From Bacillota bacterium (GTDB taxonomy: Bacteria; Bacillota; Sulfobacillia; JABLXB01): DNA of 64,000 nucleotides. The notes under the pieces are model-generated. The model was given only the letters and a program-made list of their open reading frames with translations. It did not search any database and had not been told where the DNA came from. The stretch lies in contig JABLXB010000008.1 of NCBI GenBank assembly GCA_013178305.1, positions 124,001 to 188,000 of the forward strand, in the 5' to 3' direction. How positions within the stretch are numbered: the stretch's first letter is position 1; each line of letters opens with the position of its first letter. The position numbers and the translations under genes were made by a program. Positions 1-64,000 of this stretch are shown one piece after another.

Positions 1-108
1 GCCCGGCTAAGGGATGGCATACTCGCGGACATCGCGCCCACGATGCTGAACATGCTCGGTATCGAGCAACCGGTCGAGATGGACGGGAAATCCCTGATCG
101 TGAGATGA
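1..108 (+). CDS. gpmI: 2,3-bisphosphoglycerate-independent phosphoglycerate mutase, C-terminal end (partial)
   Basis: Only the last 35 codons are in the window, open from base 1 to the TGA at 106-108. The peptide contains [16 protein letters not shown] and ends with MDGKSLIVR. This matches the GpmI C-terminus, whose signature is an L-DIAPT-L stretch followed by a M-GKSL tail. The enzyme interconverts 3- and 2-phosphoglycerate in glycolysis. Enolase, the next glycolytic step, begins 64 bases downstream on the same strand, the usual gpmI-eno order, which supports the call. Confidence 0.85.
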
Positions 109-1449
<1,341 letters not shown>

Positions 1450-1500
1450 AGTTGGGAGCCGCCGGGGCCTCTGTGCAGTGCCCTGTTCGGCCTCGTAGCG

Positions 1501-1529
1501 TTGAGTTTGGCCACCTACTGTGCTAGAAT
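1501..1529 (+). promoter_or_regulatory. Putative sigma-A promoter of secG
   Basis: TTGAGT at 1501-1506 and TAGAAT at 1524-1529 are separated by 17 bases. A TG at 1521-1522 makes this an extended -10. It lies 30 bases before the secG start, between eno and secG. Confidence 0.55.
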
Positions 1530-1558
1530 TAGTGGCGTTGGACAAAGGGGGTGGTATA

Positions 1559-1786
1559 GTGCTGCGAAGCGCCCTTCTAGTTGTGCACGTGATCATTTCC
1601 CTCGGACTTATAGCGGCTGTGCTGCTCCAGCAGGGCAAGTCGGCGGGCCTTGGCGTGATTGGCGGAGGGGCGGAGGCCTTGTTCGGCAAGAAGAAGGGCC
1701 TCGACGAACTCCTTGGGAAGGTGGCCACGGCGCTTGCCGCACTGTTCATAGTGTCGTCGATCTTGCTCAGCATGGTTCACGCGTAA
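1559..1786 (+). CDS. secG: Protein translocase subunit SecG
   Basis: A 75-residue membrane protein of the SecYEG translocon. It has two hydrophobic segments (about residues 3-22 and 52-72). Between them is the SecG loop, including LLQQGKSAGLG and a GGGAEALFGKKKGLD stretch that is highly typical of the family. The GTG at 1559 is preferred because AAGGGGGTGG lies just upstream and the first membrane segment begins at once. A longer reading from 1520 would add 13 unlikely residues. A promoter-like element at 1501-1529 suggests its own transcription start. A weak GC hairpin with TTTT (about 1829-1846) follows. Confidence 0.92.
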   Translation: MLRSALLVVHVIISLGLIAAVLLQQGKSAGLGVIGGGAEALFGKKKGLDELLGKVATALAALFIVSSILLSMVHA

Positions 1787-1866
1787 CAAATGCGTCTCGT
1801 TGAGGCCCCGGCCCCAGCCATCCGGCTTAGGGCCGAGCGGCCTTTTGGCGCAAGGGAGGGTGTTGG

Positions 1867-3975
1867 ATGGGTGACAATCTCACGATTTTCGCCCCTGTAG
1901 GCTCGGTGGTGGCGCTCCTTTTCGCGGGCTACCTGGCGTACTCAGTCCTGCAGTTCAGCGAGGGGACCGACGAAATGAAGAGTATCGCCGCCGCTGTGCG
2001 CGAGGGAGCGGGGGCGTACCTGCGCAGGCAGTACAAGGGCGTCGGCGTTTTCTTTGCCGTCATGTTCTTAATTCTTCTCGGGCTTTCCCTGGCGGGGTAC
2101 CTCGTCATTTTCGTCCCGTTCGCGTTCCTTACAGGGGGTTTTTTCTCGGGTCTTGCGGGATTCATCGGGATGAGCATCGCCACCAGGTCGAGCGCGAGGA
2201 CCGCGAACGCCGCCATGGAGGGGCTGAACAGGGGCCTCCGGGTGGCTTTCTCCGCGGGCGCGGTCATGGGCCTCACCGTCGTGGGCCTCGGGCTGCTCGA
2301 CCTCAGCTTCTGGTTCTACTTCCTCAACTGGTACTACCGGAATCTTGACGCTGCTGCGAGGATCCAGAACGTTACGAGCGCGATGCTGACGTTCGGCATG
2401 GGCGCGAGTTCGTACGCGCTATTTGCCAGGGTGGGCGGCGGTATATTCACAAAAGCTGCGGACGTAGGAGCCGACCTCGTTGGCAAGGTCGAAGCCGGCA
2501 TCCCCGAGGATGACCCCCGCAACGCGGCCGTCATAGCGGACAACGTCGGCGACAACGTCGGCGATGTCGCGGGCATGGGCGCCGACCTGTACGAGTCGTA
2601 CGTGGGGTCGGTTGTCGCAACCGCGGCGCTGGCCGTGGCGGCGGGGTTTGGTGTACGCGGCGTGACCGTGCCGCTCATAATGGCGGCCGTTGGCGTACTC
2701 GCCTCGATCATCGGCACGTTTTTCGTGAGGTCCGGCGAGGAAGCCGAGCAGACGGTTCTGCTCGCTGCCTTGCGGCGCGGCGTCTACACTTCGAGCGTCA
2801 TCATCGCGGTTGTCTCGTTCTTCCTGGTCAGGGGCTTGCTCGGCATCGAAAACACCGGCGTGTACTGGGCGGTTCTCGCCGGTCTCGTGGCGGGAAACCT
2901 GATCGGCGTATCGACGGAGGTATTCACTTCGGCCGGGTACGGCCCGACGCGAGGTGTCGCAAACACGGCCGTGACCGGTCCCGCGACAGTCATAATCGGC
3001 GGGCTTTCTGTCGGCATGATGTCGACCGTGGCGCCGGTAGTCGTCGTCAGCATCGCGGTGCTGGCGAGCTTCTACCTCGCCGGCGGACTCGGCAACTTCA
3101 ACCAGGGGCTGTACGGGGTCGGGATCTCGGCTGTCGGCATGTTGTCCACGCTGGGCATTACCCTGGCCACCGATGCCTATGGCCCCGTCGCCGACAACGC
3201 CGGGGGCATCGCGGAGATGGCTCACCTGCCTCCCCACGTGAGGGAGCGCACGGACGCGCTCGATTCCCTCGGCAATACGACCGCCGCGACCGGCAAGGGC
3301 TTCGCGATCGGTTCTGCGGCGCTCACCGCGCTGGCGCTGATTGCAGCGTACAGGGATCAGATAGAGATAATCGTCAGGAACCGGGGTTTGAAGTTCGCTA
3401 TGGACCTGTCGGTCTTGAACCCCAGGCTCCTTGTGGGGTTGTTCATCGGCGGCGTGCTGCCGTTCGTGTTCAGCGCGTTCGCCATGAACGCCGTCGGCCG
3501 CGCGGCGCAGCAGATAGTCGTCGAGGTGCGGCGCCAGTTCAAGGAGATCCCGGGCCTCATGGAAGGCAAAGCCAAGGCGGACTACGCGCGGTGCGTCGAC
3601 ATTTGCACGAGGGCCGCGCAGAAAGAGATGGTGGCGCCGGCGCTCATCGCCATCATCGTTCCCGTGTTGATCGGCCTTCTGTTCAATGTTGAGGCGGTAG
3701 CCGGGCTCCTAGCGGGCGCCACGGTGTCCGGTTTCGTGCTCGCCATCATGATGGCCAACGCCGGTGGGGCATGGGATAACGCCAAGAAGTATATTGAGGC
3801 AGGTAACCTGGGAGGTAAGGGTTCGGCTGCGCACAAGGCGGCCGTCGTGGGCGATACGGTGGGCGACCCATTCAAGGATACCGCTGGACCGTCGCTGAAC
3901 ATCCTCATCAAGCTGCTGTCGATGGTTTCAGTGGTGTTCGCCTCCTTCGTGCTGCAGAACGCGCTCATCCGGTAG
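1867..3975 (+). CDS. hppA: Membrane-bound, ion-pumping pyrophosphatase (K+-dependent type)
   Basis: A 702-residue, many-helix integral membrane protein that couples pyrophosphate hydrolysis to H+ and/or Na+ export. The substrate-binding loops are intact: DVGADLVGKVEAGIPEDD, then NAAVIADNVGDNVGDVAG, and near the C-terminus VVGDTVGDPFKDTAGPS. In the GNTTAATGKG segment the diagnostic position is Ala rather than Lys, which from family knowledge marks the K+-dependent class. That class includes both Na+ and H+ pumps, so the ion cannot be read here. ATG 1867 follows GGGAGGG at 1854-1860. A strong terminator follows at 4051-4085. Confidence 0.95.
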   Translation: MGDNLTIFAPVGSVVALLFAGYLAYSVLQFSEGTDEMKSIAAAVREGAGAYLRRQYKGVGVFFAVMFLILLGLSLAGYLVIFVPFAFLTGGFFSGLAGFIGMSIATRSSARTANAAMEGLNRGLRVAFSAGAVMGLTVVGLGLLDLSFWFYFLNWYYRNLDAAARIQNVTSAMLTFGMGASSYALFARVGGGIFTKAADVGADLVGKVEAGIPEDDPRNAAVIADNVGDNVGDVAGMGADLYESYVGSVVATAALAVAAGFGVRGVTVPLIMAAVGVLASIIGTFFVRSGEEAEQTVLLAALRRGVYTSSVIIAVVSFFLVRGLLGIENTGVYWAVLAGLVAGNLIGVSTEVFTSAGYGPTRGVANTAVTGPATVIIGGLSVGMMSTVAPVVVVSIAVLASFYLAGGLGNFNQGLYGVGISAVGMLSTLGITLATDAYGPVADNAGGIAEMAHLPPHVRERTDALDSLGNTTAATGKGFAIGSAALTALALIAAYRDQIEIIVRNRGLKFAMDLSVLNPRLLVGLFIGGVLPFVFSAFAMNAVGRAAQQIVVEVRRQFKEIPGLMEGKAKADYARCVDICTRAAQKEMVAPALIAIIVPVLIGLLFNVEAVAGLLAGATVSGFVLAIMMANAGGAWDNAKKYIEAGNLGGKGSAAHKAAVVGDTVGDPFKDTAGPSLNILIKLLSMVSVVFASFVLQNALIR

Positions 3976-4050
3976 GGCCGGGGGCCGGGATCGCGGCGCA
4001 AGCCGCGGCACAGCCGTGCTTCAACCACCATCAACGCATGGCTACAAGAG

Positions 4051-4085
4051 GGGCCCATGTCACGGAAGTCGACATGGGCCCTTTT
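4051..4085 (+). terminator. Intrinsic terminator after hppA
   Basis: A perfect 11-bp stem, GGGCCCATGTC at 4051-4061 pairing with 4071-4081, closes a 9-base loop and is followed by TTTT. It separates hppA from the thioesterase gene. Confidence 0.85.
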
Positions 4086-4122
4086 CGAACCGGCTCCATT
4101 ACAGCGCGGCGGAGGGGACGAG

Positions 4123-4602
4123 ATGAACGCATTAATCCGAGGACCCGAGTCGAATCCCAAGTGGGCTTCGTACACGTCGGGGTGTTTCGTCTGCGGGACG
4201 GACAACCCCTCCGGCATGCGCCTCACGTTCCGCCTCGAAGGCGACAAGTACGTGAGCGAATTCACGGTGGCCAAGGCGTATCAGGGATTTCCCGGCATCA
4301 TGCACGGCGGCGTAATAAGCACGGTTTTGGACGAGATAATGGGGAGGTTCCTCTGGGTAAAGGGGTACGTGACGTACACCGCCGAGATGACGGTCAAGTT
4401 CAGGAGGCCCATAATGTGCGGGACGAAGATCCGCGTCGAGGGAGAGATCCTCGAGGTAAAGGGCAGGCGGTTCTACACCGCGGGCCGCATCCTGTCGGAG
4501 GACGGCGCGGTCATGGCCGAGGCCACGGGGTGCTTCGTCTCGAAACGCGACAGGCCGGCTTTGGACCTTGCAGCGCAGGATTCTACTGAGGAGGCTGTCT
4601 GA
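4123..4602 (+). CDS. PaaI-family hotdog-fold thioesterase
   Basis: A 159-residue single-domain protein. Near residue 22 it has GCFVCGTDNPSGM, the Cys-x-x-Cys/NP-G opening of one PaaI-like group, and further on FPGIMHGGVISTVLDEIMG, the hotdog helix with the HGG and Asp/Glu of acyl-CoA thioesterases. It probably hydrolyses an acyl-CoA; the substrate is unknown. ATG 4123 follows GGAGGGG at 4110-4116. An upstream in-frame ATG at 4057 lies inside the terminator stem and is unlikely. Its stop overlaps the next start by one base, implying coupling with the HD protein. Confidence 0.8.
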   Translation: MNALIRGPESNPKWASYTSGCFVCGTDNPSGMRLTFRLEGDKYVSEFTVAKAYQGFPGIMHGGVISTVLDEIMGRFLWVKGYVTYTAEMTVKFRRPIMCGTKIRVEGEILEVKGRRFYTAGRILSEDGAVMAEATGCFVSKRDRPALDLAAQDSTEEAV

Positions 4603-5153
4603 TGGAACGTGCGGAAGCGGTAGCGAAGCTCAAGTCGGAATTGGACAACATCAATCTTTTCAAGCACTGCCTGGCGACCGAAGCGGTGATGCGCGCGCTC
4701 GCAAAGCGGCTTGGAGAAGACGAGAAGGAATGGGCCATGGCGGGACTCCTTCACGACATCGACCTTGGGCGGGTCAAGGATAACCTCGAGCGCCACAGCC
4801 TGCTCAGCGCGGAGATGGTTGAGGAAATGGGGTTCGGGGACGACATGGTTGACGCAGTCAGGGCTCACAACGAGAAACACGGTTTCCCACGTGAGACCAG
4901 GATGGCCAAAGCGCTCTACGCCTGCGACCCGTTGACCGGGCTCATCGTCGCAGGCGCGCTCATCCACCCGTCGAAGAAGCTCTCGTCCATCGATACGAAG
5001 TTCATCATGAACAGATACCGTGAGAAGTCGTTCGCACGGGGCGCCAACCGCCAGGTCATCGAATCGTGCTCGGAGCTCGGTCTCGACCTCGAGGATTTCG
5101 TGACTACGGGCCTCGAGGCGATGCAGGGCATAGCGGCCGACCTCGGCCTGTAG
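4602..5153 (+). CDS. HD-domain hydrolase, HDIG type
   Basis: A 183-residue soluble protein. The HD motif appears as LLHDIDLGRVKDN near residue 49, preceded by FKHCLATEAVMRALA with the first metal-binding His, and followed by HSLLSAEMVEEMGF and VRAHNEKHG. These are the spaced His/Asp ligands of the HD phosphohydrolase fold. The substrate is not predictable; phosphomonoester and nucleotide substrates are both known in the family. It overlaps the end of the thioesterase gene by one base, so the pair form a small operon downstream of the 4051-4085 terminator. Confidence 0.8.
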   Translation: MERAEAVAKLKSELDNINLFKHCLATEAVMRALAKRLGEDEKEWAMAGLLHDIDLGRVKDNLERHSLLSAEMVEEMGFGDDMVDAVRAHNEKHGFPRETRMAKALYACDPLTGLIVAGALIHPSKKLSSIDTKFIMNRYREKSFARGANRQVIESCSELGLDLEDFVTTGLEAMQGIAADLGL

Positions 5154-5209
5154 GAGGCGGACGCTGGCGCGCCTCATTTGTCGCCGCACCCTTTCGGGGG
5201 GTTCGGACT

Positions 5210-6337
5210 ATGGTCAGCCTGGTAATCGTCTCCCACAGTACCCGGGTTGCCGAAGGGGTACGCGAGCTCGCCGAGCAGGTGACCCGGGGCAGGGTCAGAG
5301 TGGTAGCCGCCGGGGCTGTCACAGGGACACCCCCGGGCACGTGCTACGATTCGGTCCGCAGGGCGCTGGAGACCGTCGCCAACGAGGACGGCGCACTGGT
5401 GCTGGTCGACCTGGGGAGTGCAATTCTCACGACGCAGATGGCGCTCGAGGATCTCCCCGCGGCAAGGCGTCGCCGTATCCTGCTGTGCGAAGCTCCCCTG
5501 GTAGAGGGGGCGGTTGCAGCCGCGGCCCTGCTTGCTGCTGGAGCTTCTGTCGAGGAGGCGGCGGCCGAGGCGCGGGGAGCGCTGATGCCCAAAATGGTCC
5601 AGATGGGCGTTGGTCCTGCTGCGGCGAGCGGGTGGACGCATAGACCCGACTGGGACGCGATGGCCATGGTGACGGTGACACACCCGCTCGGGTTGCATGC
5701 CGAGCCCGCAGGCCTCTTCGTCCAGGCGGCTTCGCGGTACCAATCCGACGTCCGGGTACACAACGTCACCCGCAATACGCGCTGGTTCAGCGCAAAGAGC
5801 ATGAACAACGTATCCCTTCTCAACGTCAGGCGCGGCCAGGAAATCGCGATTGCCGCAAGTGGACCGGATGCGGCGACAGCCGTTTCGACGCTCAAGCGCC
5901 TGGTGGAAAGCGACTTCGCAAGCGTCGACGCATCACCTCCCGCCAGCGCTGCCAGACCGCACTGCAGCTCACCCCACCCAGTCGGCCCCGGCCCGGGCGC
6001 CGCTGTGCGGGATGCCATCGCATTCGTCCAGGCTCACTATTCGAAACCTCTGACGACAGCCGGTGTCGCCGAGAGGGTGTTTTTCCATCCGCGTTACTTC
6101 TGTACCGTGTTCAAGGCATACACCGGTGTGTCGTTTGTCGAATACCTTACGCGGGTCCGCCTGGCCAGGGCCAGAGACCTGCTGACCCGCACCGACCTCG
6201 ACGTGTCCGACGTGGCGTCGAGGGTTGGTTTCAAGGACCCGAACTACTTCAGCCGCGTTTTCAAGCGGTCACAGGGGCTGTCCCCGCGGGAATTCAGGCG
6301 GCAGTACTGCGCCGGCCTGAATCCTCCCCCGGTGTGA
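5210..6337 (+). CDS. DhaM-like EIIA–HPr–AraC fusion regulator of the dihydroxyacetone kinase locus
   Basis: A 375-residue three-domain protein. Residues 1-125 are an EIIA-Man/DhaM domain with the phosphorylatable His9 in LVIVSHS. Residues 151-235 resemble HPr, with His163 in GLHAEPA; the usual Arg after the His-Ala is Glu165. Residues 263-366 are an AraC-type double helix-turn-helix (AGVAERVFFHPRYF, then VGFKDPNYFSRVFKRSQGLSP). It most likely senses PTS phosphorylation or dihydroxyacetone metabolism and controls dhaKLM, which begins 130 bases downstream. The EIIA and HPr parts are paralogous to the dhaM at 8178. ATG 5210 is where EIIA homology begins, after GGGGGG. Function as a regulator is inferred from domains and position. 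Confidence 0.85.
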   Translation: MVSLVIVSHSTRVAEGVRELAEQVTRGRVRVVAAGAVTGTPPGTCYDSVRRALETVANEDGALVLVDLGSAILTTQMALEDLPAARRRRILLCEAPLVEGAVAAAALLAAGASVEEAAAEARGALMPKMVQMGVGPAAASGWTHRPDWDAMAMVTVTHPLGLHAEPAGLFVQAASRYQSDVRVHNVTRNTRWFSAKSMNNVSLLNVRRGQEIAIAASGPDAATAVSTLKRLVESDFASVDASPPASAARPHCSSPHPVGPGPGAAVRDAIAFVQAHYSKPLTTAGVAERVFFHPRYFCTVFKAYTGVSFVEYLTRVRLARARDLLTRTDLDVSDVASRVGFKDPNYFSRVFKRSQGLSPREFRRQYCAGLNPPPV

Positions 6338-6467
6338 ACCCGGCTCCGTGAAGTCTATCCAGATGTGTCTGATTCCTGTTCAGAGGTTGACCCAGCCCGC
6401 TGGAGAAACACCTCCTCGACCGGGATACGCCCATGAGACATAACATTTGGAAAGGGAGGGTGTGGTC

Positions 6468-7469
6468 GTGAAGAAACTGATCAACAGGCCCGAGGATGTC
6501 GTCCGGGAAGAGCTGGAAGGTCTCGCGTTGGCCCATCCGGACCTCGTTAAGGTGCACTTCGACCCGAACTACGTGTACCGCGCGGACGCCCCGGTGCGCG
6601 GCAAGGTGGCCGTCATTTCAGGGGGCGGCAGCGGTCACGAACCGATGCACGGCGGGTTCGTCGGCCGGGGGATGCTGGACGCCGCCTGCCCTGGCGCCGT
6701 GTTTACGAGTCCAACGCCCGACCAGATGTACGAGGCTTCCAAGGCTGTGGACGGTGGCAAAGGCGTGCTGTTCATCGTCAAGAACTACAGCGGGGACATA
6801 ATGAACTTCGACATGGCGGCCGACCTCGCCCGCGGTGAAGGGATCGAGATCGAAAGCGTGATCATCAACGACGACGTGGCGGTCCAGGACAGCCTTTACA
6901 CCCAGGGGCGCCGGGGTGTTGGGACGACGGTGCTTGCTGAGAAGATATGCGGCGCCGCCGCGGAACGGGGCTATGACCTGGGCAAGGTGGCCGCGCTTTG
7001 CCGGAAGGTCAATGAAAACGGACGGAGTATGGGCATGGCCCTTACGTCCTGCACGGTGCCCCACGTGGGAAAACCGACATTCGAGATCGGCAATGACGAG
7101 ATGGAGATCGGCATAGGAATTCACGGGGAACCGGGCCGCCGGCGGATGAATCTGCAACCCGTAGACGAAATAGTGGAGATGCTCATCGAGCCGGTCATCG
7201 GGGACCTCCCGTTCAAGGCTGGCGACAACGTGCTGTTGTTCGTCAATTCGATGGGGGGTACCCCACTTGTCGAACTCTACGTTGTATACCGAAAGGCCCA
7301 TCAGATTTGCGCGAGCAAGGGCCTCAATGTGGTCCGGAACCTGGTAGGGCCGTATATCACCTCGCTCGAGATGGCGGGCACGTCGATTACCTTGCTGAAG
7401 ATGGATGAGGAGCTGCTCAGCCTGTGGGATGACCCCGTGAAGACCCCGGGGCTCAGGTGGGGTGTGTGA
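6468..7469 (+). CDS. dhaK: Dihydroxyacetone kinase subunit DhaK (PTS-dependent)
   Basis: A 333-residue substrate-binding subunit that holds dihydroxyacetone covalently on a His while DhaL-bound ADP/ATP supplies the phosphate. Visible are [16 protein letters not shown] (residues 51-66), KNYSGD with Asp110, and [10 protein letters not shown] with the hemiaminal His219. The start [11 protein letters not shown] matches the family. GTG 6468 follows AAAGGGAGGG. It is the first of three closely spaced genes dhaK-dhaL-dhaM encoding a PTS-type kinase. No clear sigma-A promoter is visible in the 130-base gap upstream, which would fit dependence on the AraC-type fusion next door. Confidence 0.95.
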
Positions 7470-7517
7470 ACGCGGTTGACACTGCAATGGACTGGTTCGC
7501 GGGGCGGGAGGGACCGT

Positions 7518-8159
7518 ATGAACATCAGCCGGGATTCCGTACTGGACTGGCTCAAGGCGTGTGCGAGCATCCTGGAGGAAAGCAGGGATTACCTGACGGA
7601 GCTCGACTCTGCGATTGGCGACGCGGACCACGGCGCTAACATGGACAGGGGCTTTAAGGCCGTCTTGTCCAAACTGCCCGAGGTAGTCGCCAAAGACATC
7701 GGGAGCATCTTCAAGACTACCGGCATGGCTCTCGTCTCGACTGTCGGCGGGGCCGCCGGCCCCCTGTACGGGACGTTCTTCCTGCAGGCCGGAGTCGTCG
7801 CTGCGGGGAAAACGGAGCTCGCGCCCGGAGACTGGGTAGCCTCCCTCGACGCCGGCGTCAAGGGTGTGATCAACAGGGGCAAGGCCGGGCCGGGTGACAA
7901 GACGATGCTGGACGCGTTGCTCCCGGCACTCGAGGCCGCGCGCGCAGCCCTGGCCGGTGGAAAGACGCTTGAGCAGGTCCTCAGTGAATCCGCAGCTGCG
8001 GCTCGAAAAGGAGCGGAAGACACGATTCCCATCGTCGCGCGGCGCGGGCGCGCCAGTTACCTTGGAGAACGGTCCGCCGGCCACAGGGACCCCGGAGCCA
8101 CGTCCGCATCCATGATCCTTACCGCCGCGGCGGACGTTTTCGGAAAGGCGAAGGGGTAG
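7518..8159 (+). CDS. dhaL: Dihydroxyacetone kinase ADP-binding subunit DhaL
   Basis: A 213-residue subunit that carries the nucleotide. In the PTS form the ADP stays bound and is rephosphorylated by DhaM. The Mg-binding aspartates are present in ELDSAIGDADHGANMDRGF (Asp30, Asp35, Asp37). TVGGAAGPLYGTFF and GPGDKTMLDAL are family segments. An RGRASYLGERSAGHRDPGA stretch near the C-terminus is also typical. ATG 7518 follows GGGCGGGAGGG at 7502-7512. It lies 48 bases after dhaK and 18 bases before dhaM. Confidence 0.94.
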   Translation: MNISRDSVLDWLKACASILEESRDYLTELDSAIGDADHGANMDRGFKAVLSKLPEVVAKDIGSIFKTTGMALVSTVGGAAGPLYGTFFLQAGVVAAGKTELAPGDWVASLDAGVKGVINRGKAGPGDKTMLDALLPALEAARAALAGGKTLEQVLSESAAAARKGAEDTIPIVARRGRASYLGERSAGHRDPGATSASMILTAAADVFGKAKG

Positions 8160-8177
8160 ACGGGTGGGGTAGCCGGC

Positions 8178-8933
8178 ATGGTCGGGATCGTTATCGTTTC
8201 ACACTCTCACAAGCTGGCCCAGGGAGTCAAGGAACTCGCCGAACAGGTGGCGGGGGGCAAGGTCAATATCGCAACCGCCGGCGGCCTGGATGACAGCACC
8301 CTCGGAACCAGCGCCGAACGGGTGCTCCAGGCCGTTTCCGGAGCCTACGGCGACGACGGCGTGGTCATTCTCATGGACCTCGGCAGCGCAGTGATGACGG
8401 CGGAGGTCGCGGTCGAGATGCTACCCGCCGACAGGCAACGGCGCGTAGTCCTGTGTCCCGCCCCGCTTGTCGAGGGAGCAGTCGCGGCGGCCGCTCAGGC
8501 CGCCGCGGGCGCGTCGCTGGGTGAGGTCGATTCTGCTGCCCGCAGGGCGATGGAGCTCATGAAGCCGTCCGGCCGCGTGGCGGATTCCGGTGGTAGCTGT
8601 GGTCAGCCCGTCGTACCCGATAACCCGCCGCCGGCGTGTCCGGCGCTCGGGGGCCATGAAACAGCGCGGGTTCTCCTGACCTTGAGGAACCGGTATGGAC
8701 TGCACGCGCGCCCCGCGGCTGAATTCGTCCGGACCGCCTCCAGCTTTGAATCAGCGGTATTCGTGAGGAACCTGAGCAAGAGCGGCTCCGTCGCGAACGC
8801 CAAAAGCATAATCGAGGTGCTGACCCTGGGAGCCGAGTCGGGTCACACGATCGAGGTTTGGGCAGAGGGGCGGGATCAAGCCGCCGCGCTGGAGGCGCTG
8901 AGGGATGTGGTCGAATCGGGCGCTGGCGAGTAG
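8178..8933 (+). CDS. dhaM: PTS phosphoryl donor subunit DhaM (EIIA–HPr)
   Basis: A 251-residue protein with an N-terminal EIIA-Man-type domain (His9 in GIVIVSHSHKL) and a C-terminal HPr-like domain (His176 in GLHARPAAEF, with the normal Arg178). A Pro-rich linker lies between them. It passes phosphate from PEP:PTS enzyme I to DhaL-bound ADP. There is no enzyme I-like domain as in E. coli DhaM, so a general enzyme I elsewhere in the genome is required. It closes the dhaKLM operon. The convergent moaD-like gene ends 30 bases further on. Confidence 0.92.
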   Translation: MVGIVIVSHSHKLAQGVKELAEQVAGGKVNIATAGGLDDSTLGTSAERVLQAVSGAYGDDGVVILMDLGSAVMTAEVAVEMLPADRQRRVVLCPAPLVEGAVAAAAQAAAGASLGEVDSAARRAMELMKPSGRVADSGGSCGQPVVPDNPPPACPALGGHETARVLLTLRNRYGLHARPAAEFVRTASSFESAVFVRNLSKSGSVANAKSIIEVLTLGAESGHTIEVWAEGRDQAAALEALRDVVESGAGE

Positions 8934-8962
8934 TCCGCTCGCTATGTGACGGCGGGAGGCTC

Positions 8963-9226
8963 TCAGCCGCCCATAACGGGGGCGAGAAGGACAATCTCAT
9001 CGCCGTCGTGCAGGATGTCCGCGGGTCCGAGGGTCCTGCCTGACCGCGAAACCCAGACGGTGTGCCCGTCGCCGAGCCCGGCCGACATCCCGCGGAGGTC
9101 TGGATAGGCGACCTCCAGGTTGATCAGGAGATCCTTGACGGTTGTTCCTTCACCGAACGTCAGGATTTCCTGTGTTTTTCCCGCCAGATCCTGATAGGGT
9201 GGGAAGAAACGGACTCTCACGTTCAC
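8963..9226 (-). CDS. MoaD/ThiS-family ubiquitin-fold sulfur carrier
   Basis: An 87-residue beta-grasp protein ending in Met-Gly-Gly, the C-terminal diglycine that is adenylated and thiocarboxylated in MoaD. It opens with VNVRVRFFPPYQDLAGK and has a late DEIVLLAPVMGG. The GTG at 9226 is chosen because a GGAGG (complement of 9235-9239) sits eight bases upstream. No other pterin gene is nearby. A tungsten-type AOR is encoded 8 kb away and would need such a carrier for its pterin cofactor, so that link is plausible but inferred. Confidence 0.8.
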   Translation of the reverse strand: MNVRVRFFPPYQDLAGKTQEILTFGEGTTVKDLLINLEVAYPDLRGMSAGLGDGHTVWVSRSGRTLGPADILHDGDEIVLLAPVMGG

Positions 9227-9261
9227 CAAGACACCCTCCGCACTGCTCTGTACATCAAATA

Positions 9262-9292
9262 GCCCCCGGCCGGATAAGCACCGGCCGGGGGC
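9262..9292 (-). terminator. GC-rich hairpin after the M28-like gene
   Basis: A perfect 12-bp stem, GCCCCCGGCCGG at 9262-9273 pairing with 9281-9292, closes a 7-base loop. Read on the minus strand it is followed by only a short TATTT, so termination may be partial. It lies between the M28-like gene and the moaD-like gene. Confidence 0.55.
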
Positions 9293-9312
9293 GCAGGAAT
9301 GCGACACTCCCG

Positions 9313-11025
9313 CTACACTCCGGCCCGCTCAAGCGCCTGGACGGCTTCGGTTAAATACAGTATAAATCGGTTTCGCCTGCGCAGGTAGATGGGGTACAGC
9401 AGGTTGAACTCATCACCTTCGGCAGAGGCCAGTCTCTCGGCGCCGTCGAACATCGGGAATGCGGGGATTGCCCCAAAGAAGTCCGGGTCCGTGCGTTCGT
9501 TCTCCTTGAACGCGCAAGGTACCAGCGCTAGCGAGAGTTCACGCAAGACCCTGTTTGCCTTTGGCGGCTCTATCTCGCCTCTTCCGAGCACCTCGTAGAA
9601 CCTTTCAGTCGTCCGCGCAACCTCCGACAGCCTCGCCCTGGCCGGCTCCAGGTCGAGCCGCTGGCCGACGGATCTCGACAGCAGGTCGAGCTGCTCCGAG
9701 ATGTAGCGGCAGAGCGCGCGGAAATCGTAAGGAAGGTAGCGACACGAAAGCAGCCTGTATACCGTCGCCATGTATATCCTGGTGTCGCGGAGCAGGTTGT
9801 CCGGATCGATTTTGTCAATCGTGTCGAACTCCGTGTGCCACCACCAGCCCAGGCCGCCGCTGAGTTTCCCCCCGGTATGGAAACCCACGCCCTCGCTGCC
9901 GGGGTCCCTTGGTTGCTCCGAGAACGTGGCGAACGTACTTGTCAGTCCAATGCCGTAGAACGACTGGTCACCGAAACGGCCGATCCGCTTGCCGGCGAGA
10001 TTGCGCCCCGTGACTTTCTTGAGGGCCGCCGCCGCAAGGCCGAACGATTGCGGCATGATGGGGATCTCCTCAAGGACGGAGGCCCCCCTGCCCCCCGTGG
10101 AGTCGGCGTTCACGTGGCCAAGGCACCTGTCGAGGAGCTCCGTCCAGTAGTGATCCGCGTACCAGGCCGAGCCGGCGAACCTGCCATGGGAGTGGCCCGA
10201 CCAGAAGGCCAGCCTCAACCCGCGCCGCAGGCTACTCCTGTGCTCGGCGGCCAGCCTGGCGACCTCCATGACAGTCGCATTCGCGGCGCCGTTATCCATC
10301 GCTCCGTAATGCCACGAGTCAATGTGGCTGCTGAAGAGCAGGAATTCCCCTTCCTCGCGCCCATCGATGTCCGCTATGAGCAGCGGGAGCTGTCTCCAGC
10401 CGGTGTCCACCGCCGTGTGAATTCGTACCTGGACCGGGCCGCGCGCAATGGCGTTTTTCAAGTAATCGCCACCCTGACACGTCACCGTGATGCTGGGGGT
10501 GACCGGAAGCATGCCGAGGGTGTCCCTTGTAGGTGGTCCCCACAGTGGGGAGACGGCCGACTCATGCAGATAATCGTCGCTGACGAATATTTCCCCGATG
10601 GCTCCCCCGGCCTCCATCTCCAGGCATGCCTTGGACGAGGCCATGCCGTCCACGAGGACGATCTTCCCCCGTACGCAGTCTCCCTTCTTCGGATAGATCA
10701 GCTCTCCCGACAGTCCCGATTTCGCGGTGGATTTCGCAAACGAGTGGGTGATGCACTTAAACTGAGCCTGAGGATCGGATGGAATCGTTAACGAAGCGCT
10801 GACCGGGAGACTGATGAATGCGGGATGGCGCAGCAGTTCCGTTCGGTAGCCGAACGACTTGAGGATCCCGTTCACGTAGTTCATGGCCTCGGCTTCGCCC
10901 GTGGCTCCGGACAGGCGCACCCACGTAGCGATCTTCCCGGTCCACTCCATGAGATTATCTCGTGATACTTCCGACAGCAACACGTCTTCGAGCACCTGAT
11001 CATAATCGAGATGATGGTCAGCCAT
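9313..11025 (-). CDS. M28-like peptidase with altered active site
   Basis: A 570-residue protein with a PA-like insert (about residues 85-205) and a zinc-peptidase M28 fold. The first ligands are present: SSHIDSWHYGAMDNGAAN (His234, Asp244). HVNADSTGG gives Asp308, and WWWHTEFDTIDKID a late His. The segment that in M28 enzymes reads SGEE, with the catalytic Glu and a metal-binding Glu, here reads WSGHSHGRFAGS (His278-Ser-His280). It may bind metal differently or not be a classical peptidase. No signal peptide is evident. ATG 11025 follows AGGAGGG. It lies downstream of the sigma-54 activator on the same strand, after a 177-base gap. Confidence 0.75.
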   Translation of the reverse strand: MADHHLDYDQVLEDVLLSEVSRDNLMEWTGKIATWVRLSGATGEAEAMNYVNGILKSFGYRTELLRHPAFISLPVSASLTIPSDPQAQFKCITHSFAKSTAKSGLSGELIYPKKGDCVRGKIVLVDGMASSKACLEMEAGGAIGEIFVSDDYLHESAVSPLWGPPTRDTLGMLPVTPSITVTCQGGDYLKNAIARGPVQVRIHTAVDTGWRQLPLLIADIDGREEGEFLLFSSHIDSWHYGAMDNGAANATVMEVARLAAEHRSSLRRGLRLAFWSGHSHGRFAGSAWYADHYWTELLDRCLGHVNADSTGGRGASVLEEIPIMPQSFGLAAAALKKVTGRNLAGKRIGRFGDQSFYGIGLTSTFATFSEQPRDPGSEGVGFHTGGKLSGGLGWWWHTEFDTIDKIDPDNLLRDTRIYMATVYRLLSCRYLPYDFRALCRYISEQLDLLSRSVGQRLDLEPARARLSEVARTTERFYEVLGRGEIEPPKANRVLRELSLALVPCAFKENERTDPDFFGAIPAFPMFDGAERLASAEGDEFNLLYPIYLRRRNRFILYLTEAVQALERAGV

Positions 11026-11202
11026 TCGCCGTGCACCCTCCTAGCGTTCTAATGCCGTCCCACCACCTCGTCACGCACTGGCGTGAGTGCGGACACCAGA
11101 TTGTGGTGCCCTGTCACTGGGCAGAGGGATCGTCAACCAACGGGGATCTCGAAAGCAAGCGCCATGCCAGCGCTCGCCGGCCGGTGGGGTGAGGGATGGT
11201 CG

Positions 11203-12624
11203 TCAGTCTGCGAGGGAATATGCACGTGAACGGCCCTGACCGGAGGCCCTCAGGACCCTCTGGTCGACGAGCTGGGACAGATCTCTAAATGCAGTGGTCC
11301 GGTCGACATTAGTCAGCTTACAGTACTCACGATTCGTTATCATACGATGTTCTCTCAGGTAGGAGAGCAACAGGGACCTGCGCGACAGGAACCCGGCAGC
11401 GGAGATTCTGGCCACGATCCGCGCCGGCAGGTCGATCTTGCGGATCATTCCCGCCCGGCACTGGTAGGCGGAGCTCAGCACGACGCTACGCAGTTCCCGC
11501 ACGTTTCCCGGCCAGGCGTAAGACTGCAGGACCGCCAGGGCGCACGGGCTCACTGTCACGGTTCTGCCCGCCTTCTCTCGAAATTCGCTGGTAAAATGGG
11601 CGATCAGTGAGGGGATATCCTCCTTGCGGTCCCTGAGTGGCGGCACCTGGAGTTCCGCCACGCTGAGCCTGTAGAACAGATCGGACCTGAACTTCCCCTG
11701 GCGGCACAGATCCTCGATTGACCTGTTTGTTGCAGCGATTAGGCGAATGTTCAGGCGTCGCTCGGTGACCGAGCCGACTCGCCTGAGTACGCCGTCCTCT
11801 ATCACCCTGAGCAGCCTCGGCTGGAACTCCAGCGGCATATCCCCGATTTCGTCGAGGAACAACGTCCCTCCGTCCGCGGACTCGATTAGTCCGGCCTTTC
11901 CTCCACGCCTGGAGCCGGTAAACGAGCCGTCTTCGTAGCCGAAGAGTTCGCTGTCAATAAGCCCCTCGGGAAAGGCCGAACAGTTCACCGCCACAAACGC
12001 GCCGCCGGACCGGGGGCTGATCTCGTGAATGGCCCTGGCGAGGAGGTCCTTACCGGTTCCCGTCTCTCCAGTAATAAGTACCGGAAGGTCGGTTGTGGCG
12101 ATGACGCTGGCCTTTGCCTTCAGTTGCGCCATCAGGCGGCTCTCTCCAACTATGCTGTCGAAGCGATGGAGCGATTCGTCGGGCTCGAGATCGGAGGGCT
12201 CGGTGTACCCTACGCGGTCGATTACGCTGATATCCTTCGCCATCATGATGGTTCCCAAGAGGGTATCGTCCCGCATTACGGGCCGGATCTCCACCATGTA
12301 TTGCCTGCCGTCCTGTCTCTGAGAGAGGCCGAAGACCGCCTTCTTTGTGCGCAGAACCTCGCAGATCTTCGACGGCGGGGAGAAATTCCGGACGTTACAG
12401 CCGAGGAGTTCAGCTTTCGTAATGCCCCTCATTTTGATGAATGCTTCATTGGCCATTATGATGTTTCCCTCGCCGTCCGTGACCATGACGGGGTCGTTCA
12501 GCAGGTCAAAGAATGCCTTAGCCCATTCGGCGTCGCTGAGATGTGTGGATATGAAATCATCGATCTCTTCAACCCACAGGTACTGCCCGATGACCCTTCG
12601 GCCGGGGATTACCATGTCCGACAC
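11203..12624 (-). CDS. Sigma-54-dependent transcriptional activator (PAS–AAA+–winged helix)
   Basis: A 473-residue protein. A PAS domain lies at about 37-133 (FDLLNDPVMVTDGEGNIIMA) and the AAA+ module at 155-390, with Walker A GETGTGK (186-192) and Walker B GGTLFLDEIGD. The sigma-54 contact loop reads GSFTGS (233-238) rather than GAFTGA. The C-terminal 60 residues do not look like the usual Fis helix-turn-helix. They resemble a winged helix (TNREYCKLTNVDRTTAFRDL). GTG 12624 has GAGGT eight bases upstream. It diverges from the operon at 12900, whose upstream region holds a -24/-12 element, so it probably activates that operon on sensing a substrate through PAS. Confidence 0.9.
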   Translation of the reverse strand: MSDMVIPGRRVIGQYLWVEEIDDFISTHLSDAEWAKAFFDLLNDPVMVTDGEGNIIMANEAFIKMRGITKAELLGCNVRNFSPPSKICEVLRTKKAVFGLSQRQDGRQYMVEIRPVMRDDTLLGTIMMAKDISVIDRVGYTEPSDLEPDESLHRFDSIVGESRLMAQLKAKASVIATTDLPVLITGETGTGKDLLARAIHEISPRSGGAFVAVNCSAFPEGLIDSELFGYEDGSFTGSRRGGKAGLIESADGGTLFLDEIGDMPLEFQPRLLRVIEDGVLRRVGSVTERRLNIRLIAATNRSIEDLCRQGKFRSDLFYRLSVAELQVPPLRDRKEDIPSLIAHFTSEFREKAGRTVTVSPCALAVLQSYAWPGNVRELRSVVLSSAYQCRAGMIRKIDLPARIVARISAAGFLSRRSLLLSYLREHRMITNREYCKLTNVDRTTAFRDLSQLVDQRVLRASGQGRSRAYSLAD

Positions 12625-12687
12625 CCCACGTTACCTCGTTTAGCCTGGGAAGGGAGTTCGCTGCCGGTTGATGAACACCTCCAGAAT

Positions 12688-12735
12688 AAGCGGCTCGACC
12701 AGGGCAGCGGCGAACACGAAGCGGTTTTGAAGCGG
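12688..12735 (+). repeat. Three AAGCGG direct repeats, possible activator sites
   Basis: AAGCGG occurs at 12688-12693, 12719-12724 and 12730-12735. The last two are 11 bases apart, one helical turn. They lie 41-104 bases upstream of the -24/-12 element, where sigma-54 activators usually bind. The binding role is inferred. Confidence 0.35.
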
Positions 12736-12775
12736 ATAGGAAAGGGAACCCGGGTGGCTCGCCGGCCTCCACAGG

Positions 12776-12792
12776 TGGGTATGGGATTTGCA
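12776..12792 (+). promoter_or_regulatory. Putative sigma-54 (-24/-12) promoter of the catabolic operon
   Basis: TGGGTATGGGATTTGCA has the required GG (12778-12779), ten bases, then GC (12790-12791), and ends TTGCA. It matches about 10 of 13 defined positions of the consensus. It lies between the divergent sigma-54 activator and the 12900 gene, leaving a leader of about 97 bases. Confidence 0.6.
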
Positions 12793-12899
12793 ATGTCATC
12801 CGCTGCGGGATGCCGGCATGAGCGCCCAGGGCTGGATGCTGGGCGTCCGCGCCCAGGACAATTCCGCCACGGCGCCCTGACGAAATGGAGGGATGAGAA

Positions 12900-13073
12900 T
12901 TGTTCGGAATGCCTTGGCCAGTCGTATTCACTTTCATTCTGACTGCTCTCGGTTTCATCTTCTCATGTTTCTGGTCGGTGAATTTCGAGAGCATAACGGA
13001 CCGCTGGCTGTGGAAGGACATCAAGGCAACTGAGGATCAGGTGAACCTCGGAAAGGAGGCCGGCAAGCAATGA
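12900..13073 (+). CDS. Small one-helix membrane protein, symporter-associated
   Basis: A 57-residue ORF: a short N-terminus, one hydrophobic segment (about residues 7-26, VVFTFILTALGFIFSCF), then a charged tail. TTG 12900 has GGAGGG (12887-12892) seven bases upstream. An internal ATG at 12909 is the alternative. The stop overlaps the ATG of the symporter gene (ATGA), so the two are translationally coupled. Small membrane proteins preceding SSS transporters are known, for example YhdT before PanF, but this one is shorter and I cannot assign it to a family. It may be an accessory subunit of the transporter. Confidence 0.65.
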   Translation: MFGMPWPVVFTFILTALGFIFSCFWSVNFESITDRWLWKDIKATEDQVNLGKEAGKQ

Positions 13074-14623
13074 AACCCGAATTTGGCGGCCCTACCGCAA
13101 TAATCACGTTCATCGTGTACACGGCGGGCGTTCTCGGGCTGGGTTACTATGCATCAAGGAGAATCAAATCATCCGCCGACTTCTGGATCGGGGGGAGAAG
13201 CCTCGGGCCCTGGCTGACGGCGATGACACTGTACGCGACTACTCTCAGCGGCGCAGGGTATTTCGGTGCTCCCAGCGCCGGGTTCACCCAGGGCAACGCA
13301 ATCGCCTGGCTCAACCTCGGCGCGTTTGCGGGCATGTTCATTTTCAACACCGTCGTCGGGCCGAAGCTGTGGCAGGTCGGAAAGATACACGGTCTGGTCA
13401 CCGTCGAGGACTACCTCAACAAGCGGTACGGAGACGACGTCATTCCGACCCTGGCGGCGGTAGGCGGGAGCGTCTTCATGATGCTGTCGCTTTACGCGCA
13501 ATTCAAGGCGACCGGGATCGTGATGTCCACCATCCTGGGATTGGACTACCTTGCGGCGTTGTTCGTATCACTCGGTGTGTTCACGATCTACACCGCCTTC
13601 GGCGGGGTGCTGGCAGTCGTCTACACGGACTTCCTGCAGGGCGTGATCATGCTTTTCGGTACGGTCTTCCTGATCGTCGTTCCGATACTCAAGGCGGGTG
13701 GGCTGACCGCCATGAATACGAAGCTGGCGACCATCGCGCCGAAGCTCGTCACGTGGCACGGGGCTTTTACGGCCGGATTCGCGCTTTCCTGGATAATCCA
13801 CTTCGTGTTCAGCTTCAACAGCTCGCCGTACCAGGTGCAGCGCGGTTTCATGGCGAAGGGCTTCAGGACCTTCCGGACGATGTTGCCGATCATCCTGGTG
13901 TCGTTCTTCCTTACTTCGACGATGAAATACTCCGGGATGGCGGCCCAGGTCATGATCAAGGAAGGGACCATGGCGAAGCCCCCGAACGCCGACTGGCTGT
14001 TCCCCTACCTGGTGTACGCCATCTTCCCATCGGGTGTGGCGATTTTCTTCCTGATCGCCTGCATGGCCGCCATCATGTCCACCGGCGACTCGCTGCTGAT
14101 GTACGTGAGCACCGCGCTGACAAGGAACGTCTACCAGAAGTTCATGAACCCCAAGGCGCCTGAATCGAGACTAATGAAGGTCAGCCAGTGGACTGTGGTC
14201 GCCCTTTCCACAATCCTGTTCCTCCTCGCGGTTTTGGAGCGGATCGCGGGCCTGCAGATCCCGATCATCTACATGCTGGTGCAGGTCGGCACGGGCGGTC
14301 TGACAACCCTCTTTGCGCCCGGGCTGCTCTACGGGCTCTTCTGGAAGCGCACGACCAGGTCCGGCGTGCTTGCCGGCATGTTGGCAGGCTCAGCCGCGCT
14401 CGTCGCCGCGTTCGTGTGCCGGAATGGGTACGCGGGGAAGGCCGTTCAGGAAGCCTATTACAGTTCCATCTGGTCGCTGGGAGGGTTCCACGAGGCGGCG
14501 CTTGGCGCCACGGTCGCGCTCGTGGTCACTCCGGTCATCAGCCTGCTCACGCGGGCGCCTGAAAGCGACCTCGTCGAGAAATGGTTCCCGGGCAAGGGCG
14601 TGCGCGCCGGCAAGACGGCCTGA
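13070..14623 (+). CDS. Sodium:solute symporter (SSS family)
   Basis: A 517-residue polytopic membrane protein. The N-terminus GLGYYASRRIKSSADFWIGG is the SSS opening after the first helix. TLSGAGYFGAPSAGF and the GGVLAVVYTDFLQGVIML segment correspond to conserved transmembrane stretches of the PanF/proline-type transporters. It imports an organic solute with Na+. The hydrolases encoded downstream suggest an amide or amino-acid-like substrate. It overlaps the small membrane ORF by four bases and lies 41 bases before the M24-like gene, in an operon read from the -24/-12 site. Confidence 0.9.
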   Translation: MKPEFGGPTAIITFIVYTAGVLGLGYYASRRIKSSADFWIGGRSLGPWLTAMTLYATTLSGAGYFGAPSAGFTQGNAIAWLNLGAFAGMFIFNTVVGPKLWQVGKIHGLVTVEDYLNKRYGDDVIPTLAAVGGSVFMMLSLYAQFKATGIVMSTILGLDYLAALFVSLGVFTIYTAFGGVLAVVYTDFLQGVIMLFGTVFLIVVPILKAGGLTAMNTKLATIAPKLVTWHGAFTAGFALSWIIHFVFSFNSSPYQVQRGFMAKGFRTFRTMLPIILVSFFLTSTMKYSGMAAQVMIKEGTMAKPPNADWLFPYLVYAIFPSGVAIFFLIACMAAIMSTGDSLLMYVSTALTRNVYQKFMNPKAPESRLMKVSQWTVVALSTILFLLAVLERIAGLQIPIIYMLVQVGTGGLTTLFAPGLLYGLFWKRTTRSGVLAGMLAGSAALVAAFVCRNGYAGKAVQEAYYSSIWSLGGFHEAALGATVALVVTPVISLLTRAPESDLVEKWFPGKGVRAGKTA

Positions 14624-14664
14624 GCCTTGCAGGATCAGCAATTCGTGGAAGGTGGGGATTGTCT

Positions 14665-15858
14665 TTGGAGGCGGAAACGGATAGGGACCTGTATCCAAGG
14701 TGTTCGGATGCCGAGTTCGAGCGGCGCCACAACAAGCTCCGCAAGTCCATGGATGAGAGGGGGCTTGACTGCCTCCTGATCTACGGCGGGTACAAAGAGA
14801 TGTACCAGGCCAACGCCTTTTGGGTCACGAACTACGCGGATTGCTTCCAATCGTGGACCGTGTTCCCGCTGCAGGGGGAACCGGCGCTCTACAACACCCT
14901 GTACCCGCACCTTCTCTATGCCAAGAAGGTGTCCGTGATCAGGACGACGGAATGGGGCGGCCCGAGCATCGCCGAAACCGTGGTCAAGCGTGTGAAGGAA
15001 CTGGGACTGGGAGAGGCGCGCATCGGGCTGGTAGGCATCGATAGCCGCCGGACGGTCAACTTCCCGCAAAGCCACTACGAGGTGTTTTGCCGCGAGCTGC
15101 CTGGGGCGAAATTCGAGGATGCCACGACGCTGGTGGAGAAGATCCGCTCGGTGAAGAGCGCGGAAGAGATCTCGTTCGTGGAGAAAGGCGCGAAGATTAC
15201 GGACAGCTGTATGAAGGCCCTGGTGGACGCCGTCCGCCCGGGCGTCACGGACTTCGAGCTCTACGCGGTCATCAATGAGACGGCGTATCGCCTGGGAGGG
15301 GCCCCGAATTTCACGCTGTTCGCGTCGACCTCGATGCTTGATCCCAACATGCCGTACCCGTGGCCGCAGCCGTCGAAACGGACTGTCAAGAAGCAGGACC
15401 TCATCAGCAACGAGCTGTGCGCCAACTATGCTGGTTACTCCGGCCAGCTCATCCGGCCGATCGCGCTTGGCAAACCCCCGAAGGAATTCCTCGAGATCTA
15501 CAAGATCGCGGAGGACCTGTACCACGCGATCGCCGGGGCGATCAAGCCGGGCAATACGGAGCAGGACGTGATCAACGCGGTGAAGCCGATCGCGGCCCGC
15601 GGTGGATTCTACCAGCAGGCCCCCCTGGTGCACGGTTGGGACAACAAGCCCGATCGCCCCTGGATCGGTCTCCCGGGCGCGGCCCACTTCCCGATAACGC
15701 CCCACGTTTTTGAAGAGGGGCAGCTGATCATGATCGAGCCGAACCCGTGCAGCCTGGATCTGAAAAAGGGCATATTCCTCGGGAGCCTGCACGTCGTCAC
15801 CGGCACAGGGTGTCGTTGCCTGCAGGAGTTTCCGCTCGAGTTCACAATTAAGGAGTAG
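14665..15858 (+). CDS. M24 (creatinase/Xaa-Pro peptidase-like) hydrolase with degenerate metal site
   Basis: A 397-residue protein with the creatinase N-domain (about 1-140) and the pita-bread M24 domain (about 150-395). KSAEEISFVEKGAKITD is the typical domain junction. In metal-dependent members an Asp...Asp pair lies around GY-sD-tR. Here the region reads SNELCANYAGYSGQLIRP, so both Asp are replaced. The final Glu-containing stretch is changed as well (IFLGSLHVV). Creatinase itself is a metal-free member, so a metal-independent C-N hydrolase is the better guess than a peptidase. The start is TTG 14665 or 14659; GGTGGGG spacing favours the former. Confidence 0.75.
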   Translation: MEAETDRDLYPRCSDAEFERRHNKLRKSMDERGLDCLLIYGGYKEMYQANAFWVTNYADCFQSWTVFPLQGEPALYNTLYPHLLYAKKVSVIRTTEWGGPSIAETVVKRVKELGLGEARIGLVGIDSRRTVNFPQSHYEVFCRELPGAKFEDATTLVEKIRSVKSAEEISFVEKGAKITDSCMKALVDAVRPGVTDFELYAVINETAYRLGGAPNFTLFASTSMLDPNMPYPWPQPSKRTVKKQDLISNELCANYAGYSGQLIRPIALGKPPKEFLEIYKIAEDLYHAIAGAIKPGNTEQDVINAVKPIAARGGFYQQAPLVHGWDNKPDRPWIGLPGAAHFPITPHVFEEGQLIMIEPNPCSLDLKKGIFLGSLHVVTGTGCRCLQEFPLEFTIKE

Positions 15859-15870
15859 GTGGGCATCATT

Positions 15871-15903
15871 CTTCAGGGGCGCGCGTGAGTCGCGCCCCTG
15901 AAG
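15871..15903 (+). repeat. Inverted repeat between the M24-like and amidohydrolase genes
   Basis: A perfect 13-bp stem, CTTCAGGGGCGCG at 15871-15883 pairing with 15891-15903, closes a 7-base loop. There is no T-run after it on either strand, so it may be a processing or mRNA-stability structure rather than a terminator. Confidence 0.6.
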
Positions 15904-15970
15904 AGGATAGCGGACGACGGGGCCGTCTATTCTCAGATGTGTTTGCTACTATGCCCGGATGGAGGCTCGC

Positions 15971-16957
15971 ATGATCGTAGATGTTCACGCCCATTACGTC
16001 CCAATTCGAAACGGCGGCGGTATAGGCACGCGGTCCGCGCCGCGGCTCGTAGAAGTACTACCGTGCGCCGGCGGCAAGGTGAGTGTCGTGGTGAACGGGA
16101 AGGCTGTGGCGCAGGTGGAGCCCGGCCTTAATGACCTTGGGAAACAGCTGGAGGACATGGACAGGGAAGGCATCACCTATCGCCTGCTGTCAATCGCGCC
16201 GCCTATCATGCTTTACGAACTCCCCCCCGAGCAAGCCGTTGAGTGGGCTGCCGCTGTGAACGAGCAGCTTGCAGCGGACATCGACGGGAACCGCCGCCGC
16301 TTCGGAGGCCTGGCGACGCTCCCCCTGCAGGATCCGCAGGCCGCCGCCGGCGAACTCGAGCTGTCGATGACGGTCCGCGGATTTGCAGGGGCTCAGATTG
16401 CCACCAACGTGAACGGCGTGGAAATGGACGACCCGCGCCTCGAGCCGTTTTGGATGATAGCGGAGTCGCTTGGCGCGTTCATCCTGATGCACCCGCATTA
16501 TGTGGCGGGGAAAAACCGTATGGAGGGGTATCACCTTCGCAACGTGGTGGGCAACCCACTGGACACTACTCTAGCCGCGGCGAGGCTGGTGTTTGGAGGG
16601 GTGATGGAGCGCCACCCCGGCCTCAGGATCTGCCTGTCCCACGCCGGTGGATATGCAGCTTTGGCGGCGGGACGCATGAACCATGCGGCCCGCGTGCGGC
16701 CCGAGATCAAGGGCCTCAAGAAACCGCCATCGGAGTACCTGAAGCTGTTTTACTATGACACGATCGCGCACGACGCAGAAGCGCTGGCGTTCGTGGGCCG
16801 TAAGATGGGACCGGAGCGGGTGCTGGCGGGCACGGACTACCCGTTTGATATGGGCGACCCGTCCCCAGCGCGGATCGTCGGTGAGGCCGGGTTTGACCCG
16901 GCAACCGCTGGTCTCATCCTCGGCGGAACGGCTCGGCGCTTGCTGTCGATACCGTAG
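15971..16957 (+). CDS. Amidohydrolase-2 family metal-dependent hydrolase (ACMSD-like)
   Basis: A 328-residue TIM-barrel enzyme. MIVDVHAHYVP gives the N-terminal His-x-His metal pair. Further ligands are the His in ILMHPHYVAG, LSHAGGYAAL and the Asp in AGTDYPFDMGD. These fit the amidohydrolase-2 clan, which includes decarboxylases such as ACMSD and lactone or amide hydrolases. The reaction cannot be decided from sequence. ATG 15971 follows GGAGG at 15961-15965. An ATG at 15959 would precede that site. It is the third enzyme-level gene in the sigma-54-linked operon. Confidence 0.85.
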   Translation: MIVDVHAHYVPIRNGGGIGTRSAPRLVEVLPCAGGKVSVVVNGKAVAQVEPGLNDLGKQLEDMDREGITYRLLSIAPPIMLYELPPEQAVEWAAAVNEQLAADIDGNRRRFGGLATLPLQDPQAAAGELELSMTVRGFAGAQIATNVNGVEMDDPRLEPFWMIAESLGAFILMHPHYVAGKNRMEGYHLRNVVGNPLDTTLAAARLVFGGVMERHPGLRICLSHAGGYAALAAGRMNHAARVRPEIKGLKKPPSEYLKLFYYDTIAHDAEALAFVGRKMGPERVLAGTDYPFDMGDPSPARIVGEAGFDPATAGLILGGTARRLLSIP

Positions 16958-16984
16958 GATAGTCCGGCTTAGGAGGCAGTGCCT

Positions 16985-18838
16985 TTGAAGGACTACGGGC
17001 GTTTGTGGGAAGTTGACTTGACTACAGGGAAGGTTACGAAGGATCAGATCTCTCAGGATGTGATCCGCCTCTACCTTGGCGGTCGCGGCCTCGGCGCGCG
17101 GCTGTTACTCGATTACCTCAAGCCAGGCACGGATCCACTGGCTCCCGAAAACGTGCTGATGTTCATCTCGGGACCACTGACAGGCACTCCGGCCCCTGGA
17201 GCTGGGAAGTACCTCGTCGTGACGAAATCCCCCGCGACAGGGGCCTGGTTGGAAAGCTACGCCAGCGGCCGCCTGGCGCTCGAACTGCGCTACTCCGGCT
17301 GCGACGTATTGATGATAAGGGGAAGGGCGGCACAGCCCTCGTACCTCTGGGTGGGCGACGGGGCGGCCGAAGTTCGCGACGCTCGCGATCTCTGGGGGTC
17401 TGATGCGTTTCGCACCGAAGAGATTCTCGCGCGGCGTTTCGGGGATCCCGCGCCCGGAATTGCGTGCATCGGTCCGGCCGGCGAGAACCTCATCCGGTTC
17501 GCTGGCATCAACAGCGACTTTTTCCGGCAGGCGGGGCGCGGGGGCGCCGGGGCGGTAATGGGCTCCAAGAACCTTAAGGCAGTCGTCGCGAGGGGGACGA
17601 AGGGCCTGTCCTGCGCGGATAGCGAGGGCGTGCTGTCCCTCCTGTCGGCGCACATCGACCGCGTTCGGGGCAACCCGGTGGCTGTCCGCCGCAGGGGATA
17701 CGGCACCTCCCTGACCATGAACGCCACCAACGAATACGGCATGCTCCCTACCCTCAATTACCAGCGTGGGACTGCTCCTGAAGCCGGGGGCAGAATCAAC
17801 GCCGAGGGCGTAGGCAAGGCGGCCTACCACACTCGGGGGTGCACTGCATGCATCACGCCCTGCGGGGTAATGACCCACACGCAAGGGCCGCTGGGGGACC
17901 AGTACCTCGAGGGTCCGGAGTACGAGACACTATGCCTGCTAGGCAGCAACTTGGGTGTCTTCTCACTCCCTTACGTGTGTGCGTGTAACCTGCTGTGCGA
18001 TCAACTTGGGCTGGACACGATTTCAACAGGCAACGTGATCGGCTTCGCCATGGAGTGTTTCGAGCGTGGTCTGATCGGTACGGGCGACACGGGCGGACGG
18101 GATCTCAGGTTCGGTCGCTCCGATCTCGTGCCGGGGCTCATCAGGGACATCGCCTACATGAGAGGGTTCGGGCGGGATCTCTCGCTGGGGACCAGGAGCC
18201 TCGCGGCACAAGTAGGTCAGGGCTCCGAGAGGTGGGCGATTCACGTGAAGGGGCTGGAATTCTCGGCCTACGACCCGCGGGCGGCCTTCGGCGGAGGGTT
18301 GATATACGCAGTGGCTCCTCGCGGCGCCTGCCACCGCAGGAGCTCACCGGTGCACGTGGTGCGCAGGACCAGTGTTCTCTACGAACCTGACGGGCAGGCT
18401 CGAGTGGTGAAGGACCTCTTCGACGAACGGTCCATCCAGCATACTGTGCTGGTATGCGACTTCATCGGCAGGGGCGCCCCCGTGTCGGCGGATGAATACG
18501 GGGATTACCTGGGGTTTACGATTGGCGAGCATTTCACCGGCGATGAGCTTCAAGAGATTGCGGACAGGATAGAGACCACCATACGCCTGTTCAACAACAG
18601 GGAGGGACTGTCACGATCGGACGACACGCTTCCCCCGCGCATCCTCGAGGAGCCGCTACCGGACGGCCCGGCGCGGGGGAAGATCATCGGCCGCGCCAAT
18701 CTCGATAGAATGCTGGATGAGTACTACCAGCTTCGCGGCTGGGACCCCGCGGGCGTGCCGACGAAGGAAACCGTGTCAAGGCTACAGATCAATCCGCAGA
18801 CCTGGCTCTCGCCACAACGACAGGCGGTTTCGGGGTAA
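16985..18838 (+). CDS. Aldehyde ferredoxin oxidoreductase (tungstopterin enzyme)
   Basis: A 617-residue AOR-family protein that oxidises aldehydes to acids with ferredoxin as acceptor. Near the N-terminus GGRGLGARLLLDYL and RGGAGAVMGSKNLKA are pterin-binding segments. The cluster ligands are the Cys-x2-Cys-x3-Cys of GCTACITPCG (about residues 286-293) and a later Cys in VLVCDF. NLLCDQLGLDTISTGN is typical. The start is TTG 16985, eight bases after TAGGAGG; GTG 16979 is too close to it. It lies 27 bases after the amidohydrolase. It probably removes an aldehyde intermediate of the pathway. The aldehyde is unknown. Confidence 0.92.
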   Translation: MKDYGRLWEVDLTTGKVTKDQISQDVIRLYLGGRGLGARLLLDYLKPGTDPLAPENVLMFISGPLTGTPAPGAGKYLVVTKSPATGAWLESYASGRLALELRYSGCDVLMIRGRAAQPSYLWVGDGAAEVRDARDLWGSDAFRTEEILARRFGDPAPGIACIGPAGENLIRFAGINSDFFRQAGRGGAGAVMGSKNLKAVVARGTKGLSCADSEGVLSLLSAHIDRVRGNPVAVRRRGYGTSLTMNATNEYGMLPTLNYQRGTAPEAGGRINAEGVGKAAYHTRGCTACITPCGVMTHTQGPLGDQYLEGPEYETLCLLGSNLGVFSLPYVCACNLLCDQLGLDTISTGNVIGFAMECFERGLIGTGDTGGRDLRFGRSDLVPGLIRDIAYMRGFGRDLSLGTRSLAAQVGQGSERWAIHVKGLEFSAYDPRAAFGGGLIYAVAPRGACHRRSSPVHVVRRTSVLYEPDGQARVVKDLFDERSIQHTVLVCDFIGRGAPVSADEYGDYLGFTIGEHFTGDELQEIADRIETTIRLFNNREGLSRSDDTLPPRILEEPLPDGPARGKIIGRANLDRMLDEYYQLRGWDPAGVPTKETVSRLQINPQTWLSPQRQAVSG

Positions 18839-18854
18839 TTGGGAGGTCACCACA

Positions 18855-19538
18855 ATGAGCGATATCCCTCTTGGCAAGATAGAACCAGGACGTACGGCCC
18901 TCTTGCTCATCGATTTCCAGCGCCGCCACCTGGATGCCGAAATAGCGTACCACCCTGTGAGCAAAGAAGAAGCGGAAAGGATCGTCCGGAACGCCAGGCG
19001 CTTGCTCGAGTTTGCCCGCACAAGCGGTATTCCGGTGATATTTGTGGAGACGTTTTCGAGAAGGGCCTCGAAATGGGGGATCGTAGACGCGCGGAACGCG
19101 TACTGGGAAGCCCAGGCAAACCGCGTGGTTCCAGGCAGCAACTTCGTTCGTCGTACGGGCCGCAATGTGGAAGGTTCCGTTTACGCAGAAATCCTTCCGG
19201 ACCTGGCTCCGGGACCGGATGACATCAGGGTGCTGAAGAAGCGCTACAGCGCTTTCTACGGCTCGGACCTCGAACTGGTGCTGCGCGGCCTCGGGGTTGA
19301 CACCCTTATCGTAGCGGGTGTGAACACAAACAACTGTGTGCTTTCCACCTGCTTTGACGCATTCAATCGCGACTACAGGATCATCGTGATCGAGGACTGC
19401 TGTGGCAGCATGAACGGCGCCGACATGCACGAGTTCGCGATCAAGGAGATAAAGGCTGCCCTGGGGTGGGTCCGAAGTTCGGAAGAGATGGCGACCTTGT
19501 TACGCAGTGAACACGAGCAGGGAGCCGCACGGCCCTGA
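18855..19538 (+). CDS. Isochorismatase-family cysteine hydrolase (N-carbamoylsarcosine amidase-like)
   Basis: A 227-residue alpha/beta hydrolase of the isochorismatase/nicotinamidase superfamily. The catalytic Asp is in ALLLIDFQ, the Lys in VLKKRYSAFYGSDLE, and the nucleophile Cys in VNTNNCVLST. The flanking layout (GSDLELVLRGLGVDTLIVAG) resembles carbamoyl-sarcosine and ureidoacrylate amidases more than true isochorismatases. It would split an amide, releasing ammonia. ATG 18855 has GGGAGGT eight bases upstream. It lies 16 bases after AOR and 16 bases before the M20 gene. Confidence 0.88.
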   Translation: MSDIPLGKIEPGRTALLLIDFQRRHLDAEIAYHPVSKEEAERIVRNARRLLEFARTSGIPVIFVETFSRRASKWGIVDARNAYWEAQANRVVPGSNFVRRTGRNVEGSVYAEILPDLAPGPDDIRVLKKRYSAFYGSDLELVLRGLGVDTLIVAGVNTNNCVLSTCFDAFNRDYRIIVIEDCCGSMNGADMHEFAIKEIKAALGWVRSSEEMATLLRSEHEQGAARP

Positions 19539-19554
19539 GGAGGGAACCCGGATC

Positions 19555-20745
19555 TTGGACGCTCTCGCCGCGCTGCTTCAACGGCGCGAAACTCAGATCA
19601 GAGAAGATTGGGCTATGCTTCATTCGATTCCGGAGGCGGGTTTCGAGGAGAAACAGACGTCCGCATTCCTTGCGGCGAGGTTGGAGCGGGCCGGGTTCGA
19701 AGTTCAAAGGGGGCTTGCGGGGACCGGCGTGGTGGGGTATTTGCGGGGGCACGAACCCGGACCCGTAGTGGGTCTGCGTGCGGACATGGATGCGCTCCGG
19801 CACGAATTGGATGGCCGCGTGGAAGCCCGCCACTCGTGCGGTCACGACGCGAACTGCACCATGGTGCTTGCGGCGGCCGAAGCGCTGGCCGCGTGTAAGG
19901 CCGTCCGGCGGGGTAGGCTGGTGATCGTGTTTCAACCGGCGGAGGAAATGCTGTCCGGCGCCAGAGCCATGATCGAGACCGGAGCACTGGATGGATTGGA
20001 CTACCTGATAGGCGTGCACCTCCGGCCTAAAGAAGAACTGGGATACGGCACCGCGACACCCTCCGTCAGGCACGGGGCGTCCGGAATCATGCTGGCAACG
20101 ATTTCGGGGACACCCGCGCACGGGGCCAGACCGCATCAGGGGGTGAACGCGGTTGAAGCCGGCGCGCTTGCGGTACTTAGCGTAAGTCAGGTGAGGCTGG
20201 ACCCCAGGGTCTCCCATTCAGTGAAGGCCACCATGATAAGGGGCGGGGGTGTATCTCTCAATGTCATTCCCGACCGCGTGGAAATGGCATTCGACCTGCG
20301 AGCCCAGACCAACCAGATCATGACGGGTCTGCGAGAAAAGGTCACCAGGGCCATCAACCTGGCGGCGGGCGCGAACGGAGCGAAAGCCGAGGTCACCTGG
20401 AAGGGAGGGGTCCCTGCCGCTCAAGACGATCGGAATGTGGTGGAGGTCGCCACCGAAGTAATAAAGGATGTGCTGGGGCGGGACGGACTTCGGGCGCCGC
20501 TGCTTACTCCGGGTGGGGAGGACTTTCACGAATACCCGCTTGCCATGAAGGGCCTCAAGACAACCATTGTTGGACTAGGGGCCGACGTCACCCCCGGCCT
20601 CCATCATCCCGAGATGGTGTTCAATCGGGATATCCTGCTTCTGGGGGCCAGGATCCTGGCTGGCATTGCGTGCAGGATCTTTAACCAGGAGCCGGCGACC
20701 CGTGAGTGTTACGAGGCGGAAAGCGCGGGGGACACTGACTCTTGA
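19555..20745 (+). CDS. M20-family amidohydrolase (hippurate/N-acyl-amino-acid hydrolase-like)
   Basis: A 396-residue metal-dependent amidase of the M20D group. VVGLRADMDALRHE, EARHSCGHDANCTMVLAAAEAL (with the ligand Cys and His-Asp), FQPAEEMLSGA and TPGGEDFHEYP follow the family order. It probably deacylates an N-acyl amino acid or related amide. TTG 19555 has GAGGAGGG upstream. A longer GTG start at 19507 would overlap the isochorismatase-like gene by 32 bases. It is the last gene of the operon; a new sigma-A promoter follows at 20769. Confidence 0.88.
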   Translation: MDALAALLQRRETQIREDWAMLHSIPEAGFEEKQTSAFLAARLERAGFEVQRGLAGTGVVGYLRGHEPGPVVGLRADMDALRHELDGRVEARHSCGHDANCTMVLAAAEALAACKAVRRGRLVIVFQPAEEMLSGARAMIETGALDGLDYLIGVHLRPKEELGYGTATPSVRHGASGIMLATISGTPAHGARPHQGVNAVEAGALAVLSVSQVRLDPRVSHSVKATMIRGGGVSLNVIPDRVEMAFDLRAQTNQIMTGLREKVTRAINLAAGANGAKAEVTWKGGVPAAQDDRNVVEVATEVIKDVLGRDGLRAPLLTPGGEDFHEYPLAMKGLKTTIVGLGADVTPGLHHPEMVFNRDILLLGARILAGIACRIFNQEPATRECYEAESAGDTDS

Positions 20746-20768
20746 GGCGGGCGATTGTGCCAGTTGCC

Positions 20769-20797
20769 TTGACAGGCCGTACGCGGGTTCGTATAAT
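20769..20797 (+). promoter_or_regulatory. Perfect-consensus sigma-A promoter upstream of smpB
   Basis: TTGACA (20769-20774), 17 bases, then TATAAT (20792-20797). Both hexamers are exact. Transcription should begin near 20804, about 150 bases before smpB. Confidence 0.9.
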
Positions 20798-20846
20798 CTA
20801 ATCTGCAGGGCAAACAGCGGTAGGTAAGTAACGGTAGTCGCCTGAA

Positions 20847-20878
20847 CCCCTTCCGTTCTCGGACGAAGGGGTGTATTT
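20847..20878 (+). terminator. Terminator-like hairpin in the smpB leader
   Basis: CCCCTTC (20847-20853) pairs with GAAGGGG (20865-20871), with some inner pairing, followed by TGTATTTG. It sits about 45 bases after the predicted transcription start. It could terminate a short RNA or act as an attenuator. The T-run is imperfect. Confidence 0.4.
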
Positions 20879-20953
20879 GTCGGTGGGAGTTCACTATGGT
20901 GAACGGGGGCGCCGCACGGAGTCCGATATGGTGTGCCGGCCGGGGTGAGAAGG

Positions 20954-21415
20954 GTGGAAGGCGTAAAAATAATAGGTGAAAACCGCAAGGCCAGGCACGA
21001 TTATCACATCGAGGAGACTATCGAGGCAGGCATTGCCCTGGTGGGGACCGAGGTGAAGTCGCTCAGACTCGGAAGGCTCAGCCTTCGCGATTCGTACGCC
21101 CAGGTGAAAGACGGCGAGGCGATCCTGTACAACGTGCACATCAGCCCGTACGAGCCGGCCGACCGGTTCAATCACGATCCGATGAGGCCGAGGAGGCTGC
21201 TGTTGCACAAACGGGAAATCTTGAGGCTTCGCCACAAGGCCGAGGAAAAGGGATACACGCTGGTCCCGCTCAAGATGTACTTCAAACGGGGCCGCGCCAA
21301 GGTCGAACTGGCGGTTGCGCGCGGCAAGAGGGAGTATGATAAGAGGGACGACATCGCCGAGCGGGACGCCAAGCGCGACATCGCGCGGGCCATGAGGCGC
21401 AGGGCGGACGAATAG
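20954..21415 (+). CDS. smpB: SsrA-binding protein SmpB
   Basis: A 153-residue tmRNA partner that brings tmRNA-Ala to stalled ribosomes. [22 protein letters not shown] is the conserved N-terminus. [19 protein letters not shown] and the basic C-tail ([15 protein letters not shown]) complete the family pattern. GTG 20954 gives the usual length; an upstream GTG at 20933 is possible. A GGGGTGA site precedes it. tmRNA itself lies 205 bases downstream. Confidence 0.95.
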
Positions 21416-21620
21416 GATCAGGCTCTTCAGACTCGGAGCCACCCGTGTGGCGACCGCAGGCCGCTGCGCTTCGCAAGTTGCGGCCGGGGCGTCGGTGGCA
21501 TATCATGTGGAACACAGCCGGACATTGCAGCGTCAAAGAGCATACTCAGCGCGTGCGCCCGTGCGTCGCGCAGGCCGTGGACGGCGAATTGCGACAATCG
21601 AACGAACAGGTTTGGGATTT

Positions 21621-21972
21621 GGGGGCGAACAAGGTTCGACGGGGGTTGTCATGGACCGGGGCAGCGGGTCGAGCGTCCGCAACTCGTAAATCCGCGGAAC
21701 AAGATAACTGCCAACACAGAATACGCTCTAGCCGCTTAACGCGGTTACGCTCTGCCGGACCCCTCCCGCGGGAGCTGGACAGGGCGTCATAAAAGCGGGA
21801 TACCCACCGGTACCTGGCCCGGGGACTGAATGGGGAAACCAACGGGCTGGCCGGAGCCGGACCCTGCCCTTCGGGGGCCGGTAACGGCGAGAAAGCCAAA
21901 CAAGGGATACACCCGTAGAAACCCCTGTTGGTGAGCCTTCGGACGAGGGTGCGATTCCCTCCGCCTCCACCA
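21621..21972 (+). ncRNA. ssrA: Transfer-messenger RNA (tmRNA)
   Basis: The 5' end GGGGGCG pairs with CGCCTCC just before the encoded ACCA at 21969-21972. The T-arm GAGGGTGCGATTCCCTC precedes it. The tag reading frame ends GCC AAC ACA GAA TAC and then codes ALAA and a TAA, giving the tag ANTEYALAA. This is a standard degradation tag. The GCC is the likely resume codon. Length is 352 nt. It rescues stalled ribosomes together with SmpB, encoded just upstream. The 205 bases between smpB and tmRNA hold no other gene I recognise. Confidence 0.93.
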
Positions 21973-22009
21973 TATTTTGGCTGGCAGAGCGAGCCTCTGC
22001 CGGCGGCGG

Positions 22010-22036
22010 GACCAGGCGACGTTCGCCTGGTCTTTT
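22010..22036 (+). terminator. Intrinsic terminator after tmRNA
   Basis: A 10-bp perfect stem, GACCAGGCGA at 22010-22019 pairing with 22023-22032, has a tight loop and is followed by TTTT. A smaller hairpin precedes it near 21983-22001. Confidence 0.85.
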
Positions 22037-22057
22037 CGCTTCCACCGCTCCAACATG

Positions 22058-22066
22058 TGCTATACT
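22058..22066 (+). promoter_or_regulatory. Extended -10 promoter before the UPF0316 gene
   Basis: TGCTATACT is an extended -10 (TGn plus TATACT at 22061-22066) directly after the tmRNA terminator. The -35 region is weak. It lies 45 bases before the TTG start at 22111. Confidence 0.45.
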
Positions 22067-22110
22067 TAGTGGGTAGACGGCAGGACTGGTCATTCAAGGA
22101 GACATCCGAT

Positions 22111-22626
22111 TTGGTCCTCGTATTCGAAGCGCTTTTTATCTTCCTCTGCAGGGTTGTAGACGTATCTCTCGGCACCGTGCGGCTGCTCCTGCTGTTCAGG
22201 GGCAAGCGCCTGCAGGCCTCGGTGGTAGGGTTCTTTGAAGTGCTCGTGTTCATCAACGCGCTCGGGCGCGTCGTGAACAACCTGGATAGCCCCGTGAAGC
22301 TCCTGGCCTACGCCGCCGGTTTCGCGACGGGGAACTTCGTGGGCAGCAAGCTCGAGGAACGCCTGGCGCTCGGCTACCAGACGGTCCACGCGGTATTGCC
22401 TCAGAACTGCGCGGATAAACTGACTTGCAGGCTGAGGGAGGCCGGTTTCGGCGCCACCGTGGTTTCCGCCAGCGGACGCGAGGGACAGCACAGCATGGTG
22501 ATGGTGACGCTCCAGAGGAAAGCGCTGCCCGCGGCGCTCGCCCTGATAGAAACCGAGACTCCGGACGCATTTGTGACTATACTTGACACAAGGCAACGCA
22601 GGGGCGGGGTTTTCGAGTACCGTTAG
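22111..22626 (+). CDS. UPF0316 membrane protein (DUF2179 family)
   Basis: A 171-residue protein. The N-terminal half has three hydrophobic segments ([20 protein letters not shown], then [18 protein letters not shown] and a following helix with [18 protein letters not shown]). The C-terminal 80 residues form a soluble DUF2179 domain ([15 protein letters not shown]). The [13 protein letters not shown] and GNFVG-K-EE motifs are diagnostic of UPF0316. Function is unknown. TTG 22111 has AAGGAGA eight bases upstream. The gene follows a new promoter after tmRNA and is the first of a run leading to rph. Confidence 0.85.
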
Positions 22627-22664
22627 CGCAATGCGCCATTATACGCTATCGTGGGGGTGTTTCG

Positions 22665-23414
22665 GTGGTTCGTTCCGACGGCAGGATGTGGAACCAGCTC
22701 AGGCCGGTCAGGATCACCCGTGGGTACCTCAAGTTTCCCGACGGCTCGGTTCTCGCCGAGACCGGCGATACAAAGGTTATTTGCTCGGCGACGATCGAGG
22801 AGAAAACCCCGTTGTTCCTGAAAGGGACCGGACAGGGGTGGGTCACCGCCGAGTACGGAATGCTCCCGGGTTCGACGCCCACCCGCATGCAACGTGAGGC
22901 CACCAGGGGGCGGCCGGGAGGCCGCACACTCGAAATCCAGCGACTGATCGGCCGCGCCCTGCGCGCTGTCGTGAATCTGGGCGCACTCGGTGAGCGGACG
23001 GTGTGGGTCGACTGCGACGTAATCCAGGCCGACGGGGGGACCAGGACGGCGTCCATAACCGGGGCGTTCGTCGCGGTGGTAGATGCTCTGTCGGCTGCGC
23101 GAGAGAGTGGCCTCATGCAGAGGCTTCCCGTCAACGACTTCCTTGCTGCAACCAGCGTCGGGATAGTAGACGACACATTCCTCCTCGACCTTGCGTTCGA
23201 CGAGGATTCCCGCGCCCGCGTTGACATGAACGTGGTGATGACCGGCAGGGGCAATATGGTCGAGATACAGGGGACCGGCGAGAGGGCGCCTTTCTCAGTT
23301 GCCGAGATGGAGCGCCTGATTACGCTGGCCCGTGACGGAATAACCCAACTGATCGAGGTTGAGAAGGCCGCCCTCGGGCCCCTCGCGATGGAGGTCGGCC
23401 GTGCCGGCGAGTAG
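22665..23414 (+). CDS. rph: Ribonuclease PH
   Basis: A 249-residue phosphorolytic exoribonuclease that trims tRNA 3' ends. [20 protein letters not shown] is the family N-terminus. [34 protein letters not shown] and [20 protein letters not shown] are the RNA and phosphate sites. GTG 22665 is the start. The rdgB start lies inside its last codons (overlap of 14 bases), the classical rph-rdgB arrangement. Confidence 0.95.
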
Positions 23415-24006
23415 ACTGGTTATCGCCACGCACAACAAGGGGAAGGTGGATGAGATCCGCGCCCTCCTCGACGGTATCGACGTCGAGGTGTTGTCGCTGG
23501 CCGAGTTCCCGCACGTGCCTCCCGTCGATGAGACCGGCTTGACATTCGCGGAGAACGCCGTGATAAAGGCGCGTCATGCCGCCGAGGCCACGGGCATTTT
23601 GGCCGTGGCCGACGACTCCGGCATCGAAGTCGATGCGCTCGGGGGGCGGCCGGGCGTCATATCGGCGAGGTTCTCGGGACAGGGCGCCACCGACGAGTCG
23701 AACAACCGCAAGATCCTCGATCTTCTCAAGGATGTCCCGTTCGACCGGCGTACCGCGAGGTTTGTCTCGGTCATCGCCGTCTGCGACCCCGCCGGACGAG
23801 CAGAAACGGCAACCGGTGTGTGCGAGGGCGTGGTGACGTTCGAACCCAGGGGAACGAGCGGCTTCGGTTACGACCCGCTGTTCCTTGTGCCTCAGCTGGG
23901 GAAAACATACGCTGAACTGGGATTAGAGGAGAAGAACAGTGTCAGCCACAGGGGGCGGGCACTCAGGGCGGCGCGCCCTATCCTGCTGCGGATGCTGGGT
24001 GCCTGA
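23401..24006 (+). CDS. rdgB: XTP/dITP pyrophosphatase (RdgB/HAM1)
   Basis: A 201-residue nucleotide pyrophosphatase that removes XTP/dITP from the pool. [56 protein letters not shown] and the C-terminal SVSHRGRAL are all present. GTG 23401 begins inside rph and has GGAGGT at 23391-23396, so translation is coupled to rph. A phosphodiesterase gene follows after 35 bases. Confidence 0.95.
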
Positions 24007-24041
24007 CGGAGGGCCCGGGCCGGCTTCGCGGAGGTATTCGA

Positions 24042-24521
24042 TTGATTCTCGGAATTGTCAGCGATTCTCATGGGGATGTCCCGCGGCTGAAGCGTTTCCT
24101 CCGCGAGGTCGGCCCGGTGGACGCTATTCTTCACGCGGGCGATTTCTACGAGGATAGCAAGAAATTGTCGGGGATAACCAAGGTCAAGGTCATTGGGGTC
24201 ATGGGCAACTGCGACTACCTGATGACCGGTCCACTGGAAAAGGTGGTTGAAGTGAGTGGGAAGAAGGTACTGCTCGCCCACGGCCACCAGTACGGCGTGA
24301 AGAGAGACCGTGAGGCGCTGAAGAAGCGGGCAGTATCGCTGGGCGTCGACGCAGTCGTATTCGGCCACACGCACGTCGCGGAGACATTCTGGGCAGGAGA
24401 CGTGCTTTTCGTAAACCCCGGCAGCTGCCACTACGGCAGGGGGTCACATGGTCCTTCGTACGGCACGCTGGAGATTACCCCCGATGGCGGGATGGTGGCG
24501 TCCATCCACTATCTCGAGTGA
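24042..24521 (+). CDS. YfcE/MJ0936-family metallophosphoesterase
   Basis: A 159-residue calcineurin-like phosphodiesterase. The five metal motifs are present in order: SDSHGD, HAGDF, GVMGNCD, LAHGHQYG and FGHTHV. It hydrolyses phosphodiesters in vitro in the family; the biological substrate is not known. TTG 24042 gives the natural N-terminus MILGIVSDSHG. It is the last gene of the rph-rdgB run before the tRNA region. Confidence 0.9.
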   Translation: MILGIVSDSHGDVPRLKRFLREVGPVDAILHAGDFYEDSKKLSGITKVKVIGVMGNCDYLMTGPLEKVVEVSGKKVLLAHGHQYGVKRDREALKKRAVSLGVDAVVFGHTHVAETFWAGDVLFVNPGSCHYGRGSHGPSYGTLEITPDGGMVASIHYLE

Positions 24522-24574
24522 GTTCCCGGACCGTTAGCGCAGGTAAACCGCAGGTAGGCGTGGTCACCGGTGAT

Positions 24575-24603
24575 TTGACTGCGCTGATGTGGTCAACTAT
24601 ACT
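24575..24603 (+). promoter_or_regulatory. Sigma-A promoter of the tRNA-Pro gene
   Basis: TTGACT (24575-24580), 17 bases, TATACT (24598-24603). The tRNA begins 15 bases after the -10. Confidence 0.75.
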
Positions 24604-24618
24604 AGGTAGTGCAGGATT

Positions 24619-24695
24619 CGGGGCGTAGCGCAGTTTGGTAGCGCGCTTGGTTTGGGACCAAGAAGTCGCCGGTTCAAGTCCGGCCGCCCCGACCA
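24619..24695 (+). tRNA. tRNA-Pro (anticodon TGG)
   Basis: The acceptor CGGGGCG pairs with CGCCCCG and CCA is encoded. The anticodon loop TTTGGGA sits on a CTTGG/CCAAG stem. The T-arm GCCGG-TTCAAGT-CCGGC is regular. Confidence 0.97.
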
Positions 24696-24887
24696 TTCTT
24701 CCCCTCGAAGCAGGACCTTCGCTCATTTGCCAACAGCAGCCCTTGCCGTTGACCTGGCGAAGTCCAGAATCGGCGAGCCTGCGGCGCTCGACGGAGTGAA
24801 CTGGGTTCCGTGAGCCGCCCGACCCTTCCGACGTCCCGCGGGCGCACCCGTACCGCCCATGCTTGGCTGTTGGCAAGCAGGGGTTCC

Positions 24888-24916
24888 TTGATTTTGGCTC
24901 CCTAATCGGTTAAAAT
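24888..24916 (+). promoter_or_regulatory. Sigma-A promoter of the Gly-Arg-His tRNA group
   Basis: TTGATT (24888-24893), 17 bases, TAAAAT (24911-24916), 20 bases before tRNA-Gly. Confidence 0.75.
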
Positions 24917-24936
24917 ATAGGACGCGACACTGCCGA

Positions 24937-25010
<74 letters not shown>

Positions 25011-25025
25011 GTTCTGATAACCCGC

Positions 25026-25101
25026 GCGCCTGTAGCTCAGGGGATAGAGCACCTGCCTTCTAAGCAGGGAGTCGCAGGTTCGATTCCTGCCAGGCGCGCC
25101 A
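25026..25101 (+). tRNA. tRNA-Arg (anticodon TCT)
   Basis: The acceptor GCGCCTG pairs with CAGGCGC, the discriminator is G and CCA is encoded. The anticodon loop CTTCTAA sits on a CCTGC/GCAGG stem. Confidence 0.97.
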
Positions 25102-25173
25102 CCTGGAAACGACCGCGCCCGGGCGACCGCTGGATTCCGGCGACACCGGGCGATATCGTGCGAAAAGGTTCGT

Positions 25174-25251
25174 GGTGAGTGTAGCTCAACTGGTTAGAGC
25201 GTGGGACTGTGGCTCCTAAGGTTGCGGGTTCGACCCCCGTCACTCACCCCA
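25174..25251 (+). tRNA. tRNA-His (anticodon GTG)
   Basis: The acceptor GTGAGTG pairs with CACTCAC. G at 25174 is the extra -1 base and opposes discriminator C, the His identity pair. The anticodon loop is CTGTGGC. CCA is encoded. Confidence 0.96.
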
Positions 25252-25278
25252 ATTTACTTAGAACCGGACGACCCGCCC

Positions 25279-25728
25279 TCACTTATAGCGCGGGTCGTCT
25301 TTCGTCTCTTCATAATAGGCGTCGGGGCCAATCTGCCGCATACGCTCGTTCATGGCGATCCAGCGCGCTTTCAGGTTGGGGTCGAACCTGCTTCTATCGC
25401 AGGGGAATTCCGCACACTCGTAGCAGAATGCCACGTTCTTGGCCCGATAGCATTCCCGGACTCCACAATCGGGATGCTTGCAGGTGCCCTTCCTGCAACC
25501 GAGGCATTCGCCCTTCGTAAGGTAGTCGAGCAATTCCTTGAAGGCTGCGTAATTCTCGAACACAGGCATCCCGAGTTTGACGAACCTCGAAGCGAATGTG
25601 TCGAAGTTGCCGAGGCGCTCCTTGAGCAACCGGGCGTACCCGGCGATCTCACCGTCGGCATAGGCAAAGCACTTCTCGCAGCTCAGACCACAGGGAGCCA
25701 GCGCCTTCAGGACCATGTCGGTAGCCAT
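25279..25728 (-). CDS. DUF3795-family cysteine-rich protein
   Basis: A 149-residue soluble protein with many cysteines: APCGLSCEKCFAY at the start, then GECLGCRKGTCKHPDCGVRECY and FCYECAEFPC. The spacing suggests metal or Fe-S binding. The opening CGL-C--C and the late C-ECA-FPC pattern fit DUF3795, whose function is not established. It lies alone on the minus strand between two tRNA transcription units, with a GGGGGG-type ribosome site before ATG 25728. Nothing nearby hints at a partner. Confidence 0.75.
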   Translation of the reverse strand: MATDMVLKALAPCGLSCEKCFAYADGEIAGYARLLKERLGNFDTFASRFVKLGMPVFENYAAFKELLDYLTKGECLGCRKGTCKHPDCGVRECYRAKNVAFCYECAEFPCDRSRFDPNLKARWIAMNERMRQIGPDAYYEETKDDPRYK

Positions 25729-25874
25729 TCAGGTCCCCCCAATTCATGTCAGCCGTGGCACAAATTATTCAATTCGGCAGATGGAGGCCCCATTCCTGCA
25801 AGGTGTCGCTGAGCGCGAGCGCTGCGGGCGGCGGTGGGCAATTGAGATGACCCAGTACCTAGCGGACCTTTGCC

Positions 25875-25903
25875 TTGATTGGACCCCCGATCTGTGTTAG
25901 GAT
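25875..25903 (+). promoter_or_regulatory. Sigma-A promoter of the Arg-Gln-Lys tRNA group
   Basis: TTGATT (25875-25880), 17 bases, TAGGAT (25898-25903), with TG at 25895-25896 (extended -10), 21 bases before tRNA-Arg(TCG). Confidence 0.75.
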
Positions 25904-25924
25904 ATTTGTGCGATATTTGCAGGG

Positions 25925-26002
25925 GCGCCCGTAGCTCAGTCCGGACAGAGCCGCAGACTTCGGATCTGAAGGTCGCAGGTTCAAATCCTGCCGGGCGCGC
26001 CA
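25925..26002 (+). tRNA. tRNA-Arg (anticodon TCG)
   Basis: The acceptor GCGCCCG pairs with CGGGCGC, with G then an encoded CCA. The anticodon loop is CTTCGGA. The outermost anticodon-stem pair is a G-A mismatch (GCAGA/TCTGA), a mild irregularity. Confidence 0.93.
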
Positions 26003-26013
26003 CTGAAATATAC

Positions 26014-26089
26014 TGGGGCGTAGCCAAGCGGTAAGGCACGGGACTTTGGATCCCGCATTTCGTAGGTTCGAATCCTGCCGCCCCAGCCA
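26014..26089 (+). tRNA. tRNA-Gln (anticodon TTG)
   Basis: The acceptor TGGGGCG pairs with CGCCCCA, with G then CCA encoded. The anticodon loop CTTTGGA sits on a CGGGA/TCCCG stem. Confidence 0.96.
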
Positions 26090-26099
26090 AAGATTTTAT

Positions 26100-26174
26100 G
26101 GGCCATTAGCTCAGCGGTAGAGCACCCGCCTTTTAAGCGGGGTGTCGAAGGTTCGACCCCTTCATGGCCCACCA
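26100..26174 (+). tRNA. tRNA-Lys (anticodon TTT)
   Basis: The acceptor GGGCCAT pairs with ATGGCCC and ACCA is encoded. The anticodon loop CTTTTAA sits on a CCCGC/GCGGG stem. Confidence 0.97.
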
Positions 26175-26196
26175 TATTATATCTACAAGGCTCATC

Positions 26197-26221
26197 GAGG
26201 GACCCGTCAGCCGGGTCCCTC
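26197..26221 (+). repeat. Hairpin between tRNA-Lys and tRNA-Leu
   Basis: GAGGGACCCG (26197-26206) pairs perfectly with 26212-26221 around a 5-base loop. No T-run follows, so it may be a partial terminator or an RNA-processing structure. Confidence 0.6.
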
Positions 26222-26247
26222 AACCGAATACCGTTTCGGTTTTCAGT

Positions 26248-26334
26248 GCGGGTGTGGCGGAACTGGCAGACGCGCAGGACTTAGGATCCTGTGGGTGTAC
26301 GCCCTTGTGGGTTCAAATCCCACCGCCCGCACCA
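26248..26334 (+). tRNA. tRNA-Leu (anticodon TAG)
   Basis: A class II tRNA of 87 nt with a long variable arm. The acceptor GCGGGTG pairs with CGCCCGC (one T-G pair) and ACCA is encoded. The anticodon loop CTTAGGA sits on a CAGGA/TCCTG stem. Confidence 0.96.
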
Positions 26335-26366
26335 TTGTTTAGCAGTTCTTCCAGCAGGCTTACGGT

Positions 26367-26576
26367 TCACATACGATTCAGGTAATCGTGAAGAAGCGCC
26401 TGAAGCTTCACGTCCGCGGGGTTCGGCTTCTCCCCGTTTCCAGCGCCATTCGGTTTGGCGGATTCGGCTTTGGCCCCAGTCATGCCTGCCGTGTGGGGAT
26501 CGCGTTCGGCAGGCCGGGTCGCCTTCTGCCGGACCTCCTCAAACGATTCCGCAGACCGCTTATTGTTCGGAGACAT
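26367..26576 (-). CDS. Small hydrophilic protein of unknown function
   Basis: A 69-residue ORF with no membrane segment, rich in charged residues, Asn, Ala and Pro. The middle is low-complexity (KAESAKPNGAGNGEKPN). The C-terminal 18 residues (VKLQALLHDYLNRM) could form an amphipathic helix. An AGGAG lies about ten bases upstream of the ATG. That, and the lack of a competing ORF on the other strand, are the reasons to keep it. I recognise no family. It could be spurious. Confidence 0.45.
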   Translation of the reverse strand: MSPNNKRSAESFEEVRQKATRPAERDPHTAGMTGAKAESAKPNGAGNGEKPNPADVKLQALLHDYLNRM

Positions 26577-26775
26577 ATGGCGCTCGCTCCTCTCTACGGG
26601 TTCACTGGCACTTTATGCTATCTACGGATGCCCCACCTTCACCCGCCAGAGCGGTTAAGGGTGCCCCGTAGGCGTAGTCCTGGGATAGCTCTGACGGGCG
26701 GGGGCGGGGCGCAAAGGAATTCGGCTGCGTTAGCGGGAAGATGTGGGGCTGAAGCGGAAGACCGGAGGGCTAACC

Positions 26776-27162
26776 ATGAAGCTTGTACTCATCATCCTCG
26801 GTGTCGTGGTCGTTTTGATCGGCGGCTTCATGCTCATCTTCAACGCAGGCATGGGCGAGATCAAGGCGATGTCAATCGGCCAAGTGGACCTTTCAAAAAT
26901 CCCCGACGGAGTCTATCGTGGCTCTTTCAAGCGGGGCAGGTGGGCCTACAACGTCGAGGTGACCGTCAAGGATCACAAGATCGAGAAGGTGACCCTGCTC
27001 GACGACAAGATGAGGATGTTCGAGAAAGTGAACAGTGAGCTGGTCTCGCGGATCTTGCAGAGACAGACTGTCCGGGTGGACGCAGTGACCGGTACAACCA
27101 TCTCCAGCAAGGCGCTGCTCAAAGCGGTGGAGACCGCACTGAGCAGCAGCCCACGCGGCTAA
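26776..27162 (+). CDS. Membrane-anchored FMN-binding domain protein (RnfG-like domain)
   Basis: A 128-residue protein with one N-terminal transmembrane helix (about residues 3-22) and an FMN-bind domain. DGVYRGSFKRGRWAYNVEVTV and the C-terminal VDAVTGTTISSKALLKAV are the domain signature. The Thr-Gly-x-Thr stretch is where RnfG/NqrC subunits take covalent FMN from ApbE. ATG 26776 has GGAGGGC six bases upstream. It stands alone, 21 kb from an Rnf cluster that lacks rnfG, so it may supply that subunit; this is inference. It is shorter than a typical RnfG. Confidence 0.82.
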   Translation: MKLVLIILGVVVVLIGGFMLIFNAGMGEIKAMSIGQVDLSKIPDGVYRGSFKRGRWAYNVEVTVKDHKIEKVTLLDDKMRMFEKVNSELVSRILQRQTVRVDAVTGTTISSKALLKAVETALSSSPRG

Positions 27163-27228
27163 GAGAAGACAACGAAGATAGCGTTGTTGAAAGGCGAGAC
27201 AGCCGGCTGTACCCGTGTGCGCGGGTGA

Positions 27229-27954
27229 CTACCATCTCGCGTAATGCCTCTCCGGCTTTCGCGGGCGGGGTGTACGCTCCCCGCGGCCGGGCTGACCTGA
27301 TCGGGCTATAACAGGCGGTGCCTCACCGCCGCCTGAACCACCTCTCCTCAGCACCACCGGAGTGCCTATCTGTACCAGCCCACAGAGTTCCTCCACGTCG
27401 CGGTTGTGCATCCGGATACATCCTGCCGACACCCTGTGCTCGATGGAGGCGTCGTTGTTCGTGCCGTGAATTCCGTAGGGTGAATCGCTCAGCCCAATCC
27501 ACCTGGAACCAAGCGGGTTCTGTGGACCCGGCGGGACGGGGGCCTGCCCCCTGGGGTACCAGGTTGGGTGCCTGAGGATTGAGGAAACCACGAAGCGCCC
27601 CTCGGGAGACGGAGTAGAGGGCTTGCCCACGGCTATCGGGTAACGTCTCACGACTTCGCCGCGCCGCATTACGAGGAGCGCGAGGGCCCCGGTGTCTATT
27701 ACGACCTCAGGGTCGCCGCTGTCGCCAGGCTCCAGGGGGACAGGCGGTTGTTGCTGCCCCGGCGGCGCATCCGGTGGAGTGTCTCCGTGCGGTGTCGCGC
27801 CTTCCGCCGGACCCGGCGCGACTTCGATCTCCCCCGGCGAGCCGGGCCCGTAGACTTCCGCGGAAACTGGGTGGGGCGTGTTTGCCGGAGGTTGAGTCAG
27901 CGCGAGGACCACGACAAGGACGCCTGTGAACGCCAGCGACGGTACCGGTCTCAC
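27229..27954 (-). CDS. Secreted L,D-transpeptidase (YkuD domain)
   Basis: A 241-residue protein with an N-terminal signal or anchor (SLAFTGVLVVVLALTQ). A Pro/Gly-rich linker (to about residue 95) leads into a YkuD catalytic domain. The domain ends with SPYGIHGTNND...SAGCIRMHNRDVEEL, giving the catalytic His and Cys. It cross-links peptidoglycan stem peptides outside the membrane. The tail after the domain is basic and Pro-rich. GTG 27954 is chosen because GGGG lies nine bases upstream and the signal starts at once. It diverges from the HD-GYP gene. Confidence 0.85.
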   Translation of the reverse strand: MRPVPSLAFTGVLVVVLALTQPPANTPHPVSAEVYGPGSPGEIEVAPGPAEGATPHGDTPPDAPPGQQQPPVPLEPGDSGDPEVVIDTGALALLVMRRGEVVRRYPIAVGKPSTPSPEGRFVVSSILRHPTWYPRGQAPVPPGPQNPLGSRWIGLSDSPYGIHGTNNDASIEHRVSAGCIRMHNRDVEELCGLVQIGTPVVLRRGGSGGGEAPPVIARSGQPGRGERTPRPRKPERHYARW

Positions 27955-28258
27955 CCTTGGAAACCCCTTTCCCGGTCGAAAGACGCATCGCTGACATCCT
28001 ATGCTTGGGGGCTCGGCAAGATGGACTCTACGCTTGTGGTCAGGCAGATGGAATACCGGAAGCCGGCGCACGCGGGGCGCAGAGCCGCATCCCGGCGGCG
28101 GTTGCGGATTGGGGGACACGGCACCCAGCCGCAGGTCGGCAGAATTCGACTAGTTACAACAAATATTGAGGTATTTAGACGGACGCGTTAGTATGTAAGG
28201 TAATACATCATCTTGTAGGATATGGCATAGTAAGACGAATCCTGGGGGGTGATTCGGC
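27955..28258. other. Divergent intergenic region with a locally AT-rich core
   Basis: About 300 bases between the L,D-transpeptidase and HD-GYP starts. No gene is supported. The half near 28150-28240 is clearly richer in A+T than its surroundings and probably carries both promoters. The best candidate towards the HD-GYP gene is TTGAGG (28166-28171), 17 bases, TAGTAT (28189-28194). Confidence 0.5.
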
Positions 28259-29488
28259 TTGCGCCTCTTGCCGACCAATATTATTGAACCCGGCATGAGG
28301 CTGGCGCGGTCCGTTGTGGACGGCGACGGTCGCCTGGTGCTGGCCAGCGGGACGACCCTGCGGCAGCGGTACATAGACTTGCTCCTGGAGCAGGGCTACA
28401 CCTCGCTCTACATAGCCGACGATATCATTCAGGTCGAACTCTCCGAACCGGTCACGCTCGAAACGCGCCAGTACACCATGAGCTGCATAGTCGATTTCGT
28501 CGAGACGGGGGTGCTTGGAGCTGACGGCGGGTTCATCCGTAAGTCGTTCGCCGGAGTCAAAGAGGCATCCGCAGGCTTGCGGCCTGCCGTGAAGCCCGGC
28601 AAACGGTTGCGGCCCGACGTGGCGGCGATTGTAGCGAAGGCGGCGGGGATGCTCGTCAATGAGGTGATGGCCAGGAAGGAGGTAATCATCGGCCTCATCG
28701 ACGTCAAGTCTCTTCACGATTACACCTTTGCCCACTCCGTCCAGGTCGCGCTGCTAGCGATGGTAGCAGGCAGGATGATACACTACAACAGGCAGCAGCT
28801 CCTGGAACTCGGCGTAGGAGCGCTCCTGCACGACGTGGGAAAAGTCCAGGTCCCCGACCATATCTGGTACAGGAACGGGGGACTGTCCCCGGATGAGCTC
28901 GCGGTGGTCCAGTCCCACCCCGAGATCGGCTACGAGTACATGAGGAAGGCTAGGATAGGCCTGCTCTCGGCACATATTGCGCTTCAGCATCACGAGCGGT
29001 GGGACGGCAGCGGGTACCCCCGCGGGCTCAAGGGTGAGGAGGTACACAAGTACGCCAGGCTGTGCGCAGTATGCGACGTTTTCGATGCCATGACATCTGA
29101 CCGCGCGCACAAGGCCGCGGTGCACCCGTACGAGGTGCTTGCATTCCTCGCCGACAACGCCGGCACCCTGTTCGACCCGAAGGCGGTGTCCGCTCTGCAG
29201 GCGGTCGTGGCGCCGTATCCCGTCGCCACGAGCGTCATTCTATCGACAGGCGAGGTCGCCGTGGTCAAGAGGATCAACAACCACGCGCTCGAGCGGCCTG
29301 TAGTGGTCGTTACCAAAGACCCGCAGTGGAACTTCTATGCAAAGTATCGCGAGCTCGATCTGTCAAAGGAGCCCGACATGGAGATAACTGGGCACATCTC
29401 CTGGTACGACGATGCCCCGAGGGAAAGCCCCGCGAGGGCCCCCGCCCCGGACCTCGGCGACGAGCCGGCAGAAGAAACAGAGGGCTGA
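28259..29488 (+). CDS. HD-GYP domain protein, probable cyclic-di-GMP phosphodiesterase
   Basis: A 409-residue cytoplasmic protein. Residues 1-90 form an N-terminal domain (PTNIIEPGMRLARSVVDGDG, common in front of HD-GYP domains). The HD-GYP core lies at about 150-310, with FAHSVQVALLAM, GALLHDVGKVQVPD, HPEIGYEYM and HHERWDGSGYPRGL. The HHE-DGSGYP motif is intact, which supports phosphodiesterase activity on c-di-GMP or related dinucleotides. The last 25 residues are acidic and Pro-rich. TTG 28259 follows GGGGGG. It is monocistronic: a strong hairpin follows at 29534. Confidence 0.88.
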   Translation: MRLLPTNIIEPGMRLARSVVDGDGRLVLASGTTLRQRYIDLLLEQGYTSLYIADDIIQVELSEPVTLETRQYTMSCIVDFVETGVLGADGGFIRKSFAGVKEASAGLRPAVKPGKRLRPDVAAIVAKAAGMLVNEVMARKEVIIGLIDVKSLHDYTFAHSVQVALLAMVAGRMIHYNRQQLLELGVGALLHDVGKVQVPDHIWYRNGGLSPDELAVVQSHPEIGYEYMRKARIGLLSAHIALQHHERWDGSGYPRGLKGEEVHKYARLCAVCDVFDAMTSDRAHKAAVHPYEVLAFLADNAGTLFDPKAVSALQAVVAPYPVATSVILSTGEVAVVKRINNHALERPVVVVTKDPQWNFYAKYRELDLSKEPDMEITGHISWYDDAPRESPARAPAPDLGDEPAEETEG

Positions 29489-29533
29489 TGGACGGCACCC
29501 GCGCACTCATCCTGCTGGCAACCGGTTGATGAC

Positions 29534-29565
29534 AGGGCCGCGGCCGGTTCGCCGGTCGCGGCCCT
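29534..29565. terminator. Bidirectional hairpin between convergent genes
   Basis: A 14-bp stem, AGGGCCGCGGCCGG at 29534-29547 pairing with 29552-29565 (one G-T pair), is capped by a TTCG tetraloop. It lies between the HD-GYP gene and the convergent MetF-like gene. There is no long T-run. Confidence 0.6.
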
Positions 29566-29606
29566 CCGCTTTGCGGACCGCACACCCGGTGGGTCTACTG
29601 TTGGGG

Positions 29607-30479
29607 CTACTTGATGATGGACTCCGCTTTTTGCAGGCCCTGGGGCCCGAAGATCATGCTCATGTAGAACTTCCTGTCGGGGTACTTCTCCTTCATCGCC
29701 TTGAGATTCGAGTACGGCTCGAACTCGCCGAAGTTGATGTCGTATCCGACGCACTCCGGCAAGAGGTTCGCCATCTTCTGCGACATCCATGCCTCGAGGA
29801 TCACCTGCACCCCGGCCTCACCGGCGACTTTCAGCATCTGGTCGAGGAGCCTGTTGGCCTCAGGTATCCTCGCGTCGCTCCGGCCGTCAATTGCGACCGG
29901 CTGCGTAATTACGAACGTTGCGCCGGCGCCGAACTTCCGCTCGAGCTTCTCGAGTTCATCCTTGGCCGGCTCGTAGTGGTTAAACGCAACGCCTATGTCG
30001 AACTGCCCCGGATACGCCTTCCTGATGTACTCGATGAGCTGGACGGACGTGACGACTTTGACCTTCTCCGGGTCGTAGCCAAGGTGCTCGGGCTTGACCC
30101 TGGGGAGTCTCTCGCTGCCGTCGCCCGAGACGCACAGCAGCTTCCTGATGCCGAGCTCGAGCGCGTGCTGCAGCAAGATGTCCAGATCCTGCTCGTTCTG
30201 TTCCTTGGACGGGTCGTATTTCTCGTCGGTCTTCCGGTGGAAGGTGTTCAGGTGCATGATAAGGTTATCCGACTTAACCTCGAGACCGAGCGCGTCGATG
30301 ACCTCGGGTGCGGTGTAGGACAGGTTACCCATGGGATTGTCGGTTATGCAGATGACGTAGTCGTTTTCGAGGAACATCTGGTACCGTTCCGCGAACTTCT
30401 CGAAGTCCTTCTCCACGTCCGTTGAATCCTGCCTCGGTGTGAGGAGCTCCATGAGATGCTGCTTAATCCTGGTTTCCAC
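29607..30479 (-). CDS. Methylenetetrahydrofolate reductase-like (MetF-fold) protein
   Basis: A 290-residue TIM-barrel protein. ICITDNPMGNLSYTA, HLNTFHRKTDEKYD, LLCVSGDG, FDIGVAFNHYEP and KFGAGATFVITQPV follow the MetF pattern in which substrate and FAD bind in the barrel. It differs clearly from canonical MetF and resembles the shorter MetF-like proteins found in anaerobes. A role in C1-folate reduction is likely but unproven, and no folate or corrinoid partner gene is adjacent. GTG 30479 has AAAGGAG about ten bases upstream. It is divergent from tig. Confidence 0.72.
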   Translation of the reverse strand: METRIKQHLMELLTPRQDSTDVEKDFEKFAERYQMFLENDYVICITDNPMGNLSYTAPEVIDALGLEVKSDNLIMHLNTFHRKTDEKYDPSKEQNEQDLDILLQHALELGIRKLLCVSGDGSERLPRVKPEHLGYDPEKVKVVTSVQLIEYIRKAYPGQFDIGVAFNHYEPAKDELEKLERKFGAGATFVITQPVAIDGRSDARIPEANRLLDQMLKVAGEAGVQVILEAWMSQKMANLLPECVGYDINFGEFEPYSNLKAMKEKYPDRKFYMSMIFGPQGLQKAESIIK

Positions 30480-30588
30480 GCTGCTCTATCTCCTTTGAAC
30501 GAACAGTATCGAGCCGGTATACTTCTACCTGCCGTGGAATCTTCCTTCAGGAGAGAATAGGACGAGAAGTAGCCGCTAATGAACGGCA

Positions 30589-30618
30589 TTGTCTTTTCTG
30601 CTCGTTTTGCGATATCAT
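30589..30618 (+). promoter_or_regulatory. Candidate promoter of tig
   Basis: TTGTCT (30589-30594), 18 bases, TATCAT (30613-30618), about 97 bases before the tig start. Match to consensus is moderate. Confidence 0.4.
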
Positions 30619-30714
30619 AACTGGGGTCGGGGAGTTTTGCGGCCCGTAGCTTCGGGTGGCGCAGTCGCGGGACGAACTGCAGTATGATGCCACCAACTGG
30701 AGGACCCATTATAA

Positions 30715-32013
30715 ATGAAAGTTGATGTGGAGAGATTAGAAAAGAGCACCGTGGCCCTTACCATCGAGGTCGAGCCCGAGAAGGTCGACGACGGCATGGC
30801 ACGGGCATATCGCAAAGTGGTAGGCTCCGTCAATGTCCCGGGTTTTCGCAAGGGCAAGGCGCCACGGCCGATTTTAGAGAGGCACGTTGGAAAGGCAACT
30901 CTACTTAACGAGGCTTTCAAGATCATGTTCCCCGAGGCCTACCGCAACGCGGTCAAGGAATCGGGCGTGGACCCGGTCGACGAACCCGACGTTGAGGTAA
31001 TCGAACTGGAAGAGGGCAAGCCCCTCAAGTTCAAGGCTACGGTTGCCGTAAAACCCGAGGTCCAGCTGGGCGACTACGGTTCTGTGAAAGAAAAGCTGGA
31101 GGAGACCCCGGCCACTCCTGAGGAAGTCGATGCCGAACTCAACCTCCTTCGCGAACGCCAGGCCCAGCTCGTGGTCGACGAGGCGGGGGTCGTGAAGGAG
31201 GATTCTTACGTCACCCTGGACTTCCAGGGCTACGAGGGCGAGAAGGAGCTGCCGAATTCGGCGGCCAAGGATTTTCTGGTGCCCATGGGCTCGGGGTTCC
31301 TGCTGCCGGGTTTTGAGGAGCAGATCAAGGGTGCGAAGGCCGGCGAGGAGCGGGGCGTCAAGGTAACTCTCCCCGCCGACTACAAGGACAAAGACCTGGC
31401 GGGTAAAGAGGTCACCTTCAAGGTCAAGATAAAGGAAGTAAAACGCAAGGAACTGCCTGCGCTCAACGACGAATTTGCCAAGACGCAGGGCGAGTATGCC
31501 GATCTGCAGGAGTTGAAAAACGAGATCACGAATAGGCTGACGCAGGCCAAGCAACAAAGGGCGAAGGCGGCGCACGACGAGGCGGTCCTCAAGCATGTGG
31601 TCGATCAGGCTACCGTCGACGTGCCCGACGTAATGGTGAACCGGCGCGCCCAGTCGATGCTCGAAGACCTGCTCACGAGGCTCGAGCGGAATAAAGTAAC
31701 GCTTCGGGAATACATGGAGGGCACCGGCCTGACCGAGGAAACCTTGAAACAGCAGCTTCTCGATGCGGCGGCCAGAAAGGTCAAGACGGAGCTCGTGCTC
31801 GAGGCCATCTCGGCAAAGGAAGGGATCAAGGCCGAGGAGCCGGAAGTCAAGCAGATGGTTGACGGTCTTGCCGCTTCCACGAAGCAGGATGGCGACAGGC
31901 TTTTCGAACAGATCCGCGCTTCCGGCGCGATCAAGAGCTTCGAAAGGGCGATAACGAATGATAAGGTTGTTGCGTTCCTGGCGGATGCCGCGAACAAGAA
32001 CGCGACGGTTTAA
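30715..32013 (+). CDS. tig: Trigger factor
   Basis: A 432-residue ribosome-associated chaperone and peptidyl-prolyl isomerase. The N-domain has the ribosome-binding GFRKGKAPRPILE (residues about 43-55). The FKBP-like domain follows around 150-240 (YVTLDFQGYEGEKEL, FLLPGFEEQIKGAKAG), and then the helical C-domain. Length is normal. A GGAGG lies before ATG 30715. It begins the tig-clpP-clpX-lonB-lonA run. Confidence 0.96.
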   Translation: MKVDVERLEKSTVALTIEVEPEKVDDGMARAYRKVVGSVNVPGFRKGKAPRPILERHVGKATLLNEAFKIMFPEAYRNAVKESGVDPVDEPDVEVIELEEGKPLKFKATVAVKPEVQLGDYGSVKEKLEETPATPEEVDAELNLLRERQAQLVVDEAGVVKEDSYVTLDFQGYEGEKELPNSAAKDFLVPMGSGFLLPGFEEQIKGAKAGEERGVKVTLPADYKDKDLAGKEVTFKVKIKEVKRKELPALNDEFAKTQGEYADLQELKNEITNRLTQAKQQRAKAAHDEAVLKHVVDQATVDVPDVMVNRRAQSMLEDLLTRLERNKVTLREYMEGTGLTEETLKQQLLDAAARKVKTELVLEAISAKEGIKAEEPEVKQMVDGLAASTKQDGDRLFEQIRASGAIKSFERAITNDKVVAFLADAANKNATV

Positions 32014-32032
32014 TGTTTAAGGGGGGTACAAG

Positions 32033-32635
32033 TTGAGTTACCTTGTGCCGATGGTAATCGAGCAGACTCCAAGAGGGGAACGCGCTTACGACATCTACTC
32101 CCGCCTCTTGAAGGACCGGATAATCTTCATAGGCACACCGCTGGACGACGCCGTCGCGAACAGCGTTGTCGCCCAGCTCCTGTTCCTGGAGGTCGAGGAC
32201 CCCGACCGTGACATCTCGCTCTACATCAATTCCCCCGGGGGGTCCGTGACTGCCGGACTGGCGATATATGATACAATGCAGTATATCAAGTGCGACGTGT
32301 CGACCATATGCATCGGTCTGGCTGCGAGCGCGGCGGCCGTGATACTCGCCGGGGGGGCGAAGGGCAAGAGGTTCACTGTCCCCAACGCCAAGATGCTGAT
32401 TCACCAGCCGTGGGCCGGCAACATTCAGGGGCAAGCCACCGAGATTCAGATACACGCGAAGGAGATACTCAGGACGAGGACGCTCCTGAATAAGATACTT
32501 GCGAAGCATACGGGACAGCCGCTTGAGAAGGTTGAGAGGGATACCGAGCGCGATTTCTACATGACGGCCGACGAGGCCAAGGACTACGGACTGATCGACG
32601 ACATCCTCGTGACCCGGAAGTGTTCGAAGCGGTAG
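32033..32635 (+). CDS. clpP: ATP-dependent Clp protease proteolytic subunit
   Basis: A 200-residue serine peptidase. Catalytic Ser99 is in GLAASAAAV, His124 in MLIHQPWAG, and the Asp in the ERDF motif (about 174). The usual Met-Gly after the Ser is Ala-Ala here. [18 protein letters not shown] forms the substrate-binding strand. It assembles with ClpX, encoded 48 bases downstream. TTG 32033 gives the standard N-terminus after AAGGGGGG. Confidence 0.96.
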
Positions 32636-32683
32636 GAAGACCGACCGCCCAGCCGGTCCGCTGGGAAAAGGGTGTGAGAAGGA

Positions 32684-33949
32684 GTGTTCAAGTTCAGCGA
32701 CGAGAAGGGCCAACTCAAGTGCTCGTTCTGCGGAAAATACCAGGAGCAGGTTAAGAGGCTCGTAGCGGGCCCCGGTGTTTACATTTGCGACGAGTGCATT
32801 GAGCTGTGTAATGAAATAATCGAAGAGGAGCTCGGGGACGAGACCGAATTCGAGCTCAAGGATATCCCAAAGCCCAGGGAGATCAAGGCATTCCTGGACC
32901 AGTACGTTATCGGTCAGGAAAAGGCCAAGAAGATCCTTTCGGTGGCCGTGTATAACCATTACAAGCGGGTCAACCTCGGCGGCAAGATCGACGACGTCGA
33001 GATCCAGAAGTCTAACATCATCATGCTCGGCCCCACGGGATCCGGGAAAACGCTCCTTGCCCAGACGCTCGCCAAGATGCTGAACGTTCCGTTCGCGATC
33101 GCCGACGCCACGACCCTGACTGAGGCGGGGTATGTCGGCGAGGACGTGGAGAACATCCTGCTCAAACTCGTTCAGGCGGCGGATTACGACGTCGAGAAGG
33201 CCGAGAAGGGCATCGTCTACATCGACGAGATAGACAAGATCGCGCGCAAATCCGAGAACCCATCTATAACGCGGGACGTTTCGGGCGAGGGCGTGCAACA
33301 GGCGCTCCTGAAGATACTCGAGGGCACGGTGGCCAACGTCCCGCCGCAGGGCGGGCGCAAGCACCCGCACCAGGAGTTCATCCAGGTGGACACCACGAAC
33401 ATCCTGTTTATCTGCGGCGGCGCTTTCGAGGGTATCGACAAGATCATCCAGAGCAGGGTCGGACAGAAGATCATGGGCTTCGGCGCCGACATAAAGTCCA
33501 GGCAGGAGCGGCGCATAGGCGAAATCCTCGATCAGATACTGCCGCAGGACCTGCTGAAGTTCGGGATGATCCCTGAGTTCGTCGGCAGGGTCCCCATCAT
33601 CGTGACGCTCGACTCGCTGGACGAGGACGCGCTCGTGAGGATCTTGACCGAGCCGAAGAACGCACTGGCCAAGCAATACGAGAAGTTCTTCAACCTCGAC
33701 GGCATCACGCTGGAGTTCAAGGAAGACGCCCTGAAAGCCATCGCCCGCGAGGCAATGAAGCGCAACACCGGGGCGCGCGGTCTGAGGGCCATCATTGAGG
33801 AAGTCATGCTCGAGGTCATGTACGACGTCCCGTCCCGGGGCGACGTTTCGAAGTGCATCGTCACGAAAGACGTCATCCTGAAGAAAGAGCAGCCGATCCT
33901 CGTGACTTCGGCCGAGCGCAAGGCGCGCAAGCGCGAGGAGACGGCGTAG
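32684..33949 (+). CDS. clpX: ATP-dependent Clp protease ATP-binding subunit ClpX
   Basis: A 421-residue AAA+ unfoldase. The N-terminal zinc finger reads LKCSFCGK...CDECIELC. Walker A is [12 protein letters not shown], Walker [12 protein letters not shown], the pore loop GYVGEDVEN, and the ClpP-binding loop is in the [15 protein letters not shown] region. GTG 32684 gives the standard MFKFSDEK-type start. It follows clpP and ends at a hairpin near 34002. Confidence 0.96.
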
Positions 33950-34001
33950 ACACCGTTCCTCAGCGATTAAGCAATCATAAGTCGAGCGGCATGGCATCAG
34001 G

Positions 34002-34024
34002 AGAGGGGGATAGAAGCCCCCTCT
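34002..34024. terminator. Hairpin between clpX and the opposing deaminase gene
   Basis: AGAGGGGG (34002-34009) pairs with CCCCCTCT (34017-34024) around a 7-base loop. The T-run is weak. It sits between convergent genes. Confidence 0.5.
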
Positions 34025-34026
34025 TG

Positions 34027-34506
34027 TCAGTCATTCAGCACAATCATTTCTTCACAGTAGTCACACTGCGGCCGCAATCTATCGTAGTTTCGCCTGAATT
34101 CCAGCCGCTCGCTGAGCCGTTTCACAAGCGCATCCGTTGGTTTCTCACTGATTTCTCTGCAAATCAGCTTCGTATCCAGGCCCAGGATTTTGCATGCTTC
34201 CAGCGTTGGGCAGAAGTTCTTTGAGTGAAAGACGATCTTGTTCTCAGTCTTCGTTACGACCGGTGCCTCGTCCGGTGCGATCTCGAGTTTCTTGAGGATT
34301 CCGGACCATATGATTGCTGTCGCGCACATTGGACATGGTTCATGTGTTGAGACCAGAGTGCAATCCCTGAAGTCTCTGCCAAACGCTCTTGATGCTAACT
34401 TGATGGCGTTTAACTCAGCATGTGACGTAGGATCTGACTCACTTTCTTCCCTATCATGAGTCCTCACAAGGATACTGCCATCTTTGACTATGACAGATCC
34501 ATCCAT
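34027..34506 (-). CDS. Cytidine/deoxycytidylate-family nucleoside deaminase, possibly N-truncated
   Basis: A 159-residue zinc deaminase. The metal and catalytic motifs are intact: SHAELNAI (His29, Glu31) and EPCPMCATAI. The protein begins at the first beta-strand (GSVIVKDGSILV) and lacks the N-terminal helix of about 25 residues usual in tRNA, guanine or cytosine deaminases. An in-frame stop lies just upstream, so no extension exists. The C-terminus has an extra Cys pair (QCDYCEEM). Base composition is visibly lower in GC (about half) than the flanking protease genes and the strand is reversed, which suggests a transferred insertion. Confidence 0.78.
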   Translation of the reverse strand: MDGSVIVKDGSILVRTHDREESESDPTSHAELNAIKLASRAFGRDFRDCTLVSTHEPCPMCATAIIWSGILKKLEIAPDEAPVVTKTENKIVFHSKNFCPTLEACKILGLDTKLICREISEKPTDALVKRLSERLEFRRNYDRLRPQCDYCEEMIVLND

Positions 34507-34610
34507 ACACTCCCTCCACCGCTATATCTTACCATGGACGTCTCGATTGCGGTCTAAAAGCCCCCCTCGCGAGGGATAATACGGAAGACACACTTGTGGG
34601 GGGCTCGTGA

Positions 34611-36296
34611 TTGAACGTCTCCGCAGGCATTCTCGGTTACATCCAGTTCTTCTTCGCCGTGGTCATCGGCCTCTACTTCTGGAACCTCCTCAAATCGCAA
34701 CAGGGGAACAAGGTCGCGGTCGAACGCGAATCCCGGAAGGAAGTCGAGAAGCTCCGTAAGCTGAGGGAGATTTCGCTGTCCGAGCCACTGTCCGAGAAGA
34801 CAAGACCCAGCTCTTTTGAGGAGATGGTGGGCCAGTCCGAGGGCCTGAAGGCGCTGCGGGCGGCCCTGTGCGGGCCGAATCCACAGCACGTCATCATATA
34901 CGGCCCGCCCGGCGTCGGGAAGACCGCGGCTGCGCGGCTCGTACTGGAGGAAGCCAAGCGCAACCCCGCCTCGCCGTTCAAGGAGTACTCCAGGTTCGTC
35001 GAGATAGACGCCACGACCGCCCGCTTCGACGAGCGTGGCATCGCCGACCCGCTCATAGGCTCGGTACACGACCCGATTTACCAGGGGGCCGGACCGCTGG
35101 GAATGGCGGGTATCCCCCAGCCCAAGCCGGGTGCGGTGACCAAGGCGCACGGTGGCATCCTGTTCATAGACGAGATCGGGGAACTCCATCCGATCCAGAT
35201 GAACAAGCTCCTCAAGGTGCTGGAGGACCGACGCGTTTTCCTGGAGAGCGCATATTACAGTTCCGAGGACTCGAATGTGCCCAGCCACATCCACGACATA
35301 TTCGAAAACGGCCTGCCGGCGGACTTCAGGCTCGTCGGAGCGACCACGAGGGTGCCGGAGGAGATACCGCCGGCGATCCGGTCGCGCTGCCTCGAGGTAT
35401 ACTTCCGGCCGCTCAAGCCCGAGGAGGTCTCGGAGATAGCGCGAAACGCGGCCAAGAAGATCGAGTACGGGCTCGAGGACAGGGCTCTGGATGTCATACG
35501 CAGGTTCGCGACGAACGGGCGCGAGGCGGTCAACTTCATCCAACTGGCGGCGGGGATCGCCCTCTCCGACGGGCGCAACGTCGTAAAGGCGGAGGACGTC
35601 GAGTGGGTGGTCAACAGCGGCCAGCACAGCCCGAGGCCTGAGAAGAAGATCGGCGACAAGCCCCAGGTAGGCGTCGCCAACGCCCTGGCGGTATATGGCC
35701 CCAACATGGCAATGCTGATCGAAATAGAGGTGGCGACGACGGCCGCCGCCGCTCGCAGTAAAGGGAAGATCACTGTGACCGGTGTAATCGAGGAGGAAGA
35801 GATGGGAGGCATCGGCCGCACGCTGCGGCGAAAGAGCATGGCGATGGGCTCGCTACAGAACGTGATGACCGTGTTGAAGTGCGTGATGGACGTCGACCCG
35901 TATGACTACGACATACACGTGAACTTCCCGGGCGGGATACCGGTCGACGGGCCGTCCGCCGGCGTTGCCATGGCCACGGCCATATACTCCTCGATCACGG
36001 GGATCCCCGTGGACAATGGCGTTGCGATGACCGGTGAGGTCTCGATACGTGGCATCGTGAAGGCGGTGGGCGGGGTCGTCGCGAAGGTTGCCGCCGCTCA
36101 GGAGGCCGGCGCGTCGAGGGTGCTCATCCCGAAAGACAACTGGCAGGAGATGTACAGGGATGAGCACGGCATTGAGGTCATCGCGGTTGAGACCATCGGG
36201 GAGGTGATGGAGAAATCGCTGTTGCGTCACGCGCCCGCATTCCCCTCATCCTACCGCAAGTCGCCCTGTGACGAGGCCGCCGGGAAGGCTGTCTGA
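34611..36296 (+). CDS. lonB: ATP-dependent protease LonB (Lon-like, membrane-anchored)
   Basis: A 561-residue protease. It has an N-terminal transmembrane helix (GYIQFFFAVVIGLYFWNLL), then an AAA+ domain with Walker [13 protein letters not shown] and Walker B GGILFIDEIGEL. The C-terminal Lon peptidase domain has Ser in PVDGPSAGVAMATA and Lys in GGVVAKVAAAQEAG. It lacks the Lon N-domain. In Bacillus the orthologue is linked to forespore development, which hints that this organism or its ancestors sporulate. TTG 34611 has GTGGGGGG eight bases upstream. It precedes lonA. Confidence 0.93.
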   Translation: MNVSAGILGYIQFFFAVVIGLYFWNLLKSQQGNKVAVERESRKEVEKLRKLREISLSEPLSEKTRPSSFEEMVGQSEGLKALRAALCGPNPQHVIIYGPPGVGKTAAARLVLEEAKRNPASPFKEYSRFVEIDATTARFDERGIADPLIGSVHDPIYQGAGPLGMAGIPQPKPGAVTKAHGGILFIDEIGELHPIQMNKLLKVLEDRRVFLESAYYSSEDSNVPSHIHDIFENGLPADFRLVGATTRVPEEIPPAIRSRCLEVYFRPLKPEEVSEIARNAAKKIEYGLEDRALDVIRRFATNGREAVNFIQLAAGIALSDGRNVVKAEDVEWVVNSGQHSPRPEKKIGDKPQVGVANALAVYGPNMAMLIEIEVATTAAAARSKGKITVTGVIEEEEMGGIGRTLRRKSMAMGSLQNVMTVLKCVMDVDPYDYDIHVNFPGGIPVDGPSAGVAMATAIYSSITGIPVDNGVAMTGEVSIRGIVKAVGGVVAKVAAAQEAGASRVLIPKDNWQEMYRDEHGIEVIAVETIGEVMEKSLLRHAPAFPSSYRKSPCDEAAGKAV

Positions 36297-36439
36297 TAAG
36301 CATGGCTCTTCCGCTAAGTGACTCCGTTTACATAAAATACCCACGCCTACACGCCGTCTTGATTATGCAGGAGATTGCGATTCCGTAGTAAAATTGTCTC
36401 AGGTATACTTCTTGGTTGACGGCTTGGGAGGGTTCCTGA

Positions 36440-38770
36440 ATGCCCGAACGCAGGATCAAAGAATATCCGCTTCTGCCCCTGAGAGGCGTGTTCGTTTTTC
36501 CCGGGATGGTGGTACCCCTCGAAGTCGGCAGGCAGAAGTCGGTCAATGCGGTAGACGAAGCGCTCACCGGGGACAGGCTGCTCATCCTCGCGACGCAGCG
36601 GGAGATCGAGGTCGATCAACCGGCAGCCCAGGATATATACAGCGTTGGCACACTCGCCGAGGTGAAGCAGGTCGCGCGTAACCCCGGCGGCAACGTTCGC
36701 GTGGTCGTCGAGGGCAAGGCGAGGGTCACCGTGGAGGAGTACCTGCAGGACGACCCGTGCTTCCGCGTTGTCGCCCTCGAGATGGCGGACGATTACACCC
36801 GGAGTCACGAGATAGACGTATTGATGAAGACGCTGCTCCAGGAGTACGAGCAGTATGTCCGCAATTCCAAGAAGTTACCCCAGGATGCGCTGATCTCGGT
36901 CATGAGCATACAGGAGCCGGGCAGGCTCGCGGACACGATAGCGGCGCACCTGCCATTGAGAAATGAGGATAAGCAACGCATACTCGAGGCCTTCAGCGTG
37001 CGTGAGCGCCTCGAGATCGTGCTGGGGATCATAACGCGTGAATCGGAGCTTGCCGACCTGGAGAAGCGCATCAGTGTTCGCGTGCGGAAGCAGATAGAGA
37101 AAACTCAGAAAGAGTACTATCTCCGGGAGCAGATGAAGGCGATCCAGAAGGAACTAGGCGAGCGCGAAGACAAACCCGGCGAGGTGGACGAGTACAGGCA
37201 CAGGGTCACCCAGCTCGGCCTTCCGAAAGACGTTGAGGAGAAGGCGCTCAAGGAGGTCGAACGCCTCGAGAAGATGCCTCCGATGGCGGCCGAGGCGGTC
37301 GTCGTGAGGACGTACCTCGACTGGATAGTCTCGCTGCCGTGGTCCCTTCAGACCGAAGATAGGCTGGATATCAACGTGGCGGAGCGGATACTGGAGGAGG
37401 ACCATTACGGACTCGAGAAAGTCAAGGAACGCATACTCGAGTACCTGGCCATCAGACAGCTCGTTCAAAGGATGAAGGGCCCGATACTGTGCCTCGTGGG
37501 GCCGCCCGGCGTCGGCAAGACTTCGCTCGCCAAGTCCATCGCCAGGGCGCTGAAGCGGAAGTTCGTGCGGATCTCGCTCGGCGGTATTCGCGACGAGGCC
37601 GAGATCAGGGGCCACCGCCGCACGTATGTCGGCGCCCTTCCCGGGCGCATCATCCAGGGCATGAAGCAGGCGGGATCGAAGAACCCGGTATTCCTCATGG
37701 ACGAGATCGACAAGATGAGCTCGGACTTCCGCGGCGACCCGGCGTCGGCCCTGCTCGAGGTGCTGGACCCGGAGCAGAACTCCGCGTTCAGCGATCACTA
37801 CCTCGAGATACCGTTCGACCTGTCGAATGTGATGTTCATAACGACGGCCAACGTGGCGCACAACATACCGAGGCCGCTCCTGGACAGGATGGAAGTCATC
37901 AGCATCCCGGGGTACACCGAGGAAGAGAAGGTCAAGATCGCCGAGAAGTTCCTGTACCTGAAGCAGCTCAAGGAACACGGTCTCAAGACGGACAATCTAC
38001 GCCTCAGTGAGGGCGCCTTGAGGGGGATAATCAGGAGTTACACGAGGGAAGCGGGTGTGCGCAGCCTCGAGCGGGAGATCGCCTCGATTTGCCGCAAGGC
38101 TGCGAAGGAAATTGTCGCGGGCCGGAGCAGGCCCATCACGGTAACCGGCCGCAACCTCAAGAAGTACCTGGGCGTGCAGAGGTACCGGTTCGGCAAGGCG
38201 GAGAAAGACAACGGTGTGGGCATAGCCATGGGGGTCGCGGTTACGGACGTCGGCGGTGACGTGATGCCAATAGAGGTCTCGCTCATGAAGGGGCGCGGGA
38301 ACCTGATGCTCACCGGCAAGCTTGGCGACGTCATGAAGGAGTCCGCCCAGGCGGGGTTCAGTTACGTCCGGTCTCGCACGGGCAGATTCGGGATAGAACA
38401 GGATTTCCACGAGAAGATGGACATTCACGTTCACCTGCCGGAGGGAGCCATTCCGAAAGACGGCCCCAGCGCCGGCATTACTATGGCGACGGCGCTGGTC
38501 AGTGCGCTGACGAATCAACCCGTCAGGCACGACGTGGCCATGACCGGCGAGATAACCCTTCGTGGCAGGGTCCTGCCGGTCGGGGGCATCAAGGAGAAGG
38601 TGCTGGCCGCACACCGCGCGGGCATAGATACCATGATCATGCCGGAAGAGAACCAGAAAGACGTGGAGGAAGTGCCGCCGAACATCAAGAAGAAAATGAA
38701 CTTCGTGTTCGTCGAACACATGGACGATGTACTGAAGCATGCGCTCGCAGTCATCGAGAGCCCAAACTGA
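36440..38770 (+). CDS. lon: ATP-dependent protease La (LonA)
   Basis: A 776-residue soluble Lon. The N-domain opens with [20 protein letters not shown]. Walker A is [13 protein letters not shown], and [20 protein letters not shown] is a conserved AAA+ segment. The catalytic Ser is in [16 protein letters not shown] and Lys in [18 protein letters not shown] 36440 has GGGAGGG seven bases upstream. A good terminator follows. In many clostridia the GTPase EngB follows lonA; here a Ddl-like gene with its own promoter does. Confidence 0.97.
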
Positions 38771-38797
38771 ACGGTTTCCAGGTTCAACCGGCCTTGA

Positions 38798-38819
38798 GCC
38801 GCCCAACCGGGCGGCTTTT
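38798..38819 (+). terminator. Intrinsic terminator after lonA
   Basis: GCCGCCC (38798-38804), loop AACC, GGGCGGC (38809-38815), then TTTT. Confidence 0.88.
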
Positions 38820-38874
38820 CCTTCGAGGCTGTCCGTGCCGCCACGAGAGCCTTCATGAGGCCCGAAATCCTGCG

Positions 38875-38903
38875 TTGACAATGGGGATCGACCATGCAAT
38901 AAT
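38875..38903 (+). promoter_or_regulatory. Sigma-A promoter of the Ddl-like gene
   Basis: TTGACA (38875-38880), 17 bases, AATAAT (38898-38903), preceded by TG (extended -10). Confidence 0.75.
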
Positions 38904-39017
38904 GAACCTGAAAATCGGGGCCTTCGGGCAGGGGAGGGATTTTACGAAGGCAAAAGTTGAGACAAGGTAAATCCCCAAACCATCCCCAATGAATCATCAG
39001 GAGGACGATAAGTTAAG

Positions 39018-40064
39018 ATGGCAACCGTAGGTTTGCTGTACAACCTCGGGAAATACGACCCTCCCGAGGAAGGTGAGCCTCCCGACATTAACGCCGAGCT
39101 GGACGGCGAGCAAACGGTGATGGCTATCGCGGAGGCTCTCAAATGGGGCGGACATGAGACAGTGTTCCTTGAAGGCGATGAGAGTGCGTTCTACAGGCTG
39201 AAGAACTCGAAGATCGACATCGCCTTCAATATCTGCGAGGGGCTCCACGGTGAAAGCAGGGAATCACACATTCCAGCGATGCTTGAGATGTTGGGGATAC
39301 CGTACACGGGTTCAGGTGTTTTAACTCTTGCCTTGAGCCTTGACAAACCGATGGCCAAGAAGGTTTTCGCCTTCCACGGCGTCCCGACCCCGAAATTCCG
39401 AGTGTTCAACTCCGGTGATCCTATTACCAGTGAAGGCATGTGTTTCCCGCTGTTTGTAAAGCCGGCGCACGAAGGGTCCAGCATGGGCGTTTCGCCGAAC
39501 TCGGTGGTCCGCGATGAGTACGAACTGTGCTTCCAGGTGGACTACGTGCGAAGGTTCTACAAACAGGCGGCGCTGGTGGAGGAGTTCCTGGAGGGACGCG
39601 AGTTCACTGTGGGGATCCTTGGGAACAAGGACCCCTTTGCGCTTCCGATAAGGGAGATCCTGTTCGACCGCGTGCCCAAGGAGCACGGGGCCGTGTATTC
39701 CAGGCAGTTCAAGGTCGAGTTCGAGGACGAGGACACTTTCTACGCGTGCCCCGCGAACGTGACGCCCGAAGAAGCCCAGTCCATCAGGTCCGCGGCAATT
39801 GCGGCCTTCAAGGCGATCGACTGCCGCGACGTGGGGCGTGTGGACGTGCGGTTGAATAGGGCCGGCGTGCCGAACGTCCTCGAGATCAACCCGCTGCCGG
39901 GGCTCACGCCGCACTTCAGCGACCTGTGCAGGGCGGCCGAGGTTGCGGGTATCAGCTACAACTGGCTCGTTTGCGGGATACTCGAGGCCGCGATCGAGAG
40001 ATACGGGCTCACGCACCTCTCGTCCCGCGCTCTGGAGGTTCACGCGCTGTTGCAGACCGCCTAG
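39018..40064 (+). CDS. D-alanine–D-alanine ligase-like ATP-grasp enzyme
   Basis: A 348-residue ATP-grasp protein of the Ddl family. FNICEGLHGESRESHIPAML carries the N-domain Glu, IPYTGSG and LSLDKPMAKK follow, KPAHEGSSMGVSPNS is the Ser/Gly loop, and VLEINPLPGLTPHFSDL holds the Mg ligands. Canonical Ddl makes the D-Ala-D-Ala dipeptide for peptidoglycan. This divergent form, with its own strong promoter and terminator and no cell-wall neighbours, may be the true Ddl or a ligase for another dipeptide. GGAGG lies 13 bases before ATG 39018. Confidence 0.8.
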   Translation: MATVGLLYNLGKYDPPEEGEPPDINAELDGEQTVMAIAEALKWGGHETVFLEGDESAFYRLKNSKIDIAFNICEGLHGESRESHIPAMLEMLGIPYTGSGVLTLALSLDKPMAKKVFAFHGVPTPKFRVFNSGDPITSEGMCFPLFVKPAHEGSSMGVSPNSVVRDEYELCFQVDYVRRFYKQAALVEEFLEGREFTVGILGNKDPFALPIREILFDRVPKEHGAVYSRQFKVEFEDEDTFYACPANVTPEEAQSIRSAAIAAFKAIDCRDVGRVDVRLNRAGVPNVLEINPLPGLTPHFSDLCRAAEVAGISYNWLVCGILEAAIERYGLTHLSSRALEVHALLQTA

Positions 40065-40101
40065 CCGGAAAGCGCCGTTACGGCGACCGGATACGATGAG
40101 C

Positions 40102-40128
40102 AGAGGGCTCCACCGGGGAGCCCTCTTT
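40102..40128 (+). terminator. Intrinsic terminator after the Ddl-like gene
   Basis: AGAGGGCTCC (40102-40111) pairs with GGAGCCCTCT (40117-40126) and is followed by TTCG. The T-run is short. Confidence 0.7.
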
Positions 40129-40164
40129 CGTTCATCTGTGCCGCCCCGTGTTATCGGGTCGTGG

Positions 40165-40872
40165 CTATTCTTCGATTGCTGCTCGCAGGGCGCGCAAGTG
40201 CAGCCGGAAGGTATACGACGGGTCGTTGGCGCGCCGCGCCAGGTAATCGTCGAACCGGAATTGCTGGCGAAGGGTCTTGCCCGTCCGCACTGCCTGGGCC
40301 TGCTCCCGCTCCGTCTTGTGGATTTCCAGCGCTGCAGAAAGAACCCACGCGACGGCTGATACGGGGACGAAAAGGACCCCGTCCGAGTCGGCAAATACAA
40401 AGTCTTCCCTTTTGACCTCGATATCGCCGAAACTCGCCGAGTCCAGAGCCTGCTGGGGCCGCGGGTCGAGTCGTTGAGGGCCTGCAGGACACGCGCCGTA
40501 GCTGAATACGGGGAAGCCGATCCTGAGGAGCTCGTCGGTATCCCGATGGTAGCCCCAGACCACCATCCCGGCCAGTCCCGAAGCTCGAGCCTCTAGGACC
40601 GTCAGATCCCCAATGCAGCCTTCGTCCGGCCTCCCGCCGTTATCGATTACGAGGATGTCCCCGTCCCCGGCGGCCATCATTGCTTCGAGGAAGACGTCTA
40701 CGCTCCCGTAATGCCTGGCGGGCAAGGCTCGCCCCGCGATGCGACTGCCGGGCAACAGGGGTCGGATACCCGGCGGCGCCAGCCGGATGGGGACTTTCGC
40801 CCGTATGCAGGCGTCCGCAACCAGGGGAGTGGAGAGTCCAGCGAAGGAGCTGGCAATTTGCTGGTTAGTCAC
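40165..40872 (-). CDS. RraA-like / HMG aldolase-family protein
   Basis: A 235-residue single-domain protein. [21 protein letters not shown] and [20 protein letters not shown] (glycine loop with the following Asp), then [20 protein letters not shown], fit the RraA/4-hydroxy-4-methyl-2-oxoglutarate aldolase fold. Members are metal-dependent aldolases or decarboxylases, or RNase E inhibitors; which applies here is unclear. The C-terminus is about 50 residues longer than RraA. GTG 40872 has GGAGGT seven bases upstream and overlaps the stop of the tiny membrane ORF, so translation is coupled. Confidence 0.78.
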
Positions 40873-40984
40873 CGGCGACACCTCCGTAAGGGCGTTCCTT
40901 TCGGGCAAACCTGTCCAATCCGGCGAACCATGCCGCCAGTGCGAGAATCAGCACTACGATTACGACAAGGACGAGCTTCTTCAC
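40865..40984 (-). CDS. Tiny single-helix membrane protein
   Basis: A 39-residue ORF: two Lys at the N-terminus, one hydrophobic helix (about residues 4-21, [17 protein letters not shown]), then a basic tail ([15 protein letters not shown]). GTG 40984 has AAGGGGG eight bases upstream. Its TAA overlaps the RraA-like start by eight bases (GTGACTAA), and the tail codons contain that gene's ribosome binding site. The layout argues for real translation. I know no family for it; it could anchor or regulate the enzyme encoded next, or act as a leader. Confidence 0.6.
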
Positions 40985-41037
40985 CCGCCAGCCCCCTTTG
41001 TATCCTTAGTCGTAAGGGGCGGCCCTCGCTCTGGCTC

Positions 41038-41046
41038 ATTATATCA
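41038..41046 (-). promoter_or_regulatory. Extended -10 promoter of the tiny-ORF/RraA-like operon
   Basis: On the minus strand the complement reads TGATATAAT, an exact TATAAT with an upstream TG. It lies 54 bases before the GTG of the tiny ORF. The -35 is weak. Confidence 0.5.
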
Positions 41047-41196
41047 CGCTGTAGCCTTCCGATGGCGCGAAGAACAGATCTGAGCCTGCCCGGGCTGCCT
41101 CAATTTACATAAAGGAGGGCCGGGCGGGGCGTCGAATCTAGCAGTCGTTTGGTCCCGCATTCGTAGCTGCGAACCTGCTAGAGGGGGAGATGACGA

Positions 41197-41691
41197 TTGG
41201 CCGGCGCCCCTGAACTGACCCTGAGGCCGTTCACGTCGGAAGATGTAGACAGGCTGATGGCGTGGGAGACCGACAGTGAGGTCAGGCGCTGGATGGGCGG
41301 ACGGTTCTCATCCCCGGGCGAGGCGAGACAGTGGTTCCTTCTGGTAAGGAAGAGCAGGAGCAGGAAGGTATATGTCATACAGGCAGGGACGGCGGCGATA
41401 GGGTACATCGTCCTTGAGAACATCAACTACAGGGCGGGTAGCCTCGAGGTTCGCATCTGTATCGGGGACGGTGGATTCCGGAACCGGGGCTTCGGGCAAA
41501 GGGCCATCACCAGCCTCCTCGACATGATGAGGCGCAAGGCGGCTTTCAAGGAAGTGTACCTCAGGGTCGACCCCGACAACGTCCGCGCTATCCGCTGCTA
41601 CGAGAAGTGCGGCTTCCGGAAGGAAGGCATCCTCCGCCGGTCCTCCAATGTTGCGGGGGACCTGCTGCTCATGTCGTGCCGTCTGGCGTAA
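41197..41691 (+). CDS. GNAT-family N-acetyltransferase
   Basis: A 164-residue acetyltransferase of the RimJ/RimL-like GNAT group. LTLRPFTSEDVDRLMAWETD is the usual N-terminus. IGYIVLENINYRAGSLEVRI forms strands 4-5. GFRNRGFGQRAITSLL is the acetyl-CoA loop, and VDPDNVRAIRCYEKCGFRKEG is motif B. The substrate is not predictable. TTG 41197 follows GAGGGGGAG. It is probably a single-gene unit between the RraA-like locus and the valS T-box. Confidence 0.85.
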   Translation: MAGAPELTLRPFTSEDVDRLMAWETDSEVRRWMGGRFSSPGEARQWFLLVRKSRSRKVYVIQAGTAAIGYIVLENINYRAGSLEVRICIGDGGFRNRGFGQRAITSLLDMMRRKAAFKEVYLRVDPDNVRAIRCYEKCGFRKEGILRRSSNVAGDLLLMSCRLA

Positions 41692-41747
41692 TTACCGGCC
41701 CCACTGGTTCAGGCGTACCCCCGTGCGGTCTGCGCGAACTCGTTTTC

Positions 41748-41775
41748 TTGACACCACCCCCCTGTTGGATATAAT
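41748..41775 (+). promoter_or_regulatory. Sigma-A promoter of the valS T-box
   Basis: TTGACA (41748-41753), 16 bases, TATAAT (41770-41775). Both hexamers are exact. The start is expected near 41782. Confidence 0.85.
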
Positions 41776-41781
41776 TGTTTT

Positions 41782-42020
41782 GAATGTGTGATATGCAGCG
41801 CGTTGATAGGGAGGAGTAGCGGCGGGGAGCCTGCAGAGAGAGGGGCACACGGGTGGAATGCCTCTCAGGCCCGAGTCGCGAAGGTCACCCTGGAGCGGGA
41901 CGGGTAGCCCGTTACAGCCAAGAGCGCCGGACGCGCCGGTCTTACCGGTCATGAGTCCGGAATCGAGGTGGTACCGCGGAAGAGTTCGCCCTTCCGTCCT
42001 TGGGACGGAAGGGCATTCTT
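41782..42020 (+). promoter_or_regulatory. T-box riboswitch leader of valS
   Basis: The conserved T-box AGGTGGTACCGCGG lies at 41966-41979. AGAGAGGGG and GGGTGGAA features of stem I occur upstream. The candidate specifier codon GTC (41884-41886) sits in the typical context before ACC-CTGGAGC and matches valine. A terminator follows: GCCCTTCCGTCC (41988-41999) pairs with 42003-42014. Uncharged tRNA-Val would favour the antiterminator and switch on valS. Confidence 0.93.
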
Positions 42021-42045
42021 GATCACTGTATTAGGGGGATTCGCT

Positions 42046-44742
42046 ATGGGTTCGAAAGGCATTCCGAGCGTGTACGATCCGGCCGGGGTCGAGGAGAAGT
42101 GGTACCGGCACTGGCTCGATAAGCACTACTTCAGGGCGGAGGTCAACGCGGACAAGCAGCCATACTGCATAGTCATTCCGCCTCCCAACATCACGGGTTC
42201 GCTTCACCTGGGCCACGCGCTCAACAACACGATCCAGGACATCCTTACGCGGTTCCACCGCATGAGGGGGTTCGAGACGCTGTGGCTTCCCGGGTACGAC
42301 CACGCCAGCATCGCCACGCACATGAAGATCGAGGAGATGCTGGCGAAAGAGGGCACGAACAGGTACGAACTCGGCAGGGAGAAGTTCCTCGAGCGGGCAT
42401 GGGCGTGGAAAGAGAAGTACGGCGGGACGATAGTCTCGCAGCTCAAGCGGATGGGCTGTTCGTGCGACTGGTCGCGCGAAAGGTTCACCATGGACGAGGG
42501 TTGCTCGCGCGCGGTCATCGAGGTGTTCGTCAGGCTGTACGAGAAGGGCCTGATATACCGCGGCGACTACATCACCAACTGGTGCCCCAGCTGCCGCACG
42601 GTCATCTCGGACATCGAAGTAGAACACGAGGACGTGGAGGGGAGCCTCTGGTACGTCAGGTACCCCTTTGCAGAGGGCGATGGCTACATCCAGGTGGCTA
42701 CCACGAGGCCCGAGACGATACTGGGCGACACGGCGGTCGCCGTCCACCCATCGGACGAGCGGTACAGGTCCGTCGTCGGGCGGATGGTGATCCTCCCGCA
42801 CGTGGGGCGTAAGATACCCGTGATCGCCGACGAGTACGTCGACCCAGCATTCGGCACCGGCGCCGTCAAGGTCACGCCGGGGCACGACCCGAACGACTTC
42901 GAGGCGGGGGTCCGGCACAAGCTGCCGGTCATCAAGGTGATCGGGCAGGACGGCCGGATGACCCCCGCGGCCGGCAAGTACGAGGGGCTCGACAGGTACG
43001 AGTGCCGGAAGCAGTTCGTCAAGGAGCTCGAGGCCGGGGGCTTCATCGTCAAAGTTGAGCCAATCGGCCATTCCGTCGGGCACTGCTACAGGTGCCGGTC
43101 GGTGGTGGAGCCGCTCGTTACCACGCAGTGGTTCGTCAGGATGGCGCCGTTGGCCGAGCCCGCGATTAAGGTTGTCAAGGACGGGGACGTGCGCTTCGTA
43201 CCCGAGAGGTACACGAAAGTGTATCTGGGCTGGATGGAGAACATACGCGACTGGTGCATATCGCGGCAGCTGTGGTGGGGTCACAGGATACCTGCGTGGT
43301 ACTGCCTCGACTGCGGCGAAACGATTGTGGCGCGGACTCCGCCCGAGAAGTGCGCGTGCGGTTCCAACCGGCTGGAGCAGGACCCGGACGTGCTCGACAC
43401 ATGGTTCTCGTCGGCGCTCTGGCCGTTCTCCACCCTGGGCTGGCCGGACGACACACCCGAGCTACGATACTTCTACCCGACGAGTGTGCTCGTGACGGCG
43501 TACGACATCATCTTCTTCTGGGTCGCGAGGATGATTTTCAGCGGCCTCGAGTTCATGGGGAAGAAGCCGTTCAGCGACGTGCTGATCACGGGGCTGATAA
43601 AGGACTCCCTCGGCCGCAAGATGTCCAAGACACTCGGCAACGGCGTTGACCCGCTGGAGGTAATCAGGGACTACGGCGCCGACACGCTCAGGTTTACGCT
43701 GGTCACGGGCAACACGCCGGGAAGCGACCAGCGCTGGTTCTGGGAGAAGGTCCAGGGGTACAGGAACTTCTGCAACAAGATATGGAACGCGTCCAGATTC
43801 GTCCTCATGAACCTGGGCGACGCCGCCGGTGGACCCGCGGGCGGGGGCGGCGCCGGCGCGGTTGCTGTGACGCCGCGGCCTGCGGAGTTCGAGCTCGAGG
43901 ACCGGTGGATCCTCAGCAGGCTTGAGGCGGTAACCGCTAGCGCGACCCGCCTGATCGCCGGGTATGAGCTGGGAGAGGCCAGCCGCGTGTTGTACGAGTT
44001 CGTGTGGAGCGAGTTCTGTGACTGGTACATCGAGCTGGTGAAGCCGCGCCTGCACGCCCGTGGGTCGACCAGGGCCGCAGCCCAGTGGACCCTGGTGCGG
44101 GTGCTGGAGCAGGTACTCAGGTTGCTCCACCCGTTCATGCCGTTCATCACCGAAGAAATATGGCAGGCGCTCCCGCACGAGGGCGAGAGCATCGTTACAG
44201 CCAGGTGGCCCGAGGCGGCGGACGTGGCCCGCGGCGCGGGCCTGGCCTTGCCGGACGCGGCGGCTGTGCGCGCGCTGTCCCTCCTCATGGAGGCGGTGAG
44301 GGCGGCGCGTAATCTCAGGGCGGAAATCAACGTTCCGCCCGGGAAGGACGCGGAGGTATTCATCAACGCCTCGTCCGCGGAGACCCTGGATACCCTGGAA
44401 TCGATCAAGGATAGGGTCGCGGCTCTCTCACACGCTTCCCCTCTTCGCCTGGAGATGTCGGGGGAGAGGCCCAGGCAGGCGCTCGCAGCGGTCATTCCCG
44501 GGGCGGAGGTATTCCTGCCGCTGAAGGGGCTCATCGACGTCGACAAGGAGATCGAACGCCTGCGCAAGGAGCTCGGACAGGCGAAGACGGAGCTTGAGAA
44601 GACGGGGGCACGTCTTGCGAACGCCGAGTTCCTGAAGAAGGCGCCCAGGGAGGTCGTCGAAAAAGAGACCGAGAAGCAGAGGACCCTGGACGAGAAGGTC
44701 AGAATGCTGGAAGGGAGGATCCTGACCATCTCCGGTTCCTGA
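42046..44742 (+). CDS. valS: Valyl-tRNA synthetase
   Basis: An 898-residue class I synthetase. PPNITGSLHLGHAL holds the HIGH motif and GRKMSKTLGNG the KMSKS motif. The editing domain lies between, with TTRPETILGDTAVAVHP. RDWCISRQLWWGHRIPAWYC is typical. The C-terminal 65 residues form the ValRS coiled coil (LIDVDKEIERLRKELGQAK). ATG 42046 has AGGGGGA upstream. It is controlled by the valine T-box. Confidence 0.98.
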   Translation: MGSKGIPSVYDPAGVEEKWYRHWLDKHYFRAEVNADKQPYCIVIPPPNITGSLHLGHALNNTIQDILTRFHRMRGFETLWLPGYDHASIATHMKIEEMLAKEGTNRYELGREKFLERAWAWKEKYGGTIVSQLKRMGCSCDWSRERFTMDEGCSRAVIEVFVRLYEKGLIYRGDYITNWCPSCRTVISDIEVEHEDVEGSLWYVRYPFAEGDGYIQVATTRPETILGDTAVAVHPSDERYRSVVGRMVILPHVGRKIPVIADEYVDPAFGTGAVKVTPGHDPNDFEAGVRHKLPVIKVIGQDGRMTPAAGKYEGLDRYECRKQFVKELEAGGFIVKVEPIGHSVGHCYRCRSVVEPLVTTQWFVRMAPLAEPAIKVVKDGDVRFVPERYTKVYLGWMENIRDWCISRQLWWGHRIPAWYCLDCGETIVARTPPEKCACGSNRLEQDPDVLDTWFSSALWPFSTLGWPDDTPELRYFYPTSVLVTAYDIIFFWVARMIFSGLEFMGKKPFSDVLITGLIKDSLGRKMSKTLGNGVDPLEVIRDYGADTLRFTLVTGNTPGSDQRWFWEKVQGYRNFCNKIWNASRFVLMNLGDAAGGPAGGGGAGAVAVTPRPAEFELEDRWILSRLEAVTASATRLIAGYELGEASRVLYEFVWSEFCDWYIELVKPRLHARGSTRAAAQWTLVRVLEQVLRLLHPFMPFITEEIWQALPHEGESIVTARWPEAADVARGAGLALPDAAAVRALSLLMEAVRAARNLRAEINVPPGKDAEVFINASSAETLDTLESIKDRVAALSHASPLRLEMSGERPRQALAAVIPGAEVFLPLKGLIDVDKEIERLRKELGQAKTELEKTGARLANAEFLKKAPREVVEKETEKQRTLDEKVRMLEGRILTISGS

Positions 44743-44767
44743 TCGAGGCGGCCTTGAGAAGCCGGAC

Positions 44768-46114
44768 ATGGGATACGATATGGACTACAACGAGGCAATG
44801 CGGTACCTGCACGGCCTGCAGCGGTTCGGCTCGAGGCTCGGCCTCGAGAGGATCGAGCGCCTCATGGCGCTGCTAGGTAACCCGGAGAAACGGTTCCGAT
44901 CTGTGCACATAGCGGGGACCAACGGCAAGGGCTCCGTGACGGCCATGGTAGCCAGGGGGCTCGAAGAAACGGGCTACAAGGTTGGGCGGTATATATCTCC
45001 GTTTCTCGAGGAGTTCGAGGAGCGGATAAGCATCAACGGGAGCAACATCCCGAAGCCGAAAGTCGCGGAACTGACTTCAACCGTGCGTGGCGCGGTCGAC
45101 ACAATGCTGAGCGAAGGATACGACCACCCGACGGAATTCGAGATCGTGACGGCGATGGGGTTCGAATATTTCGCCCGCGAGGCGGTCGATTTCGCCTCTA
45201 TTGAGGTCGGCATGGGCGGCCGGTACGACGCGACGAACGTAATCACTCCGATGGTGTCGGTCATCACTGCCATCGGCTACGACCACATGGAGAGGCTCGG
45301 CGACACGCTGGGGAAGATCGCGTACGAGAAGGCCGGCATCATCAAGCGGGGAGTCCCCGTTGTAACCTCCCCGCAGGTCCCCGAGGCCATCGCCGCGATC
45401 GAGAAGGTTGCCGGCGATACCGGATCGAGGGTGGTGCGCGTTGGACGCGACGTGACCTGGAGCGAGAAGGGGTGCTCGCTGGATGGGCAGACCATCGACC
45501 TGGTTGGGCTGCGCGGGAGATACTCCAACGTTGGAATCGCCCTCCTCGGCCGTCACCAGCAGGCCAACGCGGCGACCGCTGTCGCGTGCCTCGAACTCCT
45601 GTCGGAAATAGGAGCCTGCGTGGACGAGAGGTCGATACGCGGCGCGCTCGCCGGGGTGAGGTGGCCGGGGCGGCTCGAGATCATGTCCAGGTCGCCCGTA
45701 GTCGTGGTTGACGGAGCGCACAACCAGGACGGGGCGAGGGTGCTATCGGCGGCCATACGCGACATCATCCCACACCGCAGGATGGTAATGGTCATCGGTA
45801 TACTGGCGGACAAGGTGGCGGACGACATCCTGGCGGAGCTCGTGCCGCTCGCGAACGAGGTTATCGTGACAAGACCCAACTCTCCACGCGCCTTTCCGCC
45901 CGAGGTGCTTGCGGAAAAGGTTCGCCATTTCCCGGTCTCCGTGCACGTTGAACCACGCATCGCCGAAGCCATCGAAAAGGGCCTTAGCCTGGTCGGTCAC
46001 GGAGATCTCCTTTGCGTGACCGGGTCGCTTTACCTCATCGGCGAAGCTCGTTCTAAATTGGCAGGAATTTTCCAGTCAGACCGGAATAGAGTTGAAAATG
46101 ACGCGCTCGTGTAA
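44768..46114 (+). CDS. folC: Bifunctional folylpolyglutamate/dihydrofolate synthase
   Basis: A 448-residue Mur-ligase-family enzyme that adds glutamates to folate, often also making dihydrofolate. AMRYLHGLQRFGSRLGLERI is the family N-terminus. HIAGTNGKGSVTAMVARGL is the P-loop, EVGMGGRYDATNVI the Mg/folate region, and VVDGAHNQDGARVL the C-domain motif. ATG 44768 and ATG 44780 are both possible starts. It follows valS after 25 bases, the common valS-folC order. Confidence 0.95.
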   Translation: MGYDMDYNEAMRYLHGLQRFGSRLGLERIERLMALLGNPEKRFRSVHIAGTNGKGSVTAMVARGLEETGYKVGRYISPFLEEFEERISINGSNIPKPKVAELTSTVRGAVDTMLSEGYDHPTEFEIVTAMGFEYFAREAVDFASIEVGMGGRYDATNVITPMVSVITAIGYDHMERLGDTLGKIAYEKAGIIKRGVPVVTSPQVPEAIAAIEKVAGDTGSRVVRVGRDVTWSEKGCSLDGQTIDLVGLRGRYSNVGIALLGRHQQANAATAVACLELLSEIGACVDERSIRGALAGVRWPGRLEIMSRSPVVVVDGAHNQDGARVLSAAIRDIIPHRRMVMVIGILADKVADDILAELVPLANEVIVTRPNSPRAFPPEVLAEKVRHFPVSVHVEPRIAEAIEKGLSLVGHGDLLCVTGSLYLIGEARSKLAGIFQSDRNRVENDALV

Positions 46115-46128
46115 CGGGGGTGCAGGCG

Positions 46129-46554
46129 TTGAAGTTCCAGCGCCTTGACGTCCAGGCCGGCGAGTTCCCCCGTGTGTTCGCAGCGCCGGCCTTCCACATC
46201 ATCCAGAGCCACGCCGAGATGCTGGCCATATATGGCGACGAATACCTCGCGGAGGGCATCGACTTCAGGAGGATGTTCGTGGTCGGGGTCCACCGCGGCC
46301 TGTGCAGGAGCGGCGGCTTCTCGGTGGGGATCGGCAAGATCGAGAGAAAGGGCAATCAGGTCGTCGTCAACCTTGCCATCCGCGATCCCGCGCCCGGGGA
46401 TCTCGTGACGCTGGTCATGACGTATCCATCCGACGTGGTAGCAGTGTGGAGGGAGGGCCTCCACCCGGGGGAGAGAGTCGAGTTCGTGTTCCGCGACCAG
46501 GCCGGCAACGAGGTTCACCGGTGCGCCATCACCGCAGTCCAGCCGGGGGGGTAA
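46129..46554 (+). CDS. PrcB C-terminal domain-like protein
   Basis: A 141-residue protein without an obvious signal peptide. The core FHIIQSHAEMLAIYGDE...RMFVVGVHRGLCRSGGFSVG and NLAIRDPAPGDLVTLVMTYP match the PrcB C-terminal domain, named after an inhibitory partner of a spirochaete protease. Its biochemical role here is unknown. TTG 46129 has GGGGG eight bases upstream; a GTG at 46120 overlaps that site. It sits between folC and a SPOR-domain gene, six bases before the latter, so the two are probably one operon. Confidence 0.68.
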   Translation: MKFQRLDVQAGEFPRVFAAPAFHIIQSHAEMLAIYGDEYLAEGIDFRRMFVVGVHRGLCRSGGFSVGIGKIERKGNQVVVNLAIRDPAPGDLVTLVMTYPSDVVAVWREGLHPGERVEFVFRDQAGNEVHRCAITAVQPGG

Positions 46555-46559
46555 CGCTC

Positions 46560-47375
46560 GTGAGAAGAAGGGGAAGTTCCTCGATCGGCTCCTACGTTCC
46601 ATTCCTGCTGTTCGTGATAGTCCTGGGCGCCGTAGCTATAGCCAGCGGTTACTTCCTGGGGAAGTTCTTCATGTCATCGCTTTCGTCCCTCACGCCGCCG
46701 GCCGTCAAGGACAAACTCCCGCCCCCGCAGGAGGCGCAGAGGCCCGCCCCGGTCGTCACTCTCAGCGCGCCGGGTATGAGCCTCTACAGGGTGCAGGCCG
46801 GGCTCTTCAGCGTGAAAGCCAACGCGGACAGGCTCGCCGCTTCGTTGAAGAAGGCTGGAATTCCAGCAGCAATCGTGGGGACGAACCAGTACCGCGTCAT
46901 CGTGGCTCTCCTCCCGAGTTCGGAGTCGGCGAACAGGGTGGTCCAGTCGGTCAAATCGAAGGGCTTCGAGGCGATGGTGGGCAAGTACGAGATTCAGGGC
47001 TCGTCCTTTACGGCCCCGGGTGACGAGTACGGAGAAGCCCTGAAGGCTGTGATAGAGGCGTCGTGGTCGGGCATAGACAGGTCGCTCAAGGCGGCGGACG
47101 CATACATAGCGGGAAGGCGCGCCGATGCCAAGGACATCGTGGAGGCAGCCTCGGTGGTTAACGCCGCCAGGCAGAAGCTGTCCGCTGCGAAGGCGCCGGC
47201 GGGCAGTGAAGCCGTGCATAAGGCGGCCGAAGGCCTGCTTGACCACGCTTCCAGCGCGCTCGCTTCATTGAGCGCCGCCGCGTCGTCGGGCCAACCGGCG
47301 CCATCCATTCTGGGCGACATCGCAGGGGCGGTGCTGGGCTACGAACGGGCGATTGGAACGCTCCCCAAGGACTGA
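46560..47375 (+). CDS. SPOR-domain membrane protein
   Basis: A 271-residue protein: a basic N-terminus (VRRRGSSS), one transmembrane helix (about residues 10-32), a Pro-rich stretch, then a SPOR domain (SLYRVQAGLFSVKANADRLA to about residue 145). The last 110 residues are Ala-rich helices. SPOR domains bind denuded peptidoglycan at septa or in sporulation. The helix topology places SPOR outside the membrane. GTG 46560 has GGGGGGG eight bases upstream. A terminator follows. Confidence 0.82.
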   Translation: MRRRGSSSIGSYVPFLLFVIVLGAVAIASGYFLGKFFMSSLSSLTPPAVKDKLPPPQEAQRPAPVVTLSAPGMSLYRVQAGLFSVKANADRLAASLKKAGIPAAIVGTNQYRVIVALLPSSESANRVVQSVKSKGFEAMVGKYEIQGSSFTAPGDEYGEALKAVIEASWSGIDRSLKAADAYIAGRRADAKDIVEAASVVNAARQKLSAAKAPAGSEAVHKAAEGLLDHASSALASLSAAASSGQPAPSILGDIAGAVLGYERAIGTLPKD

Positions 47376-47476
47376 CAGCCGGCAGGAATTCCGCGGGTCA
47401 CCAAGAACCAATCGGCTTGGGGCTTGAGGGTTCCACTCTTTGGTTGCCGTCATAACCGGTTTGGAAACCGCCAGGT

Positions 47477-47508
47477 CCGCCCCCAGAAACAGGGGGGCGG
47501 TAATTTTC
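47477..47508 (+). terminator. Intrinsic terminator before the rnf operon
   Basis: CCGCCCCC (47477-47484) pairs with GGGGGCGG (47493-47500) around a short loop, followed by TAATTTTC. Confidence 0.75.
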
Positions 47509-47517
47509 TGTCTATTA

Positions 47518-47526
47518 TGCTATAAT
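47518..47526 (+). promoter_or_regulatory. Extended -10 promoter of the rnf operon
   Basis: TGC then TATAAT (47521-47526) is an exact extended -10. The -35 is poor. It lies 44 bases before the rnfC start, directly after a terminator. Confidence 0.6.
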
Positions 47527-47570
47527 GTTTGTCCGGCACGAAGCTAAGATGGTGAGAGGTGATTTCGGGG

Positions 47571-48899
47571 GTGGATACAAGGACCTTTCCGGGTGGGGTG
47601 CATGCGCCGCATTCTAAACACCGGACCGAGCACAATCCCATAAGGAAGGCGTCCGACCCGGCGTCGGTGGTGATACCGCTGCACCAGCACACGGGCGCGC
47701 CTTGTGAACCACTTGTCAAGAAGGGCGAGAGGGTGCTCGTGGGCCAGAGGATCGGCGACAGCAAGGCGGCTGTGTCCGCGCCCGTGCACGCGAGCGTGTC
47801 GGGAACGGTCACCGCGGTCGAACCGAGGCCGCAGCCCGTACTGTGCCGCGACGTGATGTCGGTCGCGATTGAATCGGACGGGCTGTTCGAGGTGGACCCA
47901 TCGGTGAAACCGGCCGGGGACCTGGATTCGCTGGATGCCGCCGAACTCAGGCGGGTCATCCGCGAGGCGGGTATCGTCGGCCTTGGCGGCGCGGCGTTCC
48001 CGACGAGCGTTAAGGTCAGCCCACCCGCGGGCAAGCCAATCGACGTATTCCTGCTGAACGGCGCGGAGTGCGAGCCGTATCTCACCGCCGACCACCGTCT
48101 GATGGTTGAGGAAGCGGACTTGATTGTCCACGGTATGAGGGCCCTGATGAAGGCCACCGGTGTGGAGAAGGGGATCGTGTGTATCGAGGACAACAAGCCC
48201 GACGCGATCGAGGCGATGGGCAAAGTGATCGCCGATTTCCCGAACCTCAGCGTGGTGGCTGTGAAGACGAAGTACCCGCAGGGCGGCGAGAAGCAGCTCA
48301 TCGTGGCCGTACTGGGGCGGGAGGTGCCGCCTCCGCCGGGTCTCCCCCTGGACGTCGGGGTCGTGGTGAACAACGTCGGGACCGCGGCGGCCGTGGCCAC
48401 GGCGATACGCACCGGCATGCCGCTCGTGGAGCGCGTACTGACGGTCACGGGGTCGCTTGTCAAGGAGCCGGCGAACCTGAGGGCACGCATCGGCACCACG
48501 TTCGAGGACCTTATCAGCCAGTGCGGCGGCCTTGCCGGTGAACCGGCCAAGATAATCGCGGGCGGCCCGATGATGGGGATCGCCCAGTACACGACGGCTG
48601 TTCCCGTGGTCAAAGGCACGTCGGGCATCCTGGTCCTGGGCAAGGACGAGGCCAACCTTGAAGAGCCATCGAACTGCATAAGATGCGGCCGGTGCGTGCG
48701 CGCCTGCCCGATGTTACTCATGCCGCTGTACATCAAAACGTACGCCGAGGCATCGAGGTGGGACCTCGCCGAGCGTTACTCGCCCACGGCCTGCATAGAG
48801 TGTGGCGCGTGCGCCTACGAGTGCCCAGCGAGGTTACCTCTGGTGCAATGGATAAAGATATCCAAGGCCGAACTGGCCAGGGCGAAAGGGGGCAAGTGA
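47571..48899 (+). CDS. rnfC: Rnf electron-transport complex subunit C
   Basis: A 442-residue peripheral subunit of the ferredoxin:NAD+ oxidoreductase. RTFPGGVHAP opens the protein and SAPVHASVSGTVTAVE is the lipoyl-like beta-barrel. GLGGAAFPTSVKV and LNGAECEPYLTADHRLM form the NADH/flavin region, as in NuoF. Two 4Fe-4S motifs follow: CIRCGRCVRACP and CIECGACAYECP. The start is GTG 47571 or 47559; GAGAGGT upstream slightly favours 47571. It is the first gene of rnfCDEAB. Confidence 0.95.
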   Translation: MDTRTFPGGVHAPHSKHRTEHNPIRKASDPASVVIPLHQHTGAPCEPLVKKGERVLVGQRIGDSKAAVSAPVHASVSGTVTAVEPRPQPVLCRDVMSVAIESDGLFEVDPSVKPAGDLDSLDAAELRRVIREAGIVGLGGAAFPTSVKVSPPAGKPIDVFLLNGAECEPYLTADHRLMVEEADLIVHGMRALMKATGVEKGIVCIEDNKPDAIEAMGKVIADFPNLSVVAVKTKYPQGGEKQLIVAVLGREVPPPPGLPLDVGVVVNNVGTAAAVATAIRTGMPLVERVLTVTGSLVKEPANLRARIGTTFEDLISQCGGLAGEPAKIIAGGPMMGIAQYTTAVPVVKGTSGILVLGKDEANLEEPSNCIRCGRCVRACPMLLMPLYIKTYAEASRWDLAERYSPTACIECGACAYECPARLPLVQWIKISKAELARAKGGK

Positions 48900-48901
48900 G
48901 C

Positions 48902-50023
48902 GTGGCGGGGGCTTCGAACCTTGTAGTGACGGTTTCACCGCACATTAAGTCGCCCAATTCCACCCGTGGGGTCATGCAGGGGGTGCTGCTCGCTTTGCTG
49001 CCGGTCACCCTGCTCGCCATGGTAACCTTCGGGTACTCGGGTTCGTTCATAATAGTGATTTCGATGGCTACTTCGCTGTTCTTCGAAGTGATCTGGCATA
49101 ACCTCAGGATGTGCAAGGGCGTCCCGAGAACCTGGGGCGCCACGGCCGTCGCCGTACTCGCGCCGGCGGTCATGTCGGCCGCGGGCGCGGGGGCTATCGC
49201 ACCGTATGTGACTCTCGCAGTCATGGTTGCTTTCATATGCTCCGAAACCTGCGTCAAGCGGGCCGGCGAACAGCCGCATGCTTTCGACGGCAGCGCCGCG
49301 GTGACCGGCCTCTTGCTGGCGCTCGTGCTCCCGCCGGTAGTCCCGTGGTGGATACCGTTCATCGGGGCGTTTGTGGCGATTTCCCTGGGCAAGGAGATAT
49401 TCGGCGGCCTCGGGTTCAACGTGTTCAACCCGGCACTCGCGGCGAGGGCCATCCTGGTGCTATCGTGGCCGGTGTACCTCACCACGGGCTGGTACAGGCC
49501 GCTGGGGATCGACGCCGCCACGAAGGCCACGCCACTCGCGATAATGAAGGGCGGGGTGACGCCCAGCGTCGCACGGTACTACATGCCGCTTCTGCTGCAG
49601 AACACGGCAGGGTCCATTGGCGAGGTATCGGCCCTGCTTCTCGTACTGGGTGGGCTAGTACTGCTGTGGATGAGGGTCATCACGTGGCACATTCCGGTCA
49701 CGTACCTCGGGACCGTGGCGGTCCTGAGCCTCGTGATGGGGGGCGACCCGGTGTTCAGCCTGCTGGCCGGCGGGGTAATGATCGGCGCCTTCTTCATGGC
49801 CACCGACTACGTGACCTCGCCCGTCACGGCGAAAGGCAAGATCCTGTTCGGGGTTATGTGCGGCGCAATCACGATGGTGTTGAGGACGTACTCCAAGGCA
49901 CCTGAGGGTGTTACGTCGGCAATACTGTTCATGAACATGTGCACGCCGCTCATAGACAGGATGATGATCCCGAAGCCGCTCGGCAGCCGCAAGACGGCCG
50001 GGAGCCAGGGGGTGGCGAAATGA
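48902..50023 (+). CDS. rnfD: Rnf electron-transport complex subunit D
   Basis: A 373-residue polytopic membrane subunit that carries covalent FMN. VSPHIKSPNSTRGVMQGVL is the family N-terminus. GLGFNVFNPALAARAIL and DAATKATPLAIMKGG follow; the second Thr of the latter is the expected flavin-attachment site. FMATDYVTSPVT and RTYSKAPEGVTSAILFMNMC complete the pattern. GTG 48902 lies two bases after the rnfC stop. In most operons rnfG follows; here rnfE does, overlapping by four bases. Confidence 0.95.
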   Translation: MAGASNLVVTVSPHIKSPNSTRGVMQGVLLALLPVTLLAMVTFGYSGSFIIVISMATSLFFEVIWHNLRMCKGVPRTWGATAVAVLAPAVMSAAGAGAIAPYVTLAVMVAFICSETCVKRAGEQPHAFDGSAAVTGLLLALVLPPVVPWWIPFIGAFVAISLGKEIFGGLGFNVFNPALAARAILVLSWPVYLTTGWYRPLGIDAATKATPLAIMKGGVTPSVARYYMPLLLQNTAGSIGEVSALLLVLGGLVLLWMRVITWHIPVTYLGTVAVLSLVMGGDPVFSLLAGGVMIGAFFMATDYVTSPVTAKGKILFGVMCGAITMVLRTYSKAPEGVTSAILFMNMCTPLIDRMMIPKPLGSRKTAGSQGVAK

Positions 50024-50697
50024 TGTTCGAGCGGGCTGACCTTACAAGAGGACTTGTTACCGAGAACCCGCTACTCAAATTGATGATCGGGTTGTGCTCG
50101 GCCCTGGCCGTTTCGACACGTGTCGAGAACGCCATGTTCATGGGGGTCGCGGTCATATTCGTGCTGACGCTCTCCAACATAGTAATATCGGTCTTGAGGC
50201 GGGTGATCCCGGATAACGTCCGGATACCCATATTCATCGTCGTGATATCGTCGTTCGTGACCATAGTCGACCTCAGCCTGAGGGCGTACTTCCCGGGTAT
50301 ATACTCGTCACTCGGGGTGTGGATACCGCTGATAGTCGTGAACTGTATCATCCTTGGGCGCGCGGAGGCGTTCGCGTACCACAAGGGCATCCTGGCTTCA
50401 ACGCTGGACGGTCTCGGCATGGGTGTGGGGTACACCCTGGTGCTTCTGGTGATGGGGTTGATTCGTGAGCTGTCCGGAACGGGCGGCATTACAATGCTGG
50501 GTGTGCACCTGATCAGCCTCGGTTCCGGCTTCCAGGCGCCGACGTTCATGATAAGCTTCCCCGGCGCATTCCTGGTGTTTGGGCTGTTGATGGGCGCGCT
50601 CAACAAGGCTCAGATGGTGATGGCCGAGCGGGCGGCGAAGAAGTCGTCGAAGGCGGCCTCGAAGGCGGGTACGACCGCCGCCGCGGGAGGGGTGTGA
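50020..50697 (+). CDS. rnfE: Rnf electron-transport complex subunit E
   Basis: A 225-residue, six-helix membrane subunit. LTRGLVTENPLLKLMIGLC is the family start. IPIFIVVISSFVTIVDL and GVWIPLIVVNCIILGRAEAF are the paired helices shared with RnfA and NqrD, which hold the Cys ligands of a membrane Fe-S centre (here in VVNCII and GLCS). The C-terminal 25 residues are Lys/Ala-rich and probably cytoplasmic. ATG 50020 overlaps the rnfD stop. rnfA follows at once. Confidence 0.95.
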   Translation: MMFERADLTRGLVTENPLLKLMIGLCSALAVSTRVENAMFMGVAVIFVLTLSNIVISVLRRVIPDNVRIPIFIVVISSFVTIVDLSLRAYFPGIYSSLGVWIPLIVVNCIILGRAEAFAYHKGILASTLDGLGMGVGYTLVLLVMGLIRELSGTGGITMLGVHLISLGSGFQAPTFMISFPGAFLVFGLLMGALNKAQMVMAERAAKKSSKAASKAGTTAAAGGV

Positions 50698-50698
50698 A

Positions 50699-51319
50699 AT
50701 GGGAGAGATCCAGAGGTACTTCCTCATATTCCTTGGAGCGATACTCGTCTATAACATATTGCTCATCAGGTTCATCGCCCTGTGCTCGTACTTCGGTATT
50801 TCGTCGTCGATGGAGACCTCGATAGGCATGAGCCTGGCGGTTGTGTTCGTGATGATGATATCGAGCACCCTCTCATGGGTGTTGTGGAACTACGTGCTGG
50901 TCCCGTTCGGGGTGGGGGAGTTCCTGTACATCCCGGTGTTCATCCTCGTGATCGCGGCGTTCGTGCAGCTCGAGGAGATGTTTATACGCAAGACGGCCCC
51001 GACGCTGTACAGGGCCATGGGCATCTACCTGCCGCTTATTACCACGAACTGCGCGGTGCTCGCCGCCGCAACCGAGGTGGCGAAGCCGGGGTTCCTCAAA
51101 ATGAGCATTACGTACAACTATACGTTGCCCGAGGCGTGGGTATATACGTTCGGCGTTGCGCTCGGGTACTGCGTCGCTCTCATCCTGTTCGCAGCCATCA
51201 GGGAGAAGGTCGACTTCGCGCCGGTCGCGAAACCGCTCAAGGGTTATCCGATTGCTTTCATAACATCAGCCTTGATGTCCCTGGCCTTCACAGGCTTCGC
51301 GGGACTCCTCGGGCTGTAG
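50699..51319 (+). CDS. rnfA: Rnf electron-transport complex subunit A
   Basis: A 206-residue, six-helix membrane subunit, homologous to RnfE with inverted topology. LVYNILLIRFIALCSYFGIS carries the first Cys and YLPLITTNCAVLAAA the second. AALCEQLEEMF-type features appear as AAFVQLEEMFIRKTAPTLY. Together with RnfE it forms the ion-conducting core. ATG 50699 begins one base after the rnfE stop; GGGAGGGG lies upstream. Confidence 0.95.
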   Translation: MGEIQRYFLIFLGAILVYNILLIRFIALCSYFGISSSMETSIGMSLAVVFVMMISSTLSWVLWNYVLVPFGVGEFLYIPVFILVIAAFVQLEEMFIRKTAPTLYRAMGIYLPLITTNCAVLAAATEVAKPGFLKMSITYNYTLPEAWVYTFGVALGYCVALILFAAIREKVDFAPVAKPLKGYPIAFITSALMSLAFTGFAGLLGL

Positions 51320-51340
51320 GCCGGGCAGGAGGGATTTTGG

Positions 51341-52192
51341 ATGCTGGTAATCGCCATAATCGTGATGGGCGTCATGGGCGCCGTGTTCGGCCTCCTGCTG
51401 GGTTTCGCGGGCAAGAAGTTCTACGTTGAGGTTGACCCACGCGTGGCGCAGATCCGCGGGGTACTGCCGGGGGGCAACTGCGGCGCGTGTGGTTTCCCGG
51501 GTTGCGACGGCCTGGCCGAGGCCATAGCGAAGGGGGAGGCCCCCGCCGACGGCTGCAAGCCCGGCGGCGCCGCCATCGCCGCGAAGATCGCCGAGATCCT
51601 CGGGGTTTCCGTGGGTGAATCCAACGGTCGCAGCATCGCCCGCGTGACCTGCGGTGGCGACAGGGTGAACTGCCAGAACAGGTCGGCATACGCAGGCGTG
51701 CCGAGCTGTCGAGCGGCCCTGCTCGCGGGGGGCGGGTTCAAGGCGTGCGAGTACGGCTGCCTCGGGTTGGGTGACTGCGTCCGCGCGTGCCCGTTCGGCG
51801 CCATGCGGATGTCCGCTGCAGGGCTTCCCGAGGTCGACGATGAAAAGTGCGTGGCCTGCGGCAAGTGCGTGACGGGGTGCCCGAGGGGGATAATGGAGCT
51901 TGTACCGGAATCCAAGACGGTGTTCGTGCGCTGCCGCAGCAAGGCGCGGGGTCCGGTGGTCCGCAAAGCGTGCAAGGTGGGCTGCATCGCGTGTATGGCA
52001 TGCGTGAAGGTTTGCCCCACTGGCGCCATCTCCGTGCAGGACAACCTCGCGAGGATCGACTACTCGAAGTGCGACGCGTGCGGGCTTTGCGTTGCGAAGT
52101 GCCCGGCGCACGCGATAAATGACCTGCGTCATGGCGCGGGCGCAGCGGGGGACGCAGGCGCGGACCGTGTGGCCGGCCAGGCGGCGGGGTGA
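51341..52192 (+). CDS. rnfB: Rnf electron-transport complex subunit B
   Basis: A 283-residue ferredoxin-accepting subunit. It has an N-terminal transmembrane helix (VIAIIVMGVMGAVFGLLLGF), then the 4Fe-4S Fes domain (GGNCGACGFPGCDGLAEAI). A Cys-rich region with several 4Fe-4S motifs follows: CGLGDCVRACPFGAM-like, CVACGKCVTGCP, CIACMACVKVCP and CDACGLCVAKCP. It passes electrons from reduced ferredoxin into the complex. ATG 51341 has CAGGAGGG upstream. A terminator follows at 52267. Confidence 0.95.
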   Translation: MLVIAIIVMGVMGAVFGLLLGFAGKKFYVEVDPRVAQIRGVLPGGNCGACGFPGCDGLAEAIAKGEAPADGCKPGGAAIAAKIAEILGVSVGESNGRSIARVTCGGDRVNCQNRSAYAGVPSCRAALLAGGGFKACEYGCLGLGDCVRACPFGAMRMSAAGLPEVDDEKCVACGKCVTGCPRGIMELVPESKTVFVRCRSKARGPVVRKACKVGCIACMACVKVCPTGAISVQDNLARIDYSKCDACGLCVAKCPAHAINDLRHGAGAAGDAGADRVAGQAAG

Positions 52193-52266
52193 CCCGGTCG
52201 GACGGCGCGGCCAGGCGGCGGGACGGCTCGCGCTTGTCGCGCGCGGTGACCGGATGAGATGGCGAG

Positions 52267-52292
52267 GGGGCTCCGGAGACGGAGTCCCTTTT
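52267..52292 (+). terminator. Intrinsic terminator after rnfB
   Basis: GGGGCTCCG (52267-52275) pairs with CGGAGTCCC (52280-52288, one G-T pair) on a GAGA loop, followed by TTTT. apbE may still be reached by read-through. Confidence 0.8.
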
Positions 52293-52355
52293 GAGTAACC
52301 GGCGAAATAACCGGCAGGCCGGTTGCATGCGCCGCCGGGGGAAGGGGGCGGGCCT

Positions 52356-53375
52356 TTGAGGAGGGTTCGGCTGGTTGGCGTGTTGTGCGTCGCCGTGGCG
52401 GCGGCGCTCGCGCTGAGGGGTTACCTCGGAACAATGCAGCCGGTTGAAAGGTCCGATATACTGATGGACACGTTTATCAGGGTACGGGTATACGGTCGAG
52501 GCGCCGACGCCGCCGCGCAGGCGGCCCTGGACGAATTCAGGCATCTCGAGCGGCTGCTCAACCCGTACGACGAGGGCAGCGAACTTGCGGCTATAAACCG
52601 TAGCGCCGGCAAAGGCCCCGTCAAGGTGAGCCCGGAGACTTTTGAGGTCATCGAACAGGCGGTCCGGTTCGCCGAATCGAGCGGCGGCGCGTTCGACCCG
52701 ACGGTCCTGCCGCTCGTCAAGGCGTGGGGGTTCTCCGGGACGCCCCGCGTGCCCGCAAGAGAGGAACTCGCCACCGCGCGGGCGCTCGTGGACTACCGGT
52801 CGGTGGCCCTCGACAAGGCCAGTATGACGGTCGGCCTGCTCAGGAACGGCATGGGACTCGACCTCGGCGCGATCGCCAAGGGTTATGCGACGGACCGCGC
52901 GGTGGCCGTGCTGCGCGCGAGGGGCGTGAAATCCGCGCTCATCGACGCCGGTGGAAACGTATTCGCGCTGGGTAGAAAACCCCTGGGCTTCCGGCGTTCG
53001 TCCGAGTGGGTGGTTGGGATTCAGCATCCGAGGCAGTCGAGTGAATACCTGGCGAGGATCAGGCTCGAGAACGAGACAGCCGTGACATCGGGGGATTACC
53101 AGAGATACTTCGAGGCAGATGGCGTCAGGTATCACCACATCATCGACCCGAGGACGGGCTATCCCGCGAGGGGGTTAACCAGCGTCACCGTGGTCGGTGC
53201 GTCTTCGACCGCCGCAGACGCGCTGTCGACGACCGTGTTCGTCCTGGGCGAGCGGCCGGGTGCCGAATTCCTGGGGAGAATGGCGGGATTCGGTGCGGTG
53301 CTCGTCACCGAGGGCGGTGGTATTACCGTGACCGGCAATCTGGAATCGAAGACGGAGGCGATAACGCCGCCGTAG
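52356..53375 (+). CDS. apbE: FAD:protein FMN transferase (ApbE)
   Basis: A 339-residue flavin transferase that attaches FMN to Thr residues of Rnf and related proteins. It has an N-terminal membrane anchor (LVGVLCVAVAAALALRGYL; the Cys is not in a good lipobox). Motifs are ILMDTFIRVRVYG, GLDLGAIAKGYATDRA, IDAGGNVFALG and HHIIDPRTGYPARG. TTG 52356 has GGGGG seven bases upstream. Its position right after rnfCDEAB fits flavinylation of RnfD and of an RnfG-type protein. Confidence 0.93.
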   Translation: MRRVRLVGVLCVAVAAALALRGYLGTMQPVERSDILMDTFIRVRVYGRGADAAAQAALDEFRHLERLLNPYDEGSELAAINRSAGKGPVKVSPETFEVIEQAVRFAESSGGAFDPTVLPLVKAWGFSGTPRVPAREELATARALVDYRSVALDKASMTVGLLRNGMGLDLGAIAKGYATDRAVAVLRARGVKSALIDAGGNVFALGRKPLGFRRSSEWVVGIQHPRQSSEYLARIRLENETAVTSGDYQRYFEADGVRYHHIIDPRTGYPARGLTSVTVVGASSTAADALSTTVFVLGERPGAEFLGRMAGFGAVLVTEGGGITVTGNLESKTEAITPP

Positions 53376-53506
53376 GCAACACGTGGCATAGTTGGGGATA
53401 ATTGGGGGCATACCTACGACAGGAAAAGACACGGCACGAGCGAATAGCTAAAGGGATGAGCTAGGGCGGAGCATCTGTAACAACGATTGCGCTAGGGGGC
53501 GAAGAG

Positions 53507-53758
53507 ATGCGGCGGGACAGGAACCCTTGGATCCTGTTGTTGGTGCTTCTTTTCGGAGCCATTGCCGGCAGCGCCGTTGGGCACATCTTGTCGAAGTACG
53601 TGCCGCTGCTCGGCCACTCCGTGGGTGGGGGCCTGGAGCCGCCGGTAACCCTGGACATGGTAGTGCTCACGTTGACGTTCGGCGTGAAGCTCGCACTGAA
53701 CATTGGCACCGCCATCGGTGTAATCCTCGCGATGATGCTGTACTTCGGCCGTCGCTGA
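53507..53758 (+). CDS. DUF4321 small membrane protein
   Basis: An 83-residue protein with two hydrophobic helices (about 8-28 and 52-78) separated by a loop containing LSKYVPLLGHSVGGG. The layout NPWILLLVLLFGAIAGSAVG and a final LYFGRR matches DUF4321, which is often found beside maf-radC-mreB in clostridia. Function is unknown. The maf gene starts 19 bases downstream. The 130 bases upstream hold no other feature I can support. Confidence 0.78.
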   Translation: MRRDRNPWILLLVLLFGAIAGSAVGHILSKYVPLLGHSVGGGLEPPVTLDMVVLTLTFGVKLALNIGTAIGVILAMMLYFGRR

Positions 53759-53777
53759 TCTCGAAGGGTGGCATCAC

Positions 53778-54554
53778 TTGCCGGAGACTGTACTCGCTTC
53801 GACTTCACCCAGGAGGGCGGAGCTCCTCAGGCAGATAGGGCTCGACTTCACCGTTTTGCCGGGTGACGCGGACGAGACTGCCGGGAACGCGGGCGACCCC
53901 GCCAAAACTGCGGAGTCGCTGGCCTTGCGTAAAGCGCGGTCGGTGGCGGAGAAACTCCGGCGTGGACTCGTGATCGGCGCCGACACGATCGTGGAGGTCG
54001 ATGGCGAGACCCTGGGCAAGCCGGGAGACCCCGGCGATGCGCGCCGCATCCTGGGCAGACTGTCCGGAAGGGAACACCGGGTTATCACCGGGGTCGCCGT
54101 CATCGACGCGGGATCCGGACGGTTCGAGGTAGAGCACGAGACCACACGCGTGTGGTTCAGGCCGCTCGAACCGGACGAGATCGAGGCGTACGTTGAAACC
54201 GGCGAGCCGATAGACAAGGCCGGCGCTTACGGTATCCAGGGCCTGGGTTCGCTCCTCGTGGAGCGCATAGAGGGGTGCTACTTTAATGTCGTTGGGCTGC
54301 CCTTGCCGAGGCTTTCCAGAATGCTGAAGCGTTTCGGCCTTGATTTACTGCGGGGTAATCGTGCCGACTGTTCCGGCTCTTGCGGGCGGAGGGGCGCCGG
54401 TAAATGGCGGAACGGAGGCGTTTGTGGTTACGGGCAACCTGAGCATGAAAGACCTTCCCGCGAGCGAGCGGCCGAGGGAGAGGATAGCCGCGTCCGGGCC
54501 GGCCTCCCTCTCCAACGTCGAGCTCCTCGCGGTGATCCTCAGGACGGGGAATGA
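53778..54554 (+). CDS. maf: Maf-family nucleotide pyrophosphatase with an out-of-frame extension into radC
   Basis: A house-cleaning nucleotide pyrophosphatase. LASTSPRRAELLRQIG, VIGADTIVE, GREHRVITGVAV and DKAGAYGIQGLGSLLVERIEG are the family motifs and end near residue 190, the normal length. The frame stays open for about 65 more residues of low-complexity Arg/Gly-rich sequence. These overlap radC by 131 bases in another frame. The tail does not resemble Maf, so a nearby stop may have been lost or a frameshift may exist. TTG 53778 has GAAGGG upstream. Confidence 0.85.
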   Translation: MPETVLASTSPRRAELLRQIGLDFTVLPGDADETAGNAGDPAKTAESLALRKARSVAEKLRRGLVIGADTIVEVDGETLGKPGDPGDARRILGRLSGREHRVITGVAVIDAGSGRFEVEHETTRVWFRPLEPDEIEAYVETGEPIDKAGAYGIQGLGSLLVERIEGCYFNVVGLPLPRLSRMLKRFGLDLLRGNRADCSGSCGRRGAGKWRNGGVCGYGQPEHERPSRERAAEGEDSRVRAGLPLQRRAPRGDPQDGE

Positions 54555-55146
54555 GGGCAAGACCGCCCTCGACCTCGCCTGGCGCCTGTTCAAGATCGCG
54601 CGAGACGCATCGGGTCCCGGAAGGGAACTGGTCTGGCTGGCCGGCGCCACGTGCGAGGAGATCCGCTCGGTGAGGGGAATCGGTTGCGCGAAAGCGGCCG
54701 AGGTAAAGGCCGCCATCGAGCTGGGGAAGCGGGCTGCGACAGGCGCGGCGCAGGGCAGGCCCGCGATCAGGTGCCCGTCCGACGTGGGCGGGCTGTTCGT
54801 GGGCGAGATGAAACACCTGGACCGGGAGCAATTTCACGCCGTACTCCTCAACACCAAGAATCAGGTGCTGGGGATCGAACTCGTGTCGGTGGGCAGCCTC
54901 AACGAGTCCATCGTCCACCCGCGCGAGATATTCAGGACGGCGGTGAGGAAGAGCGCCGCGGCGATAATACTGGTGCACAACCACCCCAGCGGCGATCCCA
55001 ACCCGAGTCCGGAGGATGTCAACGTGACGCGCCGGATCGTCGAAGCGGGTCGAATCCTGGGGATCGAGGTCCTGGACCACGTCGTGATAGGCGAGGACCG
55101 GTTCGTAAGTCTACGGGAGGCCGGGGTCGGCTGGCCGGGATTCTAG
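54424..55146 (+). CDS. radC: DNA repair protein RadC-like (JAMM/MPN domain)
   Basis: A 240-residue protein. An N-terminal helix-hairpin-helix part contains MKDLPASERPRERIAASGP and LLAVILRTG. The MPN domain follows, with the metal motif HNHPSGDPNPSPEDVNVT and the upstream Glu in NESIVHPREIF. Despite the name, a repair role is not established for the family. GTG 54424 has GGAGG five bases upstream and lies inside the maf frame. mreB follows 15 bases after the stop, the common radC-mreB order. Confidence 0.93.
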   Translation: MVTGNLSMKDLPASERPRERIAASGPASLSNVELLAVILRTGNEGKTALDLAWRLFKIARDASGPGRELVWLAGATCEEIRSVRGIGCAKAAEVKAAIELGKRAATGAAQGRPAIRCPSDVGGLFVGEMKHLDREQFHAVLLNTKNQVLGIELVSVGSLNESIVHPREIFRTAVRKSAAAIILVHNHPSGDPNPSPEDVNVTRRIVEAGRILGIEVLDHVVIGEDRFVSLREAGVGWPGF

Positions 55147-55161
55147 GAAGGGGTATTGAGG

Positions 55162-56196
55162 ATGTTCGATTTCATCTACAACTACTTCTCGCGGGACATG
55201 GGGATAGACCTGGGAACAGCCAATACCGTGGTACACGTCAAGGGTAGGGGGATCGTGATCCAGGAACCCTCCGTGGTCGCCCTCAACAGGGACACGCGGG
55301 AAGTGCTCGCGGTAGGTAACGAAGCAAAGCAGATGATAGGCCGGACGCCCGGCAACGTGATCGCCATCCGTCCCATGAAGGACGGCGTCATAGCCGACTT
55401 CGACGTTACGCAGACGATGCTCCGGTATTTCATCCGGAAGGCCAACCCGAGGGGGCTTTTCAAGCCGAGGATCGTGATATCGGTGCCGACCGGTGTCACC
55501 GAGGTGGAGCGGCGCGCCGTGATAGAGGCGTGCTACCAGGCCGGCGCGAGGGAAGCGTACCCGCTCGACGAGCCGAAGGCGGCCGCGATAGGCGCGGGCC
55601 TGCCGATCACGGAGCCCACCGGCAACATGATCGTGGACATCGGCGGGGGCACTTGCGAGGTTGCTGTGATATCGCTCCGCGGCATCGTCACCGCCCGGTC
55701 GATCAGGGTGGCCGGCGACGAGATGGACGAGGCCATCGTCAACTACGTCAAGAAGACGTACAATCTCCTCATAGGTGACCGCACTGCTGAGGAGGTCAAG
55801 ATCAAGATCGGATCGGCCTATCCCGTAAACGACGACGAATCGATCGAGATCAGGGGCAGGGACCTCGTCACGGGACTTCCGAAGACGATGACAATGACGG
55901 CCGAGGAGACCCGCAAGGCGCTGTCGGAGCCCGTCGCGGCCATAATGGACGCGATCAGGGTTACACTCGAGAGGACACCGCCCGAGCTCGCCGCTGATAT
56001 AATGGACAGGGGGATCGTCCTTGCGGGCGGAGGCTCGCTTCTGAGGGGCCTGGACAGGCTGATCTCGGAGGACACCGGTATGCCCGTGCACGTGGCGGAA
56101 GACCCGATGCTGTGCGTGGTCAGGGGAACCGCCAAGGCCCTGGAGGACGTGGAGACCCTGAGGCGGATAGCCACAAGCTCCAGGAGGCTGGGATAG
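55162..56196 (+). CDS. mreB: Rod shape-determining protein MreB
   Basis: A 344-residue bacterial actin that organises the elongation machinery. [18 protein letters not shown] is the phosphate-1 loop. [18 protein letters not shown] is phosphate-2, and [19 protein letters not shown] the adenosine motif. An N-terminal [11 protein letters not shown] helix may touch the membrane. ATG 55162 has GGAAGGGG eight bases upstream, better placed than the TTG at 55156. It heads mreBCD-mrdA-minCDE-rodA. Confidence 0.97.
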
Positions 56197-56212
56197 AAAG
56201 GCGTGATGATCC

Positions 56213-57046
56213 CTGGACCGGCAGCTCAGGTTACGGAGGCTTGTCCTGGGGGCCCTCGTCGTCGTGTTCAGCATCGTCGTCACGAGCCTCACCTCGAGGG
56301 AGAGAGACCGCGCCAGCGGAATCGAGAACTTCGTAAACGACGTGATCGTCCCGATTCAAAGCACCGCTTCGCGGGTATCCGGCACCGTCCAGTCCGTGGG
56401 CTCCTGGTTCTCCAGCATCCAGCAGGTTAAAAGCGAAAACGAGCGCCTGGCGGCGAGAATAGGCGAGCTCGAGACCGTGCGCGCCCAGCTTGAGGAAGCC
56501 CTGAACGAGAACCGCAGGCTCAGGGATCTCGTGGGGTTCGCGCAACGGTCCTCGTTTTCTTTCGTTCCGGCCGAGGTTATCGGCCGCAATGCCGACAACT
56601 GGTTTTCCACGATAACGGTTAACCGCGGATCGCGTGACTCGGTTGAGAAGGATTGGCCGGTGGTCGGGAGCAAGGGCCTGTTGGGGCGCGTAATGAAGGT
56701 GACGCCGAGGACCGCGACGGTCATGCTCTTACTGGACCCGGACGCATCCGCCGGCGCAATGGTGGTGAGATCGCGCGACATGGGGCTCATCCTCGGCGGG
56801 CGGACGGACGGCCTCCTGAAGATGACGATGTTCTCGAGGGATGCCGATGTGAGGGAAGGCGACGTCGTCGTGTCGTCCGGCCTCGGAAGCGTGTTCCCAA
56901 AGGGTATTCTCATCGGTCACGTGGACACGGTTGACAGGGAGGAGTATGGGCTCATAAAGTCGGCTCTCGTACGCCCCGCTGCGGATTTTTCAAGGATCGA
57001 GGAGGTCCTGGTATTGCAGCCCCCGAGGGAGGAACGGCCCAGGTGA
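56213..57046 (+). CDS. mreC: Rod shape-determining protein MreC, no canonical full-length start
   Basis: A bitopic periplasmic scaffold of the elongasome. From a CTG at 56213 it would be 277 residues: basic N-terminus (DRQLRLRRL), transmembrane helix (VLGALVVVFSIVVTSL), coiled coil (about residues 75-110), then beta domains (FVPAEVIGRNADNWFSTITV, VSSGLGSVFPKGILIGHV). The first ordinary start in frame is GTG 56264, which would cut away most of the helix. One base fewer in the CCC run at 56211-56213 would join an ATG at 56206, which has AAAGG upstream, to this frame. A non-standard start, a frameshift or a sequence error are all possible. Confidence 0.88.
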   Translation: MDRQLRLRRLVLGALVVVFSIVVTSLTSRERDRASGIENFVNDVIVPIQSTASRVSGTVQSVGSWFSSIQQVKSENERLAARIGELETVRAQLEEALNENRRLRDLVGFAQRSSFSFVPAEVIGRNADNWFSTITVNRGSRDSVEKDWPVVGSKGLLGRVMKVTPRTATVMLLLDPDASAGAMVVRSRDMGLILGGRTDGLLKMTMFSRDADVREGDVVVSSGLGSVFPKGILIGHVDTVDREEYGLIKSALVRPAADFSRIEEVLVLQPPREERPR

Positions 57047-57537
57047 GGAAGTGGCCTTTCGTAGTGGTGGCCGCTTCGTGGCTCTGCCAGGCGGCCGTAG
57101 TGGCTGTCGTCAGCCCGCGCGGCGCGGTCCCCGACATCCCGCTCCTGGCGTCCCAGTTCGCCGCGTTACTCACCGACCCCTTGACGGGGGGGCTTGCCGG
57201 CTTAATTGCCGGCTTGCAGCAGGACCTCCTGGCCAGCCGGTACATTGGGCTCAACGCCCTGTCCAAAGCGGCCTGCGGGTTAATCGCCGGACTCGCGGGC
57301 AGGCGCGTCTACTGCGACAGGTTCGCTGTGCCGTTTTCCGTGGGGTTTGTCGCGACCTTGCTGTGCAACACCCTCGCGTTCATCATCCTCAGGCTGGCCG
57401 GAGCCGGAGTCTCGCTTTTCGACCGGATGCCGGTCATAGCGATGGCGTCGCTCTATAATGCCTTGCTTGGCCCCGTCGTGTTCGCCGCGATCGGTGGCGT
57501 CAGGGCGGCCAGGTCCGTGCTCAGGAGGCAGGTGTAG
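57043..57537 (+). CDS. mreD: Rod shape-determining protein MreD
   Basis: A 164-residue integral membrane protein with several helices (WPFVVVAASWLCQAAVVAVV, PLTGGLAGLIAGLQQDLLAS and later ones). The GLIAGLQQDLL-G-NAL-K stretch is typical of MreD. It works with MreC and PBP2 in wall elongation. GTG 57043 overlaps the mreC stop by four bases. mrdA begins two bases after its stop. Confidence 0.88.
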   Translation: MRKWPFVVVAASWLCQAAVVAVVSPRGAVPDIPLLASQFAALLTDPLTGGLAGLIAGLQQDLLASRYIGLNALSKAACGLIAGLAGRRVYCDRFAVPFSVGFVATLLCNTLAFIILRLAGAGVSLFDRMPVIAMASLYNALLGPVVFAAIGGVRAARSVLRRQV

Positions 57538-57539
57538 GC

Positions 57540-59375
57540 GTGCCCCAGGACGGGATCGGGGACCGGATGAAGAAGCGGCTGGCGGTGTTCTTCCTCCTGC
57601 TCGCGCTGGCTTTCGTTCTCATCGGCGTCCAGCTCGGAAGGCTCCAGATCGTCCTGGGGGACAAATACGAGGACCTCGCCAAGGGGAACAGGTTGAGGCT
57701 CGTGCCCATCACGGCCCCGCGAGGCGTGATCTACGACCGGAACGGCGAATTGCTCGCAGCCAGCCGTCCCGCGTTCTCCGTGTCGCTGCTGATTATGAAC
57801 CCCGCGGAGACGGCCGAGAGCGTCAAGAGACTCGGCGCCATCCTGGGGATCGACCCCGCCAGGATCCGGTCGAAGATCAATGACCAGGCCGGGCGGCTAT
57901 ACGAGCCCGTCAAGATAATCGCCGACATCAGCGCCGAGACGTACACTACAATAGAAGAACACCGCGCCGACATGCCCGGCGTAGTGGTCGAGGCGGAGCC
58001 CGTGCGGGACTACCCGGGTGGAACGTTCGCCGCGCACGTCCTGGGGTACGTCCACGAGATCTCGAAAGAGCAGCTTGATTCGCCCAGGTACAAGGATTAC
58101 CGGATGGGCGATACGATAGGCCAGTACGGTCTTGAGGCCGCGTTCGAGCGCGACCTGCGCGGGGAGAACGGCGGCAAGCAGGTTGAGGTCGACGCCAGGG
58201 GCCGGTTCAGCAAGATCCTGGGCAAGATCGACCCGAAGGCGGGAAACAACGTCCACCTCACTCTCGACGCCGGCCTGCAGCGGGCCGCCGAGAAGGCCCT
58301 CGATGACCAGATAGAGAAGCTGCGCAAGACGAACCCCAACGTCAGGGCGGGGGCCGTGGCCGTCATCGACGTGCGTAACGGCGAGGTACTCGCCATGGTC
58401 AGCCGCCCGGCGTTCGATCCGAACGACTTCTCGCACGGCATAACGCCCGACAAGCTCCAGGAGCTCTATAAGGTCAAGGCACTGAACAACCTGGCTATCG
58501 CGGGGCAGTACCCCCCGGGGTCATCGTTCAAAATGGTCACCGCCATCGCCGCGCTGGAAGAGAGCAAGGTAACCCCGTCCGAGCGCATCACCTGCGCCGG
58601 CCATCACTGGTTGATCCCCAGCCTGAACTGCTGGATCAAATCCGGCCACGGATCGGTCGACATCCTGGGGGCCATTCAGGGGTCGTGCAACGTCTTCTTC
58701 TACGAGATGGGCAGGCGCCTCGGTGTGGACCTCATAGCCAAGTACGGGAAACAGCTCGGCCTGGGGTCGCCCACGGGGGTGGATCTCCCGGGCGAGGCTA
58801 CAGGCCTTCTTCCTACGACCGAATGGAAGCGCAAGGCCTACTCCCAGAAACTGGTGCGCGAACCCGAGGTCCTTCTGGCGGAGCACATGATGGCGGGGAT
58901 GGGCCAGGTGTTCCACAGCTACACGCCGCTGCAGATGGCCAACTACGTGGCCACGATCGCCAACGGTGGGACGAGGTATAAGCCCCACTTCCTCGGGAAG
59001 GTCACCGATCTATCCGGGAATCTCGTTCGCGAGGCAACGCCGGAGGTTGCAGGGACCCTGAACGTGTCGAAGGCCACCCTGGACATCGTGCGGCACGGGA
59101 TGTGGCTGGTGACGCAACCAGGCGGCACGGCGGCGGCGACGTTTGCGGGGATGAACGTCAGGTTGGCCGCGAAGACGGGCACGGCGGAGAACCCGCACGG
59201 TGACGATCATGCCTGGATGGTCGCGTACGGGCCGTTTGACAACGCGGAAATCGCCGTGGCGGTCATCCTCGAGCAGGGGGGGCACGGCGGCGCCAGCGCG
59301 GGACCCGTCGTGAGGGCCGTGTTCGAGGAGTATTTCCGGACTCAAAAGCCCGGGTCGGAAGCCACAGGCCCTTGA
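57540..59375 (+). CDS. mrdA: Penicillin-binding protein 2 (elongation transpeptidase)
   Basis: A 611-residue class B PBP. Transmembrane helix at about residues 12-30, then the dimerisation/pedestal domain with PRGVIYDRNGELLA and GQYGLEAAFERDLRG. In the transpeptidase domain the catalytic Ser328 is in PPGSSFKM, Ser382 is in GSCN, and AAKTGTAE holds Lys545-Thr-Gly. It cross-links peptidoglycan during side-wall growth with RodA, encoded 2 kb downstream. GTG 57540 is two bases after mreD. Confidence 0.96.
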   Translation: MPQDGIGDRMKKRLAVFFLLLALAFVLIGVQLGRLQIVLGDKYEDLAKGNRLRLVPITAPRGVIYDRNGELLAASRPAFSVSLLIMNPAETAESVKRLGAILGIDPARIRSKINDQAGRLYEPVKIIADISAETYTTIEEHRADMPGVVVEAEPVRDYPGGTFAAHVLGYVHEISKEQLDSPRYKDYRMGDTIGQYGLEAAFERDLRGENGGKQVEVDARGRFSKILGKIDPKAGNNVHLTLDAGLQRAAEKALDDQIEKLRKTNPNVRAGAVAVIDVRNGEVLAMVSRPAFDPNDFSHGITPDKLQELYKVKALNNLAIAGQYPPGSSFKMVTAIAALEESKVTPSERITCAGHHWLIPSLNCWIKSGHGSVDILGAIQGSCNVFFYEMGRRLGVDLIAKYGKQLGLGSPTGVDLPGEATGLLPTTEWKRKAYSQKLVREPEVLLAEHMMAGMGQVFHSYTPLQMANYVATIANGGTRYKPHFLGKVTDLSGNLVREATPEVAGTLNVSKATLDIVRHGMWLVTQPGGTAAATFAGMNVRLAAKTGTAENPHGDDHAWMVAYGPFDNAEIAVAVILEQGGHGGASAGPVVRAVFEEYFRTQKPGSEATGP

Positions 59376-59501
59376 GCGCCAAAGCATGAGGTAGGGCGCG
59401 AGTTGCCTGGGGCGATCTGGAAATCAGTGGAGGATTTGATGGTCGCGGCTAGAATTCGACATTTGAATGGAGGCGGCTTTGAGAAGGTGCCGGAACCGGC
59501 C

Positions 59502-60248
59502 ATGCGGCAAGACGTTGTGATCAAGGGAACGAGAAACGGGTTACTCGTCGTGCTGAACGATGAGGTGGACTTCGAAACGGCGAAGGCCTCGCTCATCGAG
59601 CGGCTGGGCGAGTCGGGCTCGTTCTTTCAGGGCGCCAACGTCACTCTGGACATCGGTTCGCGGAACGTAGGGGCCGCCGAACTGGTGGAGCTGGAATTGA
59701 TGATGGACATGAGTCTCGGTGTTCACCTGGAGAAGGTCGTGCGGAACCAGTACCGCAGGACGCGTTCCGCGTCGGGGAGCGCGAACGGGAGCGGCGTCTT
59801 CGCCGGGGCTTCAGGCGGGGCCGGGACGGCGACGCGGGCCGCACCACGCGACGACGACAGGGCTGCTGTCGACTCCGCCTCGACAAGGCCGACGATGCTG
59901 GTGAAGAGGACCATCCGGTCCGGCCAGACTATCAGGTTCGACGGGAACGTCGTGGTGCTTGGGGACGCTAATCCGGGCTCCGAAATAGCGGCCAGGGGCG
60001 ACATCGTGGTAGTTGGGTTCCTGCGGGGTGTGGCGCACGCGGGGGCCGGCGGGGACGAGAGCGCGATCGTGGCGGCATTGAGATTGGCGCCCACGCAGCT
60101 GCGCATTGCGGGAAGGATATCCAGGCCGCCCGAGGGACCATCGAACCCGACCCTGCCAGAGATCGCGCGGCTCCGCGGCGGGGTGATAGTCGTTGAAACG
60201 ATGTCCTGGATCGCGGGGCTTTCCAGGGCTTCTTGCGGGGAGGAGTAG
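59502..60248 (+). CDS. minC: Septum-site inhibitor MinC
   Basis: A 248-residue FtsZ inhibitor. The N-domain begins QDVVIKGTRNGLLVVLND. A Ser/Ala/Gly-rich linker (about residues 90-135) leads to the beta-helix C-domain, with RTIRSGQTIRFDGNVVVLGD, NPGSEIAARGDIVVVGFLRG and QLRIAGRISRPPE. The start is uncertain: the frame is open from TTG 59403, and ATG 59439 and GTG 59487 are alternatives. ATG 59502 matches where the family homology begins. It is followed by minD and minE. Confidence 0.9.
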   Translation: MRQDVVIKGTRNGLLVVLNDEVDFETAKASLIERLGESGSFFQGANVTLDIGSRNVGAAELVELELMMDMSLGVHLEKVVRNQYRRTRSASGSANGSGVFAGASGGAGTATRAAPRDDDRAAVDSASTRPTMLVKRTIRSGQTIRFDGNVVVLGDANPGSEIAARGDIVVVGFLRGVAHAGAGGDESAIVAALRLAPTQLRIAGRISRPPEGPSNPTLPEIARLRGGVIVVETMSWIAGLSRASCGEE

Positions 60249-60250
60249 GC

Positions 60251-61051
60251 ATGGGAGAGGCGTACGTGGTCACCTCCGGCAAGGGAGGGGTGGGCAAGAC
60301 CACAGCCGTGGCGAACATCGGGACGGCGCTGGCGCTTATGGGCAACAAGGTTGTGATGATAGACGCGGACATCGGGCTCAGGAACCTGGACGTCGTGATG
60401 GGCCTCGAGCAGCGTATAGTATACGATCTGGTTGACGTGGTCGAGGGCTACTGCAGGCTCCGGAACGCCCTGATACGGGACAAGCGGGTCGAAGGGCTTT
60501 TCCTGCTGCCCGCCGCCCAGACCAAGGATAAGACCGCAGTCAGGCCGGACCAGATGAAGAAGCTCGTCGAGGACCTCAAGGGCGACCACGACTACGTCAT
60601 AGTCGACTGCCCCGCGGGGATCGAGCAGGGATTCAAGAACGCGGTAGCGGGTGCGGACAAGGCGCTCATTATCACCACCCCGGAGGTATCCGCGGTGCGC
60701 GACGCCGACCGGATTATCGGCCTGCTCGAAGCCACGGAGATGGAGCCCCCGAGGCTCGTGATAAACAGGATAAGGCCTCACATGGTCAAGCGCGGCGACA
60801 TGCTCGACGTGCAGGACATCGTCGATATCCTTGCCATCGATCTCATCGGCGTGGTGCCGGACGACGACAGCATCATAGTGACGACGAACAAGGGAGAACC
60901 GGCGGTACTGAGCCAGAGCAGCCGCGCCGGCGAGGCATACAGGCATGTGGCGCTGAGGCTCACGGGGGAACAGGTACCCTTCGTGTCTCTTGAAGAGCAG
61001 CAGGGGATTTTCGACCGGTTGCGGAAGTTGTTTGGATTGGGGAGCCGGTGA
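60251..61051 (+). CDS. minD: Septum-site determining ATPase MinD
   Basis: A 266-residue deviant-Walker ATPase that recruits MinC to the membrane. VVTSGKGGVGKTTAVANIG is the nucleotide loop and MIDADIGLRNLDVVMG follows. VIVDCPAGIEQGF is Walker B. The C-terminal RLRKLFGLGSR is the amphipathic membrane-targeting helix. ATG 60251 has GGGGAGGAG upstream, two bases after the minC stop. Confidence 0.97.
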   Translation: MGEAYVVTSGKGGVGKTTAVANIGTALALMGNKVVMIDADIGLRNLDVVMGLEQRIVYDLVDVVEGYCRLRNALIRDKRVEGLFLLPAAQTKDKTAVRPDQMKKLVEDLKGDHDYVIVDCPAGIEQGFKNAVAGADKALIITTPEVSAVRDADRIIGLLEATEMEPPRLVINRIRPHMVKRGDMLDVQDIVDILAIDLIGVVPDDDSIIVTTNKGEPAVLSQSSRAGEAYRHVALRLTGEQVPFVSLEEQQGIFDRLRKLFGLGSR

Positions 61052-61055
61052 GGGG

Positions 61056-61349
61056 GTGAGTCTGACGGGTCTTTTCAGCGCGTTCGGCGCCAAGGGATTG
61101 GGCAGTAAGGGCATAGCGAAAGAACGACTGCGCGTTACGCTGGCCAACGACAGGGCTCAGGTCACCCCGAACTTCCTCGAGATGCTCAAGGAAGACATGG
61201 CCAGCGCGGTCTCCAAGTACATGGAGATCGACTGTTCGGCCATAAGCGTGAACCTATCCAATTCGGAAAGCTCGATATCGCTCGTGGCAAGTATTCCCGT
61301 CAGGAGGGTCAAGCGTACGAGCGAGTTCTCGGGCTCGCGGCGGCTCTAG
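61056..61349 (+). CDS. minE: Cell-division topological specificity factor MinE
   Basis: A 97-residue protein that stimulates MinD ATPase and drives Min oscillation. The N-terminal membrane helix (SLTGLFSAFG) is followed by the MinD-contact region AKERLRVTLANDRAQVTPNF. The C-domain beta-strands carry VSKYMEIDCSAISVNLSN. GTG 61056 overlaps no other gene and is close to the minD stop. MinE presence points to an oscillating Min system rather than DivIVA alone. Confidence 0.93.
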   Translation: MSLTGLFSAFGAKGLGSKGIAKERLRVTLANDRAQVTPNFLEMLKEDMASAVSKYMEIDCSAISVNLSNSESSISLVASIPVRRVKRTSEFSGSRRL

Positions 61350-61378
61350 GGTAGGAATGTCGCGATGAGGATGTTTGG

Positions 61379-62509
61379 ATGAGGACCAGGCGCAGGGTGA
61401 TAAAGGATATCGACTGGTCGCTGGTTGCGGCCGTACTGATCCTCACGGGGGTCAGCCTCCCCATGATCGCCAGCGCCACTCAGGCCACCACGACGGGCGA
61501 CTACTCGCTTGTGGTGCGCCAGGCGGTGGCGGCCGGCCTCGGCGTGATCGCCGTTTGCGTCGTATTGCTCGTGGACTACACGGACCTGATGAGGTTCTCC
61601 CGGCTCATCTACGCAGGTAACCTGGGGCTGCTCGTGGCGGTACTGCTCAGGGGGAGGTCTGCGCTGGGTGCTCAGAGGTGGCTCCAGCTGGGGCCGATCC
61701 CGCTGCAGCCGTCGGAGGTAGCCAAGATAGCGGTCATCGTGACGCTCGCGTCGGTACTCGCCCGCCGCGAGGACGAGAGCGAGAGCCTGTGGGGTGTTTT
61801 CTGGACTTTCGCGCACATTGCGCTACCGATGGCCCTCGTGCTGAAGCAGCCGGACCTCGGCACGTCCCTGGTGTTCCTGGCGGTGGCGTTTGGGATGCTG
61901 CTGGTTTCCGGCGCCAAGTTCGGGTATCTCGCGACCGTATTCGGCGGTGGTCTCGCTAGCGCCGTGGGCGCGATAGTAGCCCACTTCAGGTGGGGATTGC
62001 CACTGCCACTGAAGGAATACCAGCTAAAGCGCCTGATCATCTTCACAAACCCCGGCATAGACCCTCTCGGGGCCGGGTACCACATCAGGCAATCCATCAT
62101 CGCGGTGGGCTCCGGCCGGCTGTTCGGCAAAGGCCTGTTCGCAGGGACGCAGAACCAGCTCAGGTTCCTCCCGTTCCAGCACACGGACTTCATATTCTCC
62201 GTCATAGGCGAGGAACTCGGTTATGTCGGCGGGGTCGCGATCCTCCTCGTGTACCTGTTCGTGATATGGCGCGGCCTGCGGATAGCCGCGTCCGCCCGCG
62301 ATTCGTATGGGGCGCTGCTGGCCACCGGCGTCGTCTCCGTGTTCGCCTTCCACATAATCGTGAACGTGGGGATGACTATCGGGGTCATGCCTGTCACCGG
62401 CATCCCGCTTCCCTTCATGAGCTACGGGGGCACGTCCCTCGTCACAAACATGGTGGGTGTCGGTATCCTGCTCAACGTGTACATGCGCAGGCACCGGATC
62501 CTGTTCTGA
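61379..62509 (+). CDS. rodA: Peptidoglycan glycosyltransferase RodA
   Basis: A 376-residue SEDS-family polytopic membrane protein that polymerises glycan strands in elongation. GAQRWLQLGPIPLQPSEVAK holds the catalytic region; KQPDLGTSLVFLAV and NQLRFLPFQHTDFIFSVIGEE follow, and IPLPFMSYGGTSL is the SEDS C-terminal signature. ATG 61379 follows minE after 29 bases. It is the partner of PBP2. No clear terminator is seen in the 160 bases after it. Confidence 0.95.
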   Translation: MRTRRRVIKDIDWSLVAAVLILTGVSLPMIASATQATTTGDYSLVVRQAVAAGLGVIAVCVVLLVDYTDLMRFSRLIYAGNLGLLVAVLLRGRSALGAQRWLQLGPIPLQPSEVAKIAVIVTLASVLARREDESESLWGVFWTFAHIALPMALVLKQPDLGTSLVFLAVAFGMLLVSGAKFGYLATVFGGGLASAVGAIVAHFRWGLPLPLKEYQLKRLIIFTNPGIDPLGAGYHIRQSIIAVGSGRLFGKGLFAGTQNQLRFLPFQHTDFIFSVIGEELGYVGGVAILLVYLFVIWRGLRIAASARDSYGALLATGVVSVFAFHIIVNVGMTIGVMPVTGIPLPFMSYGGTSLVTNMVGVGILLNVYMRRHRILF

Positions 62510-62596
62510 GCCCGGCCGCGGCCTGCCCGGAGCACACGTCGCATGCCCTCCCTCCAGCTTGTCAAATGGATCACGCGAAAAAGTTCCAAAACCCCC

Positions 62597-62625
62597 TTGA
62601 CGAACGCTCGCTCCGCTCATAGAAT
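62597..62625 (+). promoter_or_regulatory. Sigma-A promoter of the amidotransferase gene
   Basis: TTGACG (62597-62602), 17 bases, TAGAAT (62620-62625), 66 bases before the gene. Confidence 0.7.
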
Positions 62626-62691
62626 ACCTACTTAAATAACCATTTTGCGGCCAGCAGACGGCACCTGCGCCGGTTGCGGGGGTGTCTCGTT

Positions 62692-63837
62692 TTGTCTAAT
62701 GGATCAGATCCAAGTTGCCGGTTCCGCGAGGGCACGGTCCGCATACCGTCGGGGTGCGCAATCGCTGCGGTAGTCTCCGAGAAAGGCGATTATCTCCCTC
62801 CGGGAAGGATCGTTTCGATGCTGGCCGTGATGAGGGAGCGCAGCAACGGCCTCGGTGGCGGGTTTGCCGCGTACGGGATTTACGGATACGACGGGTTCGT
62901 CCTCCACGCGATGTGCGACGACATGGTCGCGCTGCGACGCCTCAAATCCTACCTTAAGCCCAGGTTCAAGGTGGTTTCGGACGAACCCCTCCCTACGAGG
63001 CCATCGCCGCGGGTGCGTAACGCTCCGGTGCTTGCCAGGTTCTTCGGCAACCCCGCGACCGGACCTGACCCCGAGCAGGCTGTCGCCTCAATGACGATGG
63101 AGGTGAACTCGACAGTCCCCGGGGCCTTCATCTTCTCGTCCGGAAGGGACATGGGCGTCTTCAAGGCGTCCGCGTTCCCGGAGGACGTTGCCGAGTTTTT
63201 TCGCCTGGAGGAGTACACCGCGCGAATATGGACCGGTCACGGCAGGTTCCCGACGAACTCGCCGGGCTGGTGGGGCGGTGCCCACCCGTTCGCGCTCCTC
63301 GATTGGTCAGTGGTGCACAATGGTGAGCTTTCCTCCTACGGGACGAACCGCCGGTTCGTCGAGAACTCCGGGTACCGCGTCTCGCTCCTCACAGACACCG
63401 AGGTGATCGTGTACGTGTTCGATTATCTCGTGCGCGTGAAAGGGATGACGCTGGAGAAGGCGGCGGCCGTGGTGGCGCCGCCTTTCTGGCGTGAGATAGA
63501 CGCGATGGGCGATGGTGGCCGCGAGTATGCCAGGGTCCGCTCTGTGTATGGCGGCGCACTGCTCAACGGGCCATTCAGCATCGTGCTCGCCAACGGCGAC
63601 GGGGTACTCGCGTTGGCCGACAGGCTCGCACTGCGGCCCCTCGTCGTGGGGCGCGAAGGCCACCTCGTCTACGTGGCGTCCGAGGAGGCGGCCATCGCGG
63701 CGGTGGCTGGCGCCGGCTGTGGAGTCTCGTTTCCCGCCGGCGGTGAGCCGGTCGTAGTCTCGACCGGGAAGGGACGGCGCGATCATGCCCCCGAGCGGGC
63801 GGCGGCAAGATCGCAGGCCTCGGGGGGATCGAGATGA
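62692..63837 (+). CDS. Class II glutamine amidotransferase, split glutamate synthase type
   Basis: A 381-residue Ntn-type amidotransferase domain protein. The nucleophile is probably the Cys in RIPSGCAIAAVVSEKGDYL, about 27 residues in, so an N-terminal propeptide would need removal. MRERSNGLGGGFAAYGIY, WTGHGRFPTNSPGWWGGAHP, VVHNGELSSYG and LTDTEVIVYVFDYL are the glutamine-binding segments, as in the stand-alone GltB amidotransferase proteins of archaea and clostridia. TTG 62692 has GGGGG nine bases upstream. It overlaps the next gene by four bases. Confidence 0.85.
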   Translation: MSNGSDPSCRFREGTVRIPSGCAIAAVVSEKGDYLPPGRIVSMLAVMRERSNGLGGGFAAYGIYGYDGFVLHAMCDDMVALRRLKSYLKPRFKVVSDEPLPTRPSPRVRNAPVLARFFGNPATGPDPEQAVASMTMEVNSTVPGAFIFSSGRDMGVFKASAFPEDVAEFFRLEEYTARIWTGHGRFPTNSPGWWGGAHPFALLDWSVVHNGELSSYGTNRRFVENSGYRVSLLTDTEVIVYVFDYLVRVKGMTLEKAAAVVAPPFWREIDAMGDGGREYARVRSVYGGALLNGPFSIVLANGDGVLALADRLALRPLVVGREGHLVYVASEEAAIAAVAGAGCGVSFPAGGEPVVVSTGKGRRDHAPERAAARSQASGGSR

Positions 63838-64000
63838 GCAGGTTCAGGGTTTCCATCGACAGGACGCTCTGTAAGCAGTGCATGCGGTGTGTAACGCAGT
63901 GCACCTTCGGCGCGATCGAGGCGTGGCGGCCCCCCGAGGTTCCGGGAGAGCCCAGGTGGCACATCCAGTCGATACCGAGGCCGAAGGACAGCCTGTGCGC
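63834..64000 (+). CDS. 4Fe-4S protein, probable glutamate synthase large-subunit start (partial)
   Basis: The first 55 codons, cut by the window end. SIDRTLCKQCMRCVTQCTFGAIEAW is a ferredoxin half-motif in which the usual Pro after the fourth Cys is Thr. The continuing IPRPKDSLCA suggests a second cluster. In archaeal-type split glutamate synthases such a ferredoxin segment precedes the FMN-binding synthase domain. Overlap (ATGA) with the amidotransferase supports this. The identity of the rest is inferred. Confidence 0.65.
   Translation, partial: MSRFRVSIDRTLCKQCMRCVTQCTFGAIEAWRPPEVPGEPRWHIQSIPRPKDSLC

Follow-up and report, generated by a model that had tools for sequence, protein, structure and literature searches.

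What does a protein do that joins two domains of the type found in DhaM, a subunit of dihydroxyacetone (DHA) kinase, to an AraC-type DNA-binding domain, and that is encoded directly before the genes of that kinase? The window, by which we mean the whole 64,000-nucleotide stretch of DNA analysed here, contains one such gene, and a second fusion was found in another genome (G058, described below). We propose, with a probability of about 0.6, that the encoded protein locally regulates transcription of the DHA kinase genes and takes PTS phosphate as its input, a reading drawn from sequence comparison and from analogy with characterised systems. The fusion would then probably be a one-piece switch, in which the kinase's own phosphate supply controls the kinase genes.

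Domains of the fusion and its place before dhaKLM

The features that define the locus are as follows.

5210..6337, + strand: fusion gene EIIA-Man - HPr - AraC, one uninterrupted frame of 375 amino acids
5219..5560, + strand: EIIA-Man (DhaM-type) domain, residues 4-117 (Pfam PF03610, 1.5e-23)
5234..5236, + strand: His9, predicted phosphorylation site, invariant in the EIIA alignment and kept in both fusions
5408..5410, + strand: Asp67 in a DLGSA motif, invariant in the EIIA alignment and conserved with DhaM
5669..5908, + strand: HPr-like domain, residues 154-233 (Pfam PF00381, 4.3e-22; HPr fold match 3le1)
5696..5704, + strand: His163-Ala-Glu165, the HPr site (GLHAEPA), with Glu replacing the usual Arg (alignment)
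6068..6304, + strand: AraC-type DNA-binding domain (HTH_18), residues 287-365 (Pfam, 3.4e-24)
6468..7469, + strand: dhaK, predicted GTG start with GGGAGG upstream (TIGR02363, 494.8 bits)
about 7518..8159, + strand: dhaL (TIGR02365, 239.6 bits)
8178..8933, + strand: dhaM, EIIA-HPr, GLHARPA (TIGR02364, 135.9 bits)

A first-pass annotation, made from the letters alone, had placed an EIIA-Man domain with His9, an HPr domain and an AraC domain in one protein next to dhaKLM, whose DhaM has the same EIIA-HPr layout. Both statements hold: the three domains share one frame with Pfam E-values all below 1e-21, and dhaK, dhaL and dhaM each match their NCBIfam models. The EIIA part is of DhaM type, since it scores 104.2 bits against TIGR02364 (NCBIfam cut-off 98.25), and its solved-structure matches are DhaM 3cr3 and 3ct6. 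Against the full-length DhaM equivalog NF008478 the fusion reaches 171 bits, below the cut-off of 520, and the two-domain DhaM of the window likewise stays below it (162 bits). The C-terminus covers positions 2-80 of the 80 in the HTH_18 profile, which corresponds to a two-HTH AraC domain; its fold matches are 6swi (AraT), 3lsg (YesN) and 2k9s, where AraT and YesN are response regulators matched by their DNA-binding parts. No Pfam match to PRD, EIIB-Gat, sigma-54 AAA+ or Response_reg domains was found in the fusion. The AlphaFold model, for which the window and locus sequences were the input, has three confident domains (mean pLDDT 87.8) and loose linkers at about 132-149 and 240-260. Third-codon-position GC is even over the three domains and both linkers (0.73-0.77).

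Directly downstream, in the same orientation, come dhaK, dhaL and dhaM, with 130 bp separating the fusion from dhaK. Upstream, in L063:1265-15449, which overlaps the start of the window, glycerol genes are followed by gap-pgk-tpi-gpmI-eno and a membrane pyrophosphatase. The order on this contig is gpsA-like, membrane protein, glpK, FAD protein 1 (glycerol-3-phosphate oxidase/dehydrogenase-like), FAD protein 2 and a GlpP-like protein (named by sequence, without a family match); then gap, pgk, tpi, gpmI, eno, the membrane pyrophosphatase, a thioesterase, an HD protein, the fusion and dhaKLM. The genome carries an HPr-EI gene pair on another contig, so PTS phosphate can be supplied. It also has at least one PTS permease: an EIIBC gene at L101:4080-8407 (-) adjoins a MurQ-like gene and a GntR-type regulator, so its PTS serves a sugar permease too.

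A second fusion and the origin of the two halves

A protein with these three domains is also found in G058, a genome of another family within the class, at C31:46627-47880 (-); the two proteins are 52% identical over the whole length. Since the two genomes are independent, the fusion is real. The idea that the AraC part is always a separate gene in homologues, so that the protein here would be an assembly chimera or a frameshift joining of dhaM and araC, is contradicted by this one-frame copy; nothing was found in its favour, and we reject it as extremely improbable. The G058 fusion is followed, after a gap of 208 bp, by glpF, dhaK, dhaL, glpK and glpA. Thus, the architecture search that the first-pass annotation had recommended, together with a check of dhaKLM linkage, ties the fusion to dha/glycerol genes twice. 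Further on, G058 has a separate DhaM-HPr-EI gene pair (L060:2696-5984 (-)), a DhaM-HPr with partial EI and then an overlapping EI-type gene; DhaM-HPr-EI is complete in a single frame in G003 (L061:7993-10638) and G146 (L097:4574-7957).

The fusion is rare, present in 2 of 154 genomes of the class (39 of these have dhaK) and in 0 of about 790 others sampled. A sample of 398 genomes from the phylum contained none (the window's own genome excluded from the count), and 393 genomes from the phylum to which a Sphaerochaeta locus belongs gave no fusion but DhaM-HPr-EI proteins and one AraC match. The window's genome is in the same phylum as Virgibacillus. No plasmid record covered 80% of the fusion, and a scan of genome contigs, a weak test because it used exact peptide seeds of one sequence, returned 34 loci, all with the AraC domain alone. 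G046, from the genus of G058, has a 67-residue frame at L095:8018-8221 (-) whose first 42 residues are fusion-type EIIA, followed by unrelated sequence. No dhaK was found in G046, and the EIIA piece is apparently a relic, a decayed copy.

The suggestion that a duplicated DhaM had been turned into a sensor stands in part. The protein does look like a regulator built from DhaM parts, is linked to dha genes and has lost the HPr Arg, but it is not a copy of the adjacent dhaM. In an EIIA-HPr tree, a small one of nine rows, both fusions form one clade (support 100/99), and the neighbouring DhaM of the window groups apart from them with the DhaM of G058 and of G019. Identity between the fusion and the neighbouring DhaM is 43%; the highest value for the fusion EIIA-HPr part, 51%, is to DhaM-HPr-EI proteins such as that of G003. 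Tree and identities rule out a recent tandem duplicate of the adjacent dhaM, and by these comparisons the fusion EIIA-HPr is its own old branch. The EIIA-HPr parts of the two fusions have themselves diverged to about 60% identity.

The AraC domains of both fusions also form one clade (support 99/98). Both parts being monophyletic, a single old fusion event accounts for the two proteins. Judged by domain matches, the nearest AraC relatives are mostly YesN-type response regulators (REC-GGDEF_2-AraC): GGDEF_2 was matched in all ten nearest relatives and a receiver in nine (eight at 90 bits or more, one weak), the receiver being missing from the 393-aa frame of L074. The DhaM module therefore occupies the place of their receiver.

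The HPr site and a candidate operator

The first-pass annotation had pointed to GLHAEPA, with Glu165, in the fusion as against GLHARPA in the true DhaM, and alignment confirms the difference. The G058 fusion reads GLHAMAA. In each of ten distinct DhaM-HPr proteins (those of the window, G058, G003, G019, G146 and Klebsiella, plus four from the Sphaerochaeta-phylum search) the second residue after the active His is Arg, whereas it is Glu in one fusion and Met in the other. The HPr His, EIIA His9 and Asp67 are retained in both fusions. An altered HPr carrier beside an intact EIIA is the simplest reading of this pattern, although a pair of sequences is a small sample. That the fusion cannot pass phosphate normally, as had been proposed, is an inference. 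Its HPr part is more likely a remnant kept for structure or docking than a functional phosphate carrier. In LevR, the EIIA-Man domain is phosphorylated and stimulated by HPr~P, and His mutations in the EIIA-Man domain of CelR lower its activity (PMC10864463). With such PTS phosphorylation established, and with the histidines and Asp67 kept, His9 of the fusion may well be phosphorylated.

The strongest rival dispenses with this step. A DhaM-like decoy would dock DhaL (or DhaK), and binding, in place of its own phosphorylation, would set the activity of the AraC domain. Loss of the HPr Arg in both fusions is consistent with such a contact sensor, as are the resemblance of the EIIA part to the DhaM of the solved DhaM-DhaL complex 3cr3 and the control of E. 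coli DhaR by DhaK and DhaL binding (PMC12821955). However, His9, Asp67 and His163 are all retained in both fusions despite the ~60% identity of their EIIA-HPr parts. We consider docking of this kind possible, though not probable.

The region 6338-6467, which the first-pass annotation had singled out for DNA-binding tests, proved a good guess, as it contains a conserved direct repeat.

6354..6384, + strand: candidate operator, direct repeat TCTATCCAGA-N11-CCTGTTCAGA with a 21 bp period, conserved at L060:13552-13582(-)

The conserved pattern is YCTRTNYAGA-N11-YCTRTNYAGA, at the equivalent place in G058 (the fusion-glpF gap); the two gaps, 130 bp in the window and 208 bp in G058, have TCTRTCCAGA-N11-CCTGTWYAGAGGT in common. 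The half-sites of araI are also spaced by 21 bp, and from its sequence the direct repeat is a likely, though not certain, AraC-type site. The half-site is nearly palindromic, so some other protein could bind the candidate operator. In two aligned segments the gaps agree at 23/34 and at 27/42 bases, values reached by 12/2000 and 4/2000 pairs of dinucleotide shuffles, respectively. Of six segment lengths, the two shortest were not notable; at 34-46 bases, 4-12 of the 2000 shuffles match the observed likeness. Stretches of 16 and 20 bases common to the gaps do not by themselves exceed shuffles; only the longer aligned segment does. Conservation of the repeat rests on two sequences, those of the two full fusions. 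The pattern, which was derived from these same two sites, has one perfect match per whole genome in both the window's genome and G058, and one more site in the window's genome when two mismatches are allowed. With up to three mismatches it was not found at 28 other dhaK loci of the class (about 1.5 kb of flank each). Most dha operons of the class are without the fusion and without the repeat, so neither is needed for dha function. An RNA element in place of a protein site was rejected: the two repeat regions have no stable fold in common (z 0.75 and -1.13) and no Rfam match. Nothing resembling a sigma-70 promoter was seen in the 130 bp that separate the fusion from dhaK.

The repeat also bears on whether the fusion is simply a working second DhaM, its EIIA-HPr part mainly feeding DhaL and its AraC domain being incidental or serving other genes. 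The intact EIIA residues would permit this; however, both genomes already have a separate DhaM with the full HPr motif, the fusion has lost the HPr Arg, and the repeat, which adjoins the dha genes, is matched perfectly only once in each of the two genomes. We regard a second DhaM as improbable.

Slightly less probable still is that the dha operon is under the DhaR-like sigma-54 PAS activator encoded at 11203-12624(-), with the fusion acting elsewhere. The activator combines a PAS domain with a sigma-54 activation domain and matches the DhaR model below its cut-off (220 of 551 bits), and in G012 a related sigma-54 activator lies directly upstream of dhaK. Yet a search for a sigma-54 promoter upstream of dhaK gave no -24/-12 match, and the perfect -24/-12 site sits between the activator and the peptidase gene facing it. 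This site, TGGCATGGCGCTTGCT at 11154-11169 (-), is the only perfect one in the window and separates the activator gene from an M28-type peptidase gene (9313-11025 (-)), after which comes a ThiS-like gene (8963-9307 (-)). The G012 activator (L112:33-1343) is PrdR/NifA-like, which means that not all members of the class have the same kind of dha regulator; at other loci, the gene before dhaK is glpF or glpK.

Proposed mechanism and comparison with known systems

In its specific form the regulator would be a one-component, PTS-fed counterpart of a response regulator: a DhaM module replaces the YesN-type receiver, phosphate flux towards dihydroxyacetone is read on His9, HPr is degenerate, and this flux directly sets AraC binding to the repeat upstream of dhaK. 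We hold the chances of this full scheme to be about even. EIIA-Man proteins dimerise, and the EIIA part could pair the fusion into a dimer whose two AraC domains then bind the repeat. Phosphate would reach His9 from HPr~P or through equilibration with DhaL. Consumption of DHA would drain phosphate via DhaM and DhaL to DHA and leave His9 dephosphorylated, which would switch the AraC domain to activate dhaKLM. In E. coli and Klebsiella, DhaR is held inactive by DhaK and activated by dephosphorylated DhaL, which DhaM rephosphorylates (PMC12821955). Applied to the fusion, this logic would have DHA draw off its phosphate and so switch on the operon; this sign, phosphate as off, is modelled on E. 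coli DhaR, and of all the steps we are least sure of it.

Two routes by which the PTS controls transcription are already known, PRD-type regulators and contacts between proteins. With a DhaM module fused directly to an AraC domain there would be another, very compact one: the phosphate donor of an enzyme would act as sensor for its own operon, and a phospho-His input would have taken the place of a phospho-Asp receiver on one class of DNA-binding domain. Given the conserved repeat, one protein and a DNA of 31 bp would be enough to test the idea. The first-pass annotation knew of no described example; likewise, the open-access literature searched gave no description of the EIIA-HPr-AraC combination, of where it is placed or of its candidate site. 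The parts are each known, as are regulators with PTS domains, and the novelty is the combination.

With DhaM, which donates phosphoryl groups in the PEP-dependent DHA kinase, the fusion has in common the EIIA-Man and HPr layout, His9, Asp67, the HPr His and linkage to dhaKL, but it carries an AraC domain where some DhaM have a C-terminal EI-like part, has lost the HPr Arg and is not the protein most closely related to the neighbouring DhaM. In the DhaR system of E. coli and Klebsiella, parts of the DHA kinase also control the dha operon; there, kinase subunits bind a separate sigma-54 activator, whereas the fusion has its DhaM-like module built in. DhaS/DhaQ of Lactococcus, in which DhaS is of TetR type and the DhaK homologue DhaQ is the sensor, likewise uses a DHA kinase homologue to regulate dha genes, but in two proteins. 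LevR and CelR, too, are transcription regulators that contain an EIIA-Man domain, and a His in it can accept phosphate from the PTS, as predicted for the fusion. Unlike LevR-type proteins as defined in PMC10864463, the fusion is without PRD, EIIB-Gat and sigma-54 AAA+ domains, and it differs also in its AraC-type DNA binding, its HPr domain and its EIIA, which is of DhaM rather than mannose-PTS type. Finally, YesN-type regulators (REC-GGDEF_2-AraC) have the AraC DNA-binding domains closest to that of the fusion, but where they carry a phospho-Asp receiver and GGDEF_2, the fusion has a PTS module that is predicted to be phosphorylated on histidine.

Follow-up and report, generated by a model that had tools for sequence, protein, structure and literature searches.

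The locus around the activator gene at 11203–12624 (minus strand) is best read as an ordinary case of one-component sigma-54 control, a reading to which we give a probability of about three in four: the activator would fire a promoter at 11169–11154, with a weaker second candidate at 12777–12792. The clearest result is that the best predicted sigma-54 promoter of the window (the whole 64,000-nucleotide stretch analysed) is the site at 11169–11154 on the minus strand, on the other side of the activator gene from the region emphasised in the initial annotation, where it had been overlooked. The main predicted control point moves from 12776 to 11154, and the likeliest target genes change. The two sites and their scores, the rpoN gene, the protein domains and the genome's habit of placing promoters behind activator genes were obtained by computation.

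Results and Discussion

The presence of a sigma-54 activator divergent from the symporter operon, proposed earlier, was confirmed: the product of 11203–12624 matches PF00158 with 216.7 bits (cut-off 20.2) and comprises PAS, AAA+ and lid domains. The C-terminal DNA-binding domain of such activators is commonly, but not obligatorily, of the Fis type (HTH_8). HTH_8 was found in 26 of the 30 activator loci examined in this genome and gave no match in 11203–12624, the C-terminus of which shows weak winged-helix matches below the cut-off. The predicted structure of its last 91 residues, of too low confidence to support a fold search (mean pLDDT 58.8), contains helices compatible with a helix-turn-helix. 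A winged-helix activator is not without precedent, since such matches are reported for another sigma-54 activator group in the part of that paper drawn on here (PMC4641369). The L1-loop motif GSFTGS occurs at this locus alone among the 30; 21 loci carry GAFTGA, two GAYTGA and three GSFTGA, and in the remaining three the motif was not found by the pattern used. Its final residue differs from that of the other activators in the genome, a point against the main reading. GSFTGA and GAYTGS are listed as variants expected to keep activity, and the combination GSFTGS is absent from that list in the portion of the source used (PMC4641369).

Absence of rpoN had been named as one of two findings that would speak against sigma-54 control. 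The gene lies on this contig, some 19 kb ahead of the window (PF04552, 203.5 bits), as an intact frame of 468 amino acids and the one strong match in the genome to the RpoN DNA-binding domain, so that this objection falls away. Two further stretches, G000:C1:206263–206412 (+) and G000:C1:229462–229617 (−), match the last third of this domain with 20.4 and 25.2 bits (cut-off 22.8); they lie N-terminal of the AAA+ domain in very long sigma-54-activator frames of 1056 and 1008 amino acids.

The genome contains 43 matches to the sigma-54 interaction domain; 30 of these loci were retrieved and scanned for sites that keep GG and GC and have no more than two mismatches. In 20 of the 30 loci (19 others and the one described here) such a site lies no further than 280 bp behind the activator stop codon and on the activator's strand, and five of the 29 others have a divergent site in front of the activator (L069, L078, L088, L089 and L090). 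At L089 sites stand on both sides of the activator, and with crude frame calling two-sided sites occur in about one in seven comparable loci. The site at 11169–11154 follows the main layout of this genome, the promoter behind the activator, and 12777–12792 would follow the minor one. For practical purposes, promoters in this genome should first be searched for behind the activator gene. At G000:C6:7670–8871 the activator gene looks split: two AAA+ pieces occupy different frames, and one of them is interrupted by a stop. An HTH_8 match follows, and behind it lies a sigma-54 site that fits the consensus perfectly.

Two scoring matrices were built from these sites, one from the 19 downstream sites of the other activator loci (leave-one-out training scores 14.6 to 21.4 bits) and one from 24 sites, i.e. 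the 19 together with the five divergent ones from other activator flanks (lowest training score 13.8); both are partly circular, because the training sites were selected for their likeness to the consensus. The site TGGCATGGCGCTTGCT at 11169–11154 achieves the highest score of the window with either matrix (21.6 and 22.3 bits, respectively) and ranks first among 127,962 window positions with the 19-site matrix. In the genome search for TGGCAC-N5-TTGCW, in which up to two mismatches were allowed, it deviates from the consensus at one position, and none of 2000 shuffles of the surrounding region matched its score. The −24 GG (11168–11167) and −12 GC (11156–11155) are in phase, the consensus fit lies inside the genome's own range and a gene follows downstream. 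The site begins 34 bp behind the activator stop codon and ends about 130 bp upstream of the M28 peptidase gene start; transcription is predicted to begin at about 11143.

The first gene behind this putative promoter (9313–11025, minus) belongs to the M28 peptidase family (PF04389), and its start is accompanied by a good ribosome-binding site. It is followed by a MoaD-like gene (8963–9307, minus; start codon uncertain) that matches TIGR01687 with 42.8 bits, under the cut-off of 49.5. The predicted M28 leader contains a perfect palindrome, TCACGC-ACTG-GCGTGA (11071–11086), the sole perfect copy of TCACGC-N4-GCGTGA within the window, where the total count is at chance level; the divergent region contains no copy, even with up to three mismatches.

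Most likely, the PAS-AAA+ activator and sigma-54 RNA polymerase would act together on the promoter at 11169–11154 behind the activator's own gene, and the M28 peptidase and MoaD-like genes would be expressed once this promoter is switched on. Both the use of either site and the service of this activator at them we infer from sequence, and the PAS domain may sense a substrate of the pathway. The biology is ordinary: a standard one-component system of sigma-54 control.

On the other side of the activator, the initial annotation had placed a sigma-54 promoter in front of the symporter operon. A possible weak site is indeed present there, but the clearest one lies elsewhere, at 11169–11154. The reported letters TGGGTATGGGATTTGCA at 12776–12792 and their GG-N10-GC spacing were recovered; the element proper is GGGTATGGGATTTGCA at 12777–12792 (plus strand, predicted start about 12803), because GG at 12778–12779 and GC at 12790–12791 leave ten bases between them. 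Read from T12776, the element scores −15 bits. Phase and location are as for a sigma-54 promoter, and the score is below the training range of both matrices: 11.4 bits with the 19-site matrix, well under the lowest training score of 14.6, and 13.6 bits with the 24-site matrix, slightly under the weakest training site at 13.8.

That 12777–12792 is a chance match, with 11169–11154 as the sole local target and the symporter operon on another type of promoter missed by simple scans, falls just short of an even bet. Besides its low scores, the three mismatches of GGGTATGGGATTTGCA to TGGCAC-N5-TTGCW speak for this explanation, and so does the location of the equal or better matches. With the 24-site matrix there are seven of these in the genome sample and window: the two window sites, one immediately upstream of an open frame, and four inside likely genes. 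In the portion of a Clostridiales survey used here, 65% of the activators have one target operon (PMC6615313). A sigma-A promoter could also have been missed. The earlier observation that no good one precedes the operon holds by simple consensus scan, but it is hardly discriminating: when 60 divergent upstream regions were sampled from the genome, only six reached nine of twelve sigma-A matches, and since the other 54 lie below this value, its absence says little and was rejected as an argument for sigma-54. The activator's own side of the divergent region reaches six of twelve at best.

Against a chance match stand the right placement and direction of the site and its rarity. With the 24-site matrix just seven of 927,244 positions score as high, so that about 0.2% of single-strand stretches of 275 bp would contain such a match by chance, and shuffles of the 275-bp divergent region equal its score in 1.2% of cases (19-site matrix). 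With the latter matrix it ranks second among the 127,962 window positions, and 16 of 799,280 positions in a 400-kb genome sample attain its score. Control flanks of activator loci, on the wrong strand or side, reach it in none of 60 cases with the 24-site matrix and in one of 60 with the 19-site matrix (L078, 12.3). Taken together, the sequence comparisons place the element moderately above chance. That it works as a second sigma-54 promoter has about even odds, a judgement based on its scores and on the share of roughly one in seven comparable loci that are two-sided.

Should 12777–12792 be functional, the activator would control promoters on both flanks of its own gene, and this one would serve the operon from the symporter to the M20 peptidase-like gene. 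We hold only tentatively, at rather under even odds, the fuller proposal that a winged-helix activator drives a strong and a much weaker sigma-54 promoter on opposite flanks of its gene and that both gene sets would thereby be co-induced to unequal levels. Such a locus would be a small case of one activator serving both neighbours.

The likely operon (13070–20745, plus) encodes, in this order, a sodium:solute symporter, an M24 peptidase-like protein, an amidohydrolase, an aldehyde ferredoxin oxidoreductase, an isochorismatase-like and an M20 peptidase-like protein. Presumably, judging from what is generally known of such cofactors, the MoaD-like protein could serve the oxidoreductase; the two sides of the activator would then be tied together. 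A small open reading frame (12900–13073, plus), with TTG 12900 or ATG 12909 as its start codon, shares four bases with the beginning of the symporter gene; it is membrane-protein-like and gave no match in domain and family searches. Behind 12803 no structured leader or riboswitch was found, and the fold is no better than that of shuffles (z −0.86). The sole Rfam match in 10800–13200, to a CRISPR-repeat model, reached 19.6 of 39 bits, far under the threshold, and was rejected as a riboswitch. The predicted symporter-operon leader contains the arms CGCCCAG / CTGGGCG / CGCCCAG (12821–12857) with two possible pairings. The intergenic region was also considered as a repeated element and discarded, as elsewhere in the genome it has just short weak matches.

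The remaining explanation, that of the initial annotation, treats the divergent region as the main control, where the activator would bind AAGCGG repeats in helical phase and from which it would drive the whole 12.9–20.7 kb set. We consider it improbable. The 12777–12792 site is present with correct spacing, and by arithmetic the repeats lie about 73–115 bp before the predicted start, near the 100–250 bp before the promoter given in the part of the survey used (PMC6615313). Three copies of AAGCGG were indeed found (12688, 12719 and 12730; 12688–12735, plus), the last two 11 bp apart, but as activator sites they are not above chance. Of 2549 window stretches of 275 bp, 1083 contain at least one hexamer in three copies, and 229 contain an exact hexamer pair with 11-bp spacing; a triple AAGCGG within 60 bp has one instance in the window. 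AAGCGG was rejected as an activator site on these chance frequencies. Around the much stronger promoter (10900–11500) the motif is absent. Furthermore, the better promoter lies elsewhere, at 11169–11154.

No common activator site was found, because the divergent control region and the control region of the strong promoter share no motif or word beyond what shuffles give, which counts against the main reading. The word GGCCGGCGAG occurs in both, near both −24 elements and in opposite orientation, and was dismissed as not above shuffles. Sites of the form TGT-N10-12-ACA, which are given for fifteen Clostridiales activator groups in the portion of the survey used (PMC6615313), occur in neither control region.

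An orthologous locus suitable for a conservation check was not found among 154 genomes of the class or, for the symporter, also 398 of the phylum; at E 1e-70 the symporter has no match outside its own genome in either set (own genome included in the 154). The M24 gene has one outside match (42% identical). For the activator, one outside match in the 154 class genomes passed the threshold, 43% identical over residues 33–403 and without the C-terminus, and a wider contig scan gave mostly general activators, of which the first in rank is 38% identical. M28 relatives are present in 20 of the 154 class genomes, own included. From 19 fetched outside M28 loci, 16 were scored in the correct register, and one has a good sigma-54 site upstream (L109 in G085, TTGGTACAATTCTTGCTA, 16.7 bits); L103, which sits at the edge of its contig, and the misregistered L104 and L110 do not count among the 16. 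Since this is one of 16 relatives, sigma-54 control is not general for this M28 peptidase family.

Comparison with Known Systems

The locus resembles the PAS-type one-component activators of Clostridiales such as PrdR, which, in the sections of the survey used, combine PAS and AAA+ domains, adjoin their target operon and share with the locus the promoter consensus TTGGCATNNNNNTTGCT (PMC6615313). PrdR is also the best NCBIfam match of the activator, with 354 bits, far under the PrdR cut-off of 795 bits. In contrast to PrdR-type systems, the activator lacks a Fis-type match and carries the motif GSFTGS, and its control regions are without TGT-N10-12-ACA. A second likeness, compared by description in the part of the source used, is to the DVU0151 type of Desulfovibrionales, a sigma-54 activator group for which winged-helix matches are described in place of an annotated DNA-binding domain (PMC4641369). 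Its gene adjoins its promoter, as here, but DVU0151 is described there as divergent from that promoter, unlike the activator at 11203–12624 with its strong candidate site behind the gene (PMC4641369).
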